Positions 1 through 64,000 of a stretch of 64,000 nt of DNA are shown in pieces (the first letter of the stretch is position 1; each line of letters starts with the position of its first letter). The stretch is from Paludisphaera mucosa (GTDB lineage: Bacteria; Planctomycetota; Planctomycetia; Isosphaerales; Isosphaeraceae). The translations under genes and the position numbers were made by a program. The DNA lies in the NCBI RefSeq assembly GCF_029589435.1, contig NZ_JARRAG010000002.1, forward strand, positions 4,216,001 to 4,280,000, given 5' to 3'. The notes under the pieces were generated by a model, which ran no database searches, had not been told where the DNA came from, and saw only the letters and a list, made by a program, of their open reading frames with translations.

Positions 1-77
1 CCTCGATCCCTCCGCTCGGTTATCCTCGATCGCGGTGGCGAGCCGATCGAGCCTCATCCCCGGAATCGAGGTGTAGG

Positions 78-1124
78 ATGCCGACCCGCAGAGACCTGCT
101 CCGACTGGCCCCGGCGCCGTTCCTCCTGGGGGCCGCCCGCGCGGCCGAGGCGGCCGCCTTCGAGCGGATCGATTCCCACTTCCACATCCACCGCGACGCC
201 CCGGCGGTGTTCGCCAGCCTGAAGGCCTCGGGCTGGAGCGGCCTCGACCTGGTCGTCTGCCCCGTCGCGGGCGACGAGCCCTTCGACCTCGAAGCCAGGC
301 TCGACGCCACGCTCAAGGGCGCCCGGGCGAGCGGCGGCCGGGTGGCCTGGGCCTCGACCATCGACGCCCGCGGGTTCGAGTCGCCCGACTTCGCCGAGCG
401 GGCGACCGCCCGCCTGCGCAAGACGTTCGCCGACGGCGCGATCGGCGTGAAGATCTGGAAGAACATCGGCATGTCGATCCGCGGCAAGTCGGGCGCGTAC
501 CTGCTCCCCGACGACCCGTCCCTGACGCCGATCTACGAGACCATCGAGAAGGCCGGGAAGACCCTCGTCGCCCACCTGGCCGAGCCGGACGGGGCCTGGC
601 TGCCGCTCGACGACAAGAACCCGGAGTTCCCCTACTACTCGAAGAACCCCCAGTGGCACATGCAGGGCAAGGGGACGCCCCCCAAGGAGGCGATCCTCGC
701 GGCCCGCGACCGCGTTTTGGCCCGGTTCTCGAAGCTGCGCGTGGTCGGCTGCCACCTGGGGAGCGACGAGGACCACCTCGTCAGCCTGGCGCGCCGCCTC
801 GACGAGTTCCCCAACTTCGCCGTCGACACGGCCGCCCGCACCCGCTATTTCGCCCGCGGCGACCGCGACCGGGCCGTCGCCTTCCTGACGAAGTACCAGG
901 ACCGCATCCTGTACGCGACCGACTACGGCCTGCGCGACGCCGACCCCGAGGCCGGCGCGAAGGCCCTCCTGGCCCGCCACGACCAGGACGCGGCCTTCTA
1001 CTCCACCGACGCCGAGATGGTCTACGAGGGCCGCCCGACGCGCGGGCTCGCCCTCCCCGACGCCGTGGTGCGGAAGCTCTTCCGCGAAAACGCCCGCCGC
1101 TGGCTGCCGGGGATCGGGGTGTAA
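78..1124 (+). CDS. Tat-exported amidohydrolase-related protein
   Basis: The 348-residue product has a twin-arginine type N-terminus (TRRDLL at residues 3-8) followed by an Ala-rich hydrophobic stretch, so it is probably exported folded. The mature part is a metal-dependent amidohydrolase (amidohydrolase-2, TIM-barrel) protein: HFHIH at residues 34-38 gives the first metal-binding HxH, and later come KIWKN, an AHLAEPD histidine, VVGCHLGSDED and the late aspartate in YATDYG, which together cover the usual ligand set. The ATG at 78 follows a GAGG-like ribosome site. It stands alone upstream of a HEAT-repeat gene. The substrate is not predictable; relatives are annotated as hydrolases or decarboxylases of cyclic compounds. 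The family call is firm and the specificity unknown. Confidence 0.85.
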   Translation: MPTRRDLLRLAPAPFLLGAARAAEAAAFERIDSHFHIHRDAPAVFASLKASGWSGLDLVVCPVAGDEPFDLEARLDATLKGARASGGRVAWASTIDARGFESPDFAERATARLRKTFADGAIGVKIWKNIGMSIRGKSGAYLLPDDPSLTPIYETIEKAGKTLVAHLAEPDGAWLPLDDKNPEFPYYSKNPQWHMQGKGTPPKEAILAARDRVLARFSKLRVVGCHLGSDEDHLVSLARRLDEFPNFAVDTAARTRYFARGDRDRAVAFLTKYQDRILYATDYGLRDADPEAGAKALLARHDQDAAFYSTDAEMVYEGRPTRGLALPDAVVRKLFRENARRWLPGIGV

Positions 1125-1176
1125 GCTCACCGCGTGATCCGACGCCCGGTGACTGGCCGCCGAGGAAGAGTGGCGA

Positions 1177-1854
1177 ATGAACCAGGGGGAATGGGAACGA
1201 CTGATCGACGACCTCAAATCCGGCGGCGATCCGGGCCTCAGGGCGAGAGAGATCCTGGCTGCCCTGACGGATCGTTCCCGAATCCGCGACCTGGAGCGCC
1301 TGATCCGGGACGCCGATGACTTCGTGCGCGAGGCCGCAGCGAGCGGGCTGATCAATCTCGAAGGCTTACGGGCGCTCCCATTGCTCCTCGAGGCGTTGCG
1401 GCGCGGCTCGGAGGAGGGGCACGACAACGACACGCTCGCGTTCGAAGTCACGGAGTTGGTCGAGATGGAGAAGGCCGAAGCCGCCCCGCTGCTGCTGGAC
1501 CTGCTCCGGTCGGATCGCCCCGAACTCCGGGCGCAGGCCGCCTGGCTGCTCGGCTATCTCGATGACACGGTCGATCCCGGACCGCTGATCGAGGCGGTGA
1601 ACGACCCGAGTCCGGACGTCCGCGCGGAGGCCGCCGGCGCCCTGAGCTCCTTCCCTTGGCGTCCCGGGGTGCTGGAAGCGATGCTCTCCTTGCTCGACGA
1701 CCCCGACGAGGGAGTGCGCGTCTCGTCCGCTTCCGCCCTCGGATACCTCGGCGAGCGGCGGGCGGTCCCTGCGCTGCTAGGCGCGCTGAATGATCCTTCG
1801 GCGGAGGTCCGCCGGTTCGCCAGGCATTCGCTCAAGCTGCTCGGGGCCGATTAA
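1177..1854 (+). CDS. HEAT-repeat domain protein
   Basis: The 225-residue protein is built almost entirely of about six helical HEAT/PBS-lyase-type repeats of roughly 30 residues (for example RAEAAGALSSF, VRVSSASALGYLG, VRRFARHSLKLLG). It has no signal peptide or membrane segment, so it is probably cytoplasmic. Such proteins act as protein-binding scaffolds; the original lyase activity is not implied. A good ribosome site (GAGGAAGAG) precedes the ATG. It lies 52 bp after the amidohydrolase gene on the same strand. The partner is unknown. Confidence 0.85.
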   Translation: MNQGEWERLIDDLKSGGDPGLRAREILAALTDRSRIRDLERLIRDADDFVREAAASGLINLEGLRALPLLLEALRRGSEEGHDNDTLAFEVTELVEMEKAEAAPLLLDLLRSDRPELRAQAAWLLGYLDDTVDPGPLIEAVNDPSPDVRAEAAGALSSFPWRPGVLEAMLSLLDDPDEGVRVSSASALGYLGERRAVPALLGALNDPSAEVRRFARHSLKLLGAD

Positions 1855-1984
1855 ACTCCGGGGCGCGCCCCTCCCAAGGCCGGGGGGCCTTCGTCGTTCA
1901 TCTCGCGATGGCGTGGGCCTTGAGTCGGACCGCGGCCGGGGTGTTCGGTTCGCGGCGGGGCTTCGCCCCCGCCGCGCGAGCCGG

Positions 1985-2254
1985 TCAGTCGTCCGCGCCC
2001 ACGGAGGCGAACACGGGGGAGGCCATCGGCGATTCGAACCGCGGCAGGTTGGCGGCGGCCTCGTCGGACTCGACGGCGGCGAGGAGGGTCAGCTCGGTCT
2101 CGAACCGGAAGGCCCGGCGGCGGTCCTCGCACTCGATCAGGAAGATCGTCGGCTGCCGCTTCTCCATGATCTTGTGGATCACGACGCCCCGCGAGGCGCG
2201 GCCGCTGGTCAACTGAAAGGCCACGAAATCGCCCAAGGCGAACGGTCGCTTCAT
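1985..2254 (-). CDS. small conserved-type hypothetical protein (89 aa)
   Basis: An 89-residue protein beginning MKRPFALGDFV. The start at 2254 is chosen over an upstream in-frame ATG at 2296 because an AGGGAGGG ribosome site lies just before it. The first 60 residues alternate hydrophobic and charged residues (FVAFQLTSG, GVVIHKI, TIFLIECEDRR) as in a small beta-barrel; the last 25 are loosely structured and acidic. No signal peptide. I do not recognise the family. It lies between a HEAT-repeat gene and a Gfo/Idh/MocA gene on the other strand. Confidence 0.6.
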   Translation of the reverse strand: MKRPFALGDFVAFQLTSGRASRGVVIHKIMEKRQPTIFLIECEDRRRAFRFETELTLLAAVESDEAAANLPRFESPMASPVFASVGADD

Positions 2255-2459
2255 GGTTTCACCCTCCCTGGTAAAACGACGTCGGCGAGAATCCATCGCG
2301 GGACATCCTAGCGAAACGGCCGATCCGGTCTGCGCCGATCCGGGGAAAAATCCTCAAGTCCGGACGAAGGGCGGACGGAGGTCGCCGCCGCTTGTAAGAT
2401 GGAGGGCCTTCGGAGTTCGACGTCGCCGGACCGATCGTTCCATCCCAAGGGAGAATCCC

Positions 2460-3677
2460 ATGTCCAATCGTCGCGATTTCCTGGGGACGGTGATGGCGGG
2501 CGCGACGCTCGCCGGGGCCTCGGCCCGGGCTTCGGCCGCCGGCGCGGGGCGGGTGATCGGGGCCAACGACCGGATCCGGTTCGGCCTGATCGGCGCGGGG
2601 TCGCGGGGCAAGGAGATCCTCAAGGCGGCGCTGGCGAGCCCGAACGTCGAGGCGGCCGCCGTCGCCGACGTCTACAGCGGCCGGTTCGCCGAGGCCGACA
2701 AGTTCGCGCCCGGCTTGAAGACGTTCCAGGACCACCGCAAGCTCCTCGAAGACCCCTCGATCGACGCCGTCCTGATCGCCACGCCCCAGCACCTGCACGC
2801 GCGCCACTTCGTCGACGCGATCGCGGCCGGCAAGGACGTGTACCAGGAGAAGACGATGGCCTTCGACGCCGACCATGCGCGGCGGATGCGCAACGCGCTC
2901 GACGGCTCGGGCCGGGTCGTGCAGGTCGGCCTCCAGTGGAATTCGAGCGGCGGCGTGCAGAAGGTCCGCGAGCGGGTGAAGTCGGGCGAGCTGGGCGCCG
3001 TCTCGCTGCTGGAGACGCACCACTTCCGCCAGACCCCGTACGGCGGCTGGATGCGCGAGGCCCCCAAGGGCTTCGATCCCAAGCAGGTCGACTGGGACGC
3101 CTTCCAGGGCGACGCCAGGCGGGTCCCGTTCGACGCCGACCGCTACTTCAACTGGCGGTTCTACTGGGACTACTCGGGGGGCAACGTCTTCGAGAACATG
3201 GTCCACATCGCGGCCTTCTGGTTCGCTGCGCTCGACCTCTCGATCCCCGAGTCCGTCACCTCGACCGGCGGCAACTACCAGTCGCCCCGCATGAGCCCGC
3301 CCGACGCCTTCCAGGTGACGATGAAGCATCCCGAGAAGCTCCTCTTCACGTTCACCTCGATGTTCGGCAACGGCTATTACGGCGAGGGCCGGAACCTGCT
3401 CTTCGGCACCAAGGGGACCCTCGTCCACACGCTGGCCGACCTCTTCCAGGTCGTCCCCGCCGGCTCGAAGCCCGAATCCGAGGTCCCCAAGGGTCCGTAC
3501 AAGAACCCGACCGAGGAGCACCTCCGCAACTTCTTCGACTGCGTCCGCAGCCGCAGCGAGCCGACCTCGCCCTTCGAGCTGGGCTTCCGCACCGCCGTCG
3601 CCTGCCGCATGGCCGTCGAGTCCTACCGCCGCGGCACGACCGTCCGCTGGGACCCGGCGACCGAGACGATCGTCTGA
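2460..3677 (+). CDS. Tat-exported Gfo/Idh/MocA family oxidoreductase
   Basis: The 405-residue protein starts with the Tat motif NRRDFLG (residues 3-9) and an Ala-rich export segment. A Rossmann NAD(P)-binding fold follows (FGLIGAGSRG near residue 45), then the family hallmark EKTMAF near residue 137, where the EK pair positions the catalytic lysine, and the C-terminal alpha/beta domain (GGNVFENMVHIAAFW). The start at 2460 gives the exact signal sequence and has GGGAG just upstream; longer in-frame starts precede the promoter region and are not credible. Planctomycetes carry many such exported dehydrogenases for sugar or sugar-acid oxidation; the substrate here is unknown. Confidence 0.9.
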   Translation: MSNRRDFLGTVMAGATLAGASARASAAGAGRVIGANDRIRFGLIGAGSRGKEILKAALASPNVEAAAVADVYSGRFAEADKFAPGLKTFQDHRKLLEDPSIDAVLIATPQHLHARHFVDAIAAGKDVYQEKTMAFDADHARRMRNALDGSGRVVQVGLQWNSSGGVQKVRERVKSGELGAVSLLETHHFRQTPYGGWMREAPKGFDPKQVDWDAFQGDARRVPFDADRYFNWRFYWDYSGGNVFENMVHIAAFWFAALDLSIPESVTSTGGNYQSPRMSPPDAFQVTMKHPEKLLFTFTSMFGNGYYGEGRNLLFGTKGTLVHTLADLFQVVPAGSKPESEVPKGPYKNPTEEHLRNFFDCVRSRSEPTSPFELGFRTAVACRMAVESYRRGTTVRWDPATETIV

Positions 3678-3717
3678 CGCCCGACTCGAGCCTGCCGCGG
3701 GGCGGGATCGGCGCATG

Positions 3718-3748
3718 AAAAAACGGGGGCCGTCGCCGGCCCCCGTTC
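3718..3748 (-). terminator. Rho-independent terminator of groEL
   Basis: On the minus strand a near-perfect GC-rich hairpin (arm AACGGGGGCC, 4-base loop, matching arm) is followed directly by a run of T residues (the A run at 3718-3724 on the plus strand). It begins about 40 bp past the groEL stop. The hairpin may also slow transcription from the oxidoreductase gene on the other strand, but that side has no T run. Confidence 0.8.
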
Positions 3749-3785
3749 GCGTTCGTCGGATGCATCGATCGATCGGGTTGATCGA

Positions 3786-5411
<1,626 letters not shown>

Positions 5412-5483
5412 GTTGCCTTCATCTCCACAATGCAGAAGGAATGTGTCTCGTGAGGTAGGTCCGCCCGGGGGCGGTGGCTCGGC

Positions 5484-5774
5484 TCAGCCGACGACCGCGA
5501 GGATGTCGTCCTCGCGCATGAGGAGGACCTTCTTGTCGCCGTCGAGCTTGAATTCCTCGCCCGCGTACGAGGTGAAGATCACGACGTCGCCCGCCTTGAC
5601 CTGGAGCTCGCGGCGCTTGCCGTCCTTGGTCACGCGGCCGTCTCCCACCGACAGCACCGTCCCCTTCTGGGGCTTGTCCTTGGCGGTCTCCGGCAGCACG
5701 ATCCCGCCGGCGGTGGTCCCCTTGGCCTCTTCGCGCTCGACGACCACGCGATCTCCCAACGGCTTCAGATTCAT
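5484..5774 (-). CDS. groS: co-chaperonin GroES (Hsp10)
   Basis: A 96-residue co-chaperonin starting MNLKPLGDRVVVE, the classical N-terminus, so the start at 5774 is preferred to longer in-frame extensions. The mobile loop (KGTTAGGIVLPETAKDKP) that docks on GroEL and the C-terminal strand (MREDDILAVVG) are intact. It caps the GroEL ring in an ATP-dependent way. First gene of the groES-groEL operon. The roughly 290 bp upstream hold the promoter, but I could not fix its -35/-10 elements. Confidence 0.97.
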   Translation of the reverse strand: MNLKPLGDRVVVEREEAKGTTAGGIVLPETAKDKPQKGTVLSVGDGRVTKDGKRRELQVKAGDVVIFTSYAGEEFKLDGDKKVLLMREDDILAVVG

Positions 5775-6065
5775 CGGTCCTTGGCTCCTCTTCGACGTCT
5801 CGCTTCGATCCCGTCTCGACCTCGCGCCCGCCGCACCCGTCCGTCCAACGAACCCGCGACGCGGCCCGCGCGACACCATGACATGACCTCTGCATAAGCA
5901 AGGGTCGTGCCGACGCCCAATTCGAAACGCAAGTCCTTTCACATAATGGCTTTTCTAAAATCAACGATGTCGCCCGCCGAGAGCCTACGCCCTGCCGGAC
6001 GCGGCATCGGGCGGGCTCCCCATGTCATTTTGGCAGGGAGCGGCGTTTTCCGACTCGGCGACGGC

Positions 6066-6977
6066 TCAGGCCGCGCCGGCCGTCGCGAGCACGAGCCGGC
6101 GGGCGTTCTCGGCGAGGAGGAGCGGGGCCCCGGCGACGGGGAAGGTCGCGACGGCCCAGGCGACGAGCTTGTCGACGTCGTCCAGCTCGGGCGGGACGTC
6201 GTCGGAGGCCAGGAAGTCGGTGGCGACCCCGATGCCTTCGTAGCCGGCCCGGCCGCGGAAGGGCAGGGCGGCGAGGCCCTCGACGACGCCCCGGAAGGCC
6301 TCGACCGAGGTCCTGGGGCTCACGCCGATCGTCGCGCCGAGGCTGCGGAGGCGGCGGACGAGGTCCGGCCCTAGGGCGTCGACGTCGCCGGCCGCATGCA
6401 CGAGCGGGAGCCGCTGAGGCCGGGCGCCGTCGGCCTCGAACCAGTCCAGAACGTCCGCGACCGTCCGGGCGTCGGCCCCGCCCAGGTCGAGGGCCGGTCG
6501 AGGGCCGGGGCCGGCCGGGGCCAGTTCGAGCAGCCGTTCGAGGAACGCGGGGCCGAGTTCGCCGGCGACGGGCCCGAAGAGGCGGACGCCGCGCCCGAAG
6601 AGGCCGGCGAGGCGGTCGAGATCGGCCGGCGTGCGGATCAGGGCGTCGAGGCCGTCGACGGCGAGCACGCCCCAGCAGAGGCCCCACTGGGGCTCGGCCC
6701 GCCAGCGGGCCACGTCCTCGGGCCCGTGCAGGAGGCGGCCGGAGAACTCGGCCGCGTAGCCGGCGAGCATCTCGCCGAGCGCGTGCCAGGGATCCGCCTG
6801 GCGGGCCCAGTCGGCCGGCTTGCGGCGGCTGCCGAGCACGGCCAGCGACGTCCCCATCAGGTAGCCGTCCAGGCGGGCCAGCCGGGCGGGGATCTCGGCG
6901 TACTCGGCGGGGTCGTACTGGCTGCTCTCGGCGGCGTACTGGAGGGCCCAGTCGCACCGCAGGTCGATCAATCGCAT
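6066..6977 (-). CDS. M19 dipeptidase-like protein, probably catalytically degenerate
   Basis: The 303-residue protein has the outline of renal-dipeptidase-type (peptidase M19) TIM barrels: N-terminal DLRCDW where active members have DxHxD, a central WGVLAVDGLDAL segment, LVHAAGDVDAL, GATIGVSP, and a C-terminal IGVATDFLASDD with downstream ENARRLV, which matches the closing family signature. The first metal-binding histidine is replaced by Arg and other ligands are not evident, so zinc-dependent dipeptidase activity is doubtful. No signal peptide. It follows a secreted unknown protein by 25 bp and is probably co-transcribed with it. Confidence 0.65.
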   Translation of the reverse strand: MRLIDLRCDWALQYAAESSQYDPAEYAEIPARLARLDGYLMGTSLAVLGSRRKPADWARQADPWHALGEMLAGYAAEFSGRLLHGPEDVARWRAEPQWGLCWGVLAVDGLDALIRTPADLDRLAGLFGRGVRLFGPVAGELGPAFLERLLELAPAGPGPRPALDLGGADARTVADVLDWFEADGARPQRLPLVHAAGDVDALGPDLVRRLRSLGATIGVSPRTSVEAFRGVVEGLAALPFRGRAGYEGIGVATDFLASDDVPPELDDVDKLVAWAVATFPVAGAPLLLAENARRLVLATAGAA

Positions 6978-7002
6978 GGACGTCTCGCCGATCGCGCTTC
7001 GT

Positions 7003-8598
7003 TCAGGGGGCGTCCGGCGGCGCCTGGGGGACGCGTTCCAGGAACCGGGCGACGGACCGCCGGAGGTCGCCCCAGCGTACCACGTCCCAGGCCCGACCGC
7101 CCTCCCAGCCCCCTCGCCAGACGACCGGCGCGGCCTCGGCCAGCGTCGCGGCCAGGGGCGAGGCCGGATCCTCGCCGACCCTCGGCAGCCTCACGGAGCC
7201 CGGCCGGAAGATCCCCACGCGGCCGATCGGCCGCCCGCCCTCGCCGGTCGCGAGCGTCGCGACCGACCGTCCCGGATCCTCGGCCGACTTCAGGGCGGTG
7301 GCGACGGCCCCCTCGCCCCAGCCGATCAGCACCGTCGTCCCCCGAACGGTCGCCTCGACGGGGCGTCCGGAGACCTTTCCGATCGCAGCGACTGCGTCCG
7401 CCGGCCCCGACGCGGGCTTCCCGCCGCCGAGCAGCGGCGCCAGCGGGAGCACCACGCGGCTCAAGATCCGCTCGGCGTCTTCGGGCCGCTCGGCGTGCAG
7501 GGCGAGGACGCCGCCGAGGCTCGCTCTCGGATCCCCTGGACCCGCGAACGTCCCCGCGCTGAGGCCGCGGAGCAGGGGCCAGAGGTCGACTTCGGGCCGG
7601 ACGCCGCGGACGCTCGCCAGCAGGTTCAGGCGCACGCGGAGCGGCTGGAGCTGCGCCCGCGCCGGGTCGGCCCGATCGACGCGGTCGATCACGGCGAACA
7701 GGGCGTCCCAGAACGCCGGCCCGCGTCCCGCCGCGACGGCGACCGCCGCCTGGGTCGCGTCGGCCGGCAGCCACGCCAGCCACGCCGGGTCCAGCGGCGG
7801 CGTCTCCATCAGGACCGCGGGCTGCTGCGGGCCGAACCGCGAGGCCAGGTCGAGATCGAGGTGGTCGTCGCGCAGGCTCAGGAACCCGTCGACCGCCTCC
7901 AGGCCCGCGGCCTTCGCACCCAGGGCGACACGCAGCACGGACAGGTTCGTCCCGGCGTCGACTGCGAGGAGTCCGGGATCGAAGCGGATGCGGAAACCGG
8001 ATTCCGCCGACCCGGGCGCCTCCGCGCCGCGAGGTTCGCCCAGCCGCGCGACGGCCGCGGCCAGATCGACGCGACGGCTCGCGAAGGCCGTCCCGCGCGG
8101 GGTGACGGTCGCGAGCGTCGCGCCCGGCCCCCCGAGTCGCTCGACGGCCGTCGGCGGCTCGCCCATCGGCGGCTCGTCGGCCCCTCCGGAGAGCCGAAGC
8201 GACGTGACAAGGGCCGTCATCACGCCGTCGTCCTGCGGGATGGCGGCGAACCATTGCAGGGCGCCGGCCGGGTCGAGCCCGAGCGCCAGCTCGGCGTCGC
8301 GGAAGGCCCGCCACTCGGCGACCATCTCGGGATTGAAGGCCGCCGCGACGGCCTGGATCGGCTTGCCCAGCCCGTTGGGATCGCGCGTCGCGCGCCGCCA
8401 GGCCGCCATCGCCGCCGCCGGATGCGCCGCACGGGAGCCCTTGAAGAGTCCCAGCACCGCCTCCGCCTGCCGATCGGGCCCCACCGCCCGCACGACGAGC
8501 GCCGGCCTCACGGGTTCTTCGCCGGCCCAGCCCGTCGTCGAGGCCAGCAGCCCCAGGACGGTCATGGCGCCCCGTCCGCCTCCGAGTCGTCGCGTCAT
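7003..8598 (-). CDS. secreted planctomycete protein of unknown function (531 aa)
   Basis: The start at 8598 (MTRRLGGGRGAMT) is set by a GAGGAAGC ribosome site and by an immediately following signal peptide (LGLLASTTGWAGEE). The in-frame extension further upstream runs antisense through the tRNA genes and is spurious. The exported part is Ala/Gly/Asp-rich with alternating strands and helices. It resembles the many planctomycete proteins that estimate per-item totals (repeated phrases such as GALQWFAAIPQDDG and GVLALHAERPEDAERIL), but no catalytic motif is recognisable. It is upstream of, and likely co-transcribed with, the M19-like gene. Confidence 0.7.
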   Translation of the reverse strand: MTRRLGGGRGAMTVLGLLASTTGWAGEEPVRPALVVRAVGPDRQAEAVLGLFKGSRAAHPAAAMAAWRRATRDPNGLGKPIQAVAAAFNPEMVAEWRAFRDAELALGLDPAGALQWFAAIPQDDGVMTALVTSLRLSGGADEPPMGEPPTAVERLGGPGATLATVTPRGTAFASRRVDLAAAVARLGEPRGAEAPGSAESGFRIRFDPGLLAVDAGTNLSVLRVALGAKAAGLEAVDGFLSLRDDHLDLDLASRFGPQQPAVLMETPPLDPAWLAWLPADATQAAVAVAAGRGPAFWDALFAVIDRVDRADPARAQLQPLRVRLNLLASVRGVRPEVDLWPLLRGLSAGTFAGPGDPRASLGGVLALHAERPEDAERILSRVVLPLAPLLGGGKPASGPADAVAAIGKVSGRPVEATVRGTTVLIGWGEGAVATALKSAEDPGRSVATLATGEGGRPIGRVGIFRPGSVRLPRVGEDPASPLAATLAEAAPVVWRGGWEGGRAWDVVRWGDLRRSVARFLERVPQAPPDAP

Positions 8599-8807
8599 GC
8601 TTCCTCGCGTCGTATCCGTACCACGAATCCAGACGGCCGCGAGCCGGTTCGGTCCATCGTCGGCGTCCTGAAGCGACCCGGCCACGTCGGGCATTCTACC
8701 CCCCCCGCCGGCCCCTTTTCCATGAGTCGACGACGTCCGCGCGAACATCCTCGAGGGACGTCCGGTCTCATGAGGAGACGAACGACGCGGGGCGTTCCGC
8801 AGGACAC

Positions 8808-8878
8808 GACGCCGGGGCCGGACGGCCAGGCGACCGGTTGCAGACCGGTAGAAGTGGGTTCGACTCCCACCGGCGTCT
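8808..8878 (+). tRNA. tRNA-Cys (anticodon GCA), copy 1
   Basis: A 71-nt cloverleaf: 7-bp acceptor stem (GACGCCG with CGGCGTC), anticodon stem ACCGG/CCGGT with loop TTGCAGA giving anticodon GCA, T stem GTGGG/CCCAC with loop TTCGACT, and discriminator U73 as expected for tRNA-Cys. The CCA end is not encoded. The D arm is short (about 3 bp, GCC/GGC), and position 8 reads G instead of the nearly universal U, which is unusual. Confidence 0.9.
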
Positions 8879-8926
8879 CTTCGCAAGCGAGCCGTCGGCC
8901 TGGTGGGCCCCGCGGCGCGCACGCAC

Positions 8927-8997
8927 GACGCCGGGGCCGGACGGCCAGGCGACCGGTTGCAGACCGGTAGAAGTGGGTTCGACTCCCACCGGCGTCT
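8927..8997 (+). tRNA. tRNA-Cys (anticodon GCA), copy 2
   Basis: This gene is base-for-base identical to the first tRNA-Cys copy and lies 119 bp downstream in the same orientation. All stems, the GCA anticodon, U73 and the atypical G at position 8 are the same. The pair may be one transcript processed into two tRNAs. Confidence 0.9.
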
Positions 8998-9292
8998 CTT
9001 CGCAAGCGAGCCGTCGGCCTGGTGGGCCCCGCGGCGCGCACGCCCCGCTCTCTGCGGTCGGTGACGCGCGTCCCGAGCGGGGGATTGCAACCGAGGGCGA
9101 GAGCGTCGCGACGGCCTTTCGATCATATCATACTATTTTCATATTTTCTCATGAACGACCCCTGACGTCATCCCCGCGGGCGGACGTCCCGTCATGTTCC
9201 GCATCGGATCGACCTCCAGGGCCCCCGGGGACTGGCGCAAGACGAGCGTCCCACTTCCGGGCGACGATCCCTCGGGGTAGCGTGGCCGGCGC

Positions 9293-9356
9293 CTAACCGT
9301 TCGAGTTGAGCTGCTCGGCCAGTCCGATGATGATTCCCTCAGGGCCGCGCAGGAAG
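9293..9356 (-). pseudogene. 3' end of a VOC-family gene, cut off by the insertion
   Basis: Read on the minus strand, the 18 codons after the target duplication encode RGPEGIIIGLAEQLNSNG and then TAG. This is the usual C-terminal end of VOC/glyoxalase-fold proteins. Joined to the N-terminal part at 12674-13057 through one copy of the 7-bp duplicated sequence (9350-9356), it restores a continuous 146-residue reading frame with no shift. It has no start of its own and cannot be expressed alone. Confidence 0.85.
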
Positions 9357-9382
9357 CTGCACTTTCTGAGATTGTATGAGCA

Positions 9383-9952
9383 TCAGGCCGCGAGGCGCAG
9401 CAGCCGGTCCGCGGCGGCCTGAATTTCTGACTCGGATGGGCCGGCCCGCAGGGCCGCGAGAATCTCCCCGGCCAGGATCTCGCGGCGCCGGGCCCGGCGC
9501 TTGTCGGCGTGGCTGGGGCGGCGCGTCGGCTCGTCCCAGGGCGAGTCGGCGGTCTACCAGCTCGGCTTCGGATCGCCTCCAGGCCCAGGCCTCGGTCAAG
9601 GTGTAGGTCCACAGGCAGACGTGGAACGCGCCGACGCTCGCGCGGATGAACCGCACTTGCTGCTTCCCCGGCCCCCACGACCTGCTTGCACTCGCGGAAG
9701 GCCATCTCCAGGCTGAAGCGGTCGGCGATCGTGGTCAGGACGTCGGCGACGGTCGCCTGCGGGTCGGTGCAGAAGTAGGCCCGCCAGCCGTGCGGCTCGT
9801 CGACGAGCACGACCCGGATCACGCCGTCGCCCGCGCGCCAGGACCGCGCCGACGAACAGCAGTGTGAGCCTCGGCGCCGACCGCCTGTCGAGCGGCCCGG
9901 CGAGGCGGGCGAAGCACTGGCAGGGGACGGGCGCCGGATGCGAGTATATCAT
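9383..9952 (-). pseudogene. internally deleted DDE transposase, unit A
   Basis: The 5' fragment (ATG at 9952; FARLAGPLDRRSAPRLTLLF) is followed out of frame by the 3' part of a DDE transposase: VIRVVLVDEPHGWRAYF, then DRFSLEMAFRECKQVVG, a signature like the Y-R-E-K region of IS4/IS701-type enzymes, and a terminal LLRLAA before TGA at 9383-9385. Most of the catalytic core is missing. Compared with unit B there is a further frameshift after CKQVVGAG. No functional protein is expected. Confidence 0.75.
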
Positions 9953-10057
9953 CGGGGCCGGCTCCGCTCGGGACGTCTGGCAGGCTTGGTAACCGCCATC
10001 GTCCCGCTCGGGTCGGCCCCCGTCTACTCCGTGCATCTCAAGCGGCCGAGGTCTCGC

Positions 10058-10378
10058 GTGCGCAAAATAGCGATCGCCTCCAAGCCCGACGCCAAGTACC
10101 GCCGGGTGATGATCCACGACCCGGAGGACGGCCGCGGCGTGTTCGTCTTCCTCTTCACATCGCTAGACGACGGCCCATGCCAGGCCGACCACTGGTACCG
10201 AGACTTGGCCGAGGCCGAGCAAGGCGCGGCCGACGGACTCGGGGCGGGGGCCGATGACTGGCAGCCCATCTCGGACCCACAACCTGGGTGCCAGCACGAC
10301 TGGGTCGCTCCGGTCCGTGTGGCTCAGGACGCAGACGGTCGACCGATCTATGGTCGGTTCGAGCGAACGCCCGATTAG
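10058..10378 (+). CDS. passenger ORF of IS unit A, hypothetical (106 aa)
   Basis: Starting at GTG 10058 (VRKIAIASKPDAKYRRVMI), the 106-residue protein has an N-terminal beta-rich region (GVFVFLFTSLDDGPCQADHWY) and an acidic C-terminal part with QPGCQHDWVAPVR. No signal peptide. I do not recognise the family; the size and acidic character resemble small immunity-type proteins, which is only an impression. It lies between the transposase remnant, which points away, and the right end of the IS unit, the same place occupied by an unrelated ORF in unit B. The upstream in-frame extension lies in IS sequence, so a later start is preferred. Confidence 0.6.
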   Translation: MRKIAIASKPDAKYRRVMIHDPEDGRGVFVFLFTSLDDGPCQADHWYRDLAEAEQGAADGLGAGADDWQPISDPQPGCQHDWVAPVRVAQDADGRPIYGRFERTPD

Positions 10379-10465
10379 CCGTCAGGCTATATGAAATTCC
10401 GGAAAGTGCAGAGGGAAGTCAGCGAAGCGTTTAAACGCAAGCGGGAAGTAAGCTTATGACTTGAG

Positions 10466-11407
10466 TCACTGGCTTTCTGTGAAGATCTCAGCTCCATTCA
10501 TGGTTCCAAGAGCGCGCCATGACGCCTCAGATATAGAGTCGCGAATGAAGCTGACATGACCGTCCAACTGGATACAGTTGACTCCATCGTTGTGGTAGCT
10601 TGAAGCTGTCCAAGCTCCCTGGAAAGATCCCTGAGCTGCACAGGTGTGGCCGTTCGGTGTTATGTTGTGATCGTATGATGTATTAGAGAAACCATCATAT
10701 CCCCAACAAATGCCGCGGCTATCATTTGATAGTTGTGCATCGGATTCATTCAAGTTAATGCAATCGGAGACCATGGAGGAAAATTGGCCTCTGGAATATG
10801 TGCCGAGCTGATAAATGGCGCGACCGAGTTTTGGACCGAACGCGTTTTGCGTGCGACAGAATTCGGACATGGCAGCTGTGTTGGTCAACCCATCTCGCAC
10901 GAGCGTGTCGCGGATCGCAGGGCTCATCAGAGCGCTTGCGAAGGGGCCGTTCTCAGGGCGGGTGAACTTACCTACTCCTGTGCCAAGATTGCCAGCATAC
11001 GCGACTGCTCCCAGGATCCCCGATGACGCGTAATCGGATGGACAACAAAACAACGAAAGTCGTGTTGAGAAGGAGGTGAAGTTTGCGTCTCCCGGTCCTG
11101 TGTATAGCGAACGAGGCATGGAAACGTTGATGGAGTTGAAGAGGCTGGTTTGTTCCAGAAATGGAAGCATAAATACAAACGCAGAATAGGCATTCTCCTC
11201 CCGCGGATAGTAATTTTTTTGGGTAAGGTGAGAGTTGATCGCGATCCCGGTTTGCCTCAGATTGTTTGTACATTGGGCCCGCCGTGCCGACTCCCTGGCT
11301 GCAGAGACAGCAGGAATGAGCAAGGCGACTAAGATCGCCAGTATGGATATCACTACGACTGCTTCGATGAGGGTGAACGCCTTATTGTTTGTTGAGCGAC
11401 AACTCAT
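10466..11407 (-). CDS. DUF1559 prepilin-like protein, AT-rich cargo gene
   Basis: The 313-residue protein has a type IV prepilin N-terminus: a short polar leader, then FTLIEAVVVISILAILVALL as methylation site and membrane helix, next RESARRAQCTNNLRQ, typical of DUF1559. The C-terminal signature region (YHNDGVNCIQLDGHVSFI) contains the family H-x-DG motif. The start at 11407 (MSCRSTNN) has AAAGGAC upstream. Base composition is far more AT-rich than neighbouring genes. It sits between two IS units as the apparent cargo of a composite element. DUF1559 proteins are pseudopilin-like surface proteins of Planctomycetes with no settled function. Confidence 0.9.
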   Translation of the reverse strand: MSCRSTNNKAFTLIEAVVVISILAILVALLIPAVSAARESARRAQCTNNLRQTGIAINSHLTQKNYYPREENAYSAFVFMLPFLEQTSLFNSINVSMPRSLYTGPGDANFTSFSTRLSLFCCPSDYASSGILGAVAYAGNLGTGVGKFTRPENGPFASALMSPAIRDTLVRDGLTNTAAMSEFCRTQNAFGPKLGRAIYQLGTYSRGQFSSMVSDCINLNESDAQLSNDSRGICWGYDGFSNTSYDHNITPNGHTCAAQGSFQGAWTASSYHNDGVNCIQLDGHVSFIRDSISEASWRALGTMNGAEIFTESQ

Positions 11408-11654
11408 GGCGTTGTCCTTTCGAGAATACGCCTTGGAAGTCGGAAGCCGTGTCATTCGCCGTCAACGCAAATCTGACGATCCGGTTGATCAATTAATGTT
11501 GATATCATCTGAAAATTGCCGGTCAACACATGAGGTTGTTCGATATTGTCGTCCGGAGATGTTCTTGTGGAATAACTATAGCTGGATGTAAAATCGTTGG
11601 CCAAGAGAAAAAGTAAAAATAGGTCGGTTTTTTATTCTGCCCTTCCCGGGATCG

Positions 11655-12230
11655 CATGAGCACCAAGCCGCGAGCCGCAGCAACTTGGCGGCGGCTTGAA
11701 TTTCGGCGTCGATGGGGCCGGCTCGCAGAAGGGCGAAGATATCCCCGGCCAGGATCTCGCGGCGCCAGGCCCGGCGCTTGTCGGCGTGGCTGGGGCGGCG
11801 CGTCGGCTCGTCCCAGGGCGAGTCGGTCCGGTCTACCAGCTCGGCTTCGGATCGCCTCCAGGCCCAGGCCTCGGTCAAGGTGTAGGTCCACAGGCAGACG
11901 TGGACCGCGCCGACGCTCGCGCGGATGAACCGCACCTGCTGCTGGCCGGCCCCCACGACCTGCTTGCACTCGCGGAAGGCCATCTCCAGGCTGAAGCGGT
12001 CGGCGATCGTGGTCAGGACGTCGGCGACGGTCGCCTGCGGGTCGGTGCAGAAGTAGGCCCGCCAGCCGTGCGGCTCGTCGACGAGCACGACCCGGATCAC
12101 GCCGTCGCCCGCGCGCCAGGACCGCGCCGACGAACAGCAGTGTGAGCCTCGGCGCCGACCGCCTGTCGAGCGGGCCGGCGAGGCGGGCGAACCACTGGCA
12201 GGGTACGAGCGTCGGATGAGAGGATGTCAT
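11655..12230 (-). pseudogene. internally deleted DDE transposase, unit B
   Basis: ATG at 12230 begins a fragment ending near VGAVLAR; the frame then changes and the rest of the transposase follows (VIRVVLVDEPHGW, DRFSLEMAFRECKQVVG, GQQQVRFIRASVGA, ELVDRTDSPWDEPTRR). The deletion junction is the same as in unit A, so both copies descend from one already defective element. Here the C-terminal half is continuous and its final stop has mutated to TGG. Confidence 0.75.
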
Positions 12231-12320
12231 CGGGGCCGGCTCCGCTCGGGACGTCTGGCAGGCTTGGTAACCGCCATCGTCTACGCCCCGAGCGAACGGC
12301 GCAGTTCAGAGAGGTCGACG

Positions 12321-12569
12321 ATGCGTTTCAGCAAGGGGCGAGCCGAAGTAGAGGCCGTCCGCCTCGCCAAGGGATTCGTCGCCGCGAACGGCGGCGCCGG
12401 ATGGACATGCATCGGCGCGAGGCCCGACGCCCTGTCGCCGGGGTACAAGAAGCGGAAGAACATCATCAAGTGGAGCGTCGTGTTCGACCGGTCGACCGAC
12501 GGAGCGGTCGTCGATGGGCCCACGATCGTGAGAGTCGACATCGAGACAGGTGCGGCCGACTTCTTCTGA
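12321..12569 (+). CDS. passenger ORF of IS unit B, hypothetical (82 aa)
   Basis: An 82-residue protein (MRFSKGRAEVEAVRLAKGF) with GAGAGG ahead of its ATG. It has an N-terminal helix, then strands (GWTCIGARPDAL, NIIKWSVVFDRS, TIVRVDIETGAADFF), a compact alpha/beta layout with conserved-looking Trp and Asp residues. Family not recognised. Its place in the IS unit is the same as the unrelated 106-residue ORF of unit A, so these small genes look like exchangeable passengers. Confidence 0.65.
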   Translation: MRFSKGRAEVEAVRLAKGFVAANGGAGWTCIGARPDALSPGYKKRKNIIKWSVVFDRSTDGAVVDGPTIVRVDIETGAADFF

Positions 12570-12673
12570 TTCGCGATAGGACTCCGACGCCGTCGACACA
12601 CCAGCCGTGCTCAGCCGACCCAAGTCCCCGAACGACGTCGCCGAGGGAATACTGGAAATCCCGGAAAGTGCAG

Positions 12674-13057
12674 CAGGAAGCAGAGGCGGTAGATATCCTC
12701 GTACTGCGCCATCTCGCCGACGAGTTCGGCGCCGTGGCTGCGCAGGCGGGCGACGACGTCGTCGACGGCGAACATGATGCGGCGTATGCCCAGCGTGTTC
12801 GCCGGGGCGTTTTCCGGCTCGACCCGGATCGCCGGCGGCGTGTGGAACTTCGACAGCTCGACCCGGCCGTGGCCGTCGGGGGTCCGCATCATGGCGATAT
12901 CGGCCCGGACGCCCTCGAGCCCCGCGATGCGGTCCGCCCAACTCCCCTCGACCGTCGTCTCGCCTTCTAGCTCCATGCCGAGTTCGACGAAGAACGTCTT
13001 GGCGGCCTCGAGGTCGTCGACGACCATGGGAACGTTGTCCATCCGCCGAATCGTCAT
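12674..13057 (-). pseudogene. VOC (glyoxalase/bleomycin-resistance fold) gene, 5' part
   Basis: The first 128 codons encode a VOC-fold protein: NVPMVVDDLEAAKTFFVELG, then VELSKFHTPPAIR, LGIRRIMFAVDDVVARL and QYEDIYRLCFL. The frame then runs into the inserted element, giving an artificial tail with a stop at 12611. The missing 18 C-terminal codons lie 3.3 kb away at 9293-9349. The intact protein would have been a small cytoplasmic metal-dependent VOC enzyme or binding protein. The truncated form lacks the last beta strand with its metal ligand and is probably inactive. Confidence 0.88.
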
Positions 13058-13075
13058 AGGTCACCTCACTCTAGA

Positions 13076-13273
13076 CTACGGGATGCTCGCCCACTCCCGA
13101 CTCCTCGGGGAGATGGTGCAAATCCACTCCCCGTGGAAGGCATCCCTCCGAAGATCGAACTCCTCGATCCCCTTCTTCGAGACCTTGATCTCCGAGGGAT
13201 AGCTACTTTGGTCCAGTTCGCAGGCGACCTTCAACCCCGCCTTGGTCGTCGCCGCGATGAGGTCGACGATCGA
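13076..13273 (-). pseudogene. C-terminal fragment of an ISAzo13-family transposase
   Basis: About 65 codons on the minus strand (QSIVDLIAATTKAGLKV, DQSSYPSEIKVSK, DAFHGEWICTISP) match the C-terminal end of ISAzo13-family (Rhodopirellula-type) DDE transposases, where VxLIxxTTTxxGL and FHGxWNYTI are typical. The catalytic domain is not seen upstream. The fragment lies 18 bp before the disrupted VOC gene, so this locus has taken more than one insertion. Confidence 0.7.
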
Positions 13274-13853
13274 CTGGCGACATCGGGGGGTCGGTCCGCG
13301 ACGATCCTGCCCGCCGGGCCGCACGCCTGCTGGCCGGAGCCGCGACGAATTCGGGTCGAGGTCGTCGACGTCCGGACGCCGGGGTCCAAGCACGACGAGG
13401 CGAAGGGCCGTCCTCCGCAGCCCATGGCGTGGAACCGTGAGCTGATGAACAAGGCGACGGAGGCCGACCTCATCACCCGCCGCGAGGAGTCCGCCGGCGG
13501 CCACCCCAGGGTCGTCCTCGGCGACAGGCGGCTCTCGGGGCCGTCCTCAACCTACCGCAACCCCGCCGGCCGGGACGACCCCAGTCGCCCTCACGATTTC
13601 GCCTACGAAGGCGATGTTGCTCGATCGCCCCATGCGTCGGCTTCCTTCACGAGCCGGCGGCCGTCCGCATGTTTTCGTCAACACGGGGCTCGCCCCCGCA
13701 CGCCATATTCCACGAACTCGCTGCTAGATAAGGAAAGCAACGTATATTCTCGGGAACATTATTTCGATTGAGTTTTCGGTCCTGTAGACTCCGCGCCGCT
13801 GATCAAGCTCGCAACGATGTGCCCGACGGCGGCACGACTATTGGAGTCTGCTC
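13274..13853. other. region without a supportable gene
   Basis: About 580 bp between the transposase fragment and the PEP-CTERM gene. Several open frames exist on both strands, but none has a ribosome site, recognisable domain or protein-like composition; they probably reflect decayed mobile DNA. The last 100 bp become AT-rich (around 13725-13790) and probably hold the promoter of the next gene. Confidence 0.5.
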
Positions 13854-14510
13854 ATGGCGCTTCCCGATCTGGCTTCCCCGACCCCGGTCCGGATCGCGGC
13901 GCTGTGGTCCGCCGCATTGGTCATGACCCTCGGCCTGGGCGGCCTGACGCAGGCCGGGCCGATCGAGCTTTCGGTCGACGTCCAACACTCGGGGACAAGC
14001 CGCCCCGATACGGGCGCGACGCAGATGATCGTCTGGGTCGATCTCCAGCTCGCCCCCGAGTGGACGCTCGTGGATTTCTCGTTCGACCTGGCCGCGAACC
14101 CCCGCGGCGAGACGCTCGACTTCCAGGCGAACCGGCGTTTCGACCTGGACCTCGCCTACCTTCGCGCCGTGCCCGGCGGCGACGTCCGCAGCGCGTTGGG
14201 ATCCTTCATGCTGTACCCCGACAGCCCCTGGGGCACCTTCGATCGGGCGGCAAGATCGCCGACGCCTCGATCGGCTCAGTTCGACGTCACGGCCCGTCGG
14301 TCCCTCCCGGGAGGCGGCGACGAATACGCCGAGTTCTCGACGCCCTACAGCTTCTTCGTCGCTGGGCCCTTGGTCGTCCTGCCCGAGCCTCCTTCGCTCG
14401 CATCGGCCCTGGGAGCGACTCTGGCCGTCGGCGGGCTTCTCATCCGTCGCCGTGCAAGGTCCAATCGCTTCGATTCCGAGAAATTTTACCCGGGCGATAT
14501 TGCCCTTTGA
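13854..14510 (+). CDS. exported protein with PEP-CTERM-like sorting tail
   Basis: The 218-residue protein has an N-terminal signal peptide (hydrophobic ALWSAALVMTLGLGGLTQA, residues 15-33), a beta-rich body (IELSVDVQHSG, IVWVDLQLAPEWTL), and a C-terminal tripartite signal: LPEP at about residue 178, a hydrophobic helix (SALGATLAVGGLLI) and a basic RRRARS cluster. This is the PEP-CTERM layout, so the protein is probably processed by an exosortase and anchored or released at the surface. A 13-residue tail after the basic cluster is longer than usual. The stop overlaps the first of two operator-like repeats of the next gene. Function unknown. Confidence 0.7.
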   Translation: MALPDLASPTPVRIAALWSAALVMTLGLGGLTQAGPIELSVDVQHSGTSRPDTGATQMIVWVDLQLAPEWTLVDFSFDLAANPRGETLDFQANRRFDLDLAYLRAVPGGDVRSALGSFMLYPDSPWGTFDRAARSPTPRSAQFDVTARRSLPGGGDEYAEFSTPYSFFVAGPLVVLPEPPSLASALGATLAVGGLLIRRRARSNRFDSEKFYPGDIAL

Positions 14511-14527
14511 TTTCACCCGGATAAAAT
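14484..14527 (+). promoter_or_regulatory. operator-like pair of TTTnACCCGG repeats upstream of DUF2239
   Basis: Two similar 17-bp blocks, TTTTACCCGGGCGATAT (14484-14500) and TTTCACCCGGATAAAAT (14511-14527), stand 27 bp apart. The second is an imperfect palindrome centred on CCGG with A/T-rich arms, as expected for a dimeric repressor. The downstream ATG is 37 bp away, so a bound protein would cover the promoter. The regulator is not identified. Confidence 0.5.
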
Positions 14528-14563
14528 CCCCCTTGAACGGTCGACTCGCAGGGAGAGGGGGGG

Positions 14564-15163
14564 ATGACGATGGTCGAAGGATGTGTTCGGACATTTACAG
14601 CCTTTGAAGGCGTGCGACGGATCGCCGACGGCGAGGCGGCGGGCGTGGCGGCGGCGGCCAAGCACGCGCTCGATCGGGGATCGCACGACCTGGTGTTGAT
14701 CTTCGACGACGCGACGGGCGAGCAAGTCGATTTCGACCTCCGCGGGCCGCTGGAGGACGTCCTGGCCCGACTCGGAGACGAGTCGAGGCGCCGGGACGAG
14801 GAGGCCCCGCCCGCCGACCCGCCGAGGGGGCCGGGACGGCCCCGGCTCGGGGTGGTGGCCCGCGAGGTGACGCTCTTGCCCCGGCACTGGGAATGGCTGG
14901 GCGAGCAGCCCGGCGGGGCGTCGGTCGCCCTGCGCAAGCTTGTGGAGGAGGCTCGCAAGGCCAACGTCGACAGGGATCGCGTCCGCAAGGCTCGCGAGGC
15001 CGCCTATCGGTTCCTCGTCGCGATGGCCGGCAACCTCGCCGGGTTCGAGGAGGCCAACCGCGCCCTCTTCGCCGGCGATCGCGAGAAATTCGCCGCCGAG
15101 ACCGAGAGCTGGCCCGCCGACGTCCGCGACCACGCCCGGGCCCTCGCCCGGGTCGCCTTCTGA
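14564..15163 (+). CDS. DUF2239 family protein
   Basis: The 199-residue protein fits DUF2239 throughout: FTAFEGVRRIADG at the N-terminus, LIFDDATGEQVDFDLRG, a charged linker, then GRPRLGVVAREVTLLPRHWEWL and a helical C-terminal half (RKAREAAYRFLVAMAGNL). GVVAREVTLLPRHWEWL is characteristic, and the fold is probably cytoplasmic. The biochemical role is unknown. It has a strong GGGAGAGG ribosome site and is probably controlled by the repeats just upstream. Confidence 0.85.
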   Translation: MTMVEGCVRTFTAFEGVRRIADGEAAGVAAAAKHALDRGSHDLVLIFDDATGEQVDFDLRGPLEDVLARLGDESRRRDEEAPPADPPRGPGRPRLGVVAREVTLLPRHWEWLGEQPGGASVALRKLVEEARKANVDRDRVRKAREAAYRFLVAMAGNLAGFEEANRALFAGDREKFAAETESWPADVRDHARALARVAF

Positions 15164-15300
15164 AGTGCGCCGAGAGGGACGGGACGCGGCCTGTTCACGC
15201 CCAAATTGCAACCGGCGATTCTCTATGCGATGATGGGTCGCCTCGGTGTGATTGGGCGTAGCTTCGCCCGTCCTTCCCTCTTCCGGCGAGGAGGCTCGAC

Positions 15301-15603
15301 GTGACGCAGACCCGAGACGCCTTGCAAGTCCTCGACCGCGACTTCCTGGAAGTCCGCGCGAAGATCCTGGAGATCGCGGCGAGCCTCGACCGCATCGACC
15401 GGGCGCCCGCACGCCACGGCGAACCCCCGGATCCCCGCATGGGCCGGATCCGCCAGGCCCTCGACGCCCTCCGCGAGCCCGGCCCCGATCGAGCCGAGTC
15501 GATCCAGCTGATCTTCTCGATTGCGTACGACCTCGACTGGCGGGCGAAGAGCGGGATCGATCGCTCCAGGCGACGCGACCCGGGTCGGGCCGAGTCCTTG
15601 TAA
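15301..15603 (+). CDS. small planctomycete hypothetical protein (100 aa)
   Basis: A 100-residue, highly charged, mostly helical protein starting at GTG 15301 (TQTRDALQVLDRDFLEVRAK) with GAGGAGG just before it. The N-terminal 55 residues would form a coiled-coil-like hairpin; a short ESIQLIFSIAYDLDW helix follows and the last 15 residues are basic. No signal peptide and no catalytic motif. I know no function; similar small proteins seem common in Isosphaeraceae, but I cannot confirm a family. Confidence 0.6.
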   Translation: MTQTRDALQVLDRDFLEVRAKILEIAASLDRIDRAPARHGEPPDPRMGRIRQALDALREPGPDRAESIQLIFSIAYDLDWRAKSGIDRSRRRDPGRAESL

Positions 15604-15789
15604 GGCCGGACGCGGGACGACCATCCCGCGCGACTCAGACGAACCTCGCCCCCGTTCGAGCTTCGGTCCCGGCGAGCCTCGGCTCTGAGGATCGACGACC
15701 AAGTCCGGCATACGCCCCAGACGCCCGCGGCGACGACCTCCCGGCGTGCCCCAGCGGCGACTAACCCGCATGAAGGAAAGGTCGAATCG

Positions 15790-16518
15790 ATGGGATATTA
15801 CGCGATCCTCAAGTCGGCGTTCCGATCCGTCCTTCCCGAGCGCGTCAGGCGCCTGACGTTTGATCGCCGCTCCAAGGTGTACAGCCTCGTCGCCCCGATC
15901 AAGTACTTCCTCCAGAAGCACGCGAGTCACGACGACGTCTACGATCGAGCCTATTACACCGAGACCGTCGAGCCCCTGGCCCGACGCTCGATGCCCCACA
16001 TCGCCGCGACGATCCGAGACGTCTTCGGGCCGGCGAAGGTCGTCGACGTCGGATGCGGCACCGGGCAGCTCCTGGCCGAGCTGAAGCCGCTGGGGATCGA
16101 CGCCGTCGGCTATGAATACTCGAAAGTCGCGATCGAGATGGCCAGGGAGAAAGGGGCGACGGTCCATGCCCTCGACCTCGAACAGCCCCTCGAAGACCTC
16201 GCCCTGACGCGGGCCGACGTCGTCGTCTCCACGGAGGTGGCGGAACACCTGCCCGAGTCGTGGGCCGACACCTACGTGGAGTACCTCTGTCGCACCGCCG
16301 ACCACGTGCTGATCACGGCGGCGACGCCGGGCCAGGGGGGGACCGACCACGTCAACGAGCAACCGAACTCGTACTGGATCGCCAAGTTCGCCGCCCGCGG
16401 CTTCCATTACGCCGAGGAGCTCACCCTCAAAGTCCGAGCCGAGTGGAAGGCGGCGCAGATCGCCGACTTCTACTCCAACAACGTCCTCATCTTCCGGAAG
16501 CCCGGACCGGCCTCGTGA
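15790..16518 (+). CDS. class I SAM-dependent methyltransferase
   Basis: The 242-residue protein has a Rossmann methyltransferase core: motif I VVDVGCGTGQ near residue 79, the acidic residue of motif II in AVGYEYS, and ADVVVSTEVAEHLPES as motif IV. The N-terminal 70 residues contain basic helices that may bind substrate. A late YSNNVLIFRK strand closes the fold. It lies 63 bp before the EboB-like hydrolase on the same strand, so the two may form an operon. The substrate is unknown; the closest look is to ubiquinone-type or sugar/lipid methyltransferases. Confidence 0.85.
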   Translation: MGYYAILKSAFRSVLPERVRRLTFDRRSKVYSLVAPIKYFLQKHASHDDVYDRAYYTETVEPLARRSMPHIAATIRDVFGPAKVVDVGCGTGQLLAELKPLGIDAVGYEYSKVAIEMAREKGATVHALDLEQPLEDLALTRADVVVSTEVAEHLPESWADTYVEYLCRTADHVLITAATPGQGGTDHVNEQPNSYWIAKFAARGFHYAEELTLKVRAEWKAAQIADFYSNNVLIFRKPGPAS

Positions 16519-16581
16519 GCCGAGCTTCCCCGTCCCCGACCGCGTGGGGGACGTCACGACGCATCCAGGAGCCCGATCGAA

Positions 16582-17397
16582 ATGCCCGCCTATATCGACC
16601 CCCACATCCATATGGTCTCCCGCACCACGGACGACTACAAGCGGATGGCGCTGGCGGGGTGCGTGATGGTCAGCGAGCCGGCCTTCTGGGCGGGTTTCGA
16701 CCGCTCGGGGGTTGAGGGCTTCCGCGACTACTTCCGCCAGCTCATCGAGTTCGAGGCCCGTCGCGCCGAGGCGTACGGGATCCAGCACTATTGCTGGCTC
16801 TGCATCAACGCCAAGGAGGCGGAGGACGTCGCCCTGGCGCGGCAGGTCGTCGCCATGATCCCCGAGTTCCTGGACCATCCCAGGGTGCTGGGGATCGGCG
16901 AGATCGGGCTCAACAAGAACACGAAGAACGAGGCCACGGTCTTCCTCGACCACCTGGACCTGGCCGCCCGGACGGACGAGCTGATCCTGGTCCACACGCC
17001 CCACCTGGCGGACAAATACCAGGGGACGCGGATGATCCTCGACATGATCAAGGGCGACGGCCGGATCCGCCCCGAACGGGTCTGCATCGACCACGTCGAG
17101 GAGCACACGATCCGCGCGGCGCTCGACGCCGGCTGCTGGGTGGGGATGACCCTCTACCCGATCTCCAAATGCACGCCGGCCCGCGCCGCGGACATGGTGG
17201 AGTCCTACGGCGCGGACCGGGTGATGGTGAATTCGGCCGGCGATTGGGGGCATAGCGACCCGCTCGCGGTGCCGGAGTTCATCTTCGAGATGCGGCGTCG
17301 GGGCCACGACGAGGGCCTGATCCGGAAGGTGGTCCTCGAGAACCCGCGGGAATTCTTCTCCCAGAGCCGGCGCTTCTCGACCGCTACGGCGACTTGA
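16582..17397 (+). CDS. TatD-family metal hydrolase, EboB-like
   Basis: The 271-residue TIM-barrel protein has DPHIH at residues 6-10, [25 protein letters not shown] and [14 protein letters not shown], which together supply the metal ligands of the TatD group. The specific wording ([40 protein letters not shown]) is that of the EboB branch found in ebo gene clusters. Those clusters also encode a UbiA-like protein (EboC) and a TIM-barrel isomerase (EboE), and are linked to moving or maturing metabolite precursors. UbiA and TIM-barrel genes occur 6 kb away. True TatD DNase activity is less likely. The subfamily assignment is from memory of the family. Confidence 0.75.
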
Positions 17398-17465
17398 GAA
17401 GGAGAGGGGAGTCGGAATCCGAGACTTCGGCGTCTCCCCCGCGCGACCCTCCTGGAGAGGGGTGA

Positions 17466-17669
17466 TCAGGGGGCGATGCTCGTGTCAGGCCCTTGCAAGT
17501 TCGTGAGAACCTTGGGGTTTCTCTTCGTCTTGCCTCCCACCTTCGTGGGGGCGGGGGCGGGAGCGGTCGTCGTCGGGGCGACGGGGGGCGGGGCGGTCTC
17601 GGAGCATCCGGATTCGAAGGCCATCGAGGCCGCCAGGGTGATGCAGGCCAGCATCCTGAGCGTCTTCAT
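17466..17669 (-). CDS. small lipoprotein
   Basis: A 67-residue protein with a lipoprotein signal: a basic start (MKTLRM), a hydrophobic run and the lipobox-like ESGC at residues 21-24, after which the mature chain is Pro/Thr/Ala-rich and basic. The start at 17669 is preferred because it begins exactly at the signal peptide and has GGAGA upstream. It sits 89 bp downstream of a DUF1559 gene in the same direction, a frequent arrangement in Planctomycetes. Role unknown. Confidence 0.75.
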   Translation of the reverse strand: MKTLRMLACITLAASMAFESGCSETAPPPVAPTTTAPAPAPTKVGGKTKRNPKVLTNLQGPDTSIAP

Positions 17670-17757
17670 GTCGTCTCCAAGCAGGGGGGCGAAACGGGGC
17701 TGCGACGTGCCGGGCGAGACGCCCGGCACGTCGCCGACCTCCCGACGAGCGGTTCGA

Positions 17758-18840
17758 TCAATAGGAATCCGAGCTGATGACCTCGCCGCCGGCCCGCGTG
17801 CCCAGGGCCTGGTACGGGGCGTCGCCGACCGAGTTCTTGAGGAACTTCACCGAGCCGTCCGCGAACGCGAAGTTGGCGCCGCCCGGGTGCTTGCTGGTGA
17901 ACGCCCACTGGCCCAGCGTCAGCGACTGCGGGCAGTTCTGGAGCCAGTCGGTCGGGATGCCGGCGCCCGAGCCGCAGACGCCCCAGATCGACGCGATGAC
18001 GGCGCCGGTCTTGTCCCAGGGGGAGTTCAGGCGGGGGTAGGTGAACTTGCCGCCGCGAGGGCGATAGTCGGGGGTCGAGGCGCTGCCCCACTTCGAACCG
18101 TAGTTGCTGGTGAAGTTGGTGACCGAGACGTGGCCCCAGACGTGGTAGCCCGAGGCGACGTCGCCGTCCGCACGCGAGGCCTCGCCGAACAGCGTCGTAT
18201 TGCTGGTGCCGTCGGTGACGCCCGAGACCTTGACGACGTTGTCGGCCCCGAACATGCCGTTGCCGAGGGCGGCGTTGCAGTTCTGGGGGTTTTCGGCGGC
18301 GGGGTCGGGGAGGGACGCCACGGCCCAGTTGGTGTAGACGTTTTCCTGGGTGCCGCGGCTCATGGCGTACGAGCACTGCGAGGCGTAGCCGAAGGTGTCG
18401 GGGGGCAGCGGCGAGTCAAGGTCGGAGGGGCACAGGAAGCCCGAGATCTTGGCGCGCATGGCGGTCGTATTGCGGATCGACGAGGACGAGCCCGAGAAGT
18501 TGATGGCGGAGAACTGGCTGCCGCCCTCGAGGAACGGCATGATGTACGCGAAGGCCGACCAGCCGTTCCAGGCGGAACCGGAGCACGCCGGGTCGTCCTT
18601 GGTGCTCATGTAGCGGTTGCCCATCGGGAAGCAGCCCTGGGCCGACTCGTAGTTGTGGCTGGCCAGGGCGATCTGCTTGAGGTTGTTGACGCACTGGGCG
18701 CGGCGGGCGGCCTCGCGCGCCGACTGCACGGCCGGCAGGAGCAGGGCGATCAGGACGGCGATGATGGCGATGACCACCAGCAGCTCGATCAGCGTGAAGC
18801 CCCGGCGCTGCGAGCCGGTCTGGCATGGGGGGGTCGTCAT
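17758..18840 (-). CDS. DUF1559 prepilin-like protein
   Basis: The 360-residue protein has the class III prepilin start ([20 protein letters not shown] at residues 12-31), then [19 protein letters not shown], a globular beta-rich domain, and the C-terminal signature [17 protein letters not shown]. The leader is presumably cut by a prepilin peptidase before the Phe. The start at 18840 (MTTPPCQ) has AAGAAAGG upstream; an in-frame extension further upstream has no signal. GC content is normal for the genome, unlike the DUF1559 gene at 10466. Function of the family is unsettled. Confidence 0.92.
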
Positions 18841-19787
18841 GATGAGGAAGGCCTTTCTTGGAGGATTCGGGACCGTACGAAGAGATAAAGAAGATTCATC
18901 CCTGGATCGCGAAGCCGGTCGACGCGCCGGAACCTGCGGTCCGGCTCGCCCTCCGGGACGCCCGGCCCCCCGCATCCGTCGGGGAGGGCTTGGCATGGCC
19001 GTCGATGGCATAACAAACGAGCATAAATCATGCCGATTGATTTATGATTGGGAGACTCGAACCGCCCGGGATCGCGCCCCAGCAGCCACCGGACGCTTGC
19101 CGGAGACGCCCCGCGTCGGAGGATGCGGCGATCGGCCGCGACGGCATGCGTCGTGGCGCCGCCGGGCCTGCGGACCGGGGAGCGGGCGAGATGTCGCGAG
19201 ACCAAGGCGGTACGGGAACGTCGGTCGAAGGTCAGTGGTCGAAGATTCGGTTGCCGTTCGTCGCTTGCTTTGGGAGAGGAGAGGGGCCCGCCAGGACGAC
19301 GTGGGAGGGGATCGACCAGAGTCGCCCCCGGAAATCCAGACGTGAACACCCGCCGCGACGACGCTTCGGGGCGGCCCCAGATGGAGAGGAAGACGGGGGC
19401 CTCACGCGGATCTTTTCACCAGATCTTCCCGGCGAACTCCTGAAAAGATATCCCCCCGAGGGGTGCATCGGCAAGGGTCCTCTGAAAATTGATATCCATA
19501 CATTGAACGTATGAATTCGTTCTGGGGAGCCCGAAAGCTCGCAAGCAAGCCCATCCGGGCGCGTCCGCGACCGCATGGATGAGCTTCGGCGGGCGGGTCG
19601 CGATCGGCAGGGCCTTGCCATCGCCCCCGGGGCGCGGATAGTTTTCGATATCCTCTCCTTTACCAAAGACAGCATGCCGGGCGACGGGACGGTCGCGGGG
19701 CGTCGCGCCCCGAGCGGCCCTCGGCCCGCCCGGCGTCCCCTCGCGCCGTCGGGGCTCCCTGCGGCCGCAATCGAGAGCGATCGCAAC
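18841..19787. other. long intergenic region with AT-rich repeats
   Basis: About 950 bp between two divergent genes without a supportable ORF. Two local structures stand out: an 8-bp inverted repeat CATAAATC/GATTTATG at 19022-19029 and 19039-19046, about 180 bp upstream of the DUF1559 start, and three copies of GATATCC at 19447, 19491 and 19647 on the HEAT-gene side, each next to an A or T run. Both are AT-rich against a GC-rich background and are probably promoter or operator sequences. No clear RNA gene was seen. Confidence 0.5.
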
Positions 19788-22617
19788 ATGAGATGGTCGA
19801 GCGCGGGTCGCGGTGTGATCGTCCTGGCGATCCTGGGCGTCGCGTTGGGGGTCGGCGGCTACGTGCTCCGCGACGTCCTCTGGCCCGACGACTCGGTGGA
19901 CGGCCGGGTGGCCCGCCTCTCGAGCGCCTGGCCGGCGAAGCGGCGGACGGCCGCGGAGGAACTCGGCCGCGACACGTCCGATCCCGACAAGGCGATCCCG
20001 GCGCTGACCGCCGCGCTCGACGACGCCGATGCGGAGGTCCGATCGCACGCCCTGGAATCCCTCCTGCCGTTCGGCGCGGCGGCGCGGCCGGCCGCCGCGA
20101 AGGCCGTGGAGATCCTCGGTCGCGACCCCGACCCGGGGATGGGCCGTCGCGCCGCCGCGCTCCTGGGCGTCACGGTCGATCCGGCCTCGACCCCGGCGCT
20201 GCTGGCCGCCCTCGACGCCGCGAACCCGGCCGTGGCGGCCGAGGCCGTCCGGAGCCTCGGCCATTTCGCGCGGCGGGGCCGGCCGATCGCCCCGCTCCCT
20301 ATCCCGACTGAAGCCCTCGTCGACCGCCTGAGGGCGTCGACCGCCGCCGACCGGCCCGAGGACCTCCGGTCCGCGGCGGTCGACGCGCTGGACTCCTATT
20401 GCGGAGGCGACGAGCGGACCGTCTCGGCCCTGGCCGAGGCGGCGACGAAGGACGCCAGCCCGGCCGTCCGCAAGAAGGCGGTGGCCCTGCTGCGGCCCGA
20501 ATATCCGGCCACGGTCGCGACCCTCGTGACCGCGATCGAGGATCCCGACCCCCAGGTCCAGCTCGAAGCGGGGGTGAAGCTCGCCCGCATCGGCCTGGCC
20601 GACGGACGGTCCGCCCCCGCGCTCGTCCGCGCCTGCCTGCGGGCCGACGACCGCGTGCGCGAGGGGATCGGCATGAATCTGAACCTGCTGAACGTGGACG
20701 TCGCCGAGCCCGCGACCCCGGCCGACCAGCAGGTGGACCGGGTGGACGCCGCCGTCGTGGAGCTGCGAAAGGTGCTGGAGGCCCCCAAGGCCGCCGGCCG
20801 AGCCGCCGCCGTCGCCGTGCTGTGCCGGATCGCCGGCGGCTATGAGAAGACCGGAGAACCCCATCTCCTGGAGGCCGCGAAACACGCCCTGGACGCGGTC
20901 CTGGCGAGGGCCGAGGACGAGAAGGAGGACCTGGAGCTGAGGCTCCACGCCATCTCCCAGTGGGACGTGGCCCGCGCCTTCATCCAGTATCGCCTCGTCA
21001 GGGGGGCCGGGTCCCGGGACGACCTGGGATGGCAGCCCCGCTGGGTCGCGTCGATGGGCCGTTGCCTGGCGAGCGCCGCCCCGGAGGTCCGCATCAAGGC
21101 GTTGGAGACGCTTCGGGACACCCTGCAGCAACCGAATCCCGACCCCGGCCTCGGCGACGCCTGGCGCGAGGTCGAGCCGAAGCTCGTCGCCGCGTTGAAA
21201 GGCGGCGACACCATGGTCCGCAGGCTGATCGTGGCGATCCTCGACGAGCTGGGGCCGAACGCGGCCGGTTCCTTGCCGGCGCTGCGCGGCCTGGCCGCGG
21301 CCGACGAGGACGCCGAGGTCCGCTCGGCCGCCGCGCGGGCCGCCGCCTCGATCGCCAGCCTCGACGGCCTGAAGGCCGAGAAGCCCGAGGATCGGTCGGC
21401 GGCCGCGGAGGCCCTGGCTCGGCTCGGCTGGCGGGCGGCCTCGGCCGTCCCGGCCCTGGTCGAGTCCGTCGCCGACCCGGACGCCCACGTGCGGAGGTCG
21501 GCCGCCGACGCGTTGGGCGGCATCGGCAAGGCCGCCGGCGCGGCCGAGAAGCCGCTGCTCGACCGCCTCGCCGCCGAGGGCGACCCCGACGTGCGGACGG
21601 CGATCCTCCGGGCCCTGGCGGCGATCGCCCCGGGCGACGCCCCGGTGCTCGCGGCCCACGTCGCCGCGCTCGCCGACGCCGCCCCGGCCGTGCGCGGCGG
21701 CGGCCGCGGCCTTCCCGGGCCTGCCGGCCGACGACGCCGTCGTGAAGGCCCTCGCGAAGAACCTCGCCGACTCCGAGCCCGAAGGCCGCGCCGCGGCCGA
21801 CGCGCTGGCCCGCATGCTCTTCCTCAACGCGAGCGTCGCCGCGGAGGTGGCCCAGGCGCTGAAGGCCGGCCCGGCGGAGGCGCTCGTCGCGGCCCTGGAG
21901 GGCCGGTTCCAGGCCGTCTCCCCCGCCCAGGAGATGCGGGCGCTGCGCGGCGACCTGCCCAGGCTCCGCGGCGTCCTGGGAGCGGCGGTCCCCCTCCTGA
22001 CCGACGCCGCCGGGACGGTCGAGGCCGGGCCGAAACGGACGATCGTCTACGCGACGTTGGGCCGAATCCTCGCGCTCGCCGCGACTTCCCGCGAGCCGTC
22101 GGACCACGAGGCCGTCGGCCCGGCCCTCGAGCCCTTCCTGCGGCTCGTCGCCGAGCCCGCATCCGAGGAGGACGCCGACCTCCGCGGGCTGGCCGTCGAG
22201 CAGCTCGGGGACGCCCCGACCCGCCGCAGCGAGGCCGCCGGCGCCCTCGTCAAGGAGCTGGAACGGGAGAAGGATCCGGAGGCCCGTGCGGCGGTCCTCG
22301 GGGCTGTGGCCCGCCTGGCGACCCACGCCGACGAAGACCCCCGGCTCCTGGAGGTCCTGAAGCCGACGGTCGCCGCGCTGACGACGCTGCTCGGCTCCGC
22401 GAAACCCGAAGACCGCCTGGCGGGCGTTTATGCGCTCGGCCACATCGGCCCCGACGCCAAGCCGGCCGAATCGGCCCTGAGCCGGCTCGCCGACAACGAC
22501 CCCCGTCCCAACGTCCGGACGGCCGCCGAAGAGGCGATCAAGGCCGTCCAGGGACTCGCCAAGATGCCCGCCGCGCCGCGCAGCGGGGGCGGCGCGATGG
22601 ACCGGCTCGTGCAGTGA
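19788..22617 (+). CDS. membrane-anchored HEAT-repeat protein, frameshifted near 21696
   Basis: The start at 19788 (MRWSSAGRG) begins a membrane anchor (VIVLAILGVALGVGGYVL) followed by at least 15 HEAT/PBS repeats (such as VRSHALESLLPFG, VRKKAVALLRPE and VRRSAADALGGIG). The reading frame is lost at about 21696 inside a GCGCGGCGGCGG run: the original frame turns into low-quality Arg/Gly/Pro sequence, while HEAT repeats continue one base later to the stop at 22617 (FPGLPADDAVVKALAKN to MDRLVQ). Removing one G restores a protein of about 940 residues. It is either a sequencing slip in the GC run or a real disruption. The anchor suggests a membrane-side binding scaffold. Confidence 0.75.
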
Positions 22618-22642
22618 CCGGCGGCCGGATCCCCGGCGACGC

Positions 22643-23482
22643 CTACGGCCGGAGCAACGGGGAGAGGAAGCCGTGGGCCCGGCGCAGGGCCTCGGCCCCC
22701 ATGTGGCTGTGCCGGCTCAGCTCGACGTGCAGGCCGCCGCGATAATCGACGTCGCGGAGGGCCTGCAGGATCGGCGGGAAGTCCATCGTCCCCTCGCCGA
22801 ACATCAGGTGCTCGTGGACGCCTTCGACCATGTCCTCGATGTGGACGTTGGCGATCCGCGGCCCCCACTTCCGGACGTGATCCCCGATCGGCCCGGCCTC
22901 GTTGCAGTGGACGTGGCCGACGTCGACCGTCAGGTCGAACAGAGGGTGCGCCACGCGCTCGTCGAGCCGGGCGAACCGCTCGAACGTGTCGATGAACATG
23001 CCCGGCTCGGGCTCGAACGCCAGCCGCACGCCCTGCGCCTCGGCGTGCTCGACCACCGGCCGGAGCGCGGCGGCGAGGCGGTCCATCGCCGGCTCCTCGG
23101 CCGAGCCGTCGCGAAGCGCGCCCGACCAGAACGAGACGGCGGAGGCGTCGAGCGCCACGGCCGCGTCGATCGCGCGACGTAGGAAGTCGACCCGCAGGGC
23201 GCGGCGGACCGGGTCCGGATCCATCAACGTCGGGTCGTGCTTCGCCCGGGGGTTGATCAGGAATCGCGCGCCGGTCTCCACCACCCGCCCCAGACCGAGG
23301 CCGTCGAGCAGGTCGCGGATCGTCGCGGCCTGACGGGCGAGCGCGGCCGGATCCTCATACGGGTCGAGCGCGCCGGCGTCGAGGGTGATCGCCGCGCTCT
23401 TGTATCCCTCATCGGCCATCAACCTGAGGGCGTCGGACAGGCGGTGATGGGCCAGGCCGTTGGTGTTGTAACCCAGGAGCAT
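22643..23482 (-). CDS. sugar phosphate isomerase/epimerase-type TIM-barrel protein (2)
   Basis: The 279-residue protein is of the xylose-isomerase-like TIM-barrel superfamily: N-terminal GYNTNGLAHHRLSDAL, VRLAFEPEPGMFIDTFE (glutamate ligand), LTVDVGHVHC (aspartate and histidine ligands), NVHIEDMVEGVHEH and a final HVELSRHSH. The metal site is therefore complete. It is the last gene of a four-gene operon, 18 bp after the UbiA gene. Candidate reactions are isomerisation or epimerisation of an inositol- or sugar-derived ketone; the EboE and IolE/IolI proteins belong to the same superfamily. Exact activity unknown. Confidence 0.85.
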   Translation of the reverse strand: MLLGYNTNGLAHHRLSDALRLMADEGYKSAAITLDAGALDPYEDPAALARQAATIRDLLDGLGLGRVVETGARFLINPRAKHDPTLMDPDPVRRALRVDFLRRAIDAAVALDASAVSFWSGALRDGSAEEPAMDRLAAALRPVVEHAEAQGVRLAFEPEPGMFIDTFERFARLDERVAHPLFDLTVDVGHVHCNEAGPIGDHVRKWGPRIANVHIEDMVEGVHEHLMFGEGTMDFPPILQALRDVDYRGGLHVELSRHSHMGAEALRRAHGFLSPLLRP

Positions 23483-23500
23483 GGCGGGGGCGTCCTCGCG

Positions 23501-24412
23501 TCAGGTGGCGTAGAGGCGGCGGGCCAGCAGGAACGCCGGAATCCAGAGGACGGCGACCGCCAGGGCCGTCAACGGCCCCCGCGCCGAGGCGACGAGCGCC
23601 ACGTCGAGCCAGACCAGCGACAGCACCCCGGTCTTCACCGCCTTCTGGATCAGCGCCGGGGTGGGCTCGCGCAGGGCGCGCGCGGCCGCCAGGTGGACCG
23701 CCGTCGCGACCAGGCCCAGCGCGAGCAGGCCCGGCACGGGGAAGGGGCGGTCGGTCGAGGGATGCGGGAATCGTCCCGGCATGAGCGCGACGGCGGCCAG
23801 GGCCAATAGTGCGACGTCCTGGATCGCCAGCCCGACGACCAGGTTGCGCTTTCCGCCGCCGCGGGCTTCCGACCGGCTGATCCACGTCACGCCGGCGACG
23901 AACACCCCGAACGCCCCCGCCGCCAGCCACGCCGCGGGCCCGCCGAGCGCGGTCGCGGAAGCCATGCCCAGCAGCATGTTCAGGGCCCGGCACGAGCCCA
24001 TCGCCCAGGGGCCGAGGGACGTGTGCTTGAGCCCCGCGTTGTAGGCGACGATCATCGCGGCCAGCGCCGCGGCGACGGCGAACGTCGGCGTGGCCGGGCC
24101 GCCGCCGAGGGCGGCCAGGGCAAGCCCCAGTGTCAGGCCCCCCCAGCCGATCGCCGCGGCGACGCCGGCCGCCACCATGCCCGACGGCAACGGGCGGCCG
24201 GGACGCTCGGCGCGGTCGACTTCGAGATCGAACCAGTCGTTGAGCGCCATGCCCGCCGCGTAGAGGGCCATCGACGCCGCCGCGAGCGGCAGCCAGCCGG
24301 CGACGTCGCCGAAGGCCCCGCCGACGAGCAGCCAACCCGCGAGGCTGTCGGCCGCGGCGGTGAAGACGTTCGGCAGCCGGATGAGCTGGAGGACCGGCTT
24401 GACGGGCCTCAT
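23501..24412 (-). CDS. UbiA-family prenyltransferase (EboC-like)
   Basis: The 303-residue integral membrane protein has about eight to nine hydrophobic helices and the first Asp-rich motif NDWFDLEVDRAERPGRPLPSG (20 residues from NDWF), which binds Mg-prenyl diphosphate. The second Asp-rich loop is degenerate (YNAGLKHTSLGPWAMGSCR), as in several UbiA-like proteins outside ubiquinone synthesis, including EboC-type proteins. The start at 24412 overlaps the stop of the upstream TIM-barrel gene by 4 bp (ATGA), which implies translational coupling. Neighbouring inositol-phosphate synthase and isomerase genes suggest that the prenyl acceptor is a cyclitol or related polyol; this is inference. Confidence 0.85.
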   Translation of the reverse strand: MRPVKPVLQLIRLPNVFTAAADSLAGWLLVGGAFGDVAGWLPLAAASMALYAAGMALNDWFDLEVDRAERPGRPLPSGMVAAGVAAAIGWGGLTLGLALAALGGGPATPTFAVAAALAAMIVAYNAGLKHTSLGPWAMGSCRALNMLLGMASATALGGPAAWLAAGAFGVFVAGVTWISRSEARGGGKRNLVVGLAIQDVALLALAAVALMPGRFPHPSTDRPFPVPGLLALGLVATAVHLAAARALREPTPALIQKAVKTGVLSLVWLDVALVASARGPLTALAVAVLWIPAFLLARRLYAT

Positions 24413-25248
24413 CCGATCAGGGGCTTCAGGACGTCGTAGGCCCGCTTCGCCGCGACGTCCGGGTCGTCCTGGAACGGATACAGCTCGACCGTCAGCCAGC
24501 CGTCGTAGCCGGTCGCCTTGATCGCCGAGACGACCTCGGCGAAGTCGATGACGCCGTCGCCGGGGATCATGTGGTGGTGGACCCGCGTCGCGGCGATGTC
24601 CTCCAGGTGGTAATGCCGCGTCAGGGGCGCGAGCGCGGCGACGGCCTTCGGCAGGTCCTCGCTCATGCAGAAGGCGTGGCCGACGTCGAAGTTCAGCCCC
24701 AGCGCGGGCGAGTCCACGCGCTCGTGGATCTCGACGTACTGATCGGTCCGCTCCAGCAGCAGCTCGGGCTCGGGCTCGATCAGGAGCAGGATCCCCAGCT
24801 TCGCGGCGTGCTCGGCGAGGGGCTTCAGGATCTCGACGAAGAGGTCGACGGCCTGGGCGCGCGACATCCCCGGCGGGATCGGCCCGGCCGGCTCGGTGGT
24901 GATGTGGGGCGCGCCCAGCTCGGCGCAGAGGTCGAGCGCGCGGCGCGTGTGGTCGATCCGCACGCGCCGGTAGCTCGGGTCGGGCTCCAGGAACGACGGG
25001 TGCCAGTACGGCTGGCGATGGTCGGCCACCGCGTTCATCATGAACGCGTTGATATTCGAGAACGCCAGATGGTTCTTCGCCATGGCCTCGCGGATCGCCC
25101 GCTTGGGCCCTTCGAGCAGGCCCGCCGGCCAGGCGTGGGGGACGTCGGCCAGCAGTTCGAGCCCGTCGTACCCGACCGCCGCGATCCGGGCGGCGGTCTC
25201 GTCGAACGGGTGCTTCAAGTACGCGTTGGAGCTGAAGGCGAGTTTCAC
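24409..25248 (-). CDS. sugar phosphate isomerase/epimerase-type TIM-barrel protein (1)
   Basis: The 279-residue TIM-barrel protein begins MKLAFSSNAYLKHPFDET and carries the xylose-isomerase-like ligands: ILLLIEPEPELLLE (Glu), LGLNFDVGHAFC (Asp, His), HYHLEDIAATRVHHH and WLTVELYPF. It differs from its partner at 22643, to which it is only distantly similar, so the two probably act on different intermediates. It is the second gene after inositol-3-phosphate synthase, 54 bp downstream, and is coupled to ubiA through an ATGA overlap. Confidence 0.85.
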   Translation of the reverse strand: MKLAFSSNAYLKHPFDETAARIAAVGYDGLELLADVPHAWPAGLLEGPKRAIREAMAKNHLAFSNINAFMMNAVADHRQPYWHPSFLEPDPSYRRVRIDHTRRALDLCAELGAPHITTEPAGPIPPGMSRAQAVDLFVEILKPLAEHAAKLGILLLIEPEPELLLERTDQYVEIHERVDSPALGLNFDVGHAFCMSEDLPKAVAALAPLTRHYHLEDIAATRVHHHMIPGDGVIDFAEVVSAIKATGYDGWLTVELYPFQDDPDVAAKRAYDVLKPLIG

Positions 25249-25302
25249 GAGGGGCGTCCGTCGGGGGTCGGGAGTTCGTCCGGGGGATGTCGTCGAACCG
25301 CC

Positions 25303-26517
25303 TCAGCGCGGCTCCGCCTTCACGGCCGCGACGTAGGCCTCGAGGCGGGCGAACTGCTTGAAGAAGTCGTTCTCCGGGTCGCCCTCGGGGCCCTTGAAGA
25401 AGCAGGAGAGGTGCCTCATGAGGCCCTTGCCGCCGCGGCGCTTCTCCAGGTCGGCCAGACGGGCGAGGTCGACGCCGAGGGGGGCGGCGAGCAGGCTGTC
25501 GCAGCCCTGCCAGGTGAATTGCAGGGCCATCTTCGTGCCCAGGAAGCCCTTGAAGTGGATGTGGTCCCACGCCGTCTTCCAGTCGCCCATGTCGGGGACG
25601 TACTCGATCGAGACGACCGAGGCGGGCTTGTAGCCGAGGATCTCGGTGATGACCTTGTCCTTGGTCTCGACCTTCGACGACTTGTTGGAGGGGTCGTCGA
25701 GCACCACGCCGTCGCGGTTGCCGAAGATGTTGTGGCCGACCCAGCTCATGACCTTGAAGTTCCGCGCGGCGAACATGGGCGCCAGCACGGTCTTCATCAG
25801 GGTCTCGCCGGTCTTGCCGTCCTTGCCGGCGAAGAGCGCCCCGGTCTTCTCGGCCAGCGCCCACGCGGCGGGGAACGACCCCCCCAGGCTGGGCGTGAAG
25901 TTCAGGTAGGTGTGGCCGCCCCGGAAGGCGGCCAGGGCGTACAGGCTGCTGGAGGGGAGGACCGCGTCGCCCGGCCGGTCCAGGACGGCCTCGAGGGCGT
26001 CGGGCGACTCGTGGGCCGCGGCGGTGCGGAAGGGGGGCTCGGTGCTGGAGACGTTCAGGACGATGAGGTGGTCGACCTTCTCGGCCTCGACGAAGGCGGC
26101 GAGGTCGGCCTCGATGCGGTCGATCGCCTGGCGGGCCGTGCCGGGGGCCGCGTCCGCGTCCCAGTCGCCGAGCTTCGCCACGGTGGGGCTCAGGCCGTAG
26201 CGGGGGGCGGGCCGGACGCGGGCGGAAGCCGCGGCGAGGTCGTCGCGGCAGGCGCTCAGCCAGTCGGCGTCGAACACGCCGGATGCGCCTCGGAACTCCT
26301 CGGCCGAGGCCGCGAAGGTCGTCTCGCGGATCTCGTGGCCGCCGACGACGAAGTCGCCGGGGGCGGGCAGGGGGAGGTCCCGGAAGGCCGGCAGGTCGGT
26401 CGTCAGCCCCGTCTGATCCACCAGGCCCTTCGCCATCGCCGCGAGGCCGACCGTGATCGTCGTCCCGACGCCGCCGAAGGCTCCCACGAGCCAGAGTCCA
26501 ACACGCCGACTCGCCAT
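25303..26517 (-). CDS. ino1: inositol-3-phosphate synthase
   Basis: The 404-residue protein carries the NAD-binding start VGLWLVGAFGGVGTTI, the family sections LIVLNVSSTEPP, YLNFTPSLGGSFPAAW, KTGETLMKTVLAPMFAARN and SWVGHNIFGNRDG, and the catalytic lysine region NKSSKVETKDKVI. It converts glucose 6-phosphate to 1D-myo-inositol 3-phosphate in the cytoplasm using tightly bound NAD. First gene of the operon with two TIM-barrel proteins and a UbiA prenyltransferase, so its product is probably the starting point of that pathway rather than of phosphatidylinositol alone. The start is at 26517. Confidence 0.93.
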   Translation of the reverse strand: MASRRVGLWLVGAFGGVGTTITVGLAAMAKGLVDQTGLTTDLPAFRDLPLPAPGDFVVGGHEIRETTFAASAEEFRGASGVFDADWLSACRDDLAAASARVRPAPRYGLSPTVAKLGDWDADAAPGTARQAIDRIEADLAAFVEAEKVDHLIVLNVSSTEPPFRTAAAHESPDALEAVLDRPGDAVLPSSSLYALAAFRGGHTYLNFTPSLGGSFPAAWALAEKTGALFAGKDGKTGETLMKTVLAPMFAARNFKVMSWVGHNIFGNRDGVVLDDPSNKSSKVETKDKVITEILGYKPASVVSIEYVPDMGDWKTAWDHIHFKGFLGTKMALQFTWQGCDSLLAAPLGVDLARLADLEKRRGGKGLMRHLSCFFKGPEGDPENDFFKQFARLEAYVAAVKAEPR

Positions 26518-26684
26518 GATCGCTTCACCTTATTCGTTTGCAGGGCAGTGGGGGGGTGGGCGGGAGGAGGGCGACCGCCGCGCGCGACGCGACGGCGCGT
26601 GCGGGGCGGTCCATGGCCTTATTATCGCCCCCGGCCCCCCCGCGTTCAACCCGGCTCGGGACGTCGACCCGGTCCCGCGATCGC

Positions 26685-26690
26685 TATAAT
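26685..26690 (+). promoter_or_regulatory. possible -10 box of the photolyase gene
   Basis: A TATAAT matching the sigma-70 consensus lies 49 bp before the photolyase ATG in otherwise GC-rich DNA. No convincing -35 box is present at 16-18 bp; GTCGAC at 26663-26668 is the nearest. The call rests on the -10 alone. Confidence 0.35.
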
Positions 26691-26738
26691 GGCCCCGCCC
26701 CGACCGATCACCCCCCCGACCCTCGTCCGAGTCGCCCC

Positions 26739-28136
26739 ATGCCCGAGCCGAGCCTCGAACGCCTGCTCGCCCCGCATCCCCGCGTGCGTGCGATCCGACC
26801 CGGCGCGCCCGATCCCCAGGGTTCCAGCGTCGTCTACTGGATGCAGCGCGCCCAGCGCGGGGTCGACAATCCCGCGCTCAACATGGCCATCGCCGTCGGC
26901 AACGCCCTCGCCCGGCCGGTGGTCGCGGTCTTCGGGCTCACGGCCGATTACCCGGGCGCCCAGCGCCGGCATTACCGCTTCCTCGTCGAGGGCCTGGTCG
27001 ACGCCGCCGAGGACATGGCGCGACGGGGCGTCCCCCTGATCGTCCGCCTGGGAAAGCCCGACGAGGTCGTCCCGCGATTCGCCCGCGAGGTCGGCGCGGC
27101 GTTCGTCGTGGGGGATGAGAACCCCGTGCACGTCGGCCGCCGCTGGCGCGAGGCCGTCGCCCGCGAGCTGACGGTCCCGTTCCACCTGGTCGACGCCGAC
27201 GTCGTCGTCCCCACGTCCCTCTTCCCCAACGAGGAGTACGCGGCGAGGACCCTGCGGCCCAAGATCCGCCGCGTCTGGGACGACTTCCTGAAGCCGATCC
27301 CCGAGATCCGGGCGAAACAGGCCTGGCCCGGCAAGCTCCCGGAGGGGGCCGAGATCGATCCCGACCGCCTGATGGAGTCGCTCCGCGTCGGCGGCGTCGC
27401 CGAGGTCCCGGGCTACCTGGGCGGCACTCGCGAGGCGATGCGACGCCTGGGGCGGTTCCTCGACGAGCGGCTGGGGCGCTACGCCGAGGACCGCAACGAG
27501 CCCACGCCATACATGACCACCGAGCTTTCCGCCCACCTCCATTACGGGCACATCAGCCCCATGACGATCGCCCTGGCCGCGATCCGCGGCGACGGCCCGC
27601 GCGAGGCCGTCGACACGCTGCTGGAGGAGCTGATCGTCCGCCGCGAGCTGTCGATCAACTTCGTGGCCCGTAACCCGAACTACGACTCGCTCGCCGGCTG
27701 CCCCGACTGGGCGCGGAAGACGCTCGCCAGGCACGCCGACGACCCCCGGCCGGTGCTCTACACCCCGGCGCAGCTCGAATCGGCCGAGACCCACGACCCG
27801 CTCTGGAACGCCGCGCAGAAGGAGATGACGCTCACCGGACGCATGCACAACTACCTGCGGATGTACTGGGCCAAGAAGCTCCTGGAGTGGTCGCCGACCG
27901 CCGAGCAGGCCTTCGCGGTCGCCCTGGACCTGAACGACCGCTACGAGATGGACGGCCGCGACCCCAACGGCTACACCGGCGTCGCCTGGGCCGTCGGCGG
28001 CAAGCACGACCGCCCCTGGCCCGAGCGCCCCATCTTCGGCACCGTCCGGTTCATGAGCTACGAGAGCACCCGCAAGAAGTTCGACTCCGCCGGCTACGTC
28101 GCCCGGGTCGAGGCGATCGAGAAGGGGAGGGGCTGA
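26739..28136 (+). CDS. phr: class II deoxyribodipyrimidine photolyase
   Basis: The 465-residue protein matches class II CPD photolyases: VVYWMQRAQRGVDNPAL at the N-terminus, FGLTADYPGA, YMTTELSAHLHYGHISP, LSINFVARNPNYDSLAG, and the FAD-pocket signature KEMTLTGRMHNYLRMYWAKK followed by DPNGYTGVAWAVGG. It repairs UV-induced cyclobutane pyrimidine dimers using reduced FAD and blue light. The ATG at 26739 is chosen because the MPEPSLERLL start fits the family; the longer in-frame extension overlaps the promoter. It stands alone, divergent from the inositol operon. Confidence 0.95.
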   Translation: MPEPSLERLLAPHPRVRAIRPGAPDPQGSSVVYWMQRAQRGVDNPALNMAIAVGNALARPVVAVFGLTADYPGAQRRHYRFLVEGLVDAAEDMARRGVPLIVRLGKPDEVVPRFAREVGAAFVVGDENPVHVGRRWREAVARELTVPFHLVDADVVVPTSLFPNEEYAARTLRPKIRRVWDDFLKPIPEIRAKQAWPGKLPEGAEIDPDRLMESLRVGGVAEVPGYLGGTREAMRRLGRFLDERLGRYAEDRNEPTPYMTTELSAHLHYGHISPMTIALAAIRGDGPREAVDTLLEELIVRRELSINFVARNPNYDSLAGCPDWARKTLARHADDPRPVLYTPAQLESAETHDPLWNAAQKEMTLTGRMHNYLRMYWAKKLLEWSPTAEQAFAVALDLNDRYEMDGRDPNGYTGVAWAVGGKHDRPWPERPIFGTVRFMSYESTRKKFDSAGYVARVEAIEKGRG

Positions 28137-28223
28137 CCGATTTCCGGGCCGCAGGGGGAGGCCCCGCGTCGGACTTCGGGAATCGTCGGAAAAATATCGG
28201 CCGTGGTCCGTCGAACGCTCTCC

Positions 28224-29888
28224 ATGAGCACACATAACACCATGATCGACCGACGATCCGACCTGGACGCCCTTCGGGCCGGCGCCATGCTGCTGGGGAT
28301 CGCCCTGCACGCCAGCCTGTCGTTCTTCCCGGCGTACTGGGTGGTCTCGGATCGCAGCCAGGAGCCCGCTTTCGGGCTGCTCTTCTCGGCCGTCCACGGC
28401 TTCCGGATGCCGCTCTTCTTCGTGATGAGCGGCTACTTCAGCGCGATGCTGCTGCACCGGCGGGGCCGGGCGGCGCTGGTGGAACACCGGTTCCGCCGGG
28501 TGTTCCTCCCCCTCCTCGCGGGGATGGTCACGATCGTCCCGCTCACGATGGGGATCTCCACCCTCGCGATGACCTCCGCCCCGCGGAAGGCCGGCGGCAC
28601 GGCCCCGGCGGCGGGCGCGTCGACGATCTGGACGGCCGCGCGATCCGGTGATCTGGACGCCGTGGAGCTGCACCTGAAGAACGGTGCGGCGGTGGACGCC
28701 TTCGACCCCGATCGCGGCGGCACGCCCATGATGTGGGCCGCGGTCGCCGGTCGCGCGGAGGCCGTCCAGCGACTGATCGATCGGGGCGCGGACGTGAACG
28801 CCGCCGGACGTGACGGCGGGACGGCCTTGCACGGAGCGGCCTTCCTGGGTCACGAGAGGACGGTCGATGTGCTCATCCGCAACGGCGCGGATCTCAACGT
28901 GGCGAACAAGGACGGCAGCACGCCCCTCGATACGGCGGTCCTCGACGAGGGGACGACGCGCTACTTCGCATCCGTGCTCCAGCTCGACCTCGACGAGAAC
29001 GACCTCGGCCGCCGGAAGGCTGCGATCGCCGAGACCTTGCGACACCACGGAGCGACCGCAGGGAGGAAGTCCGGCCTCGCGGACATCCTCATGCAGATGC
29101 CCCTCTTCAACCACCTCTGGTTCCTGTGGTTCCTCTGGTGGTTGGTGCTCGGGCTGGCGGCCGTCTCCGCCCTCGGGTCGCGACTGCCGACCATCCAACC
29201 GCCGGCCTGGATGGCCCGATCGCCGGGCCGCTATCTCTGGCTCATCCCCCTGACGATGATCCCCCAGTGGTTCATGGGAGACGGAGGCGACCCCCCGTTC
29301 TTCGGGCCGGACACCTCGTCGGGCCTGCTGCCGATCCCGCACGTCCTGGCCTACTACGCGGTCTTCTTCGGATTCGGAGCCCTCGATTTCGGGGTCGACG
29401 ACCGGACCGGCCGCGTGGACGAGCGATGGTGGCTCCCGCTGGCGATCGGGCTCCTCGTCGTCTTCCCGCTGGGCACGGCCCTGAACGCGGGATGGGCCGG
29501 GCCGCCGGGCTTCGCTCTCGATCCCTCGGCGCGACGGCTCCTCTCGGTCTTCCTGCAGGCGGCCTACCCCTGGCTGATCACCTTCGGCCTCATGGGGCTG
29601 TTCCGGAGGATCTGCCCGGTCGAGAGCCCGACGATGCGCTACCTGTCGGACTCGGCCTACTGGCTCTACCTCGCGCACCTGCCGCTGATCATCGGGGCCC
29701 AGTACGTGGTGAGGGACTGGCCGCTGCCGGCCGCGGCCAAGTTCCTGCTCGTCGTCGCGGCCTCGACCGCCCTGCTGCTGCTGAGCTACCAGACCCTGGT
29801 GCGTTATACGTGGATCGGGCGCCTGCTCAACGGCCCGCGCGTCCGGCCGGCGGCCGGCTCGGAAGGCCTGGCGGTCCCGGCTCAATAG
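28224..29888 (+). CDS. OpgC-like acyltransferase-3 with inserted ankyrin repeats
   Basis: The ends are a membrane acyltransferase of the OpgC/acyltransferase-3 type: DLDALRAGAMLLGIALHASL in the first helix with its catalytic-type histidine, HGFRMPLFFVMSGYFSAML, RFRRVFLPLLAG, and from about residue 290 onward several more helices (HLWFLWFLWWLVLG, LAYYAVFFGFGALDF, YWLYLAHLPLIIGAQYV). Between helices 3 and 4 (residues about 130-270) lie some four ankyrin repeats (GTPMMWAAVAGRAEAVQRLI, GTALHGAAFLGHERTVDVLI, GSTPLDTAVLD). The insert would hang in one loop and could bind a partner. The start could also be 28242. The 3' end overlaps the pfk gene by 7 bp. Confidence 0.85.
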   Translation: MSTHNTMIDRRSDLDALRAGAMLLGIALHASLSFFPAYWVVSDRSQEPAFGLLFSAVHGFRMPLFFVMSGYFSAMLLHRRGRAALVEHRFRRVFLPLLAGMVTIVPLTMGISTLAMTSAPRKAGGTAPAAGASTIWTAARSGDLDAVELHLKNGAAVDAFDPDRGGTPMMWAAVAGRAEAVQRLIDRGADVNAAGRDGGTALHGAAFLGHERTVDVLIRNGADLNVANKDGSTPLDTAVLDEGTTRYFASVLQLDLDENDLGRRKAAIAETLRHHGATAGRKSGLADILMQMPLFNHLWFLWFLWWLVLGLAAVSALGSRLPTIQPPAWMARSPGRYLWLIPLTMIPQWFMGDGGDPPFFGPDTSSGLLPIPHVLAYYAVFFGFGALDFGVDDRTGRVDERWWLPLAIGLLVVFPLGTALNAGWAGPPGFALDPSARRLLSVFLQAAYPWLITFGLMGLFRRICPVESPTMRYLSDSAYWLYLAHLPLIIGAQYVVRDWPLPAAAKFLLVVAASTALLLLSYQTLVRYTWIGRLLNGPRVRPAAGSEGLAVPAQ

Positions 29889-30907
29889 AAGAAGGCGGCG
29901 GCGTCCTGGTAGAAGGCCAGGTCGAGCGAGCGGTTGGCCAGGGCGGAGGAGTCGAGCGGCACGTCGGCGATCTGGGCGCCGCGGAGGGTGAGGACGGTCC
30001 CGAATCGGCGGCGGAGGACGAGTTCCGCGGCGGCCAGGCCCAGGCGGGTGGCCAGGACGCGGTCGTGGGCCGTGGGCGCCCCCCCGCGCTGGAGGTGCCC
30101 CAGGACGACCGTGCGGGTCTCGACCCGGAGCTGCCGGTTGATCACGTTGGCGATCAGGGCGCCGACGCCTCCCAGCCGGGGGTGGCCGAAGTCCTCCGAT
30201 TCGAGGACGGCGGGGCTGGCGTCGGAGTACCGGGCGCCCTCGGCGACGACCAGGATGGCGTGGTTCTTGGCCGACCCCTGCTGCCGCTTCAAGGCCGCGA
30301 CCAGGTGGGGGACGTCGATCGGGATCTCGGGGACGAGGATGTAGTCGGCCCCGACGGCCATGCCGGCGAAGCAGGCGAGCCAGCCCGTCGAGCGGCCCAT
30401 GGTCTCGACGACCATGATCCGGCGGTGGCTCTCGGCCGTGGTGCGGAGCCGCTCGACGGCCTCGACCACGACGTTGACCGCCGTGTCGAACCCGAACGAG
30501 AAGTCGGCGAGCATCAGGTCGTTGTCGATCGTCTTGGGGACGCCGACGATCGGCAGCTCGAAGTCGTTGATCAGCCGCGCGGCGACCCCCAGGGTGTCGT
30601 CGCCGCCGACCACGACCAGGGCGTCCAGGCCGGCCGCGGCGAAGTTGCGGCGGAGCCTGGGGATGTCGGCGTCGGGGCTCTTGTAGGGGTTCGTGCGCGA
30701 GGAGCCCAGGATCGTGCCGCCGCGGCCGAGGGAGGCCTCGACGGTCGCCGGCTCCAGGGGCTGGAACATCCCCCGCACCAGGCCTCGCCAGCCTTCCTGC
30801 ACGCCGACGCACGCGCCCCCCGCGTCCGTCACCCGACGCGTCACGGCCCGGATCACGGCGTTCAATCCGGGACAGTCCCCGCCCCCCGTCAGCAAGCCGA
30901 CTTTCAT
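29882..30907 (-). CDS. 6-phosphofructokinase, PPi-type active site
   Basis: The 341-residue enzyme has the phosphofructokinase fold with GLLTGGGDCPGLNAVIR, SSRTNPYK, VGVPKTIDNDLMLADFSFG, MGRSTGWLA and GHLQRGGAPTAHDR. Two positions that separate ATP- from pyrophosphate-dependent enzymes read GGDD (Asp in place of the ATP-type Gly) and PKTIDND (Lys in place of Gly), so PPi is the likely phosphoryl donor and the reaction reversible. The start at 30907 is used (MKVGLLTGG); a start four codons earlier is possible. Cytoplasmic glycolysis. It overlaps convergently with the acyltransferase gene. Confidence 0.9.
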   Translation of the reverse strand: MKVGLLTGGGDCPGLNAVIRAVTRRVTDAGGACVGVQEGWRGLVRGMFQPLEPATVEASLGRGGTILGSSRTNPYKSPDADIPRLRRNFAAAGLDALVVVGGDDTLGVAARLINDFELPIVGVPKTIDNDLMLADFSFGFDTAVNVVVEAVERLRTTAESHRRIMVVETMGRSTGWLACFAGMAVGADYILVPEIPIDVPHLVAALKRQQGSAKNHAILVVAEGARYSDASPAVLESEDFGHPRLGGVGALIANVINRQLRVETRTVVLGHLQRGGAPTAHDRVLATRLGLAAAELVLRRRFGTVLTLRGAQIADVPLDSSALANRSLDLAFYQDAAAFFY

Positions 30908-31032
30908 GACTGGCCCCATCGGGACGCGGTCGCGACACCCATCTCCGTGCGTCGTCGCGGTCCAGGTCCTCCGTCGAGGCTATCACGGTCCACCCGGCGG
31001 GGCCAGCGGGCCGGGCGGGAAACCGCGCGGGG

Positions 31033-32361
31033 TCAGTCGCCCGCCTTCGGGGCCGGCAGGTCGGCCGGGATGGTCCACGAGAGCGGCGCCTCGCCCCGGA
31101 TCATCCGCGAGGCCGCGCCGGTGAGCCGCAGGTACCAGTCGCCGGGGACGCCCTCCTCGACCACGAAGCGGGGGCCGACGGGGGTCTTGTCGGCCAGCTT
31201 GTAGACGGCGGTCCCCTCATCGACCTCGTCGAACATGCCGACGAAGACGGTCCGGATCCCGAGGTCCCGGAACGTGGCGAGCTGCCGCCAGAAGAACTCG
31301 CCCTTCCGACGCGGGATCAGCGAGCGGCCGGGCTGCAGGCGCTGGAGGTTGTCCCACGAGAAGCCGGGGAAGGCGGTGGGCATGTACCCCTTTCCGGCGG
31401 CCTTCAGCTCGGTCGCGTCCCCCTCCCAGACCTGCTTCCGCGTGCGGTCCATCGAGGCGTCGTCGACGTAGCGGCCGGCGTCCCAGGGGCTGATGGCGTC
31501 GAACGAGCGGTAGACGTCGGCCCACTCCGGCTCCTTCCGCGACGCCCCCTTGAGGGTCCGCCAGCGGGCGTCGACGCCGCCGATGAGGTAGACGCCGCCG
31601 TACGTCGGGTCGTCCTTGAAGAACGCGACCAGCTCCTTCGCCTGCTCGATCGACCAGGGCCGGTCGGTGAACCCCAGGCCCCAGAGCAGGACGACCGGCT
31701 TCCCCTGGTGGTGGAGGTAGCGCGAGTCCTCGCGGACCTTGACCTGGTCGCAGAGGAACTTCCAGTCGTCCATGACCATCTTCGTCGTGGCCCGGGGGCC
31801 GGTGGAGAGGTCGAGCATCATCGCCCAGACCCGGCCCTCGCGGTGGCAGCCTTCGCGGACGTTCGCCAGCACCCGGTTGACGTGCCGCGAGCGGCGACGG
31901 TCGGCCGCCTCGCCGATGAACCGGCTGACGAACACGCCGTCGATCCCGTACTCCCGCATCCAGCGCGTGTGGACCAGGACGGGCCCCTTGCGGAAGGCGC
32001 TGTAGAGCCGCGCGGGCGAGCCGTCGGGCATCTTCAGGCCGGGGACGTCGCACAGGTCCTCGGGCGCGTACTCGGAGACGTCGGGCCAGAGGTCGATGGT
32101 GAACCGCCCGCGCCCCGGCTGCTCCAGCCGCTCGCCCCAGTGGACGAAACCGAACCCCGAGCCGTCGCAGGGCGTGTTGAACCACCCCTGGTAGCCGCAG
32201 AGCACCTTGCCGTCGAGCGTCGTCGCGTCGACGTCCGTCCGCGTCGGACCCTCGTACGGCTTCAGCCAGGGCTCGTCGTTGGGAGGTTCGGCGGCCGGGA
32301 CGGCGGTCGCCGAGAGGACGAGCAACGCGGCGACAGTCCAGGACGACAGGGCGACTCGCAT
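31033..32361 (-). CDS. secreted glycoside hydrolase family 71/99-like protein
   Basis: The 442-residue protein starts with a signal peptide (SSWTVAALLVLSATAVPAAE) and has the GH71/99-like barrel: VLCGYQGWFNTPCDGSGFGF, HWGERLEQPGRG, YGIDGVFVSRFIGEA, VWAMMLDLSTG, GKPVVLLWGLGF and TVFVGMFDEVDEGTA. The WxEFDE-like stretch near the end is the family's likely acid/base region. Active relatives cleave alpha-mannan or related glycans; activity here is untested. Start 32361 is where the signal begins. Alone, with a long gap upstream. Confidence 0.8.
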   Translation of the reverse strand: MRVALSSWTVAALLVLSATAVPAAEPPNDEPWLKPYEGPTRTDVDATTLDGKVLCGYQGWFNTPCDGSGFGFVHWGERLEQPGRGRFTIDLWPDVSEYAPEDLCDVPGLKMPDGSPARLYSAFRKGPVLVHTRWMREYGIDGVFVSRFIGEAADRRRSRHVNRVLANVREGCHREGRVWAMMLDLSTGPRATTKMVMDDWKFLCDQVKVREDSRYLHHQGKPVVLLWGLGFTDRPWSIEQAKELVAFFKDDPTYGGVYLIGGVDARWRTLKGASRKEPEWADVYRSFDAISPWDAGRYVDDASMDRTRKQVWEGDATELKAAGKGYMPTAFPGFSWDNLQRLQPGRSLIPRRKGEFFWRQLATFRDLGIRTVFVGMFDEVDEGTAVYKLADKTPVGPRFVVEEGVPGDWYLRLTGAASRMIRGEAPLSWTIPADLPAPKAGD

Positions 32362-32884
32362 GGCCGGCTCCCACGAGGTCGAGCCGGCGACGCCCCGCGA
32401 CCCCGTCGCAAGGCACGCGGCCCCCCCGAAAGCTAACGCGCCCCGCCTCTTAGATCCAGCGGCCGGCGACCCGCTCCGGGGTTGGGTCCGTTCGCCCCGG
32501 GCCAACAACGAAGCCGATCGACTTTACGACCTGACCACAAAGCGTTTACGTCGGAAAATCGGGTCCCGAAATTGGCTTGGTTCGTCCAAATTTTTCTTTT
32601 AAATCCGTCGATCGTCAAGAGATCAAGCCTTCCATCGGACTCCGTCGCGCGCACCGCCGCTTACGGATAGCATGCGCCTGAATCGCAGATGAAAACGCGA
32701 AGTAGTGTTTTCTTTGGCAGGAAAGCCCGTACTTTGGCCGCGGGGTCGCGGGTAGCCGCTCCGCGGAACAGCCCAAAGCCTGCACCCGACCTCGTCGAGA
32801 CGCAGCCGCAGGCCGACCTTGAGCACGACAGGCTACCGAGTCGGGCCGAACGCCACGACCAGTTCCCGTAACACTCGATGCCTC
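32362..32884. other. gene-free gap
   Basis: A 520-bp stretch without a supportable ORF. An AT-rich patch around 32585-32620 with T runs stands out from the GC-rich surroundings and may be part of a promoter or terminator. I see no tRNA and no clear structured RNA. Confidence 0.5.
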
Positions 32885-33733
32885 TTAGCCGGGGATATCC
32901 GCATAGGTCGGGCCCCGGGACAGGTCGCCGCCGACCTGGATCGAGTGTCCCCCGAACAGGTCGCCGTCGTCGTGCAAGAAGTCGAACGAGCCGTCCGAGT
33001 TCACGGTGATCGACTTGAGCGTCATCCTGGACTGGAACTGCCGTGCAGTCAGCTCGGCCTCGCCTTCGTCCAGCCAGTTCTCATTCTTGAGCGGCAGGAG
33101 TTCCTGCACCGCGTAGTCCTCGATCCGCTGCGTCCATCGCTGTTGATCCTCCCAGAGCGAGCGGGCGACCGCCAGGGCCCCGTCGATGCCGCCTGCGCCT
33201 TCGGCGTCCAGATTCAGCCCGACGGCCTCGCCGTTCCATTTCGCCCCGCCCGTGTACCAGTTGAGGCTCCGATCCAGCGTCAGCGTCCCGAACCGGCGGT
33301 CCTCGAGCAACACGGGCGTCTGGAGGTCGGCCGCGGCCTGATTCAGCTCGGGGTCCGAGCGATCAGGCCCGAGCAGTTCCACGAGTTCGGCCTCCGCGGT
33401 CCCGAACGCCGACTCCTCGACCACCCTGGCGCGGATGCGGACGACGGAGTCGGGCTCGATACGCCGCTGCAGCGTGTCGAACTCCTCTTGCGAGGTCCTG
33501 AACCTGATCGAGAGGCCTCGCGTCTTCATCGGGCCCGGCGGGATCTTCCAGCGATCGAAGTCGAATGACAGCGTCCATCGCCCGTCCTTAGAGGACCACC
33601 CGACTGCGCCGCGGGCGTCCACGAGGCCGAGGACGTCCTCGACGGGTCGTTCCGAGAGCTGGGCGTCGGCCACGCGTCTCCGCTCGGCGGCCGCGGCGAA
33701 CGGGTCGACCTGGGGCGTCGGGTCGTCGGTCAT
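32885..33733 (-). CDS. DUF2262-domain protein
   Basis: The 282-residue acidic, cytoplasmic protein ends with the DUF2262 signature: FGTLTLDRSLNWYTGGAKWNG, RIEDYAVQELLPLKNENWL, LTARQFQSRMTLKSITV and LFGGHSIQVGGDLSRG. The first 110 residues have a WTLSFDFDRWKIPPGPM beta-sheet region that looks like a separate domain. DUF2262 occurs in small proteins around toxin-immunity loci but has no proven function. It lies 57 bp downstream of accC on the same strand and may be read through from it. Confidence 0.7.
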   Translation of the reverse strand: MTDDPTPQVDPFAAAAERRRVADAQLSERPVEDVLGLVDARGAVGWSSKDGRWTLSFDFDRWKIPPGPMKTRGLSIRFRTSQEEFDTLQRRIEPDSVVRIRARVVEESAFGTAEAELVELLGPDRSDPELNQAAADLQTPVLLEDRRFGTLTLDRSLNWYTGGAKWNGEAVGLNLDAEGAGGIDGALAVARSLWEDQQRWTQRIEDYAVQELLPLKNENWLDEGEAELTARQFQSRMTLKSITVNSDGSFDFLHDDGDLFGGHSIQVGGDLSRGPTYADIPG

Positions 33734-33790
33734 CGCTCTGGCCCCGTCAGGAACGATTTGCGAGGCAGGAACCCGAACGCGGGCTGGGCG

Positions 33791-35143
33791 TTACTTCGCC
33801 TTCGGCGGCATCAGCACGCGTTCGACCCAGGTGGTGTCGACGTTGCCTTCGAGGAAGTCCTTGTGGCGGAAGATGCGGCGGTGCAGGGGGATGGTGGTCT
33901 TGATCCCCTCGATGACCAGCTCGTCGAGGGCCCGCCGCATCCGGGCGAGGGCCTGGGGGCGGCTGGGGGCGTGGACGATGAGCTTGCCGACGAGCGAGTC
34001 GTAATTGGGCGGCACGGAGTAGCCGGCGCGGACGTGGGAGTCCCAGCGGACGCCGGGGCCGCCGGGGACGCGCAGGTCGGTGATCCGGCCGGCGGAGGGG
34101 CGGAAGTCGTGGTCGGGGTCCTCGGAGTTGATCCGGACCTCGATCGCGTGGCCCTCGGAGCGGACGTCGTCCTGGCCGAACGGCAGGGGCTCGCCGGCGG
34201 CGATGCGGATCTGCTGCTGGACGAGGTCGATGCCGGTGATCTCCTCGGTGACGGGGTGCTCGACCTGGATCCGGGCGTTGACCTCGATGAAGTAGAAGTT
34301 GTTCTCGGCGTCGACGAGGAACTCGCAGGTGCCGGCGTTGGTGTAGCCGACGGCCTTCGCCAGCCGGACCGCGGCCTCGCCGAGCTTGCGGCGGACGTCG
34401 ATCGGCAGCTGGGCGGCGGCCTCCTCGACGAGCTTCTGGTGCCGGCGCTGGAGGGAGCAGTCGCGGTCCCAGCAGTGGACGACGTTGCCGTGGAGGTCGG
34501 CGAGGATCTGCACCTCGACGTGCCGCGGCCGGTCGATGTACTTTTCGAGGTAGATCGCCGGGTTCTTGAACGCGGCCTCGGCCTCGTTGCGGGCGGACTG
34601 GACGGACGCGGGGAGCGTCGCCTCGTCGCGGACCACGCGCATCCCCTTGCCGCCGCCGCCGGCCGCCGCCTTGATGAGGACGGGGAAGCCGATCGCCTTG
34701 GCCAGGCGGAGGGCCTCGGCCTCGGACGTGACGGCGCCGTCGGAGCCGGGGACGCTGGCGACCTTGGCCTCGGCGGCGATCAGCTTGGCCTCCGTTTTGA
34801 GGCCCATCTTGCGGATGGCCTCATGCGGCGGGCCGATGAACTCGAAGTTGCAGCTCCGGCAGATCTCGGCGAACTGGGGGTTCTCGCTGAGGAACCCGTA
34901 GCCGGGGTGGATCGCCTGGACGTCGGCGACCTCGGCGGCGGCGATCAGCCGGGGGATGTTCAGGTAGCTGTCGGCGGACGCCGCCTTGCCGATGCAGATG
35001 GCCCGGTCGGCCAGCTCCAGGTAGGGGGCGTCGCGGTCGGCCTGCGAGTAGACGGCGACGACCTCGACCCCCAGCTCCTTGCACGCCCGGATGACCCGCA
35101 GGGCGATCTCGCCGCGATTGGCGACCAGTATCCTCTGGAACAT
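33791..35143 (-). CDS. accC: acetyl-CoA carboxylase, biotin carboxylase subunit
   Basis: The 450-residue protein matches AccC from [21 protein letters not shown] on. ATP-grasp features are the glycine-rich loop [13 protein letters not shown] near residue 161, [15 protein letters not shown], and the catalytic [19 protein letters not shown]. It carboxylates biotin on AccB with ATP and bicarbonate, the first half of malonyl-CoA formation. It follows accB by 68 bp in the same direction, the usual accBC order, with an M24 peptidase gene upstream as in many bacteria. Confidence 0.97.
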
Positions 35144-35211
35144 CGAACTTCACCACCTCGACGGGCGCGGCCGCCGTATAGCTCGGGGACGACGGGGGCG
35201 AGACGGACGGT

Positions 35212-35721
35212 TCAGGCGGGGACGACCCGGAACATGGGCTGGCCGAACTCGACCGATTGGCCGTTCTTGACCAGGATCTCGGCGATCGTGCCCGACACGC
35301 CGGCGGGGATGTCGGTGAAGACCTTCATGGCCTCGATGATGCAGAGCGTCGTCGAAGGCTGCACGGCGGTCCCGATCGACACGAACGGCGGGGCCTCGGG
35401 CGAGCCCGACGAGTAGTACGTCCCGACCATCGGGCTCTCGATGACGATCGTCTTGGGGCCCGGCGACGTCTCGGCCGCCGCGGGCTCGGGCCGCGGGGCG
35501 GCCGACGGCGCGGGGGCCGGGGCGTACGCGGCCGGGTAGGCGGCCGGCGGCCCGGACGGCGCCGCGACCTCCGGCCCCCGGCGCTGGAGGTGGACGCGGT
35601 ACGGGCCGTCGGTCACCTCCAGGTCGCTGAGGTCGTAATGCTTCATCAGCCGGACCAGGTAGTGGACCTTCTTGACGTCCAGCGGCTCGCCGCCCTTGCC
35701 CTCGAGACCCTGTTCGCCCAT
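35212..35721 (-). CDS. accB: acetyl-CoA carboxylase, biotin carboxyl carrier protein
   Basis: A 169-residue AccB: N-terminal helical part (VHYLVRLMKHYDLSDLEVTDG), a Pro/Ala-rich mobile linker (roughly residues 60-90), then the biotinyl domain with GTYYSSGSPEAPPFVSIG and the biotinylation site EAMKVF, where the lysine is modified. VF replaces the more usual MM after the lysine. The start at 35721 is preferred to an upstream in-frame ATG because of GGAGCGAAGG before it. It carries CO2 between AccC and the carboxyltransferase, whose genes are not in the window. Confidence 0.93.
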   Translation of the reverse strand: MGEQGLEGKGGEPLDVKKVHYLVRLMKHYDLSDLEVTDGPYRVHLQRRGPEVAAPSGPPAAYPAAYAPAPAPSAAPRPEPAAAETSPGPKTIVIESPMVGTYYSSGSPEAPPFVSIGTAVQPSTTLCIIEAMKVFTDIPAGVSGTIAEILVKNGQSVEFGQPMFRVVPA

Positions 35722-35856
35722 GCCTTCGCTCCGCTCCACTTGCATGTCTCGTGACGCGACGGCCTCCGCTCCCGGCGGGGGCGCTTCGCGAGGCTCTCGC
35801 ACCGGACTACGGGACCGGCCGGACGCCCCGCCTCGCTCCGCATCGCACGCGTCGGC

Positions 35857-36951
35857 TCAAGGCTTCACCGAGTCGAGCCCCTTCGGCAGGCTCGACAGGA
35901 CCTCGCGGCCGTCCGGCGTGACCAGAACGTCGTCCTCGATCCGGACGCCGCCCCAGTCGGGGAGGTAGATCCCGGGTTCGACGGTCACCACCATGCCCGG
36001 CTCCAGGATCGTCGGCGATTCCCGGCGCAGCCGAGGCCCTTCGTGGACGTCCATGCCGATCCCGTGCCCGAGCCCGTGGTCAAAAAAACGGCCGAACCCC
36101 GCTTGCTCGATGAACGAGCGGGCTTCGGCGTCGACGTCTTGGGCTTTGGCGCCGGGGCGGATCGCCGCGACGGCCCGTTCCTGGGCCGTCAGGACGACGC
36201 GATAGACCTCTTCGAATTTCGGTGTGACGTTACCGGTAACCACCACCCGCGTCAAGTCGCTCTTGTAAGATGATCGGCCGGACGCCCCCCAGTCGATCAG
36301 GACGAAATCGTCGTCGCCGATCCGCGTCCCGGCCGTGGGCCGCGCATGGGGCAGGGCCGCCCGCTTCCCCACCGCCACGATCGTCGGGAAGCTCGTCCCC
36401 GTCGCCCCCAGCGCCCGCATGTGCGATTCGAGCCGGTCGGCCGCGTCCTTCTCGGTCTCGCCGGCCTTCAGCTCGCCCTTCAGCTTCAAGAACGCGTCCT
36501 GGGCGATGGCGACCGCCTCGCGGATCAGGGCGACCTCGTCGGCGTCCTTGATGCTCCGGAGCTTCTCGACGAGGCCCTCGGTCGCGGCGAGGCTCGTCGT
36601 CTTCAGCTCGCCCTTGAGCGACTCCCAGTCGGCGACGCTCAGGTGGGCCGCCTCGAAGCCCAGAGAACTCAGGCCCAGGCCGGCGACGACGTGGGCGACG
36701 GCCTGGTTCATGGTCTGGACGCTGGGCCGGATGTAGGCCTCGAGCCCCGGGCACTCCTGTTCGAGCTGGGTCGTGAACCGGCCGTCGGAGAGGATCAGGT
36801 CGCGGTCGCGGCCCACCAGCAGGGAGGAGGAGTCGCCGGTGAAGCCCGTCAGGTAGGCGACGTTGGTCGGGTCGACCACGAGCAGGGCGGCGAGGTCCTT
36901 GGCGGCCAGCTCGGCCCGCAGCGCTTCGCGACGGCGCAAGATCCGATCCAT
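35857..36951 (-). CDS. M24-family Xaa-Pro peptidase
   Basis: The 364-residue protein has the creatinase N-terminal domain (LLVVDPTNVAYLTGFTGDSS) and the pita-bread catalytic domain. All five metal ligands are visible: Asp in VLIDWGA, Asp in YKSDLTRVV, His in GLGHGIGMDVHEGPRL, Glu in VTVEPGIYLPDWGG and Glu in RIEDDVLVT. It cleaves N-terminal residues before proline in the cytoplasm using two Mn or Co ions. The start at 36951 begins at MDRILRRREAL. Located immediately upstream of accB-accC. Confidence 0.9.
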   Translation of the reverse strand: MDRILRRREALRAELAAKDLAALLVVDPTNVAYLTGFTGDSSSLLVGRDRDLILSDGRFTTQLEQECPGLEAYIRPSVQTMNQAVAHVVAGLGLSSLGFEAAHLSVADWESLKGELKTTSLAATEGLVEKLRSIKDADEVALIREAVAIAQDAFLKLKGELKAGETEKDAADRLESHMRALGATGTSFPTIVAVGKRAALPHARPTAGTRIGDDDFVLIDWGASGRSSYKSDLTRVVVTGNVTPKFEEVYRVVLTAQERAVAAIRPGAKAQDVDAEARSFIEQAGFGRFFDHGLGHGIGMDVHEGPRLRRESPTILEPGMVVTVEPGIYLPDWGGVRIEDDVLVTPDGREVLSSLPKGLDSVKP

Positions 36952-37124
36952 GGGGGGCTCCGGGGGTCCAGCAACGGGGGAAGTCGGGGGGATCGGCCAA
37001 ATCGACGCGGGGGGACCGGCGGGATGGATCCGGGGTCGTCGCATGTTACGTTAGCCGGAACCGGCGCCGCCGCAAAGGGGTGGCGGACCGCTCGCCGGCC
37101 TTCCCTCCCGCACCACGAGTCCCC

Positions 37125-37793
37125 ATGATGACCACCCGCAAGTCGACGCTCCTGGCCGCCGCGGCCCTCGCGACGCTGGCCCTCGGCCCCCTCGCCCGCG
37201 CCGGCGACGACCAGGCGAAGCCGATCTTCGACGGCTCCTCGCCCAAGGGCTGGATCCTGACCGACGGCAAGCCCCTGCCGCGCGACTTCGTCCAGAAGGA
37301 CGGCCTCAACCCGCACGGCACCGGCAGCTACATCGTCGTGTACGAGAAGAAGCTCGGCGACTTCGTCGCGGACTTCGACTACAAGCTCAGCAAGGGCTGC
37401 AACTCGGGCGTCTTCATCCGCGTCAACGACCTGAAGGACCCGGTCTACACGGGCATCGAGATCGCGCTCGACGACACCACCGGCCAGGGCTACCACGACC
37501 CGGGCGCGTTCTACGACCTGGTCAAGCCGAAGTCCAACGCCCAGAAGCCGGCCGGCGAGTGGAACCACATGACGGTCACCGCCAAGGGCCCCAAGATCGC
37601 CGTCGCGATCAACGGGACCGAGGTCTCGAAGATCGACCTCGACCAGTGGACCGAGCCCGGCAAGCGCCCGGACGGCTCGAACCACAAGTTCGAGAAGGTG
37701 GCCATCGGCAAGCTCGACCACGCCGGCTACTTCGGCTTCCAGGACCACGGCCAGGACTGCTGGTTCAAGAACGTCACGCTCAAGACGCCCTGA
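37125..37793 (+). CDS. secreted DUF1080 (3-keto-disaccharide hydrolase-like) protein
   Basis: The 222-residue protein has a signal peptide (STLLAAAALATLALGPLARAG) and a DUF1080 jelly-roll: KPIFDGSSPKGWILTDG, DFVADFDYKLSKGCNSGVFIR, TGIEIALDD, EWNHMTVTAKG and GYFGFQDHGQDCWFKNV, the closing signature. DUF1080 proteins in Planctomycetes are carbohydrate-binding or hydrolytic, some acting on 3-keto-glycosides; activity here is inferred only. ATG 37125 or 37128 are equivalent. It ends 8 bp before a strong hairpin. Confidence 0.88.
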   Translation: MMTTRKSTLLAAAALATLALGPLARAGDDQAKPIFDGSSPKGWILTDGKPLPRDFVQKDGLNPHGTGSYIVVYEKKLGDFVADFDYKLSKGCNSGVFIRVNDLKDPVYTGIEIALDDTTGQGYHDPGAFYDLVKPKSNAQKPAGEWNHMTVTAKGPKIAVAINGTEVSKIDLDQWTEPGKRPDGSNHKFEKVAIGKLDHAGYFGFQDHGQDCWFKNVTLKTP

Positions 37794-37801
37794 GCGCCGC
37801 T

Positions 37802-37836
37802 GGCCGACCCCGCGCCCGCCGGGCGCGGGGTCGGCC
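37802..37836. terminator. bidirectional hairpin terminator
   Basis: A perfect 16-bp inverted repeat (left arm GGCCGACCCCGCGCCC, 3-base loop, complementary right arm) lies between the convergent DUF1080 and fabF genes. The sequence after it on the plus strand is CGGATTTCTC, a weak T run. The position and stability fit a shared terminator for both genes. Confidence 0.75.
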
Positions 37837-37844
37837 CGGATTTC

Positions 37845-39110
37845 TCAGCCCCGCCGCGAGGGCTCGTAGCGGCCGATGAGGAGGCTGGCGTTGTGGCCGC
37901 CGAAGCCGAAGCTGTTGGACATGACGTGGTCCACCCTGGCTTCGCGGGCGACGTTGGGGATGTAGTCGAGGTCGCAGCCCTCGCCGGGCTCGTCGAGGTT
38001 GATCGTGGGGGGGAGGACGCCGGTGTGGATCGCCAGGGTCGAGGCGATCAGCTCGACGCCGCCGGAGGCCCCCAGCAGGTGGCCGAGCTGGCTCTTGGTG
38101 CTGGAGATCTGCAGCTTGCTCGCGTAGGGGCCGAACACCGTCTTCATGGCCACGGTCTCGGCCAGGTCGCCGAGCGGGGTGCTGGTGCCGTGGGCGTTGA
38201 TGTAGTCGACGGCGTCGAGCGGGGTGCGGGCGTCGGCCAGGCAGCGCTTCATGGCGCGGGCGGCACCGCGGCCCTGCTCGTCGGGGGCCGTGATGTGGTA
38301 GCCGTCGCCGGCGGTGCCGTAGCCGAGCAGCTCGGCGTAGATCCGGGCGCCGCGGCCGCGGGCGATCTCCTCGGCCTCCAAAATCAGGATCCCGGCGCCC
38401 TCGCCCATGACGAAGCCGTCGCGGTCGCGGTCGAAGGGGCGGCTGGCGCGGGTGGGGTCGTCGTTGCGCATCGACAGGGCCCGCATGGAGGCGAAGCCGC
38501 CCAGGCCCATGTGGGTGATGGCGGTCTCGCTGCCGCCGGTGATCATCACGTCGGCGTCGCCGCAGCGGATCAGGTTCATGGCGTCGCCGATGGCGTTCGA
38601 GGCCGACGCGCAGGCCGTGGCGATGGCCGAGATCGGCCCCCGCAGGCCCCAGCGGATCGAGACCTGGCCGCTGCCGGCGTTGACCATCAGCTTGGGGATG
38701 GTGAAGGGGCTGATCCGCGAGGGGCCCTTCTGCATCATGATCGTGTGCTGGGACTCGAACTCGTTGAGCCCGCCGATGCCCGAGCCGATCATCACCCCGC
38801 AGTTCTCGGGCGGGAGGGTCGAGAAGTCGATCCCCGAGTCGGCCACCGCCGACTCCGAGGCCGCCAGCGCGAACTGCGCGAAGCGGTCCAGGTGGCGGGC
38901 CTCCTTGACCCCGAACCGCGCCGGGCCGTCCCAGTCGCGGACCTGGCCGCCGAAGTGGACCTTGAACTCGGTCGTGTCGAAGAGGGTCAGCTCGCCGATC
39001 CCGCTGCGGCCGGCGCAGAGCGCCTCCCAGAACGGGTCCAGGGCCTCACCCAGCGCCGTGACCACCCCCATGCCGGTGATGACGACGCGTCGCGACTCTC
39101 CCATAATCAT
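37845..39110 (-). CDS. fabF: beta-ketoacyl-ACP synthase II
   Basis: The 421-residue condensing enzyme shows RRVVITGMGVVTALG at the N-terminus, the catalytic cysteine in ATACASASNAIG, and the two catalytic histidines in NAHGTSTPLGDLAE and GHLLGASGGVE, with SNSFGFGGHNASL near the end. It elongates acyl-ACP with malonyl-ACP in the cytoplasm. It follows acpP by about 120 bp. Start could be 39110 or 39104. Confidence 0.97.
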   Translation of the reverse strand: MIMGESRRVVITGMGVVTALGEALDPFWEALCAGRSGIGELTLFDTTEFKVHFGGQVRDWDGPARFGVKEARHLDRFAQFALAASESAVADSGIDFSTLPPENCGVMIGSGIGGLNEFESQHTIMMQKGPSRISPFTIPKLMVNAGSGQVSIRWGLRGPISAIATACASASNAIGDAMNLIRCGDADVMITGGSETAITHMGLGGFASMRALSMRNDDPTRASRPFDRDRDGFVMGEGAGILILEAEEIARGRGARIYAELLGYGTAGDGYHITAPDEQGRGAARAMKRCLADARTPLDAVDYINAHGTSTPLGDLAETVAMKTVFGPYASKLQISSTKSQLGHLLGASGGVELIASTLAIHTGVLPPTINLDEPGEGCDLDYIPNVAREARVDHVMSNSFGFGGHNASLLIGRYEPSRRG

Positions 39111-39233
39111 CTCGTCTCGGGGATGGCTAGGCGTTAGGGACGGACGGATCCGGCGATCGATCGACGGGTCCCGCCGACGCGCGCGGCGGCGCGGCCCGGC
39201 GCGATCGCGGCCGCGCGGACCGGGGCCGCGGGC

Positions 39234-39473
39234 TCACTTGGCGTGCGCGTGCTGCTCGATGTAATCGATCGCCTGCCCCACCGTCTGGATCTTCTCGGCC
39301 TCGTCGTCGGGGATGGTGATGTCGAACTCTTCCTCGAATTCCATGACCAGCTCGACGGTGTCCAGCGAGTCGGCGCCGAGGTCGTTCACGAACGACGTCT
39401 CCTTGCTGACCTGATCCTTCGACACACCCATCTGTTCGCTGACGATTTCGATCACGCGCTCTTCCACGGACAC
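39234..39473 (-). CDS. acpP: acyl carrier protein
   Basis: A 79-residue ACP whose start is the GTG at 39473, set by a strong AGGAGG seven bases before it; an in-frame upstream extension of about 130 codons is not credible. The four-helix protein contains [17 protein letters not shown], with the serine that takes the 4'-phosphopantetheine, and [13 protein letters not shown]. It carries growing acyl chains between fabG, fabF and other enzymes. The alternative-start GTG explains why it is easily mis-called. Confidence 0.95.
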
Positions 39474-39927
39474 GGGCGGACCTCCTGGTTCGGGGACGAT
39501 TCGAGTATTCGAACCTGCCGGTCCATCGCCCGCGCCGGGGCGCGAGCCGTGGGGCCGCAGGTGTCGGGATTCGGGAGACGTTCGGGAGTTTCCCCGCTTC
39601 CCCGCAGGGGGGCGAGGCACGAGGCGGGAGCCCGCCGGTCGGGGACGGGGCGTACACCCCATCCGGCTCCGGCGGCCGTCGGCGACGGGAAGCGGTTCCT
39701 CCCTGGGTCGGGGACGCACGGGGGGCCCCGTTCTTCCTGGGGCGCGGCCGCCGCGTTCCGGATCCGTCATCGATCGAGTCAAAATAGCATGGCCTGGGGG
39801 CCTTGTCCATCCAACCGGCCCGCGAGCGATCGCGAGATCCCGCGCCGGCCGCACGACCCTCACCAGGCTAACCAACCCAATCGGTCGTTGGCCATGGTTT
39901 CTGGAGCGATTTTCGCCGCCGCCGCGC
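39474..39927. other. intergenic region between fabG and acpP
   Basis: About 450 bp without a supportable ORF, high in GC with several short Pro/Arg-type spurious frames. It is longer than usual for a fabG-acpP operon, so acpP probably has its own promoter here, but no clear consensus boxes were found. Confidence 0.4.
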
Positions 39928-40707
39928 TCAGACGGTCATCCCGCCGTCGACCGCCACGACCTGGCCCGTCACGTAGCTGGTCGCCGGCCCGCTGAAGAAC
40001 GCGACCATCTCGGCGATGTCCTCGGGGGCTCCCAGCCGCTTGAGCGGGATCCGGTCCTTGACCTCGGCCTTGATCTTGTCGGGCAGGACGTCGGTCATGT
40101 CGGTGGTGATGAAGCCGGGCGCGACCACGTTGACGGTGATCCCCCGCGAGGCCAGCTCGCGGGCGATGGTCTGGCTGAAGCCGATCACGCCGGCCTTGCT
40201 CGCCGAGTAGTTCGCCTGGCCCGGGTTGCCGCGGATGCCCGACACGCTGCTGATGTTGACGATCCGGCCGTACCGGCCCCGCATCATCACCGCGCCGACG
40301 GCGCGGCACCACAGGAACGTCCCCTTGAGGTTGACGTCGATCACCTGGTCCCAGGCGTCGTCCTCCATGCGGAGCATGAGGCCGTCCTTGGTCACGCCGG
40401 CGTTGTTCACCAGGACCTGGATCTTCTGGTATTTCGACTCGACGTCGTCGACGACCCGCTTGACGTCCTCGGCCGAGGCCACGTCGGCGGCATAGCCCTC
40501 GGCCTCGCCCCCGGCGGCCCGGATGGCCTCCAGCGTCGTTTGCAGCCCTTCGAGCGTCCGGGCGACCCCGACCACCCGCGCGCCGCAGGCCGCCAGCTTC
40601 ACCGCCACGGCGCGGCCGATGCCCCGCGAGGCCCCCGTCACCAGGGCCGTCTGCCCCTTCAGGTCCACGAGACAGCCCGTCTTCGGCGAGCCCGCTTCTT
40701 CGGCCAT
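39928..40707 (-). CDS. fabG: 3-oxoacyl-ACP reductase
   Basis: The 259-residue short-chain dehydrogenase has [12 protein letters not shown] (cofactor loop), [15 protein letters not shown], the catalytic Ser/Tyr/Lys set ([21 protein letters not shown]) and [11 protein letters not shown]. It reduces 3-ketoacyl-ACP with NADPH. The start at 40707 ([11 protein letters not shown]) replaces a long in-frame upstream extension with no family support. First gene of the fabG-acpP-fabF block. Confidence 0.94.
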
Positions 40708-41052
40708 GGCGCGATAGTCCTGCCAGCTAGGGTGTCGGCGTCCGCGAGGCGCGGGCCGGCGCGGCGACGCCCGTCCGCGTCGAGCGTCCGATCGTCCCGC
40801 CGGCCTCCCGTCGCCGGGATTCGCCCCGGTTATAATCCCGCCCCGAGATCCCCGGCAACCCCAAACGGGACCTGGGGGCGGGGCCGACGTACCACGGGTT
40901 TGCATCGTCGGGGAACCGCCGGAAGGATCCGGCGCCGAGGTCTCGCGGCCGGCGGTCGTTCGGAGCGCCTCCGAATGGCTATCGAGGAGCCCGCCCACCC
41001 CCCCCCGAGTCTTTCGGGCCCGGCCGCGGCGGTTGACACGGGGATCGGGCGA
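40708..41052. other. gap upstream of fabG with a TATAAT on the plus strand
   Basis: About 345 bp without a supportable gene. TATAAT at 40831-40836 reads on the plus strand and is followed by inverted GC-rich repeats (around 40840-40930) that could fold. There is no ORF after it for 200 bp. It could be a promoter for a small RNA or chance; I cannot identify a known riboswitch or RNA. Confidence 0.3.
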
Positions 41053-41214
41053 TCAATTAGTCGCCCTGATCCACCTCGTGACCGTCCGCCGGCCCCGGGC
41101 ATGGATCCCGCCGAGGAGTAGGAGGGCAAGCCGGGGCGCGGATCGACGATCCAGGGGCCTGGCCAGTTGCGTGATGTACTGGCACGGGGTGGGGAGCGGA
41201 TGCGAGGATGTCAT
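41053..41214 (-). pseudogene. 5' fragment of the same transposase type (third copy)
   Basis: On the minus strand ATG 41214 starts 53 codons ending at TGA 41053. The fragment reads MTSSHPLPTPCQYITQLARP, then LDRRSAPRLALLLLGGIHAR, then GRRTVTRWIRATN. It is clearly related to the transposase starts of units A and B (SSHPTLVPCQWFARLAGPLDRRSAPRLTLL in two pieces) but diverged, and it retains the GRRTVTRW part missing from both. The rest of the gene is absent. It stands about 100 bp upstream of and divergent to a small hypothetical gene, as in the other two copies. Confidence 0.7.
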
Positions 41215-41315
41215 CGCGTGCCGGCTCCGTTCGGTTTCTCAGGCAGTGTGGTGACCGCCATCATCCCGGCGGGGCCGGATCCCGTCCATGAACCGCTTAA
41301 CAGGCGGGAGTACGC

Positions 41316-41744
41316 ATGCCGAAGGAATTGCTTCGCATCGCTGCTGACATCCGATGGCTCCGAACCGTCATTCAGCCTGGCCAAGCCGGGCTGGCGACCG
41401 AGTTATTCTTCGAGGTCGCTGGCCGGCCCTTCTCGCTCACCCTTGACACCGTGCCCGAAAAGGCCTTCCTGCACACGCTCGCCCACACCCGCTGCCTAGC
41501 GGTTCTCCAGATTTCGTCCGTGGAACGCGGCTGGGTCGAGGCGGGTCGATTTGAGATCCGGATCAATGACGACGATGATGGCGCCGAGGCCAATGCGATG
41601 GCGGACCAGGTCGAATGGGGTCCGGCCGACCCCGGCCAGTTTCGCACCGTAGCCGGAGTCGATAGAACCGACAACCGCTCTTGGGGCTCGCGGGTCGTGG
41701 TGCGTCGGACGAGCCTGCATATCGACGATCCTCGTCTTTCATAG
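41316..41744 (+). CDS. hypothetical protein beside a transposase fragment (142 aa)
   Basis: The 142-residue protein (MPKELLRIAADIRWLRTVIQ) has GGGAG upstream. It is alpha/beta-like with an N-terminal helix, FFEVAGRPFSLTLD, CLAVLQISSVERGW and an acidic NDDDDGAEANAMAD stretch. It is not recognised. It lies in the position relative to a transposase 5' end that the small passenger ORFs occupy in units A and B. Its stop codon ends on the first base of a palindromic mini-element. Confidence 0.65.
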   Translation: MPKELLRIAADIRWLRTVIQPGQAGLATELFFEVAGRPFSLTLDTVPEKAFLHTLAHTRCLAVLQISSVERGWVEAGRFEIRINDDDDGAEANAMADQVEWGPADPGQFRTVAGVDRTDNRSWGSRVVVRRTSLHIDDPRLS

Positions 41745-41845
41745 AGGCCCGGACAAAACCCCATCCAACTCACCGAAGCGGTTGCAAAATCCCCTGGGTT
41801 TTCGATGCGCTACCGCCCACATGAGTGGAGTGTTGTCCGGGCCTC
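41744..41845. repeat. palindromic mini-element with 13-bp inverted ends
   Basis: GAGGCCCGGACAA at 41744-41756 and its exact complement TTGTCCGGGCCTC at 41833-41845 enclose 76 bp that have further imperfect inverted symmetry (CCAACTCA and TGAGTGG). The whole could form a long hairpin. It looks like a small non-autonomous element or the remains of the two ends of an IS. No duplication of flanking bases is evident. Confidence 0.55.
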
Positions 41846-41980
41846 ATAGCCGCAGCCTCCACATTACAGGGGAGCTACCGGCCCATGGCGCAATCCTCAT
41901 ACTACAGGGGGTTTTGTCAGAGCTTGTCAGCAGACTGCCATTCGCGTGCGTCACATAGACCCGAACCTCCGAGACGAGCC

Positions 41981-42331
41981 ATGACGAACGCCTTCGGCCA
42001 CCGCAGCGTATCCAACAATCTCATCATTATAGACTCTCACATAGATAGCAATCCAGATAGCGGCTACGTGTCAGGCACGATGACACCCGAGGATGCAGCA
42101 CCGTTCGCAGGAGATGGCGGATGGGCATACGAACATGACCCCCCCATGATGCAATTGATGTGAAAAAGCACATTGAGTGGATACGGACCGCATGGCAGCG
42201 AGGGGGAATTCGCAACTCCCCACCCTATCGATCCATCAACAATATCTGGCGCAATCCCTGTGGGGCCCGGCGAGAAACTGCTCCCAGATGGATTTATAGC
42301 TAATCCAGGCTACAAAGGCCCAAGACGATGA
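41981..42331 (+). pseudogene. broken small gene with protein-like sequence in two frames
   Basis: From ATG 41981 the frame reads a protein-like SGYVSGTMTPEDAAPF and GGWAYEHDPP, then a stop at 42161. Skipping one base in the run of seven C at 42139-42145 gives HDAIDVKKHIEWIRTAWQRG and on to INNIWRNP. The original frame resumes with GPGEKLLPDGFIANPGYKGP and TGA at 42329-42331. The most economical reading is one gene with a lost C and a second slip. Low GC. The C-terminal GFIANPGY motif recurs in the ORF at 42726. Its stop overlaps the next ATG (ATGA). Function unknown. Confidence 0.45.
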
Positions 42332-42729
42332 GCGTACACAAGATGTATATCGTCGATAGCAATGGAGTTTTGTTCAATTGTTCGGTGTCGTCCTCTGATT
42401 CACCTCCGTGGTCTCTGGAGTTTGAGAATGATGTCTTAGGTCGAATTGCCTTGGCCGGGCCGGATCTCTTCGAATGTCTTTGCCAACTGCGACATTGGTT
42501 AGCCTCCAAAGATTTTCGAATTCTTGTTAATGGGGCACGCATTGACGCTTGGCCTTCGAGCATGGCTCGCCAGATGGGAGGAGCGAGAAAGCTCTACGTG
42601 ACAAGAATAGGATCGAGAGCAGTATTCGAAGATCTCGTTCCCATTTTTGGCGAAACGACCGCTGATAAGCTTGGAACCGTTAAAGAGCAAGCCGATTATC
42701 ATAAACAATGGCTGGAGAGTTTATCATGA
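42328..42729 (+). CDS. hypothetical protein, coupled to both neighbours (133 aa)
   Basis: The 133-residue, low-GC protein (MSVHKMYIVDSNGVLFNCSV) is alpha/beta-like, with KLYVTRIGSRAVFEDLVPIF near the C-terminus. Its ATG overlaps the preceding stop and its own stop overlaps the next ATG, both as ATGA, so three small ORFs are translationally coupled. I do not recognise the family. Short, low-GC, coupled ORFs of this sort are often immunity or toxin-related proteins; here that is only a suggestion. Confidence 0.65.
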   Translation: MSVHKMYIVDSNGVLFNCSVSSSDSPPWSLEFENDVLGRIALAGPDLFECLCQLRHWLASKDFRILVNGARIDAWPSSMARQMGGARKLYVTRIGSRAVFEDLVPIFGETTADKLGTVKEQADYHKQWLESLS

Positions 42730-42945
42730 ACGAAACGCCTATTGCGCCATCGGACGAGGCAATCAAGGAAGCAAAAGAGATTCCCGAATGGCTGGGTTGA
42801 TCAAATTGATGCGAAATACAATCGCAAAGATTATTTCCCACCCGAGGCGATTATTGGTGCCTGGAAAGTCGACGATCGCGGCAACATTGTTGGAGAATTT
42901 ATTTTGAATCCTAATTACAATTCAATTAAAATCGACAAACCATAA
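42726..42945 (+). pseudogene. small hypothetical gene with a one-base frameshift
   Basis: ATG 42726 gives NETPIAPSDEAIKEAKEIPEWLG and a stop at 42798-42800, while the +1 frame from about 42790 reads NGWVDQIDAKYNRKDYFPPE and on to GAWKVDDRGNIVGEFILNPN and a stop at 42945. One extra base near CCCGAATGG joins them into a 70-residue protein. The C-terminal GEFILNPNY resembles GFIANPGY of the upstream broken gene, so the two are probably paralogues. Either a real lesion or a sequencing error. Function unknown. Confidence 0.5.
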
Positions 42946-42968
42946 TATTGCGTTGTGGGTCGTCTGCC

Positions 42969-42988
42969 AGGGCCTGTTGACTGTCCGG
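42969..42988 (+). repeat. IS5-type left end, copy 1
   Basis: AGGGCCTGTTGACTGTCCGG, identical to the left end of the intact IS5-family element at 45137. The following 20 bp resemble that element too, up to the TA at 43009-43010 where an IS630 element starts. Confidence 0.75.
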
Positions 42989-43010
42989 AGTCTGATCGAG
43001 TAAGGGTTTA

Positions 43011-44124
43011 CTGAGTCCACTCGGCGAACTGAACAGGGGTTCCGACTGGGACGTACCATAGGTATGAGACCCATAGGCACCCCTGAAGAACTCGAACGCC
43101 GTCGTCGTCGGGCCGTGGAACTGGTCAAGCGCGGCGAGTCCCCCGCCGAGGTCGCCTACTTCCTCGGCTGCGGGCGATCTTCGGTCTGCACCCGGCTGAA
43201 GGCCGCTCGAACGGCCTCCGAGGCCGTCGCCGCCCGGCCGCATCCCGGCCCGACGCCCCGGCTCTCGGACGAGCGGGTCAAGGAACTCGAAGGGCTCCTG
43301 CTCCAGCGGGCCGGGGCTCACGGCTGGCATAACGACCCTGGAGCGCCCGCCGGGTCGCCGAGTTGATCGAGCGGCGTTTCCAGGTCCACTTCCACCCCGA
43401 GCACGTCCGCAAGATCCTCCGACGGCGGCTGAAGTGGAGCAGTCAGAAGCCGCAGTTGAAGGCCAAGCAACGCGACGAAGAGGCGATCGCCCGCTGAAGG
43501 GGTCAGGAACTGCCCCGGGTCGTCGAGGAGCCCCGACGCCGCCGGGCCCACCTGGCGTTCCTCGACGAATCGGGCTTCCAACTCACGCCGACGGTTCGCC
43601 GCACCTACGCCCCCAGGGGCCGCACGCCCGTCCAGAAGGCCTGACATCGCAAGGGGAAGGTCTCGGCGATCAGAGCCGTGACCATCAGCCCCATGCGGAG
43701 CCGGCCCAACCTCTACTTCCGGCTGTTCTCCGACGAGGCCAACGCCCGCGCCGAAGACGTCGTCTCGTTCCTGGCCCAACTTCGCGCCGAGATCCGCGGG
43801 CCGATGACCATCCTGTGGGATCGGAGCCGGATCCACGGCCGCTCGCGTCTCGTGAAGGCCTACCTGTCGAAGCATCCGGAGATCGTCGCTGAAGACTTCC
43901 CCGGCTACGCCCCCGAAGCCAACCCCGACGAAGGCGTCTGGGGCTGGACCAGATACCATCGCCTGCCGAACTACGCCCCCGACGGGACGAGGGGACTCCG
44001 ATGCCGTCTGGCGGCGGAATTCGCGGGCCTGCGTCGCCGGCCCGATCTCCTGGCCTCGTTCATCCGCCACGCCGAGATCCCGCCACGCTTGTGAGCATTG
44101 TCCCGTTGGCCACGCTGGACTCAG
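43011..44124 (+). mobile_element. IS630-family element inserted into an IS5-type end
   Basis: Perfect inverted ends CTGAGTCCA (43011-43019) and TGGACTCAG (44116-44124) are flanked on both sides by TA (43009-43010 and 44125-44126), the TA target duplication expected for the IS630 group. The element contains one inactivated transposase gene. It sits within the sequence following IS5-type end copy 1, so it is a nested insertion. Confidence 0.8.
43064..44094 (+). pseudogene. IS630-family transposase, inactivated
   Basis: The N-terminal helix-turn-helix (ELVKRGESPAEVAYFLGCG) starts at ATG 43064. The frame shifts near 43335 and continues as RVAELIERRFQVHFHPEHVRK. DDE residues are visible: Asp in AFLDESGFQL, Asp in ILWDRSRIHG and Glu in YAPEANPDEGVWGW. 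Two TGA stops at 43495-43497 and 43642-43644 fall where a Trp codon fits the family, so both look like G-to-A changes of TGG. The gene cannot make active transposase. Confidence 0.85.
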
Positions 44125-44145
44125 TAGTTTCCGGATCCAGGAGAT

Positions 44146-44448
44146 CTAGAATCGACACAGACCCCAAAACTGCAAACGATCTGATTCATCAAAAATTAGA
44201 CATTCCCCCGGAAGCCAGTCATAATAAGCTACATATCGAGCGTCGAATACTCCTACGTCCAATTTACTCTCGATGCTAAACGGTTCTTCGACTGGTGCCG
44301 GAGGATCAACGCTGACCATACACCGATAAAGCAAGGGGAAATTGGTGCGGCGACCCACGTCAAGGACATCTATACGACCGAGGTGGCCCCCGTCAGCAAC
44401 GGAAGGACTTTCAGCACCAAGGGCGAATGCGGCATAAGCGGTGTACAC
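44146..44448 (-). CDS. possible small hypothetical protein (100 aa)
   Basis: From GTG 44448 a 100-residue frame reads YTAYAAFALGAESPSV, RIDVLDVGRRTNFPLLY and ends ARYVAYYDWLPGECLIFDES with RLQFWGLCRF before the stop. The C-terminal part looks protein-like, but a plus-strand frame over the same DNA is also open and plausible. No clear ribosome site. Composition is closer to AT-rich than nearby housekeeping genes. Placed between an IS630 element and an IS5-type end, it may be part of the mobile island. Confidence 0.35.
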   Translation of the reverse strand: MYTAYAAFALGAESPSVADGGHLGRIDVLDVGRRTNFPLLYRCMVSVDPPAPVEEPFSIESKLDVGVFDARYVAYYDWLPGECLIFDESDRLQFWGLCRF

Positions 44449-44491
44449 GATTCAACCAACAGCACGTGCTATGTAATATTTTCGTGTCGCT

Positions 44492-44511
44492 AGGGCCTGT
44501 TGACTGCCCGG
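44492..44511 (+). repeat. IS5-type left end, copy 2
   Basis: AGGGCCTGTTGACTGCCCGG differs at one base from copies 1 and 3, and the next 40 bp (GTAAAGGTTTAAG onward) also match the intact IS5 left end, including an AGGAG-type site. The transposase that should follow has been replaced by the unrelated 140-residue ORF at 44684. Confidence 0.75.
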
Positions 44512-44683
44512 GGGTTGATCCGGTAAAGGTTTAAGACGGGCCGCGTCCCAGGAGCGGCGTCGCCGGACCCGTCGTCGCTCCCGGCGACCGCCGTCGCGGG
44601 GAGGGGGACGAGGTCCTGCGGTCGTGGGTGCAGCGTAAAGCCTTCGTCGCTCGGGCTGTCAGGTCGGGGAGAAGGACGGGCGT

Positions 44684-45106
44684 ATGGTGCCGCGAATGTT
44701 CTCGACCGCCGAGTGGCTCGCCACGCTGATGCGCCGGTGGGACCGCCAGGGATACACGCCGAACGTCGCGTTGACCGAGAATGGTGGGGTACCGCCCATC
44801 CGCCTTGAGGAGGCGGAACGGACGATAGCGCTCGTCCAGACGGCCGACGGCCGCCAGCTCGTCCTGACCAGCGATCGGATCGTCGAGGGCGATCGGACCG
44901 TCCTGAGGTACGGCGAGGTGAGCCGTTGTCATTGGATCACCGATCACGCCGACCCGTGGGAAGCCGCACGGCTAAAGCGAACGCATTGGCACCGATTGAT
45001 CCTTGACCTGAGCGACGGTCGGAAAGTGGCGTTGGATCAGTTGGGGCAGGCGGTTTTCCCCTTGCTCCGGTTCTTCCAATCGATCAGCCGAGTTTCGGCC
45101 AAGTGA
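44684..45106 (+). CDS. hypothetical protein next to an IS5-type end (140 aa)
   Basis: The 140-residue protein (MVPRMFSTAEWLATLMRRWD) has GAAGGA upstream. It contains a mixed helix and strand pattern (ALVQTADGRQLVLTSDRIVE, RTVLRYGEVSRCHWI) and a final LGQAVFPLLRFFQSI helix. GC-rich. No family recognised; the strand pattern resembles small PH- or GRAM-like domains, which I cannot confirm. It lies between IS5-type end copy 2 and the intact IS5 element, like a passenger. Confidence 0.65.
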   Translation: MVPRMFSTAEWLATLMRRWDRQGYTPNVALTENGGVPPIRLEEAERTIALVQTADGRQLVLTSDRIVEGDRTVLRYGEVSRCHWITDHADPWEAARLKRTHWHRLILDLSDGRKVALDQLGQAVFPLLRFFQSISRVSAK

Positions 45107-45134
45107 ACTTTCCGACGGCCGTCCATTCAGGTTT

Positions 45135-46039
45135 CTAGGGCCTGTTGACTGTCCGGAGGCTGTTACGGTAAAGGTTTAAGGCGGATCACGACCCAGGAGG
45201 GGGGCCGACGCCGCCATGCGATACTTGATCACCGACGAGACTTGGTCCGTCTTCGGCCCTATGGTCGAGAAGTGCCGCTCGAAGCTGGGCCCCGAGCCGG
45301 AGCTGCCCGACCGCATGTTCTTCGAGGCGGTCCTCTACTGGGCGAGGACCGGCATCCCCTGGCGCGACCTGCCGGCCGAGTTCGGGGCGTGGGACGCCGT
45401 CTACAACCGCTTGCGCCGCTGGATCCACTCGGGCCGGCTCAAGAGGCTGTTCGAGCTGATGTCCGAGCGGGCCGAGTGCGAGGACGCCCGCCGGCTGATG
45501 ATCGACTCGACGGTCGTGCGGGCCCATCAGCACGCCGCCGGGGCCGGGCGGAAAAAGGGGGCGGCGAAGCGCAGGCCCTCGGGCGGTCGCGCGGCGGCTT
45601 CACGACGAAGGTGATCGCCGTCGCCTGCGACGAGGACGGCGTCGTCGCCCTGGACGTGGCCGAGGGCCAGAGGAACGACGCCCCTTTGGCGAAAGGCGTG
45701 CTGATCGAGGCCCGCGACGCGGTCGGCGAGGTCGCCGAGGTGCTCGGCGACAAGGGGTTCGATTCCGACGCCGTCCGCGACGTCGTCCTGGACGACCTCG
45801 ACGCCCTGCCGGTGATCCCGAACCGGAGCAACCGGAAGGAGCCCTGGCCGTGGGACGACGAGATGCGGGAGGTCTACAAGCAGCGGAACCGCGTCGAACG
45901 CGCGTTCGCGAAAGCGAAGCAGTTCCGCCGCTTCGCCACGAGATATGAGAAGCTGAAGGACGTCTACCTCGGCGTGGCCCGCCTCGTCTTCGGCTTCATC
46001 CACGTCCGGAGGCTCGCTCAATCCGTCAACACGCCGTAG
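45135..46039 (+). mobile_element. IS5-family (IS427-like) element, apparently complete
   Basis: The left end CTAGGGCCTGTTGACTG (45135-45151) matches the right end CCGTCAACACGCCGTAG (46023-46039) as an inverted repeat with 14 of 17 bases. The CTAG at the left is a typical IS5-type target. The single transposase gene spans almost the whole element and its stop lies in the right end. Two more left-end copies lie 0.6 and 2.2 kb upstream. Confidence 0.8.
45216..46039 (+). CDS. IS5-family transposase, two frames joined by a -1 shift
   Basis: Frame 1 (45216-45614) encodes the N-terminal domain (ITDETWSVFGPMVEKC, TGIPWRDLPAEFGAW) with the first catalytic Asp in MIDSTVVRAHQHA. The DDE core continues in the -1 frame with GRSRGGFTTKVIAVACDEDG, Asp in VLGDKGFDSDA and Glu in RNRVERAFAKAKQFRRF. 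The change occurs at 45551-45557, GAAAAAG, where tandem Lys codons AAA AAG allow slippage, a device known in IS427-type elements. It is probably a functional transposase made by programmed frameshifting. It starts at the ATG 80 bp from the left end. Confidence 0.88.
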
Positions 46040-46170
46040 AGCGCCGAACAGTCGAATGGCACACGGTCTGAAAGGAGATCTCGGCAAGAGGCCGTCGACG
46101 GCCGAAGTCGGCTGCTCGGCACTCACGAAATGCAATCGTAAATCGATAATAATCGCACGACGCCCGCCAT

Positions 46171-48498
46171 TCAGGGCAGGGTCGAATAGATGACCACGTT
46201 GGCGGCGATCCGCAGGGCGCTCTCGTAGACGTAGCCCTTGCAGTCGAGGCCCGAGTGGCGTTCGAGGGCGCAGCCGATGTCGAACTTGGAATAGATGATC
46301 GACCAGTGGCCGTTGATCTTGACCCCTTCGAGCTGGGGGTAGTCCTTGCCCCCGCCGGCGGCCTTGGTGTACTGCGCGTCCTTGAGGTTGAAGTAGACCT
46401 TCTCGGAGAACAGCTCGTCGTCCTTGGGGATCGGGATCAGCGGGTTGTTGGGGAAGAGCTCGGCGGCGAACCGGCGGAACGAGGCGTCGAAGCCGGGGCT
46501 GCCGCAGGCGGCGTCGGCGAAGATGGTGCCGCCGCCGGGGTCGACGTGCTTGCGGAGGGCGTCCAGGTCCTCGGGCGAGAACGAGGCCGCGGCGCGGCCG
46601 TGGAAGTAGAGGAACGGGTAGTAGATCAGGTTGGGGTCGCCGGGCGCGAGGTCCTTCTGCGAGACCGCCACGTCGAAGCCCAGCGGCGGCTTGCGCAGGG
46701 CTTCCATCAGGTTGGGGACGGCCAGGGGGGCGATGTTCCAGTCGCCGCCGTGCTGGAGCTTGGCGATCCGCAGCGACCCCCGCTTGGGGGCGTCGGCCTT
46801 GAAGTCGTGGACCTCGCGGACGATCAGCTTGTCGGCGGGCAGCTCGCGGCCGGTGGCGTAGTCGATGATGTTCTGGCCGACCTTGGTCGCCAGGCCGACG
46901 GCCGGGTTCTTGCGGTCGCGGTCGGTGCGGTCCATCTGGTTCCAGAAGCAAGACAGGTCTTTCTGCGAGTAGATGACCACGGTCCGGCAGCCGTGCTCGA
47001 TCCCCATCAGCGGGTAGGCGTTGGGGGCGAGCAGGTGCTTGGCCCGCCAGACGGGGTGGTCGTCGGAGAGGGGCCTGAGCTGGTAGGCCTCCTCGGGGAA
47101 GACTTGCTTCATGAGCTTCTTGAAGCCCGCATCGAACTCGGGGCGGCCGCAGCAGGCGTCGGCGACGATGAAGCCCCCCTGGTCGACGTAGTCGCGCAGG
47201 TTGTGCACCGCGAGGTCCGAGAACTCGGGGGCCTGGTGGCCGTTGAGGAAGACGATCGGGGCCTGCAGCATGTCCTGGACGCTGGCCGAGCCCGGGTCGA
47301 CGACCTGCCAGGTTAGAAGGTGCTTCCAGTCCTGAGAGACCAGGTTGACGATGTTGCGGACGTCGTCGGCGTCGTTGTCCCAGTCGCCCCGGGGGCCGTG
47401 GCGGAGCTTGTTCACCAGCACCGGCGCGCGGCCCTTGGCGAGGAAGAGGAGGGCGAAGCTGGTGGCGATCAGCGGGTCGCCCTCGTTGACGGCCCCCTTC
47501 CAGTAGCCGCCGAGCTTGTCCTGCTCGTGGACGAGGGCCTCGGCCCCCTCGCGGTACCAGTCGTGGTCGCCGAAGAACCGGACGCCGCCGAGCCGCCCGG
47601 CGCGTTCGACGCCGTAGAGGAAGTAAAGCCGCCAGCTCTGGCCGGTCGGGAAGTTCTGGCCGACCTGGAAGCGGTTGGCCATCCAGGCGATGCCGCGCTG
47701 GAGGTTGATGTTCGTGGTCCCCTTGCCGCAGTTCTGGATGGCCTCGCCGTGGATCTCCTCGGACCCCTGGTATCGCCGCAGGCCGGTGATGACCAGGCTG
47801 GAGATGCCGGCGGCCGTCATGCTCGACGTGGAGAGCTGGTCCTGCTGCTTGTGGAAGTACCCCCAGCCGCCGTCGCCCCGCTGGGCGCCCTCCCAGTAGG
47901 CCCGCGCCAGGTTCCAGACGGCGGGCTTGGCCTGGACGCCGGCCTCGGAGGCCGCGTGCAGGCCGAGCAGGGCGTACTGGGTGTTCGAATTGTCGCCCCG
48001 GCGGCCCCGCTTCCCCAGGTTGTAGGTCCACGAGCCGGGCCAGTCGACCTCGTCGGAGGGCACGATCTGGGCGCGCTCCAGCCAGGTGACGTTGGCGACG
48101 ATCCGCTGGAAGTCGCGCTTGGGGTCGGCCGCGGCGTAGACCATCGTCTGGAGGGCGACGGCGTAGGTGGAGTCGAGCTGCTCGGGGCCCCACTTGCGGA
48201 GGTTGTCGAGCGACGCGCGGATCGCCGGCGAGTCGACCGGCTCGCCGGCGGTCAGCAGGGCGAGGGTGACCAGGCTGCTGAGGCCCGTGCGGGCCTCGTT
48301 GGCGACGTAGTCCTTCCACGCGCCGGTGTCGAGGTTCTGCTGCTTCTTGAGCCAGCGGACCCCCTCGCGGATGGCCCGCTCGACCTCTTCGTGGGTCACG
48401 GCCGCGCGGGCGACGCCGCCGGCCGCGCCCATCGCCGACCCGACCGCGAGGCCGACGAGGGCCCCGATCACGACCCGGAACCGGAACCTGTGCGACAT
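46171..48498 (-). CDS. DUF4159-domain protein with prenyltransferase-like repeats
   Basis: The 775-residue exported protein starts with a signal peptide (VVIGALVGLAVGSAMGAAG). Residues about 40-400 are alpha/alpha repeats of the squalene-cyclase/prenyltransferase type (GGWGYFHKQQDQLSTSSMTA, LDSTYAVALQTMVYA). Two DUF4159 domains follow, each with the beta motif PIVFLNGHQAPEFS or YYPFLYFHGRA and a GGxxxADACCG or GGTIFADAACG turn. The start at 48498 has GGGAGG upstream. In Planctomycetes this gene regularly accompanies the MoxR-DUF58-BatA-VWA set, as here. It probably acts in the envelope; activity unknown. Confidence 0.88.
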   Translation of the reverse strand: MSHRFRFRVVIGALVGLAVGSAMGAAGGVARAAVTHEEVERAIREGVRWLKKQQNLDTGAWKDYVANEARTGLSSLVTLALLTAGEPVDSPAIRASLDNLRKWGPEQLDSTYAVALQTMVYAAADPKRDFQRIVANVTWLERAQIVPSDEVDWPGSWTYNLGKRGRRGDNSNTQYALLGLHAASEAGVQAKPAVWNLARAYWEGAQRGDGGWGYFHKQQDQLSTSSMTAAGISSLVITGLRRYQGSEEIHGEAIQNCGKGTTNINLQRGIAWMANRFQVGQNFPTGQSWRLYFLYGVERAGRLGGVRFFGDHDWYREGAEALVHEQDKLGGYWKGAVNEGDPLIATSFALLFLAKGRAPVLVNKLRHGPRGDWDNDADDVRNIVNLVSQDWKHLLTWQVVDPGSASVQDMLQAPIVFLNGHQAPEFSDLAVHNLRDYVDQGGFIVADACCGRPEFDAGFKKLMKQVFPEEAYQLRPLSDDHPVWRAKHLLAPNAYPLMGIEHGCRTVVIYSQKDLSCFWNQMDRTDRDRKNPAVGLATKVGQNIIDYATGRELPADKLIVREVHDFKADAPKRGSLRIAKLQHGGDWNIAPLAVPNLMEALRKPPLGFDVAVSQKDLAPGDPNLIYYPFLYFHGRAAASFSPEDLDALRKHVDPGGGTIFADAACGSPGFDASFRRFAAELFPNNPLIPIPKDDELFSEKVYFNLKDAQYTKAAGGGKDYPQLEGVKINGHWSIIYSKFDIGCALERHSGLDCKGYVYESALRIAANVVIYSTLP

Positions 48499-48622
48499 GG
48501 CGAGCCTCCCCTGCCCGGGCGGCCGCCGCCGAGAACCGGCGGGCGAGAACCCCCTCGTCCCACTATCCCGCGCGCATCGCCCCGGCGGCAAGCCGAGAAG
48601 CCGGCGGCGACCCGGCGCGGCC

Positions 48623-49741
48623 TCAGCGGGCCGCCTGTTGCAGGTCGGGGGGCAGCTTCGGCATGGCCGAGCCCGGCCGCGGGCCGAGGGCGAGCGACAT
48701 GACCTGATGGCCGCCGACCGGGAAGGAGAAGGCCCAGTGCGCGTCGAGCGACGGGATCAGCGTGCCGAAGGCGATCGGACGGTCGCCGACGGGGAGGGCG
48801 GAACCCGGCCGGACGCGGGGCAGGCCCGTCGCCGGCGCCAACTCCAGGTCGGCCGCGTAGACCGTCCCCCGGTTCTTCGCCGGCTCGTGGCGCAGGAAGA
48901 TGAGCTGCAGGCGGCCGTCGCAATGCACCACGCTGGGGTAGCGGAGCCGCACCCTGGGCTCGGCGGCGACCGGGTCGGACGGCTCGAAGATCGGGCCGGC
49001 GGCGACGATCGCCTCGCCGTCATCGCTCAGCTCGAGCCACCAGGGGGCGATCGACGGCGTGAGTCTCGTCTCGACGCCCTTCCGAAGGACCGTGAGCGAG
49101 ACGATCAGCCGGTTCCGCATCTCGGGGAGCCCCGACCACACGGGATCGATCAGGAACGGCTCGCGCCCGCCCGGCGGGTCGCAGCGCCACTGCAGGGCCA
49201 CGACCGACGAGCCGCCCGCCGCGTTCCGGCCGTCGGCGGGCTCGGGGGCGAAGCGATACGAATAGAGCCGCCCGGTGGCCCCGGGGAAGATCACGCGGTC
49301 GTCGCGCGAGGGATCCCAGGCGGGCCGGCCCGTCGGCATGACTTCCAGCTCGAGGCGCTCCAGGACCTCGGCCTGCGGGAGCCGCAGCCGGACCAGGCCC
49401 ACGGCCCCCTCGGCGTCGTACGGGTCGCCGGCGATCGGCGTGGCGAACCGGCCCACGGCCTCCATCGAGCCGTCGTCGGCCATCCACGGCGACGGCGTCA
49501 GGTACTCCCAGCGTTCGGCGTCGGGGGTGGCGACCCGCCGCACCCGGCCGTCTTCCCGGTGGACCAGGTCGACGGAACCGCCGGGCCCGGTCTCGGCGCC
49601 CAGGATCTCCCAGGGATTCGGCGCGGTCGCGACGGTCGTCGCCGGGCGGGGCTGGAACTGCGCCGCGGTCAGGGCGGCCAGCGACAGGCCGGCGAACGCG
49701 AGGACGCTCATTCGGGCGATCGTGTGCAGGCTGGTCAGCAT
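48623..49741 (-). CDS. secreted planctomycete hypothetical protein (372 aa)
   Basis: The 372-residue protein starts with a signal peptide (SVLAFAGLSLAALTAAQ). The rest is beta-rich with repeated WEIL/PWW/YPSVVHCDGRLQLIFLRHEP-type blades, suggesting a five-bladed or propeller-like fold of the glycosyl-hydrolase-32/43 type; I cannot confirm a family. It lies 125 bp upstream of the DUF4159 gene on the same strand and may form an operon with it. Divergent to moxR. Confidence 0.7.
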   Translation of the reverse strand: MLTSLHTIARMSVLAFAGLSLAALTAAQFQPRPATTVATAPNPWEILGAETGPGGSVDLVHREDGRVRRVATPDAERWEYLTPSPWMADDGSMEAVGRFATPIAGDPYDAEGAVGLVRLRLPQAEVLERLELEVMPTGRPAWDPSRDDRVIFPGATGRLYSYRFAPEPADGRNAAGGSSVVALQWRCDPPGGREPFLIDPVWSGLPEMRNRLIVSLTVLRKGVETRLTPSIAPWWLELSDDGEAIVAAGPIFEPSDPVAAEPRVRLRYPSVVHCDGRLQLIFLRHEPAKNRGTVYAADLELAPATGLPRVRPGSALPVGDRPIAFGTLIPSLDAHWAFSFPVGGHQVMSLALGPRPGSAMPKLPPDLQQAAR

Positions 49742-50321
49742 GGTAAGGCACCCGTCTTAATTGTTTCGTTCTCACCCCCGTGCCGGGGGGCCGCCGCGAC
49801 TTCGAGGCGGTGGACGATCGGGGGCGGGAGCGGGCCGGGGCCCGGCTGCGGGACTGGCGTCGCCGGTCGGCGAGCCGTTCGTGGGCCGCCCGAACCCGGC
49901 CTGGAGAGGGCTGCGGGGCAGGGGCGATCAGGGGGTGGGGGGGTCGGAGGGAGGGTGAAGTCCGCGTTCGTCCGACACCATGCTACTACGCAATTCGGGG
50001 GCCGACCGTTGGTCCGGAACGCCGCGGATCCTCCTCGACCGCGACGCAACACCCTGGAAAACGAGCCTTTGCGAATCGCCGAAAAACGACCGAGGCGCCC
50101 TCGCGACGGGTCCGGGAGGACGTTCGGGCGGCTTCGGCGCGTCGAGGACCTGGGCGGGCCGCCGGATTCTTGGGCGTCGTCGAGATCCGCGACGAGCGTC
50201 GCCGCGGTCGCTTGAATCCCGGATCGGCGACGCCCTACAATTGCGGACTGCCCACGCCTTCACGGGCGCGGACGGCCACGCAACCTCGCCCCCCCTCGAA
50301 CCCTAGAAGACGGACCACCGG
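49742..50321. other. divergent promoter region before moxR
   Basis: About 580 bp without a supportable ORF separate the exported unknown gene and moxR. It should contain promoters for both directions. An AT-rich stretch at 49750-49770 (TTAATTGTTTCGTTC) is the best candidate on the minus side. No RNA gene was recognised. Confidence 0.4.
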
Positions 50322-51350
50322 ATGTCCAACGCGACCGACCGGATCACGCAGCTCCTCGACGAGTTTCGGCACTCGCGCGACGTCATGGCCGCCGAGCTGA
50401 GCAAGGTCATCATCGGCCAGCACGACGTCGTCGAGCTGATCCTGGCGGCCATCTTCACCCGCGGGCACGTCCTGCTCGTGGGCGTCCCCGGGCTGGCCAA
50501 GACCCTGATGGTCAGCTCGATCGCGCGGATCCTCGACGTCGGCTTCAAGCGCATCCAGTTCACGCCCGACCTGATGCCCTCGGACATCACCGGGACGAAC
50601 GTTTTGGAGGAGCCCGAGTCGGGCCGTCGCGAGTTCCGGTTCGTCCCCGGCCCCCTGTTCTCGAACATCATCCTCGCCGACGAGATCAACCGGACGCCCC
50701 CCAAGACCCAGGCGGCCCTGCTCCAGGCCATGCAGGAGCGCGAGGTGACCGTCGGCCAGGAGACGCTGAAGCTCCCCGACCCGTTCTTCGTCATCGCCAC
50801 CCAGAACCCGATCGAGCAGGAGGGGACGTATCCGCTCCCCGAGGCCCAGCTCGACCGCTTCATGTTCGACGTCCGGGTGGGCTATCCCTCGCTGGAGGAG
50901 GAGAAGAAGATCCTCTCGGGGACGACCAAGGGGGAGACGCCCGAGCTGAAGAAGATCCTCTCGGCCAAGGCGATCGTGAACCTCCAGCGGCTCGTGACCT
51001 CGGTGCCGGCGTCGGAGTACACCGTCGACTACGTCGCGCGGCTGGTCCGGGCCACCCGGCCGGCCGACGAGCGCGCGCCCCAGTTCATCAAGGACCTGGT
51101 CGACTACGGCGCGGGCCCCCGCGCCGGCCAGAACCTGATCCTGGCCGGCAAGGCGATGGCGGCGATGGACGGCCGCTACAGCGTCTCGCTCGACGACGTC
51201 CGCAAGGTCGCGATCCCGGTCCTCCGCCACCGCCTCAGCGTGAATTTCCAGGCCCAGGCCGAGGGCCAGACCACCGAGTCGCTCATCCAGCGCCTGGTCG
51301 CCGAGGTCCGCGAGCCCGAGACGCCGAAATACGAGCGAAAAGGCGCGTGA
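50322..51350 (+). CDS. MoxR-family AAA+ ATPase
   Basis: The 342-residue protein shows the MoxR Walker A GVPGLAKT (residues 54-61), Walker B IILADEINR, sensor-type FFVIATQNPIEQEGTYPLPEAQLDRFMF and the C-terminal lid. MoxR ATPases act as chaperones that assemble or activate VWA-domain partners. It begins an operon-like series with a DUF58 protein and BatA-type membrane proteins, which are the expected partners. Confidence 0.95.
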   Translation: MSNATDRITQLLDEFRHSRDVMAAELSKVIIGQHDVVELILAAIFTRGHVLLVGVPGLAKTLMVSSIARILDVGFKRIQFTPDLMPSDITGTNVLEEPESGRREFRFVPGPLFSNIILADEINRTPPKTQAALLQAMQEREVTVGQETLKLPDPFFVIATQNPIEQEGTYPLPEAQLDRFMFDVRVGYPSLEEEKKILSGTTKGETPELKKILSAKAIVNLQRLVTSVPASEYTVDYVARLVRATRPADERAPQFIKDLVDYGAGPRAGQNLILAGKAMAAMDGRYSVSLDDVRKVAIPVLRHRLSVNFQAQAEGQTTESLIQRLVAEVREPETPKYERKGA

Positions 51351-51514
51351 TTCGCCCCTGCGTCTGGGCGATCCGGCCCCGCTCGTCGTAGGATGAGGGG
51401 GAAGCCGCCGCGCCCGAGGACGAGACGGGCGGCGGCCTTGCGCGATCGGAAGACTCGGCCGGCGCCGGGCGGCGGGCCGGCCTTGCGCGTCGCGACCACC
51501 CCCGCGGAGCACCG

Positions 51515-52411
51515 ATGGGTAACGCCGAGAAGTTCCTGAAGCCCGAGGTGATCCGCCAGGTCTCGCGGCTGGACCTGCGCGCCAAGTTCATCATCGAGGG
51601 CTTCATCGCCGGGCTCCACGCCAGCCCGTTCCAGGGCTTCTCGGTCGAGTTCTCGGAGCACCGCAAGTACAGCCCGGGCGACAACATCTCGGACATCGAC
51701 TGGAACGTCTTCGCCAAGACCGACCGCTTCTACACCAAGAAGTTCCAGGCCGAGACCAACCTCACGGGCTACCTGGTGATGGACCTCTCGGCGTCGATGG
51801 GCTACACCCACCGCCAGGAGCTGACCAAGTTCGAGTACGGGATCAGCCTGGCCGCGGCGCTCGGCTACCTGATGATCCACCAGCAGGACCCCGTCGGCCT
51901 GGTCGCGTTCGACAAGAAGGTCCGCCGCAGCCTCGCGCCGGGGAGCCGGCGGTCGCAGCTCGCGAACATCCTCTCGCTGCTGGCGCAGCTCAAGCCCGAG
52001 GGGGAGGCCGACTTCGAGGCCAGCCTGAACCAGGTGGCCTCGATGATGCGGCATCGCAGCCTGGTGATGATCTTCAGCGACCTGCTCGCCGACCCCGAGC
52101 CGATCCGCCGGGCCCTGTACCGGCTGCGGTTCTCGGGGCACGACGTCATCGTCTTCCACATCCTCGACGAGGCCGAGGCCGCCTTCCCGTTCGAAGGCAT
52201 GGTCCTGCTGGAGGACAACGAGACCGGCGAGGTGCTCGAGGTCGACGCCGACGCGATCAAGGCCGACTATCTGGACGAGGTCGCGGGCTTCCGCGCCGCC
52301 TACAAGACCGACTGCGTCCGCGCCCGGATCGACTACGTGCCGCTGCACACGGGGATGCCGTTCGACAAGGCCCTGATGTCCTACCTGCTGTCCCGGCAGG
52401 CGCGAGGCTGA
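51515..52411 (+). CDS. DUF58-domain protein
   Basis: The 298-residue protein has the DUF58 signature EFSEHRKYSPGDNISDIDWN and a von Willebrand A-like half with the MIDAS-type VMDLSASMGYT and VMIFSDLLADPEPIRRAL. It is cytoplasmic or membrane-associated and follows moxR by 165 bp. The stop is 5 bp before the next ATG (BatA-like), so they are probably co-transcribed. DUF58 proteins pair with MoxR ATPases in stress- or envelope-related complexes. Confidence 0.93.
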   Translation: MGNAEKFLKPEVIRQVSRLDLRAKFIIEGFIAGLHASPFQGFSVEFSEHRKYSPGDNISDIDWNVFAKTDRFYTKKFQAETNLTGYLVMDLSASMGYTHRQELTKFEYGISLAAALGYLMIHQQDPVGLVAFDKKVRRSLAPGSRRSQLANILSLLAQLKPEGEADFEASLNQVASMMRHRSLVMIFSDLLADPEPIRRALYRLRFSGHDVIVFHILDEAEAAFPFEGMVLLEDNETGEVLEVDADAIKADYLDEVAGFRAAYKTDCVRARIDYVPLHTGMPFDKALMSYLLSRQARG

Positions 52412-52416
52412 CGCCC

Positions 52417-54639
52417 ATGGAATTCTCGCTCATGCACGCGGGGCTCGCCGCCGGTGCCGCGATGGCGGCGGTCCCGGTGATCCTCCACCTGTTCATGAAG
52501 CCGACCCCCAAGCACGTCGTCTTCCCGGCCCTCCGACTGATCCGCGAGCGCCAGAAGCGCTCGAAGAAGAAGATGCGGATCAAGAACTGGCTGCTGCTGG
52601 CCGCGCGGATGCTCTTGCTCGCCCTGATGGCCCTGGCGCTGGCCCGTCCCCGGCTCCACTCCGAGACCCCGCTGGGCGACGACTCCGTCCCCACGGCGCT
52701 GGGGCTGGTGTTCGACACCAGCCTGTCGATGGGCTACATGCAGAACGACAAGTCGCTGCTCGACCAGGCCAAGGAGCGGGCCCGCGAGATCATCGACCGG
52801 ATCCCCGACTCGAGCCTGGTCTTCGCGGTGAACTCGGCCGACCCGGGCGCGCCGGTGGGGCTCTCGCCGTCCACGGCGCGGAAGTGGATCGACGACCTGG
52901 CCGTGCGGCCGGTGAACCGCCCGCTGAACATGGCGATGGGCCAGGTCTATTCGGCCGTCGCCGAATGCGACCGCCCCCGCCGCGAGGTCTACGTCCTGAC
53001 CGACCTGACCAAGTCGGCGTGGGACTCCGGCCGCCCCGCCGAGGGGCTCGACAAGGTCGAGAAGGCCGGGTCCGCCGGCGGCAAGATCGCCACGGTCGTC
53101 CTCCGGCTGGGCCCCCCGGAGCGCGAGAACGTCTCGCTCGACGAGGCCACGCTCCCGGCGAACGTCGCCCCCCAGGGCGAGCCCGTCGAGGTCCGCGGCC
53201 TGCTCCGCGCGCACGGCCCCAAGCCCGCCGAGCGGATCGTCGAGTTCTACCTCGACGGCGTGAAGCGCGACCAGAAGCCCGTCGAGCTGCAGCCCGGCGG
53301 CCAGGCCGAGGTCCGCTTCCTCACCCCCGCCAAGCTCAAGGAGGGCGAGGTCCACCGCGCCGAGCTGCGCGTCACCGGGGCCCCCGACCCGCTCAAGTTC
53401 GACGACCAGCGGTTCCTCAGCTTCGAGGTCCGCCCGGCGCTCAAGGTCCTGCTCGTCTCCGACCTGAACGTCGACGCCGAGTTCGTCTCGGTGGCGCTCG
53501 ACCCCGACCAGGCCCCCGGCGCCGCGCGCAGCTACCAGACCGAGACGACCCGCGCGGCCGACCTGGCGACCCGCTACCGCGAGTCGCTGAAGGGCTACGC
53601 GGCCGTCTTCCTGCTCAACGTCGAGGCGCTCGACGCCGCGGCCTGGGGCCTCATCAACGCCTACGTCCACGAGGGGGGCGGCCTGGTCGTCGGCCTGGGC
53701 GACCGCTGCAAGGCCGAGAACTACAACGGCCCGGTCGCCGGCCAGGTGCTCCCCGCGCAGCTCGCCGAGGCCGCCTCGCCGCCGGGGAAGGGGACGACCT
53801 TCGGCAAGATCGCCGACGTCACCCACCCCATGTTCGACCGCTACGCCCGCGAGATCGACGCCCAGTTCGCCGTCATGCCCGTCTACCGCTACTGGAAGAT
53901 CCAGGCGGGGGGCCCGGGCCGGACGCTTTTGAACTTCGCCGACGGGGCCCCCGCGCTGCAGGAGCGGAACTTCAAGGGGGCCCGCACCGGCCGCGTCCTG
54001 ATGTGGGCGACCCCGCTCGCCCGCCGCGTCCGCCGGTCCGACCCCGCGGCCTGGAACGAGTTCCCCAACTCCAGCTACTGGGCCTTCCCCGTCGTCATGA
54101 ACCTGACGATCCCCTACCTCGCCGGCTCCAGCGGCGACCGCCTCGACTTCGAGGCCGGCGACGACGTCATGCTGAACCTCGGGCCCGACGCCCACCCCCA
54201 GGACGTGCTCGTCACCGGCCCCGACGGCAAGACCACCGAGCGGACGTCGCCCCCGCCCGCCGGCGAGCCCCTGAAGCTCACCGCGCCCCAGCTCCTCGGC
54301 CAGTGGACGGTGGCCGCCGTCGGCCCCGGCGACAAGAAGGCGCTCATGGGTTTCAGCCTCAACCCGCCCCGCGCCGAGAGCCAGTTCGTCGACCTGGACA
54401 AGGCCGACCTCGACGCCCTCTTCGGCAAGGAGGGCTACGCCCTGGCCGGCGACGACAAGGCGCTCCAGAAGGTCACCGAGCTGATCCGCGTGGGCCACGA
54501 GATCTTCCCCTGGCTGATGTTCCTGATCCTGATCCTCGTCACAGCCGAGAACTACCTGGCCAACACGTTCTACAAGGAGGCCACGGGCCCGACGATCACG
54601 CCCACCGGGTCTTCGGCCCCGGCCCCGGCCGCCGCCTGA
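52417..54639 (+). CDS. BatA-type VWA membrane protein (740 aa)
   Basis: The N-terminal part has two hydrophobic segments (AAAMAAVPVILHLFM and NWLLLAARMLLLALMALALA) typical of BatA. A VWA domain with MIDAS DTSLS (GLVFDTSLSMGYM) follows, then beta domains and a glutamine-amidotransferase-like domain (GGGLVVGLGDRCKAENYNG), and a C-terminal membrane helix (FPWLMFLILILVTAENYL). It is an inner-membrane partner of the MoxR-DUF58 pair, with large outward-facing domains. Ribosome site is weak but the spacing from DUF58 is 5 bp. Confidence 0.9.
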   Translation: MEFSLMHAGLAAGAAMAAVPVILHLFMKPTPKHVVFPALRLIRERQKRSKKKMRIKNWLLLAARMLLLALMALALARPRLHSETPLGDDSVPTALGLVFDTSLSMGYMQNDKSLLDQAKERAREIIDRIPDSSLVFAVNSADPGAPVGLSPSTARKWIDDLAVRPVNRPLNMAMGQVYSAVAECDRPRREVYVLTDLTKSAWDSGRPAEGLDKVEKAGSAGGKIATVVLRLGPPERENVSLDEATLPANVAPQGEPVEVRGLLRAHGPKPAERIVEFYLDGVKRDQKPVELQPGGQAEVRFLTPAKLKEGEVHRAELRVTGAPDPLKFDDQRFLSFEVRPALKVLLVSDLNVDAEFVSVALDPDQAPGAARSYQTETTRAADLATRYRESLKGYAAVFLLNVEALDAAAWGLINAYVHEGGGLVVGLGDRCKAENYNGPVAGQVLPAQLAEAASPPGKGTTFGKIADVTHPMFDRYAREIDAQFAVMPVYRYWKIQAGGPGRTLLNFADGAPALQERNFKGARTGRVLMWATPLARRVRRSDPAAWNEFPNSSYWAFPVVMNLTIPYLAGSSGDRLDFEAGDDVMLNLGPDAHPQDVLVTGPDGKTTERTSPPPAGEPLKLTAPQLLGQWTVAAVGPGDKKALMGFSLNPPRAESQFVDLDKADLDALFGKEGYALAGDDKALQKVTELIRVGHEIFPWLMFLILILVTAENYLANTFYKEATGPTITPTGSSAPAPAAA

Positions 54640-55045
54640 GCATCCGGGCTCGGCCGTCCGACGCATGGGGTTTTTCCGGCCGGCTCGGGGGCACGCCAGT
54701 GGGGCCGAAAGAAAGGCAGTTTGCTCTGTAGAAAACCAGTGAACCGGCGTCGACTTCGGGGGTGTAGAATTGAGATGTGAACACGAGCAAGTCCCCCCGC
54801 CACATCCTGCAAACGGCCTATGGAGGGGGCCCGCGCCGCGTTGCCGGACCCATCGACACAAGTCCAGCCCTGAGAAGTTCACGCACATTCTACCGCCGGG
54901 CTTCATCGCACGGCGCAGGCGGAGAGTAGGGCATTTTGACCGTATTAATCAAGCGAAAGTTGATGTCGCGAGCTCGGTCGAGCGGAAAGGGCCGAATTCC
55001 GATGTGTTCCTGCGTCGAACTTACCTGAGGTCAGAATGGAGAATC
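54640..55045. other. gene-poor gap before the low-GC insertion
   Basis: About 400 bp without a supportable ORF. The GC content falls toward 55045, where a low-GC gene in the opposite direction begins. Nothing RNA-like or repetitive was recognised. Confidence 0.4.
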
Positions 55046-56521
55046 TTACTTCTTGGCAGAGCGATCTACCGTCAAGACTGGATCAAGCCAGACAGGGACG
55101 AATTCCTCACCGCCTCTAGGTACAGCTCGTAACCGTAGATGGTGAACCCCGCTCACGTCGACTTCGAATGCGATCGGTTCGTCGAACTTGGTTACCGGCG
55201 GCGATTCCCAGAGCAAGCGGTCGCCGGAGAGAACCTGGAAAACCAAAGGCCCAGGAGGCTTCTCCCATTTTTCGTCGGGCATGCGGCACAATGCAACTGA
55301 ACCTTTGAATTGGTTCGCGTTGCCGTTAATCGCATATGTAACTTCGCCGTCACCCGAAAAAAGCCGGGTTGCGATACCGCGAATCCGCAGCCCATTCATG
55401 AGGATCGGTCGCCGTTGTCGGGAAGGTAATTCAATCATGCCGTTGTTCGAGAACCAGGATTCCGGACCAGTGAGCCCTTCATACGGAATCGCGCGTAGAT
55501 CAAGACCGTCTTTTGACTCGACCTTCCGTTTGACGAATTGATTTAGCTTTTTGAACTTTTTCTGCCTGCGATTTACACCCTGGACGTCTTCGAGTACGAA
55601 CCATCCTTCTGGGCCAAATAGAGTTATGTCGACCTCGTCTATTCCGGCCGCCATACCCGTTGAGAAGCCCAACGGGATTGAGACGACTTCACCCGACTTG
55701 AAGGGCGGAAGCACGAAAACGCCCGTGGTTGAAGCGTCGACCATCTCTTGACGCGGCATCCTCGGCCCTCTCGTCGTGACTTGCACGAGAGAGTCCGAGA
55801 CATCCCGATCGCTATTGGACAGCCTGAGCACGACCTCCTTGTTTCTATCGATCACAACGAATTCGCACTTTAGCCACTGAACTCTTCTGTTCCTGCTGGC
55901 AATTTTTTCCATACTGTTTGATATCGACTTGTTCACGACGCGACCTGCGGCATAACAGCGTTCAGCGTGAGAGCGTTCCATCGACTGCATTTCCCTGACC
56001 GCCTCCTGCTGCGCACGTGAATTCGCAACTGCGATTGCCTGTGCTTGGGCGCTGCGGCCGATTTCTCGATTCATGGTTGACATCATATTCTTTACGAATG
56101 CATCAGGCTCCATACCAAAGGCTGTGGAGACCAAATTCTCAAGCATGGCACCTCTTACATTGTTGACCATCTGTAGATCAGGCCCGGCACCATTGTATGC
56201 AACATTATTAGCCTGTAGGTACAAATTCATGTATCGCGTCAACTCGTCCGGCGACGCGAATGCGTCGTCGTTCGCCTTGATTATGGCATTAAGATCCTGA
56301 CGGAGCGGGTCCTTTGCTTCCGAGACGAGCTGAGGCATGATTCGAAAATCAGGCGGCTTTCGCTCGAATCGATCGTCGATCTTCGCCCGCATGCCTAGCA
56401 TCGTGAAAAACTGCCGCTCCTGAGGCGTGAGCCAATCTGGCGGATCGGCCGCGAAAGAGAGGCTTGAGGCTGACGAACAGAGGGCAACGAAGCAGGCAAA
56501 ACGTATTACACTTAAACTCAT
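55046..56521 (-). CDS. secreted protein with NPCBM-like C-terminus, low GC
   Basis: The 491-residue protein starts with a signal peptide (MSLSVIRFACFVALCSSASS). A helical, Gln/Asn/Met-rich middle (YMNLYLQANNVAYNGAGPDL) follows, and the last 140 residues resemble the NPCBM carbohydrate-binding fold (VFQVLSGDRLLWESPPVTKF, VSGVHHLRLRAVPRGGEEFV, WLDPVL). GC content is much lower than both neighbours, and it interrupts the MoxR-DUF58-BatA-VWA series on the opposite strand, suggesting horizontal arrival. The start at 56521 has a weak GGAATC. Function probably binds a glycan at the surface. Confidence 0.7.
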   Translation of the reverse strand: MSLSVIRFACFVALCSSASSLSFAADPPDWLTPQERQFFTMLGMRAKIDDRFERKPPDFRIMPQLVSEAKDPLRQDLNAIIKANDDAFASPDELTRYMNLYLQANNVAYNGAGPDLQMVNNVRGAMLENLVSTAFGMEPDAFVKNMMSTMNREIGRSAQAQAIAVANSRAQQEAVREMQSMERSHAERCYAAGRVVNKSISNSMEKIASRNRRVQWLKCEFVVIDRNKEVVLRLSNSDRDVSDSLVQVTTRGPRMPRQEMVDASTTGVFVLPPFKSGEVVSIPLGFSTGMAAGIDEVDITLFGPEGWFVLEDVQGVNRRQKKFKKLNQFVKRKVESKDGLDLRAIPYEGLTGPESWFSNNGMIELPSRQRRPILMNGLRIRGIATRLFSGDGEVTYAINGNANQFKGSVALCRMPDEKWEKPPGPLVFQVLSGDRLLWESPPVTKFDEPIAFEVDVSGVHHLRLRAVPRGGEEFVPVWLDPVLTVDRSAKK

Positions 56522-56857
56522 ATATTGATTCCATAAATGTTTCACTGGTGGGCTGAATTCCCCATCAAGGCTTGATGAGCGATCGTGCCCCCCTGGGAAA
56601 CAGTGAGCGGAGCCGGTGGACCGGCTGGTAGCAATTTCGCACCCGCCGAAGCATCTTAACCGCAACGGCACAAAGCGAGCCATTGTAAATCAGGATGGCC
56701 CAACACGGATTCCGGGGTCATGGGGCGTCTGGTCATCCGATTCGCTAAGATCGAACGTCTTGGACGGGCTTGACCGCCGCCGCGATCGGATTCTCGAGCC
56801 GCCGCATCCTGGTGAACACCCAGGACTTTCTCGTCGACTCCAAGTCAGTTCGTTCGC
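56522..56857. other. gap downstream of the VWA-cluster interruption
   Basis: About 335 bp with no supportable gene. It joins low-GC DNA to the high-GC cluster and probably holds promoters for both sides. Confidence 0.4.
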
Positions 56858-57121
56858 GTGTCGGGGGTCGCCTTCGCCGTCACGTACGTCGCCCTGGTCG
56901 GCGTCCATGCACTCTGGAAGGTGTTCTCGCCGCCCCAATCCGACCGTCTGCCCTGGGCCGAAGTCGTCTACGGGCCGGCGATCACGGTCGTCTCAAGCTC
57001 CCTGCTGTTTTTCGGGTCGGTCTGGCTCGAGCTTCTCATCCGGTCTCGTCGAGATGCGAGGCGACGAGGTCGGCCGCTCGGCCCGGCCGGCCCGCCCTGG
57101 ACGCGGCGCGGCCCTCGATGA
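56858..57121 (+). CDS. small two-helix membrane protein (87 aa)
   Basis: From GTG 56858 a 87-residue frame has two clear membrane helices (GVAFAVTYVALVGVHALW and VVYGPAITVVSSSLLFFGSV) and a basic C-terminus (RSRRDARRRGRP). No ribosome site is evident, so the start is uncertain. It lies 72 bp before the VWA/GATase membrane gene. Role unknown; it may belong to the same membrane module. Confidence 0.5.
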   Translation: MSGVAFAVTYVALVGVHALWKVFSPPQSDRLPWAEVVYGPAITVVSSSLLFFGSVWLELLIRSRRDARRRGRPLGPAGPPWTRRGPR

Positions 57122-57193
57122 GACAATCGTCCCAGGGCGTTCGCCCGTCCGGACGCCTCCCCCGCTCACCCATCAGCAGGTCCCCCCGACGCC

Positions 57194-59440
57194 ATGGACT
57201 CAGGATTCAGCGTCAGCCTCAACCCGATCGCCCCGTGGCCGTTCCTCGTCGTGGCGTCGGCGGCCGTCGTCGGCCTGACGATCGCGGCCTACGCGCGCAA
57301 GCTCCGCGGCCCTGGCGCGAGCTGGCGGTGGGTCGCCCTGGGGCTGCGGCTGTTCGCGCTCCTGCTCTGCCTGCTGGCGGCCCTGCGGCCGTCGGTGATC
57401 CTCCAGGAGAAGAAGAAGCAGGCGGCGTCGATCGTGTTCCTGCTCGATTCGAGCACGAGCATGAAGATCCAGGACGAGGCCAACAGCACGGCCCGCTGGA
57501 AGTCGGCCCGCGAGGCCCTGAAGGCCGGCGTCGAGGCCGCGAAGAAGCTCAGCGGCGACCTGGAGGTCAAGGCCTACGGCTTCGACTCCGCCGTCCGCGA
57601 CCTCAACCTCGACGAGGAGGCCGCCGCGCCCCCCGAGCCCGACGGCCGCGAGACCCAGCTCGGCTCGGCCCTGCTGGAGATCGACAAGAGGCAGGCGCAG
57701 GGGGCCCGACGGATCGCCCGCCTGGTCGTCCTGTCCGACTTCGGCTCGAACAACGGAACCAACCCGCTGGTCGCCGCGCGGCGGTACCGCGACCAGCAGA
57801 CGCCGGTCTCCACGGTCGTCTTCGGCACCCAGGGCGCGGGGGCCGGCTCGCGCGACGTCGCGGTCCGCGAGATCACCGCCGGCCCGACGGTCTTCGTCAA
57901 GAACAAGCTCGAAGTCCGCGGCGCGCTCTCGGCGCGGGGGTTCGGCGGCCAGACGCTCGACGTCGAGCTGTTCGTCGAGGACCAGCCCACGGCCGTCGCC
58001 AAGGCCCAGGTCAAGGTCCCCGACGGGGCCGACTCGGTCCCCATCACGGGCCTGAACTACATCCCCCAGACGCCCGGCGAGAAGAAGGTGACGCTCAAGG
58101 TCGCCCCCCGCGAGGGCGAGCTGGTGCTCTCGAACAACGAGATCAGCACCTTCGTCACCGTCCTCAGCGGCGGCCTGAACGTGCTGTTCGTTCAGGGGCC
58201 GAACTTCACCTGGGATTACAAGTACCTGATGAACTCGATCGGCACCTCCCCCGACATCGAGGTCAAGGGGGCCCTGATCCGCAAGCCGGCCGTCGGCGAC
58301 AAGGGGGAGCTCGACGACGACGAGTTCACGCCGGGCCGGTACGACGTCTACGTCGTCAGCGACATGCCGGCCGACTTCCTGACCCCCAGGCAGCACCACC
58401 TGCTGGCCGACGCGATCAAGAAGGGCGCGGCGGGGATGATCATGCTCGGCGGCCGCAACAGCTTCGGCCCCGGCGGCTGGGGCCGGACCGAGATCGCCGA
58501 CGTCCTCCCCGTCGAGGTCCATCCCGGCGACGGCCAGATCGAGCCGCCCGGCGGCGTGCAGTTCAAGCCCAACGCGATCGGCCTGAACAGCTACCTGCTG
58601 CAGATCGGCTCGGACCCCGCCAACACCGCCAGGCTCTGGGAGGCGCTGAAGCCGGTGCAGGGGACGAACCGGTTCGGCGAGCCCAAGCGCGGGGCCGAGA
58701 TCCTGGGCACGGCCAACGGCGTCGACGCCGAGCCGATGATGCTCTCGATCGAGACCGGCCGCGGCCGAACGATCGCCTACGGCGGCGACACCTGGGTCTG
58801 GGCCCGCACCGAGCTGGGCCGCCCCGCCCACCGCAAATTCTGGCGGCAGGTCGTCTTCTGGCTCTCGCACAAGGAGAACCAGGGGAGCGACCAGATCAAG
58901 CTGAGCATCGACCGCCGCCGCGCCGCCGTGGGCCAGTCCGTCGAGATGACCATCGCCGGCCGCGACGCCAAGGGGGGCCCGCTCAAGGACGTCGACTACG
59001 ACGTCAAGGTCGAGCGCGAGGGCGAAGGGGCCGAGGCGACGAGCGAGGCCGTCGAGGACTACATCCGCGGCGACGAGTCGCTGGCCTCGTACCCCGCCCG
59101 CGGCAAGCCCGGCGACTACAAGGTCACGGTCATCGGCCGCCGCAACGGCCAGGAGGTCGGCCGCGACACCGCGCGGTTCCTGGTCTACCAGGACGACCGC
59201 GAGCTGGAGAACCCCTCGGCCGACCCCGAGCTGGCCCGCCAGATCGCCGAGATCACCGCCGGCGAGCCCGTCCCCCCCGAGCAGCTCGCCAAGCACCTCG
59301 CCGGCCTCGACAAGGCCGCCTTCACCGAGTACGTCAGCCCCACCGAGCACCGCGTCTGGGACAACTGGCCCTTCTTCCTCCTCTTCACCCTCTGCCTGAC
59401 CCTCGAATGGTGGCTCCGCAAGCGCCACGGCTGGGTGTGA
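57194..59440 (+). CDS. VWA/glutamine-amidotransferase-like membrane protein (748 aa)
   Basis: The protein has N-terminal membrane helices (FLVVASAAVVGLTIAAYA, ALGLRLFALLLCLLAALRP), a VWA domain with MIDAS DSSTS (VFLLDSSTSMKIQ), a beta-rich middle and a GATase1-like domain (GAAGMIMLGGRNSFGPGGWG), and a C-terminal helix (WPFFLLFTLCLTLEWWL). It is the fourth member of the MoxR-DUF58-BatA-VWA set, separated from the BatA gene by 2.5 kb of inserted low-GC DNA. Probably an envelope complex subunit. Confidence 0.9.
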   Translation: MDSGFSVSLNPIAPWPFLVVASAAVVGLTIAAYARKLRGPGASWRWVALGLRLFALLLCLLAALRPSVILQEKKKQAASIVFLLDSSTSMKIQDEANSTARWKSAREALKAGVEAAKKLSGDLEVKAYGFDSAVRDLNLDEEAAAPPEPDGRETQLGSALLEIDKRQAQGARRIARLVVLSDFGSNNGTNPLVAARRYRDQQTPVSTVVFGTQGAGAGSRDVAVREITAGPTVFVKNKLEVRGALSARGFGGQTLDVELFVEDQPTAVAKAQVKVPDGADSVPITGLNYIPQTPGEKKVTLKVAPREGELVLSNNEISTFVTVLSGGLNVLFVQGPNFTWDYKYLMNSIGTSPDIEVKGALIRKPAVGDKGELDDDEFTPGRYDVYVVSDMPADFLTPRQHHLLADAIKKGAAGMIMLGGRNSFGPGGWGRTEIADVLPVEVHPGDGQIEPPGGVQFKPNAIGLNSYLLQIGSDPANTARLWEALKPVQGTNRFGEPKRGAEILGTANGVDAEPMMLSIETGRGRTIAYGGDTWVWARTELGRPAHRKFWRQVVFWLSHKENQGSDQIKLSIDRRRAAVGQSVEMTIAGRDAKGGPLKDVDYDVKVEREGEGAEATSEAVEDYIRGDESLASYPARGKPGDYKVTVIGRRNGQEVGRDTARFLVYQDDRELENPSADPELARQIAEITAGEPVPPEQLAKHLAGLDKAAFTEYVSPTEHRVWDNWPFFLLFTLCLTLEWWLRKRHGWV

Positions 59441-59476
59441 GGGAGGGGCTCGCCGACGTACGTCGAGGCGCTACTC

Positions 59477-60070
59477 ATGAAGACGTTGGTCGATCGATTA
59501 GACGCGTGGCTCCGAAACTACCGGCCGCGGTATCATCAGCAGCTCCTCCCCGGGCGGACGGAATCTGAACTCGACGCGTTTGAAGACTCGCTCGGGTTCG
59601 GGGTCCCGCAGTCATTCAAGGATCTCTATTTATGGCGAAACGGGCAGCGTTCGGATTGCTCGGACGCTTTCCAGTACAACACGATGTTCCGAAGCCTGGA
59701 GGATGCGGCTGAGAGCCGGACCATCATGAACGAGCTGCTGGAGAGCGGCGGCTTCGAGGGGGAGAATCGGTGGAATGCCAGGTGGGTCCCCTTCATGGCG
59801 CACCATGGCGGCGATCTGCTGTGCGTGGACATGGACGGCAGCTTCGGCGGCAAACCAGGCCAGTTGCTCTACTTCTATCACGATTCGGAAGACAGGGTCA
59901 TTCGATTCCCGTCGCTGGAGAAGTGGCTGGAAGCGTTCGTGACTACGCTGGAATCAGGAATGTGGGAAGAAGATGAATATGGGTTCCAGCCGAAGGATGA
60001 CGATCAGGTCATGGCTTCAGCCAAGCAATGGAATCCCGGCTATCCCATCTATTGCAAGGCCGACCGATAA
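59477..60070 (+). CDS. SMI1/KNR4-family protein
   Basis: The 197-residue protein has the SMI1/KNR4 fold: TESELDAFEDSLGFGVPQSF, KDLYLWRNGQ, WVPFMAHHGGDLLCVDMDG and FPSLEKWLEAFV. It is the cytoplasmic type, often acting as an immunity protein to contact-dependent toxins but also in other regulation. No toxin gene is next to it here; the nearest partner is the VWA membrane module 36 bp upstream. It is slightly lower in GC than its neighbours. Confidence 0.9.
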   Translation: MKTLVDRLDAWLRNYRPRYHQQLLPGRTESELDAFEDSLGFGVPQSFKDLYLWRNGQRSDCSDAFQYNTMFRSLEDAAESRTIMNELLESGGFEGENRWNARWVPFMAHHGGDLLCVDMDGSFGGKPGQLLYFYHDSEDRVIRFPSLEKWLEAFVTTLESGMWEEDEYGFQPKDDDQVMASAKQWNPGYPIYCKADR

Positions 60071-60125
60071 AGCCGGCCCCTGAATCGCGATATCATTTCG
60101 AGCCGTGGACGGGTACACCCTTGGG

Positions 60126-60950
60126 ATGTCAAAAGCCGACCCTGGGAACGGATCGATGATGGACGTGATCCCGTTCGATCCCCGGCGGTTCAAGACGGCG
60201 GCGGCCAGCTATCTGGTGGGCCGGCCCGTGTATCCGCCGCGGCTGTTCCGACGGATCGTCGAGCTTTGCGGGCTCGATCGGTCGCATCGGGCGATGGACC
60301 TGGGCTGCGGGCCGGGGCAGATCGCGATCGCCCTCGCGCCTTACGTGGGGCGGGTGGTCGCGGTGGACCCGGAGCCCGAGATGCTCAAGATCGCGGCGGG
60401 CGAGGCCGAGCGGGCGGGGCGGGAGATCGAGTTCGTCCAGGCCAGCTCCTACGACCTGGGGCCCCGATTCGGGACCTTCCGGCTGGTGGCGATGGGGCGT
60501 TCGTTCCACTGGATGGACCGGGCCGAGACCCTGCGCCGGCTCGACGCGATGATCGAGCCCGAGGGCGCGGTCGCCTTCCTGCACGACGACCACCCCACGG
60601 TCCCCGACAACGCCTGGTTCGCGACCTTCCAGGAGATCGTCGCGCGGCACGCGGCCGACGACGTCGCCAAGCGGGTACGGGCCGGGAGGGCCGGCCACGA
60701 ATCCGTGCTGCTGGACTCGCCCTTCCGCAGGCTGGAGCGGATCACCGTCTTCGAGCGGTCGTCGATCCCGGTCGACGCGCTCGTCCTGCGCCTGCGCTCG
60801 ATGTCGAGCGTGGCGCGATCCCGGGTGGGCGACCGCGCGGAGGACCTCGCCGCCGAGGTGCGCGAGGCGATCACGCCCTTCGCCCGCGACGGCCTGCTGA
60901 GCGAGGTTATCGCGGCGTCGGCCCTGATCGCCTCGCGCGAGGGCCCCTGA
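60126..60950 (+). CDS. class I SAM-dependent methyltransferase (274 aa)
   Basis: The Rossmann-type methyltransferase core is clear: motif I AMDLGCGPGQIAIAL, VVAVDPEPEML, and FRLVAMGRSFHWMDRAETLR (motif IV region). The C-terminal part is helical. The start is uncertain; ATG 60126 gives MSKADPGNG and a GTG 60105 or ATG 60156 are possible. It is alone on this strand. Substrate unknown; the FHWMD motif is typical of the small-molecule SAM methyltransferase group (Methyltransf_11). Confidence 0.85.
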   Translation: MSKADPGNGSMMDVIPFDPRRFKTAAASYLVGRPVYPPRLFRRIVELCGLDRSHRAMDLGCGPGQIAIALAPYVGRVVAVDPEPEMLKIAAGEAERAGREIEFVQASSYDLGPRFGTFRLVAMGRSFHWMDRAETLRRLDAMIEPEGAVAFLHDDHPTVPDNAWFATFQEIVARHAADDVAKRVRAGRAGHESVLLDSPFRRLERITVFERSSIPVDALVLRLRSMSSVARSRVGDRAEDLAAEVREAITPFARDGLLSEVIAASALIASREGP

Positions 60951-60993
60951 TGACCGCGACGCCCGACTTGTCGGGCGCCGTGGGTCGGGCCGC

Positions 60994-62475
60994 TCAGGGA
61001 TTGCCGTTCTTCTGCTGGAGGGCCTTCTGAAGGAGGGCCGGGTCGAGCTTCAGGGGCTTGGCCGGCTTCTTGGGCTTCGGGGCCGGGACCTCGTCGTCCT
61101 CGTCGGCGACGGGGAGGGGCGGGGCGTCGTCCTCGGCCGGGGCGGGGGCGGGGGCGGGGGCGACGGTCTTCGGGCGGGGGATCTTCGGCGAGGACTTGGG
61201 CTCGGCTCCGGCCTGCCCGGGCAGTTTGGGCATGACGCCGGAGACCGCGAACGGGACGGGGGCGTCGTCGGGATTCGCGTTCTTGTCGTCGACCCAGCCC
61301 TGGCCGGGGTTGAACCGCATGGGGGGGACGTCGATCCGGCGGACCGTGACGGGCGGGGCGCTCGCGCCGCCGGCCCCGACGATCGGGTCGACGTCGACCG
61401 ACGACCGGCTGATGCGGCCGCGGTCGACGGCGAAGGTCTCCTCGCCGTCGGGGGCCGCCTTGGGCGCCTCGCCGGCGAGGGGGTTGGCGACGGGGCGGGC
61501 GCGGAGGTTGCCTACCCAGGCGGCGAGGATCTGGTACGCCTTGTCGTTCGAGCCCTGGAAGATGGGCCGGGTGTTCGGCCCCTTGCCGTGGGGGCGCAGC
61601 GAGCTTCCCAGCAGCTCGCTGCGGCCGGGGTTGCCGCGGTCGACCAGCCGGAGCGCGGCGTCGAGGTTGGCGCGCAGGGCCTCGGGGGTCTGGTCGGCCT
61701 TCTTGCGGACGTGGACGAGCTGGAAGGCGCCGTCGTAGCGCTCGTCGTGGCACTTCGCGCAATACGTCTGCAGGACCGGGTGGACGTAGTTCTTGAACTC
61801 CTGCGCCCGCTTGATCGCCGCGTTGGGGGGCAGGTCGAAGACCACCGGCAGGTCGCTGACGCCCATCCCCTGGCGCGCCCCGCGGACGATCGCCATGTCG
61901 AGCGCGGCGGGGGCGGGGTCGACGACGTCCGCGCCGGTCTGCTGGACCTGGTCGTCCACCGGCTGCCGCCGCGAGACCCGGGCCTCCTCCATCAGGATGG
62001 AGGTCGTCATGGCCCTGGCCTGCATGTGCTTGGGGTCGAGCTTCAGGATCAGCTCGAGGTGCTCCTTGGCCTCGGCCTGGAGGCCGCTGGCGAGGCACCA
62101 CTTGGCCAGCTTCACCTGCTCGTCGATGTCGTCGTCGGGGACCTGCTCGCGCTTGAACGCGTGGACTTCCTGGATCGAGTCGAAGACCCGCTCGACCTTC
62201 TTGCTGGGGAACCGCATGGCCCCGACGGGCTGGGTGACGACGACCTTGTCCTCCTCGGGGTCCTCGGTGACCACGCCCTTGATGAGCCGGCCATCGACGA
62301 TCAGGACGAATTTCTCCGGCGCCTTCGCCGGCTTGGCGTCGGCCTGCGCCGGGGCTCCGGCCGCCGGCGGGGACGCCGCGGGCTCGTCCGACTCGGCGGG
62401 ATCCTGGCCCTTCCAGCCCGCGAGCCCCAGGGCGGAGAGGGCGACGACGACGAGCGTTCGATTCGACTGGATCAT
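60994..62475 (-). CDS. exported CxxCH heme-motif protein with low-complexity tail
   Basis: The 493-residue protein starts with a short signal-like helix (TLVVVALSALGLAGWKG) and an Ala/Pro-rich segment. The region KNYVHPVLQTYCAKCHDERY contains CAKCH, a c-type heme motif as in planctomycete cytochrome-like proteins. A helical 120-residue part with AKEHLELILKLDPKHMQARA resembles a tetratricopeptide unit. The tail from about residue 420 is Pro/Ala/Lys/Glu-rich (APAPAPAPAEDD). Function unknown; the motif suggests an envelope electron-transfer or sensor role. Confidence 0.75.
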   Translation of the reverse strand: MIQSNRTLVVVALSALGLAGWKGQDPAESDEPAASPPAAGAPAQADAKPAKAPEKFVLIVDGRLIKGVVTEDPEEDKVVVTQPVGAMRFPSKKVERVFDSIQEVHAFKREQVPDDDIDEQVKLAKWCLASGLQAEAKEHLELILKLDPKHMQARAMTTSILMEEARVSRRQPVDDQVQQTGADVVDPAPAALDMAIVRGARQGMGVSDLPVVFDLPPNAAIKRAQEFKNYVHPVLQTYCAKCHDERYDGAFQLVHVRKKADQTPEALRANLDAALRLVDRGNPGRSELLGSSLRPHGKGPNTRPIFQGSNDKAYQILAAWVGNLRARPVANPLAGEAPKAAPDGEETFAVDRGRISRSSVDVDPIVGAGGASAPPVTVRRIDVPPMRFNPGQGWVDDKNANPDDAPVPFAVSGVMPKLPGQAGAEPKSSPKIPRPKTVAPAPAPAPAEDDAPPLPVADEDDEVPAPKPKKPAKPLKLDPALLQKALQQKNGNP

Positions 62476-62658
62476 GACCCTTAGGCCCTATCACGACGCC
62501 TTCGGCCGGCCGGCCCCGTGCGTCGCGTCGAGAATTTGAGGGGGATATGGTGGCGGGACGTTATCCCGGGTCCTACAATTCGTCAAGCCGAACCAACGGC
62601 GCGGAATTTGTTTGTAAACAGTGAAGTTCCAAGATGTTTCATCCGAGGGCGTGAGGCC

Positions 62659-62940
62659 GTGTTCGACGAATCCCCCATGCTCCGCGAGCTGATCGGCCAG
62701 GTCGTGGTCGTGGACCTGATCTCCACCTACGTCTGCCTGGGAGTCCTGACCGGCGTCGACCCGCTCTTCCTGGAGATGCGCGACGCCGACCTGCACGACT
62801 TCCGCCATGGGGCGGCCACCCGCGAGGTCTACACCTACGAGTCCGCGACCCTGGGGGTGCGCCACAACCGCACCCGCGTCCTGCTGCGGCTCGCCGACGT
62901 CGTCGCGGTCTCGCGGCTGGACGAGGTCGCGACCACCTGA
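62659..62940 (+). CDS. small beta-rich hypothetical protein (93 aa)
   Basis: From GTG 62659 the 93-residue protein reads FDESPMLRELIGQVVVVDLI and has YVCLGVLTGVDPLFLEMRDA and VLLRLADVVAVSRLD. The strand pattern (ELIGQVVVVD, STYVCLGVLTG, LFLEMRDADLHD) resembles the Sm/Lsm-like barrel; RNA-binding residues are not evident. ATG 62677 is an alternative start. Alone between the CxxCH protein and the TPM protein. Confidence 0.65.
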   Translation: MFDESPMLRELIGQVVVVDLISTYVCLGVLTGVDPLFLEMRDADLHDFRHGAATREVYTYESATLGVRHNRTRVLLRLADVVAVSRLDEVATT

Positions 62941-63124
62941 ACGGGACATCCGTCCCGATCGCGAGCGAACCGACCGGGAATGCGGGCGTACCATATTCGT
63001 GCAAGAAACCGTCGCAGGAAGCGAACCACCCTCGCCTCGCCGCCGGCTCCGTGAAGACGGCTTCGCATCCGGGCGACGTTCGATCAGGGGCGGCCACGCG
63101 GCCGTCCCAGGAAGGAAGAAGGCC

Positions 63125-64000
63125 ATGTTTCGATCTCTCCGCTGGACCGCCCTGCCGCTGGTCGCCGCCGCGCTCGCCTGGGCCCCCGCCCGGGCCGCCG
63201 AGGTCCGCGACCAGGCCGGGATGTTCTCGCCGCAGGCCGTGAAGAAGGCCCAGGTCGAGCTGACTCGCGTGGAAAAGCAGACCGGCGTCCCGATCATCAT
63301 CGAGACCATCGAGTCGATCCCCGGCCTCGCGGCCGACGCCTCGATCGAGGCCAAGAAGCGCGCGATCGACTCGCTGGCCGAGAAGCGCGACGCCGAGCTC
63401 CATGACGAGGGGATCTACATCCTGCTCTCGAAGAAGGACAAGGTGCTCTCCCACGTGCTGGTGCGTCAGCGGCTCGCCGGGGTGCTCCCCGAGTCGACCC
63501 GCCGGACGATTCGCGAGGCCTTCGTCGCCCCGTTCAAGGACGGCGACTACGACGGCGGCCTCGCCGCCGCGGCGACGGCCATCGACGCCGCGCTGCCGGA
63601 CGAGCCCGTCGCCGCCGCCCGCGCGGCCGGGCCGCGAAGGCTGGTGCCGGCCGCTCCCGCCCCGGGCGGCGGGGTGGTCGTCGAGCGCCGGGCGCAGCAG
63701 GGCGCCCAGTTCGGGTTCGGCACGCTCCTGATGATCGCCCTGGGCATCCTGGGCGTCCTGTTCGTCGTCCGCCTGCTGAGCGGGGCGTTCGGCGGCGGCC
63801 AGGCCGGCTATCCTCAGGGCATGCCCCGACCGGGCCCCGGCATGGGCGGCCCGGGCTACGGACCCGGCATGGGCGGGCCCGGCTACGGCGGCGGCTATGG
63901 CGGCCGGGGCGGCGGGTTCTTCTCCAGCATGCTGGGCGGGATCGGCGGCGCGATGGCGGGGAACTGGATCTACGACCAGTTCTCGGGCCGGAATTCCGGC
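63125..64000 (+). CDS. TPM-domain protein, 3' truncated by the window
   Basis: The gene is open from ATG 63125, with GGAAGGAAG upstream, to the end of the window; 292 codons are visible. It has a signal peptide (LPLVAAALAWAPARAAE), then a TPM domain of the TLP18.3/Psb32/MOLO-1 family (AEVRDQAGMFSPQAVKKAQVE, TGVPIIIETIESIP, EGIYILLSKKDKVLSHVLV), a membrane helix (FGTLLMIALGILGVLFVV) and a long Gly/Pro/Tyr-rich tail. Such proteins are envelope factors; the exact role is open. The stop lies outside the window. Confidence 0.88.
   Translation, partial: MFRSLRWTALPLVAAALAWAPARAAEVRDQAGMFSPQAVKKAQVELTRVEKQTGVPIIIETIESIPGLAADASIEAKKRAIDSLAEKRDAELHDEGIYILLSKKDKVLSHVLVRQRLAGVLPESTRRTIREAFVAPFKDGDYDGGLAAAATAIDAALPDEPVAAARAAGPRRLVPAAPAPGGGVVVERRAQQGAQFGFGTLLMIALGILGVLFVVRLLSGAFGGGQAGYPQGMPRPGPGMGGPGYGPGMGGPGYGGGYGGRGGGFFSSMLGGIGGAMAGNWIYDQFSGRNSG

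Follow-up and report, generated by a model that had tools for sequence, protein, structure and literature searches.

An ino1-led operon of Paludisphaera mucosa as the probable core of an ebo-type pathway with inositol-phosphate synthase in place of EboD

Introduction

Why should an inositol-phosphate synthase lead an operon whose other genes, a UbiA-family prenyltransferase and two TIM barrels, recall the ebo clusters? Canonical ebo (eboABCDEF) is found in eustigmatophyte plastids and in bacteria, and its EboD is a dehydroquinate-synthase-like sugar-phosphate cyclase (PMC5133447, PMC6282210). A prenylated or membrane-linked cyclitol has already been proposed for this EboD-type ebo (PMC5133447, PMC6282210). 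The genes are required in Nostoc to bring scytonemin precursors into the periplasm and in Pseudomonas for nematode repellence (PMC6282210). Clusters without EboA are known, and a 2016 study recorded three Planctomycetes without ebo clustering, two without eboD (PMC5133447). We found no link between ebo and inositol in the open-access literature, where absence is no proof. Ebo is spread over many phyla as well as algal plastids.

Results

We analysed a window of 64,000 nucleotides (contig NZ_JARRAG010000002.1, positions 4,216,001 to 4,280,000), to which all coordinates refer. The four ORFs lie where the initial annotation had placed them, as one minus-strand operon (22643-26517) in the order ino1, TIM1, UbiA, TIM2. 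TIM1, which has a GTG start codon, follows ino1 after 54 bp and overlaps UbiA by 4 bp (the TIM1 TGA shares ATGA with the UbiA ATG), and 18 bp separate UbiA from TIM2. Together with a hydrolase gene outside the operon, the features are:

25303-26517, minus strand: ino1, inositol-1(3)-phosphate synthase, 404 aa (PF07994+PF01658), putative EboD replacement
24409-25248, minus strand: TIM1, 279 aa, metal-dependent TIM barrel resembling xylose isomerase (PF01261), probable EboE counterpart
23501-24412, minus strand: UbiA, 303 aa, prenyltransferase of the UbiA family (PF01040) resembling EboC and SCO3242
22643-23482, minus strand: TIM2, 279 aa, a further TIM barrel resembling xylose isomerase (PF01261), Ino1-specific partner
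16582-17397, plus strand: TatD-family hydrolase (PF01026), EboB counterpart and separated member

The operon copy is the single Ino1 of the genome. It matched PF07994 with 158 bits and PF01658 with 121 bits, and phmmer aligned it to Archaeoglobus fulgidus Ino1 (1u1i) at E=4e-86. The four catalytic lysines of the latter correspond to invariant K272, K276, K304 and K365 (numbered on the first sequence of alignment A1). No UbiA, TIM or TatD gene was found within the fetched flanks of Archaeoglobus-group Ino1 loci.

For UbiA, the suggested resemblance to EboC was supported: EboC was the top NCBIfam match at 193 bits, under the curated cut-off of 250 bits, and the SCO3242 model gave 190 bits. The EboC model gave less, 159.5 bits, for an EboC encoded in a canonical ebo cluster of a planctomycete. 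Across 69 homologues the first motif, NDxxDxxxD (residues 58-66), varies hardly or not at all. As noticed at the outset, the second Asp motif is degenerate: almost all of these homologues carry T176...R-x-E182, with Glu replacing Asp. The predicted fold is all-helical (pLDDT 92) and closest to UbiA structures. A search of plasmid records with UbiA returned no matches.

Both TIM barrels share the superfamily fold. The Glu-Asp-His-Glu metal ligands of PF01261 epimerases are conserved at 98-100% in TIM1 (E158, D188, H214, E255), as are E157, D187 and E254 of TIM2, where the His position is less conserved and is Gln in Actinomycetota. TIM2 shares 49% identity with the TIM protein encoded by ino1-type ebo in Streptomyces, and its fold is closest to UlaE and ketose 3-epimerases. 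Against the EboE model NF035939, TIM1 scored weakly (22-23 bits; cut-off 250); in the whole genome it was the only match (22 bits), and no canonical EboE was found. TIM1 was found in 41 of 45 genomes of the window's own family and is kept in both Ino1-type and EboD-type genomes there. Judged from these comparisons, TIM1 looks like an EboE stand-in that persists in EboD-type relatives. The suggested likeness of the barrels to EboE is refined in this way, with TIM2 tied to Ino1.

The hydrolase at 16582 had been proposed as a separated EboB-like member. It is 40-46% identical to TatD proteins inside planctomycete, Streptomyces and Halobaculum ebo clusters, and its metal-site residues are conserved. 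A TatD gene lay within the fetched flank (~8 kb) of the operon in 14 of 20 own-family loci, and TatD recurs beside or near UbiA/ino1 in other planctomycetes, Streptomyces, haloarchaea and Deltaproteobacteria. The EboF homologue of the genome (G000), a type I phosphodiesterase/nucleotide pyrophosphatase (PF01663) with 50% identity to Streptomyces EboF, is unlinked to the operon (contig C1, ~669.6 kb).

Searches with Ino1 as query yielded the informative loci outside Planctomycetota. Streptomyces clusters run ino1-UbiA-TIM-EboA-TatD(EboB)-EboE-EboF, and therefore the TatD at 16582 is a genuine member of the set. Complete ino1-type clusters were also found in Nonomuraea, Gemmatirosa, Halorubrum, Halococcus, Haloferax, Acrocarpospora, Gemmatimonadetes and Deltaproteobacteria. 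In Halobaculum, TIM-UbiA-TIM-TatD is divergent from ino1-EboF, and a distant planctomycete (locus L161, genome G098) has ino1-TatD-TIM1-UbiA-TIM2-EboF. The four operon genes recur together over Planctomycetota, other phyla and Archaea; with this recurrence, and with TIM1 in 41 of 45 family genomes and TatD in 14 of 20 family loci, the arrangement goes beyond chance. Genome comparison thus shows a single gene set made up of Ino1, an EboC-like UbiA, an EboB-like TatD, a phosphodiesterase of EboF likeness and xylose-isomerase-like barrels, of which there are one or two.

This gene set spans Planctomycetota, Actinomycetota, Gemmatimonadota, Deltaproteobacteria and Halobacteria. The ino1 of L161 has an in-frame TGA, which we rejected as recoding; the near relative G010 has Trp at that position, and the codon reads as a draft error or decay.

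We compared the distribution of Ino1 with that of EboD, for which the window's genome gave no hit at E<=1e-60; the closest homologue there, at E=6e-33, falls within what would be expected of AroB. Among 199 planctomycete genomes, 111 had Ino1, 43 EboD and 2 both (Fisher p=1.5e-15; this and the p values below overstate independence, since the genomes are related and many are incomplete MAGs). The TatD-positive genomes (159) gave 105, 41 and 2 (p=2.5e-22), and TatD predicted the presence of either cyclase (p=2.8e-18). Counted by family (n=81), the figures were 50, 18 and 2 (p=8e-7). The window's own family comprised 31 Ino1-positive and 14 EboD-positive genomes with an overlap of one (p=2.6e-9), and 13 of its 14 Ino1-less genomes carried EboD. 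TIM2 tracked Ino1 (p=7e-29 in the phylum, p=9e-11 in the family): it was present in 30 of 31 Ino1-positive and 0 of 14 Ino1-negative family genomes, and in the phylum sample it never occurred together with EboD. The TIM1-UbiA-TatD neighbourhood is common to both types within the family. TIM2 travels with Ino1, because most Ino1-less, EboD-bearing family genomes retain TIM1-UbiA but lack TIM2. Within the planctomycetes, genome comparison thus shows Ino1 (accompanied by TIM2) and EboD as near mutually exclusive partners of the gene set.

All we claim on cyclase switching is that it took place inside families f1 and f2. The own-family UbiA tree is split by cyclase type on one branch (SH-aLRT 89), compatible with one switch. 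The TIM1 tree showed no clear sorting by cyclase; it needs three changes, only one of which is forced by strong branches, and we do not claim multiple independent switches in the family.

Discussion

We consider it probable that the operon makes up the core of a pathway of the ebo type, one drawing its cyclitol from Ino1 instead of EboD, and we read the cluster as a new ebo variant in which Ino1 and TIM2 would stand in for EboD. On this reading the ino1-type cluster is a version of ebo unreported in the open-access literature. A pathway that bears a mere likeness to ebo and is otherwise unrelated to it is rejected, given Streptomyces clusters with annotated EboA and EboE.

The product, which like the substrates we infer, is likely a prenylated, inositol-derived membrane compound. 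Ino1 would convert glucose 6-phosphate to inositol phosphate, from which TIM2, with its metal-dependent epimerase/isomerase fold, may form a cyclitol accepted by the shared downstream enzymes. By analogy with digeranylgeranylglyceryl phosphate (DGGGP) synthase, UbiA would transfer the prenyl group from a prenyl diphosphate to a cyclitol hydroxyl, and TIM1 (in the EboE role), TatD (EboB) and EboF might reshape or dephosphorylate the product. The membrane-anchored prenyl-cyclitol could then act as carrier or anchor for metabolite export across the inner membrane, a role given to ebo by Nostoc genetics (PMC6282210). That Ino1 and TIM2 are a non-orthologous EboD replacement and, at the same time, that the shared product is an inositol-derived prenyl-ether cyclitol lipid for exported metabolites is a tentative proposal, held with somewhat less than even confidence.

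The cyclitol might instead be aromatised first, with the TIM proteins dehydrating an inositol-derived ketone (IolE or AsbF/QuiC-like) to a polyhydroxybenzene that UbiA then C-prenylates. Such a route could start from EboD-like cyclases and from Ino1 alike, the sole assayed EboC-type enzyme farnesylates and prefers the aromatic acceptor 8-HQA (PMC9235831), and profiles or structures of IolE, IolI, QuiC and AsbF are matched by the TIMs at low scores. The best TIM matches, however, are ketose/ketose-phosphate 3-epimerases; no inositol dehydrogenase was found among the genes of annotated clusters, and UbiA is closer to polyol-ether-forming DGGGP synthase (nearest solved structures by profile, E=1.5e-24, and by fold) than to aromatic UbiA enzymes. 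We regard aromatisation as unlikely.

The two versions may also yield different products, because UbiA sorts by cyclase in the own family and TIM1 does not clearly do so: UbiA would be cyclitol-specific, and the intermediates from Ino1 plus TIM2 and from EboD would differ within a shared logic. Streptomyces ino1-type clusters do retain EboA and EboE. Yet in the family either type works with the same TIM1 and TatD partners, elsewhere homologues of TatD and EboF go with both, and the near-perfect exclusion of Ino1 and EboD suggests one shared role. We hold different end compounds to be rather improbable. Least credible by far is a role of Ino1 in supplying phosphatidylinositol or an inositol osmolyte, as in mycobacteria and in archaea (the latter have unlinked Ino1 homologues), with its place beside UbiA/TIM due to chance or general lipid co-regulation: we set this aside, as Ino1 recurs with UbiA, TIM, TatD and EboF across several phyla, occurs together with TatD and TIM2, and excludes EboD, none of which that role predicts.

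If the preferred reading, an ebo variant supplied by Ino1, is right, the swap to inositol-phosphate synthase is independent evidence for a cyclitol route in ebo, and the product becomes traceable, since the inositol precursor can be purchased and isotope-labelled. It would explain the apparently scattered planctomycete ebo genes without eboD and give the otherwise odd Ino1 of planctomycetes and haloarchaea a role. It could also reveal an inositol lipid of a new kind; under the tentative proposal above, this would be a new class that arises through UbiA chemistry rather than phosphatidyl transfer, in a pathway spread over bacteria and haloarchaea.

Compared with canonical ebo, the genome shares an EboC-like UbiA, an EboB-like TatD, a xylose-isomerase-like barrel, an EboF phosphodiesterase and a cyclitol-forming enzyme; it differs in that the last has the NAD-dependent inositol-phosphate synthase fold of Ino1 and not that of EboD, in the additional barrel TIM2 and in that no canonical EboE was found. 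Streptomyces loci of the SCO3242 prenyltransferase family (NCBIfam NF045897) share ino1, UbiA and a TIM2-like barrel with the operon, ino1 there being directly followed by the other two, and continue with EboA, TatD, EboE and EboF, whereas the operon lacks EboA and EboE, with no EboA seen near it, carries TIM1 in addition and has its TatD 5 kb off and EboF elsewhere. A. fulgidus Ino1 is a full-length homologue with identical active-site lysines, but the ebo-linked enzymes are mostly placed beside the remaining planctomycete Ino1s, and their clade is separate from unlinked archaeal Ino1. The closest solved relative of the operon UbiA, the archaeal DGGGP synthase (6m31/7bpu), moves a prenyl group onto the hydroxyl of a phosphorylated polyol and so makes archaeal lipid ethers; the two are only ~20% identical, and the ebo-type enzymes have T...R-x-E in place of the second Asp motif.

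Organisation and conservation of the ino1 operon

The operon and a TatD-family gene were located in the window as follows.

26517-25303, minus strand: ino1 (Pfam PF07994 and PF01658)
25248-24409, minus strand: TIM barrel 1, TIM1 (Pfam PF01261)
24412-23501, minus strand: UbiA-family gene (Pfam PF01040)
23482-22643, minus strand: TIM barrel 2, TIM2 (Pfam PF01261)
16582-17397, plus strand: TatD-family gene

The initial annotation, which had placed ino1, TIM1, UbiA and TIM2 in one coupled operon, is confirmed; the intergenic gaps are 54, -4 and 18 bp, with the ubiA ATG overlapping the TIM1 stop as ATGA. Ino1 occurs once in the 8.2 Mb genome, and so does a close UbiA of the operon's type. Elsewhere in the window, the membrane domain of an acyltransferase-3 protein (28203-29888) is interrupted at its middle by inserted ankyrin repeats.

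We found TIM1 in 41 of the 45 genomes of the window's family, and ino1 directly before tim1 in 13 of 20 family loci read. In 14 of these 20, tatD lay inside the fetched flank; it also occurs in other ebo-type clusters, which bears out the proposal that TatD at 16582 is a separated operon member. Canonical ebo clusters use EboD, a dehydroquinate-synthase-like cyclase. Ino1 was not found in 14 family genomes, 13 of which carry EboD elsewhere in the genome, with the cut-off set between matches below 1e-80 and weaker ones above 1e-41, presumed to be AroB. Only one Ino1-positive family genome (G205) also had EboD. TIM1 was kept in 11 of the 13 EboD-type genomes, and all seven EboD-type loci read (L076, L078, L079, L080, L085, L088, L089) lacked TIM2 but contained TIM1-UbiA, with a TatD gene in the vicinity. 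Across the family, TIM2 was present in 30/31 Ino1-positive genomes and 0/14 Ino1-negative ones.

In trees of loci L072-L091, UbiA separated by cyclase type (SH-aLRT 89), unlike TIM1, where EboD-type sequences were nested among Ino1-type ones. This hints that UbiA may recognise the cyclitol.

Ino1 and EboD across Planctomycetota

Among 199 planctomycete genomes, Ino1 was detected in 111, EboD in 43 and window-type TatD in 159. Both cyclases occurred only in G106 and G153, where Ino1 was divergent or fragmentary. With p values read as descriptive, as the genomes are related, hence not independent, and many are incomplete, Ino1 and EboD excluded each other (Fisher p=1.5e-15 over all 199, 2.5e-22 among TatD-positive genomes), TatD predicted either cyclase (144/159 with TatD vs 8/40 without, p=2.8e-18), and counting by family gave Ino1 in 50/81, EboD in 18/81 and both in 2/81 (p=8e-7). 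TIM2 tracked Ino1 (91 of 97 TIM2-positive genomes) and never occurred with EboD in this sample. Within the class, one family, f2, includes Ino1 genera (G048, G069, G181, G152) and EboD genera (G024, G087, G105, G137, G194). Such distributions make it well supported that Ino1, with TIM2, replaces EboD. Ino1, both TIM barrels and UbiA are conserved as a set.

Clusters in other lineages

The order TatD-UbiA-EboF-EboD-EboE was read in planctomycete loci L048, L043, L171, L172 and L173 (at L048, scores of 363 bits for EboE and 511 bits for the DHQ-synthase model), and a contiguous ino1-TatD-TIM1-UbiA-TIM2-EboF in planctomycete locus L161. In the L161 Ino1 gene (genome G098; 5256-6452, minus strand), a TGA interrupts the reading frame at a position that encodes Trp in relative G010, which would be a draft error or decay. 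Streptomyces plasmids carry, in NCBI annotation, ino1-UbiA(SCO3242)-TIM-EboA-TatD-EboE-EboF, an order resembled by Nonomuraea and Gemmatirosa clusters; in Halobaculum, TIM-UbiA-TIM-TatD is divergent from ino1-EboF. In two Streptomyces loci (L092:7686-8888, L095:7678-8877), the gene immediately preceding ino1 belongs to the ScyD/ScyE family, recalling the scytonemin-ebo association of cyanobacteria.

Ino1 loci were read from named species, 80 in all; UbiA or TatD was present at 19 of them and a TIM homologue above 100 bits at 32; loci with such partners include Halorubrum, Halococcus, Haloferax, Acrocarpospora, Gemmatimonadetes, Desulfomonile and Syntrophobacteraceae. The last two have an ino1-TIM-TIM tandem (L185, L187, L191, L195, L198; about 7.8-12 kb), with neither UbiA nor TatD found in the fetched flanks, representing a set that is dispersed or else another inositol pathway. 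At loci L165, L166, L167 and L176 of distant planctomycetes, one contig holds both ino1 and a UbiA gene with about 13-15 kb between them, a spacing met in several families. The cluster on L257, a contig labelled Candidatus Kuenenia, groups with the window's family; the contig is probably misassigned.

In an Ino1 tree rooted only at its midpoint, a supported branch sets linked and planctomycete Ino1s apart from unlinked Archaeoglobus, Acetivibrio and methanogen Ino1s, with the Gemmatimonadota pair on its other side. Ino1 of sampled relative G121 adjoins that of Blastopirellula marina, which identifies the phylum as Planctomycetota.

Active sites and proposed chemistry

Ino1 matched its Archaeoglobus fulgidus counterpart over the full length (E=4e-86), and its active-site lysines, catalytic in the A. 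fulgidus enzyme, are invariant across ebo-linked homologues. Alignment of 69 UbiA relatives showed a conserved NDxxDxxxD motif and, in nearly all, T176...R-x-E182 as the second, so that the degenerate second Asp motif remarked on initially is a family trait. TIM1 and TIM2 keep the acidic metal ligands that characterise enzymes of the D-tagatose 3-epimerase type (the His position of TIM2 is Gln in Actinomycetota), and TatD retains HxH, E, H, H, D. No sign of decay was seen in the Ino1, UbiA, TIM1, TIM2 or TatD sequences. The closest solved relative of TatD is uncharacterised Archaeoglobus AF_1765 (3guw, E=2.8e-18), which may be an EboB-type hydrolase too.

Most likely, Ino1 would cyclise glucose 6-phosphate to inositol phosphate, TIM2 would epimerise or isomerise a derivative of it to the form used by the shared enzymes, UbiA would prenylate a hydroxyl within the membrane, and TIM1, TatD and EboF would modify and dephosphorylate. 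Hydroxyl prenylation is suggested because the nearest solved UbiA relative is the archaeal digeranylgeranylglyceryl phosphate synthase, both by profile (E=1.5e-24) and by fold (predicted model, pLDDT 92). Counting against this, the only EboC-type enzyme assayed farnesylates 8-HQA (PMC9235831), which makes an aromatic acceptor possible. The predicted TIM2 fold (pLDDT 90) resembles UlaE and ketose 3-epimerases; because barrels of this kind catalyse many different reactions with a common fold, the resemblance does not fix the substrate.

Comparison with described ebo clusters

The organism's set comprises Ino1, TIM1, an EboC-like UbiA, TIM2, an EboB-like TatD and an EboF-like PF01663 protein (contig C1, ~669.6 kb; 50% identity to Streptomyces EboF); canonical EboE was not found in the genome, only TIM1 matches at 22 bits. 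This partly dispersed set fits a 2016 study in which planctomycete ebo genes were unclustered and eboD was missing in two of three species (PMC5133447). The word inositol is absent from that paper, and we found no functional account linking ebo with inositol, or of SCO3241-3243, in the open-access literature; the Ino1 version, visible in NCBI Streptomyces annotation, yet seems undescribed there. Judged by comparative genomics, the operon is a genuine and conserved system and represents a variant of the ebo cluster of the Ino1 type. For EboD-type clusters the cyclitol-prenyl idea has been published (PMC5133447; PMC6282210), and an export function of ebo comes from Nostoc genetics (PMC6282210).
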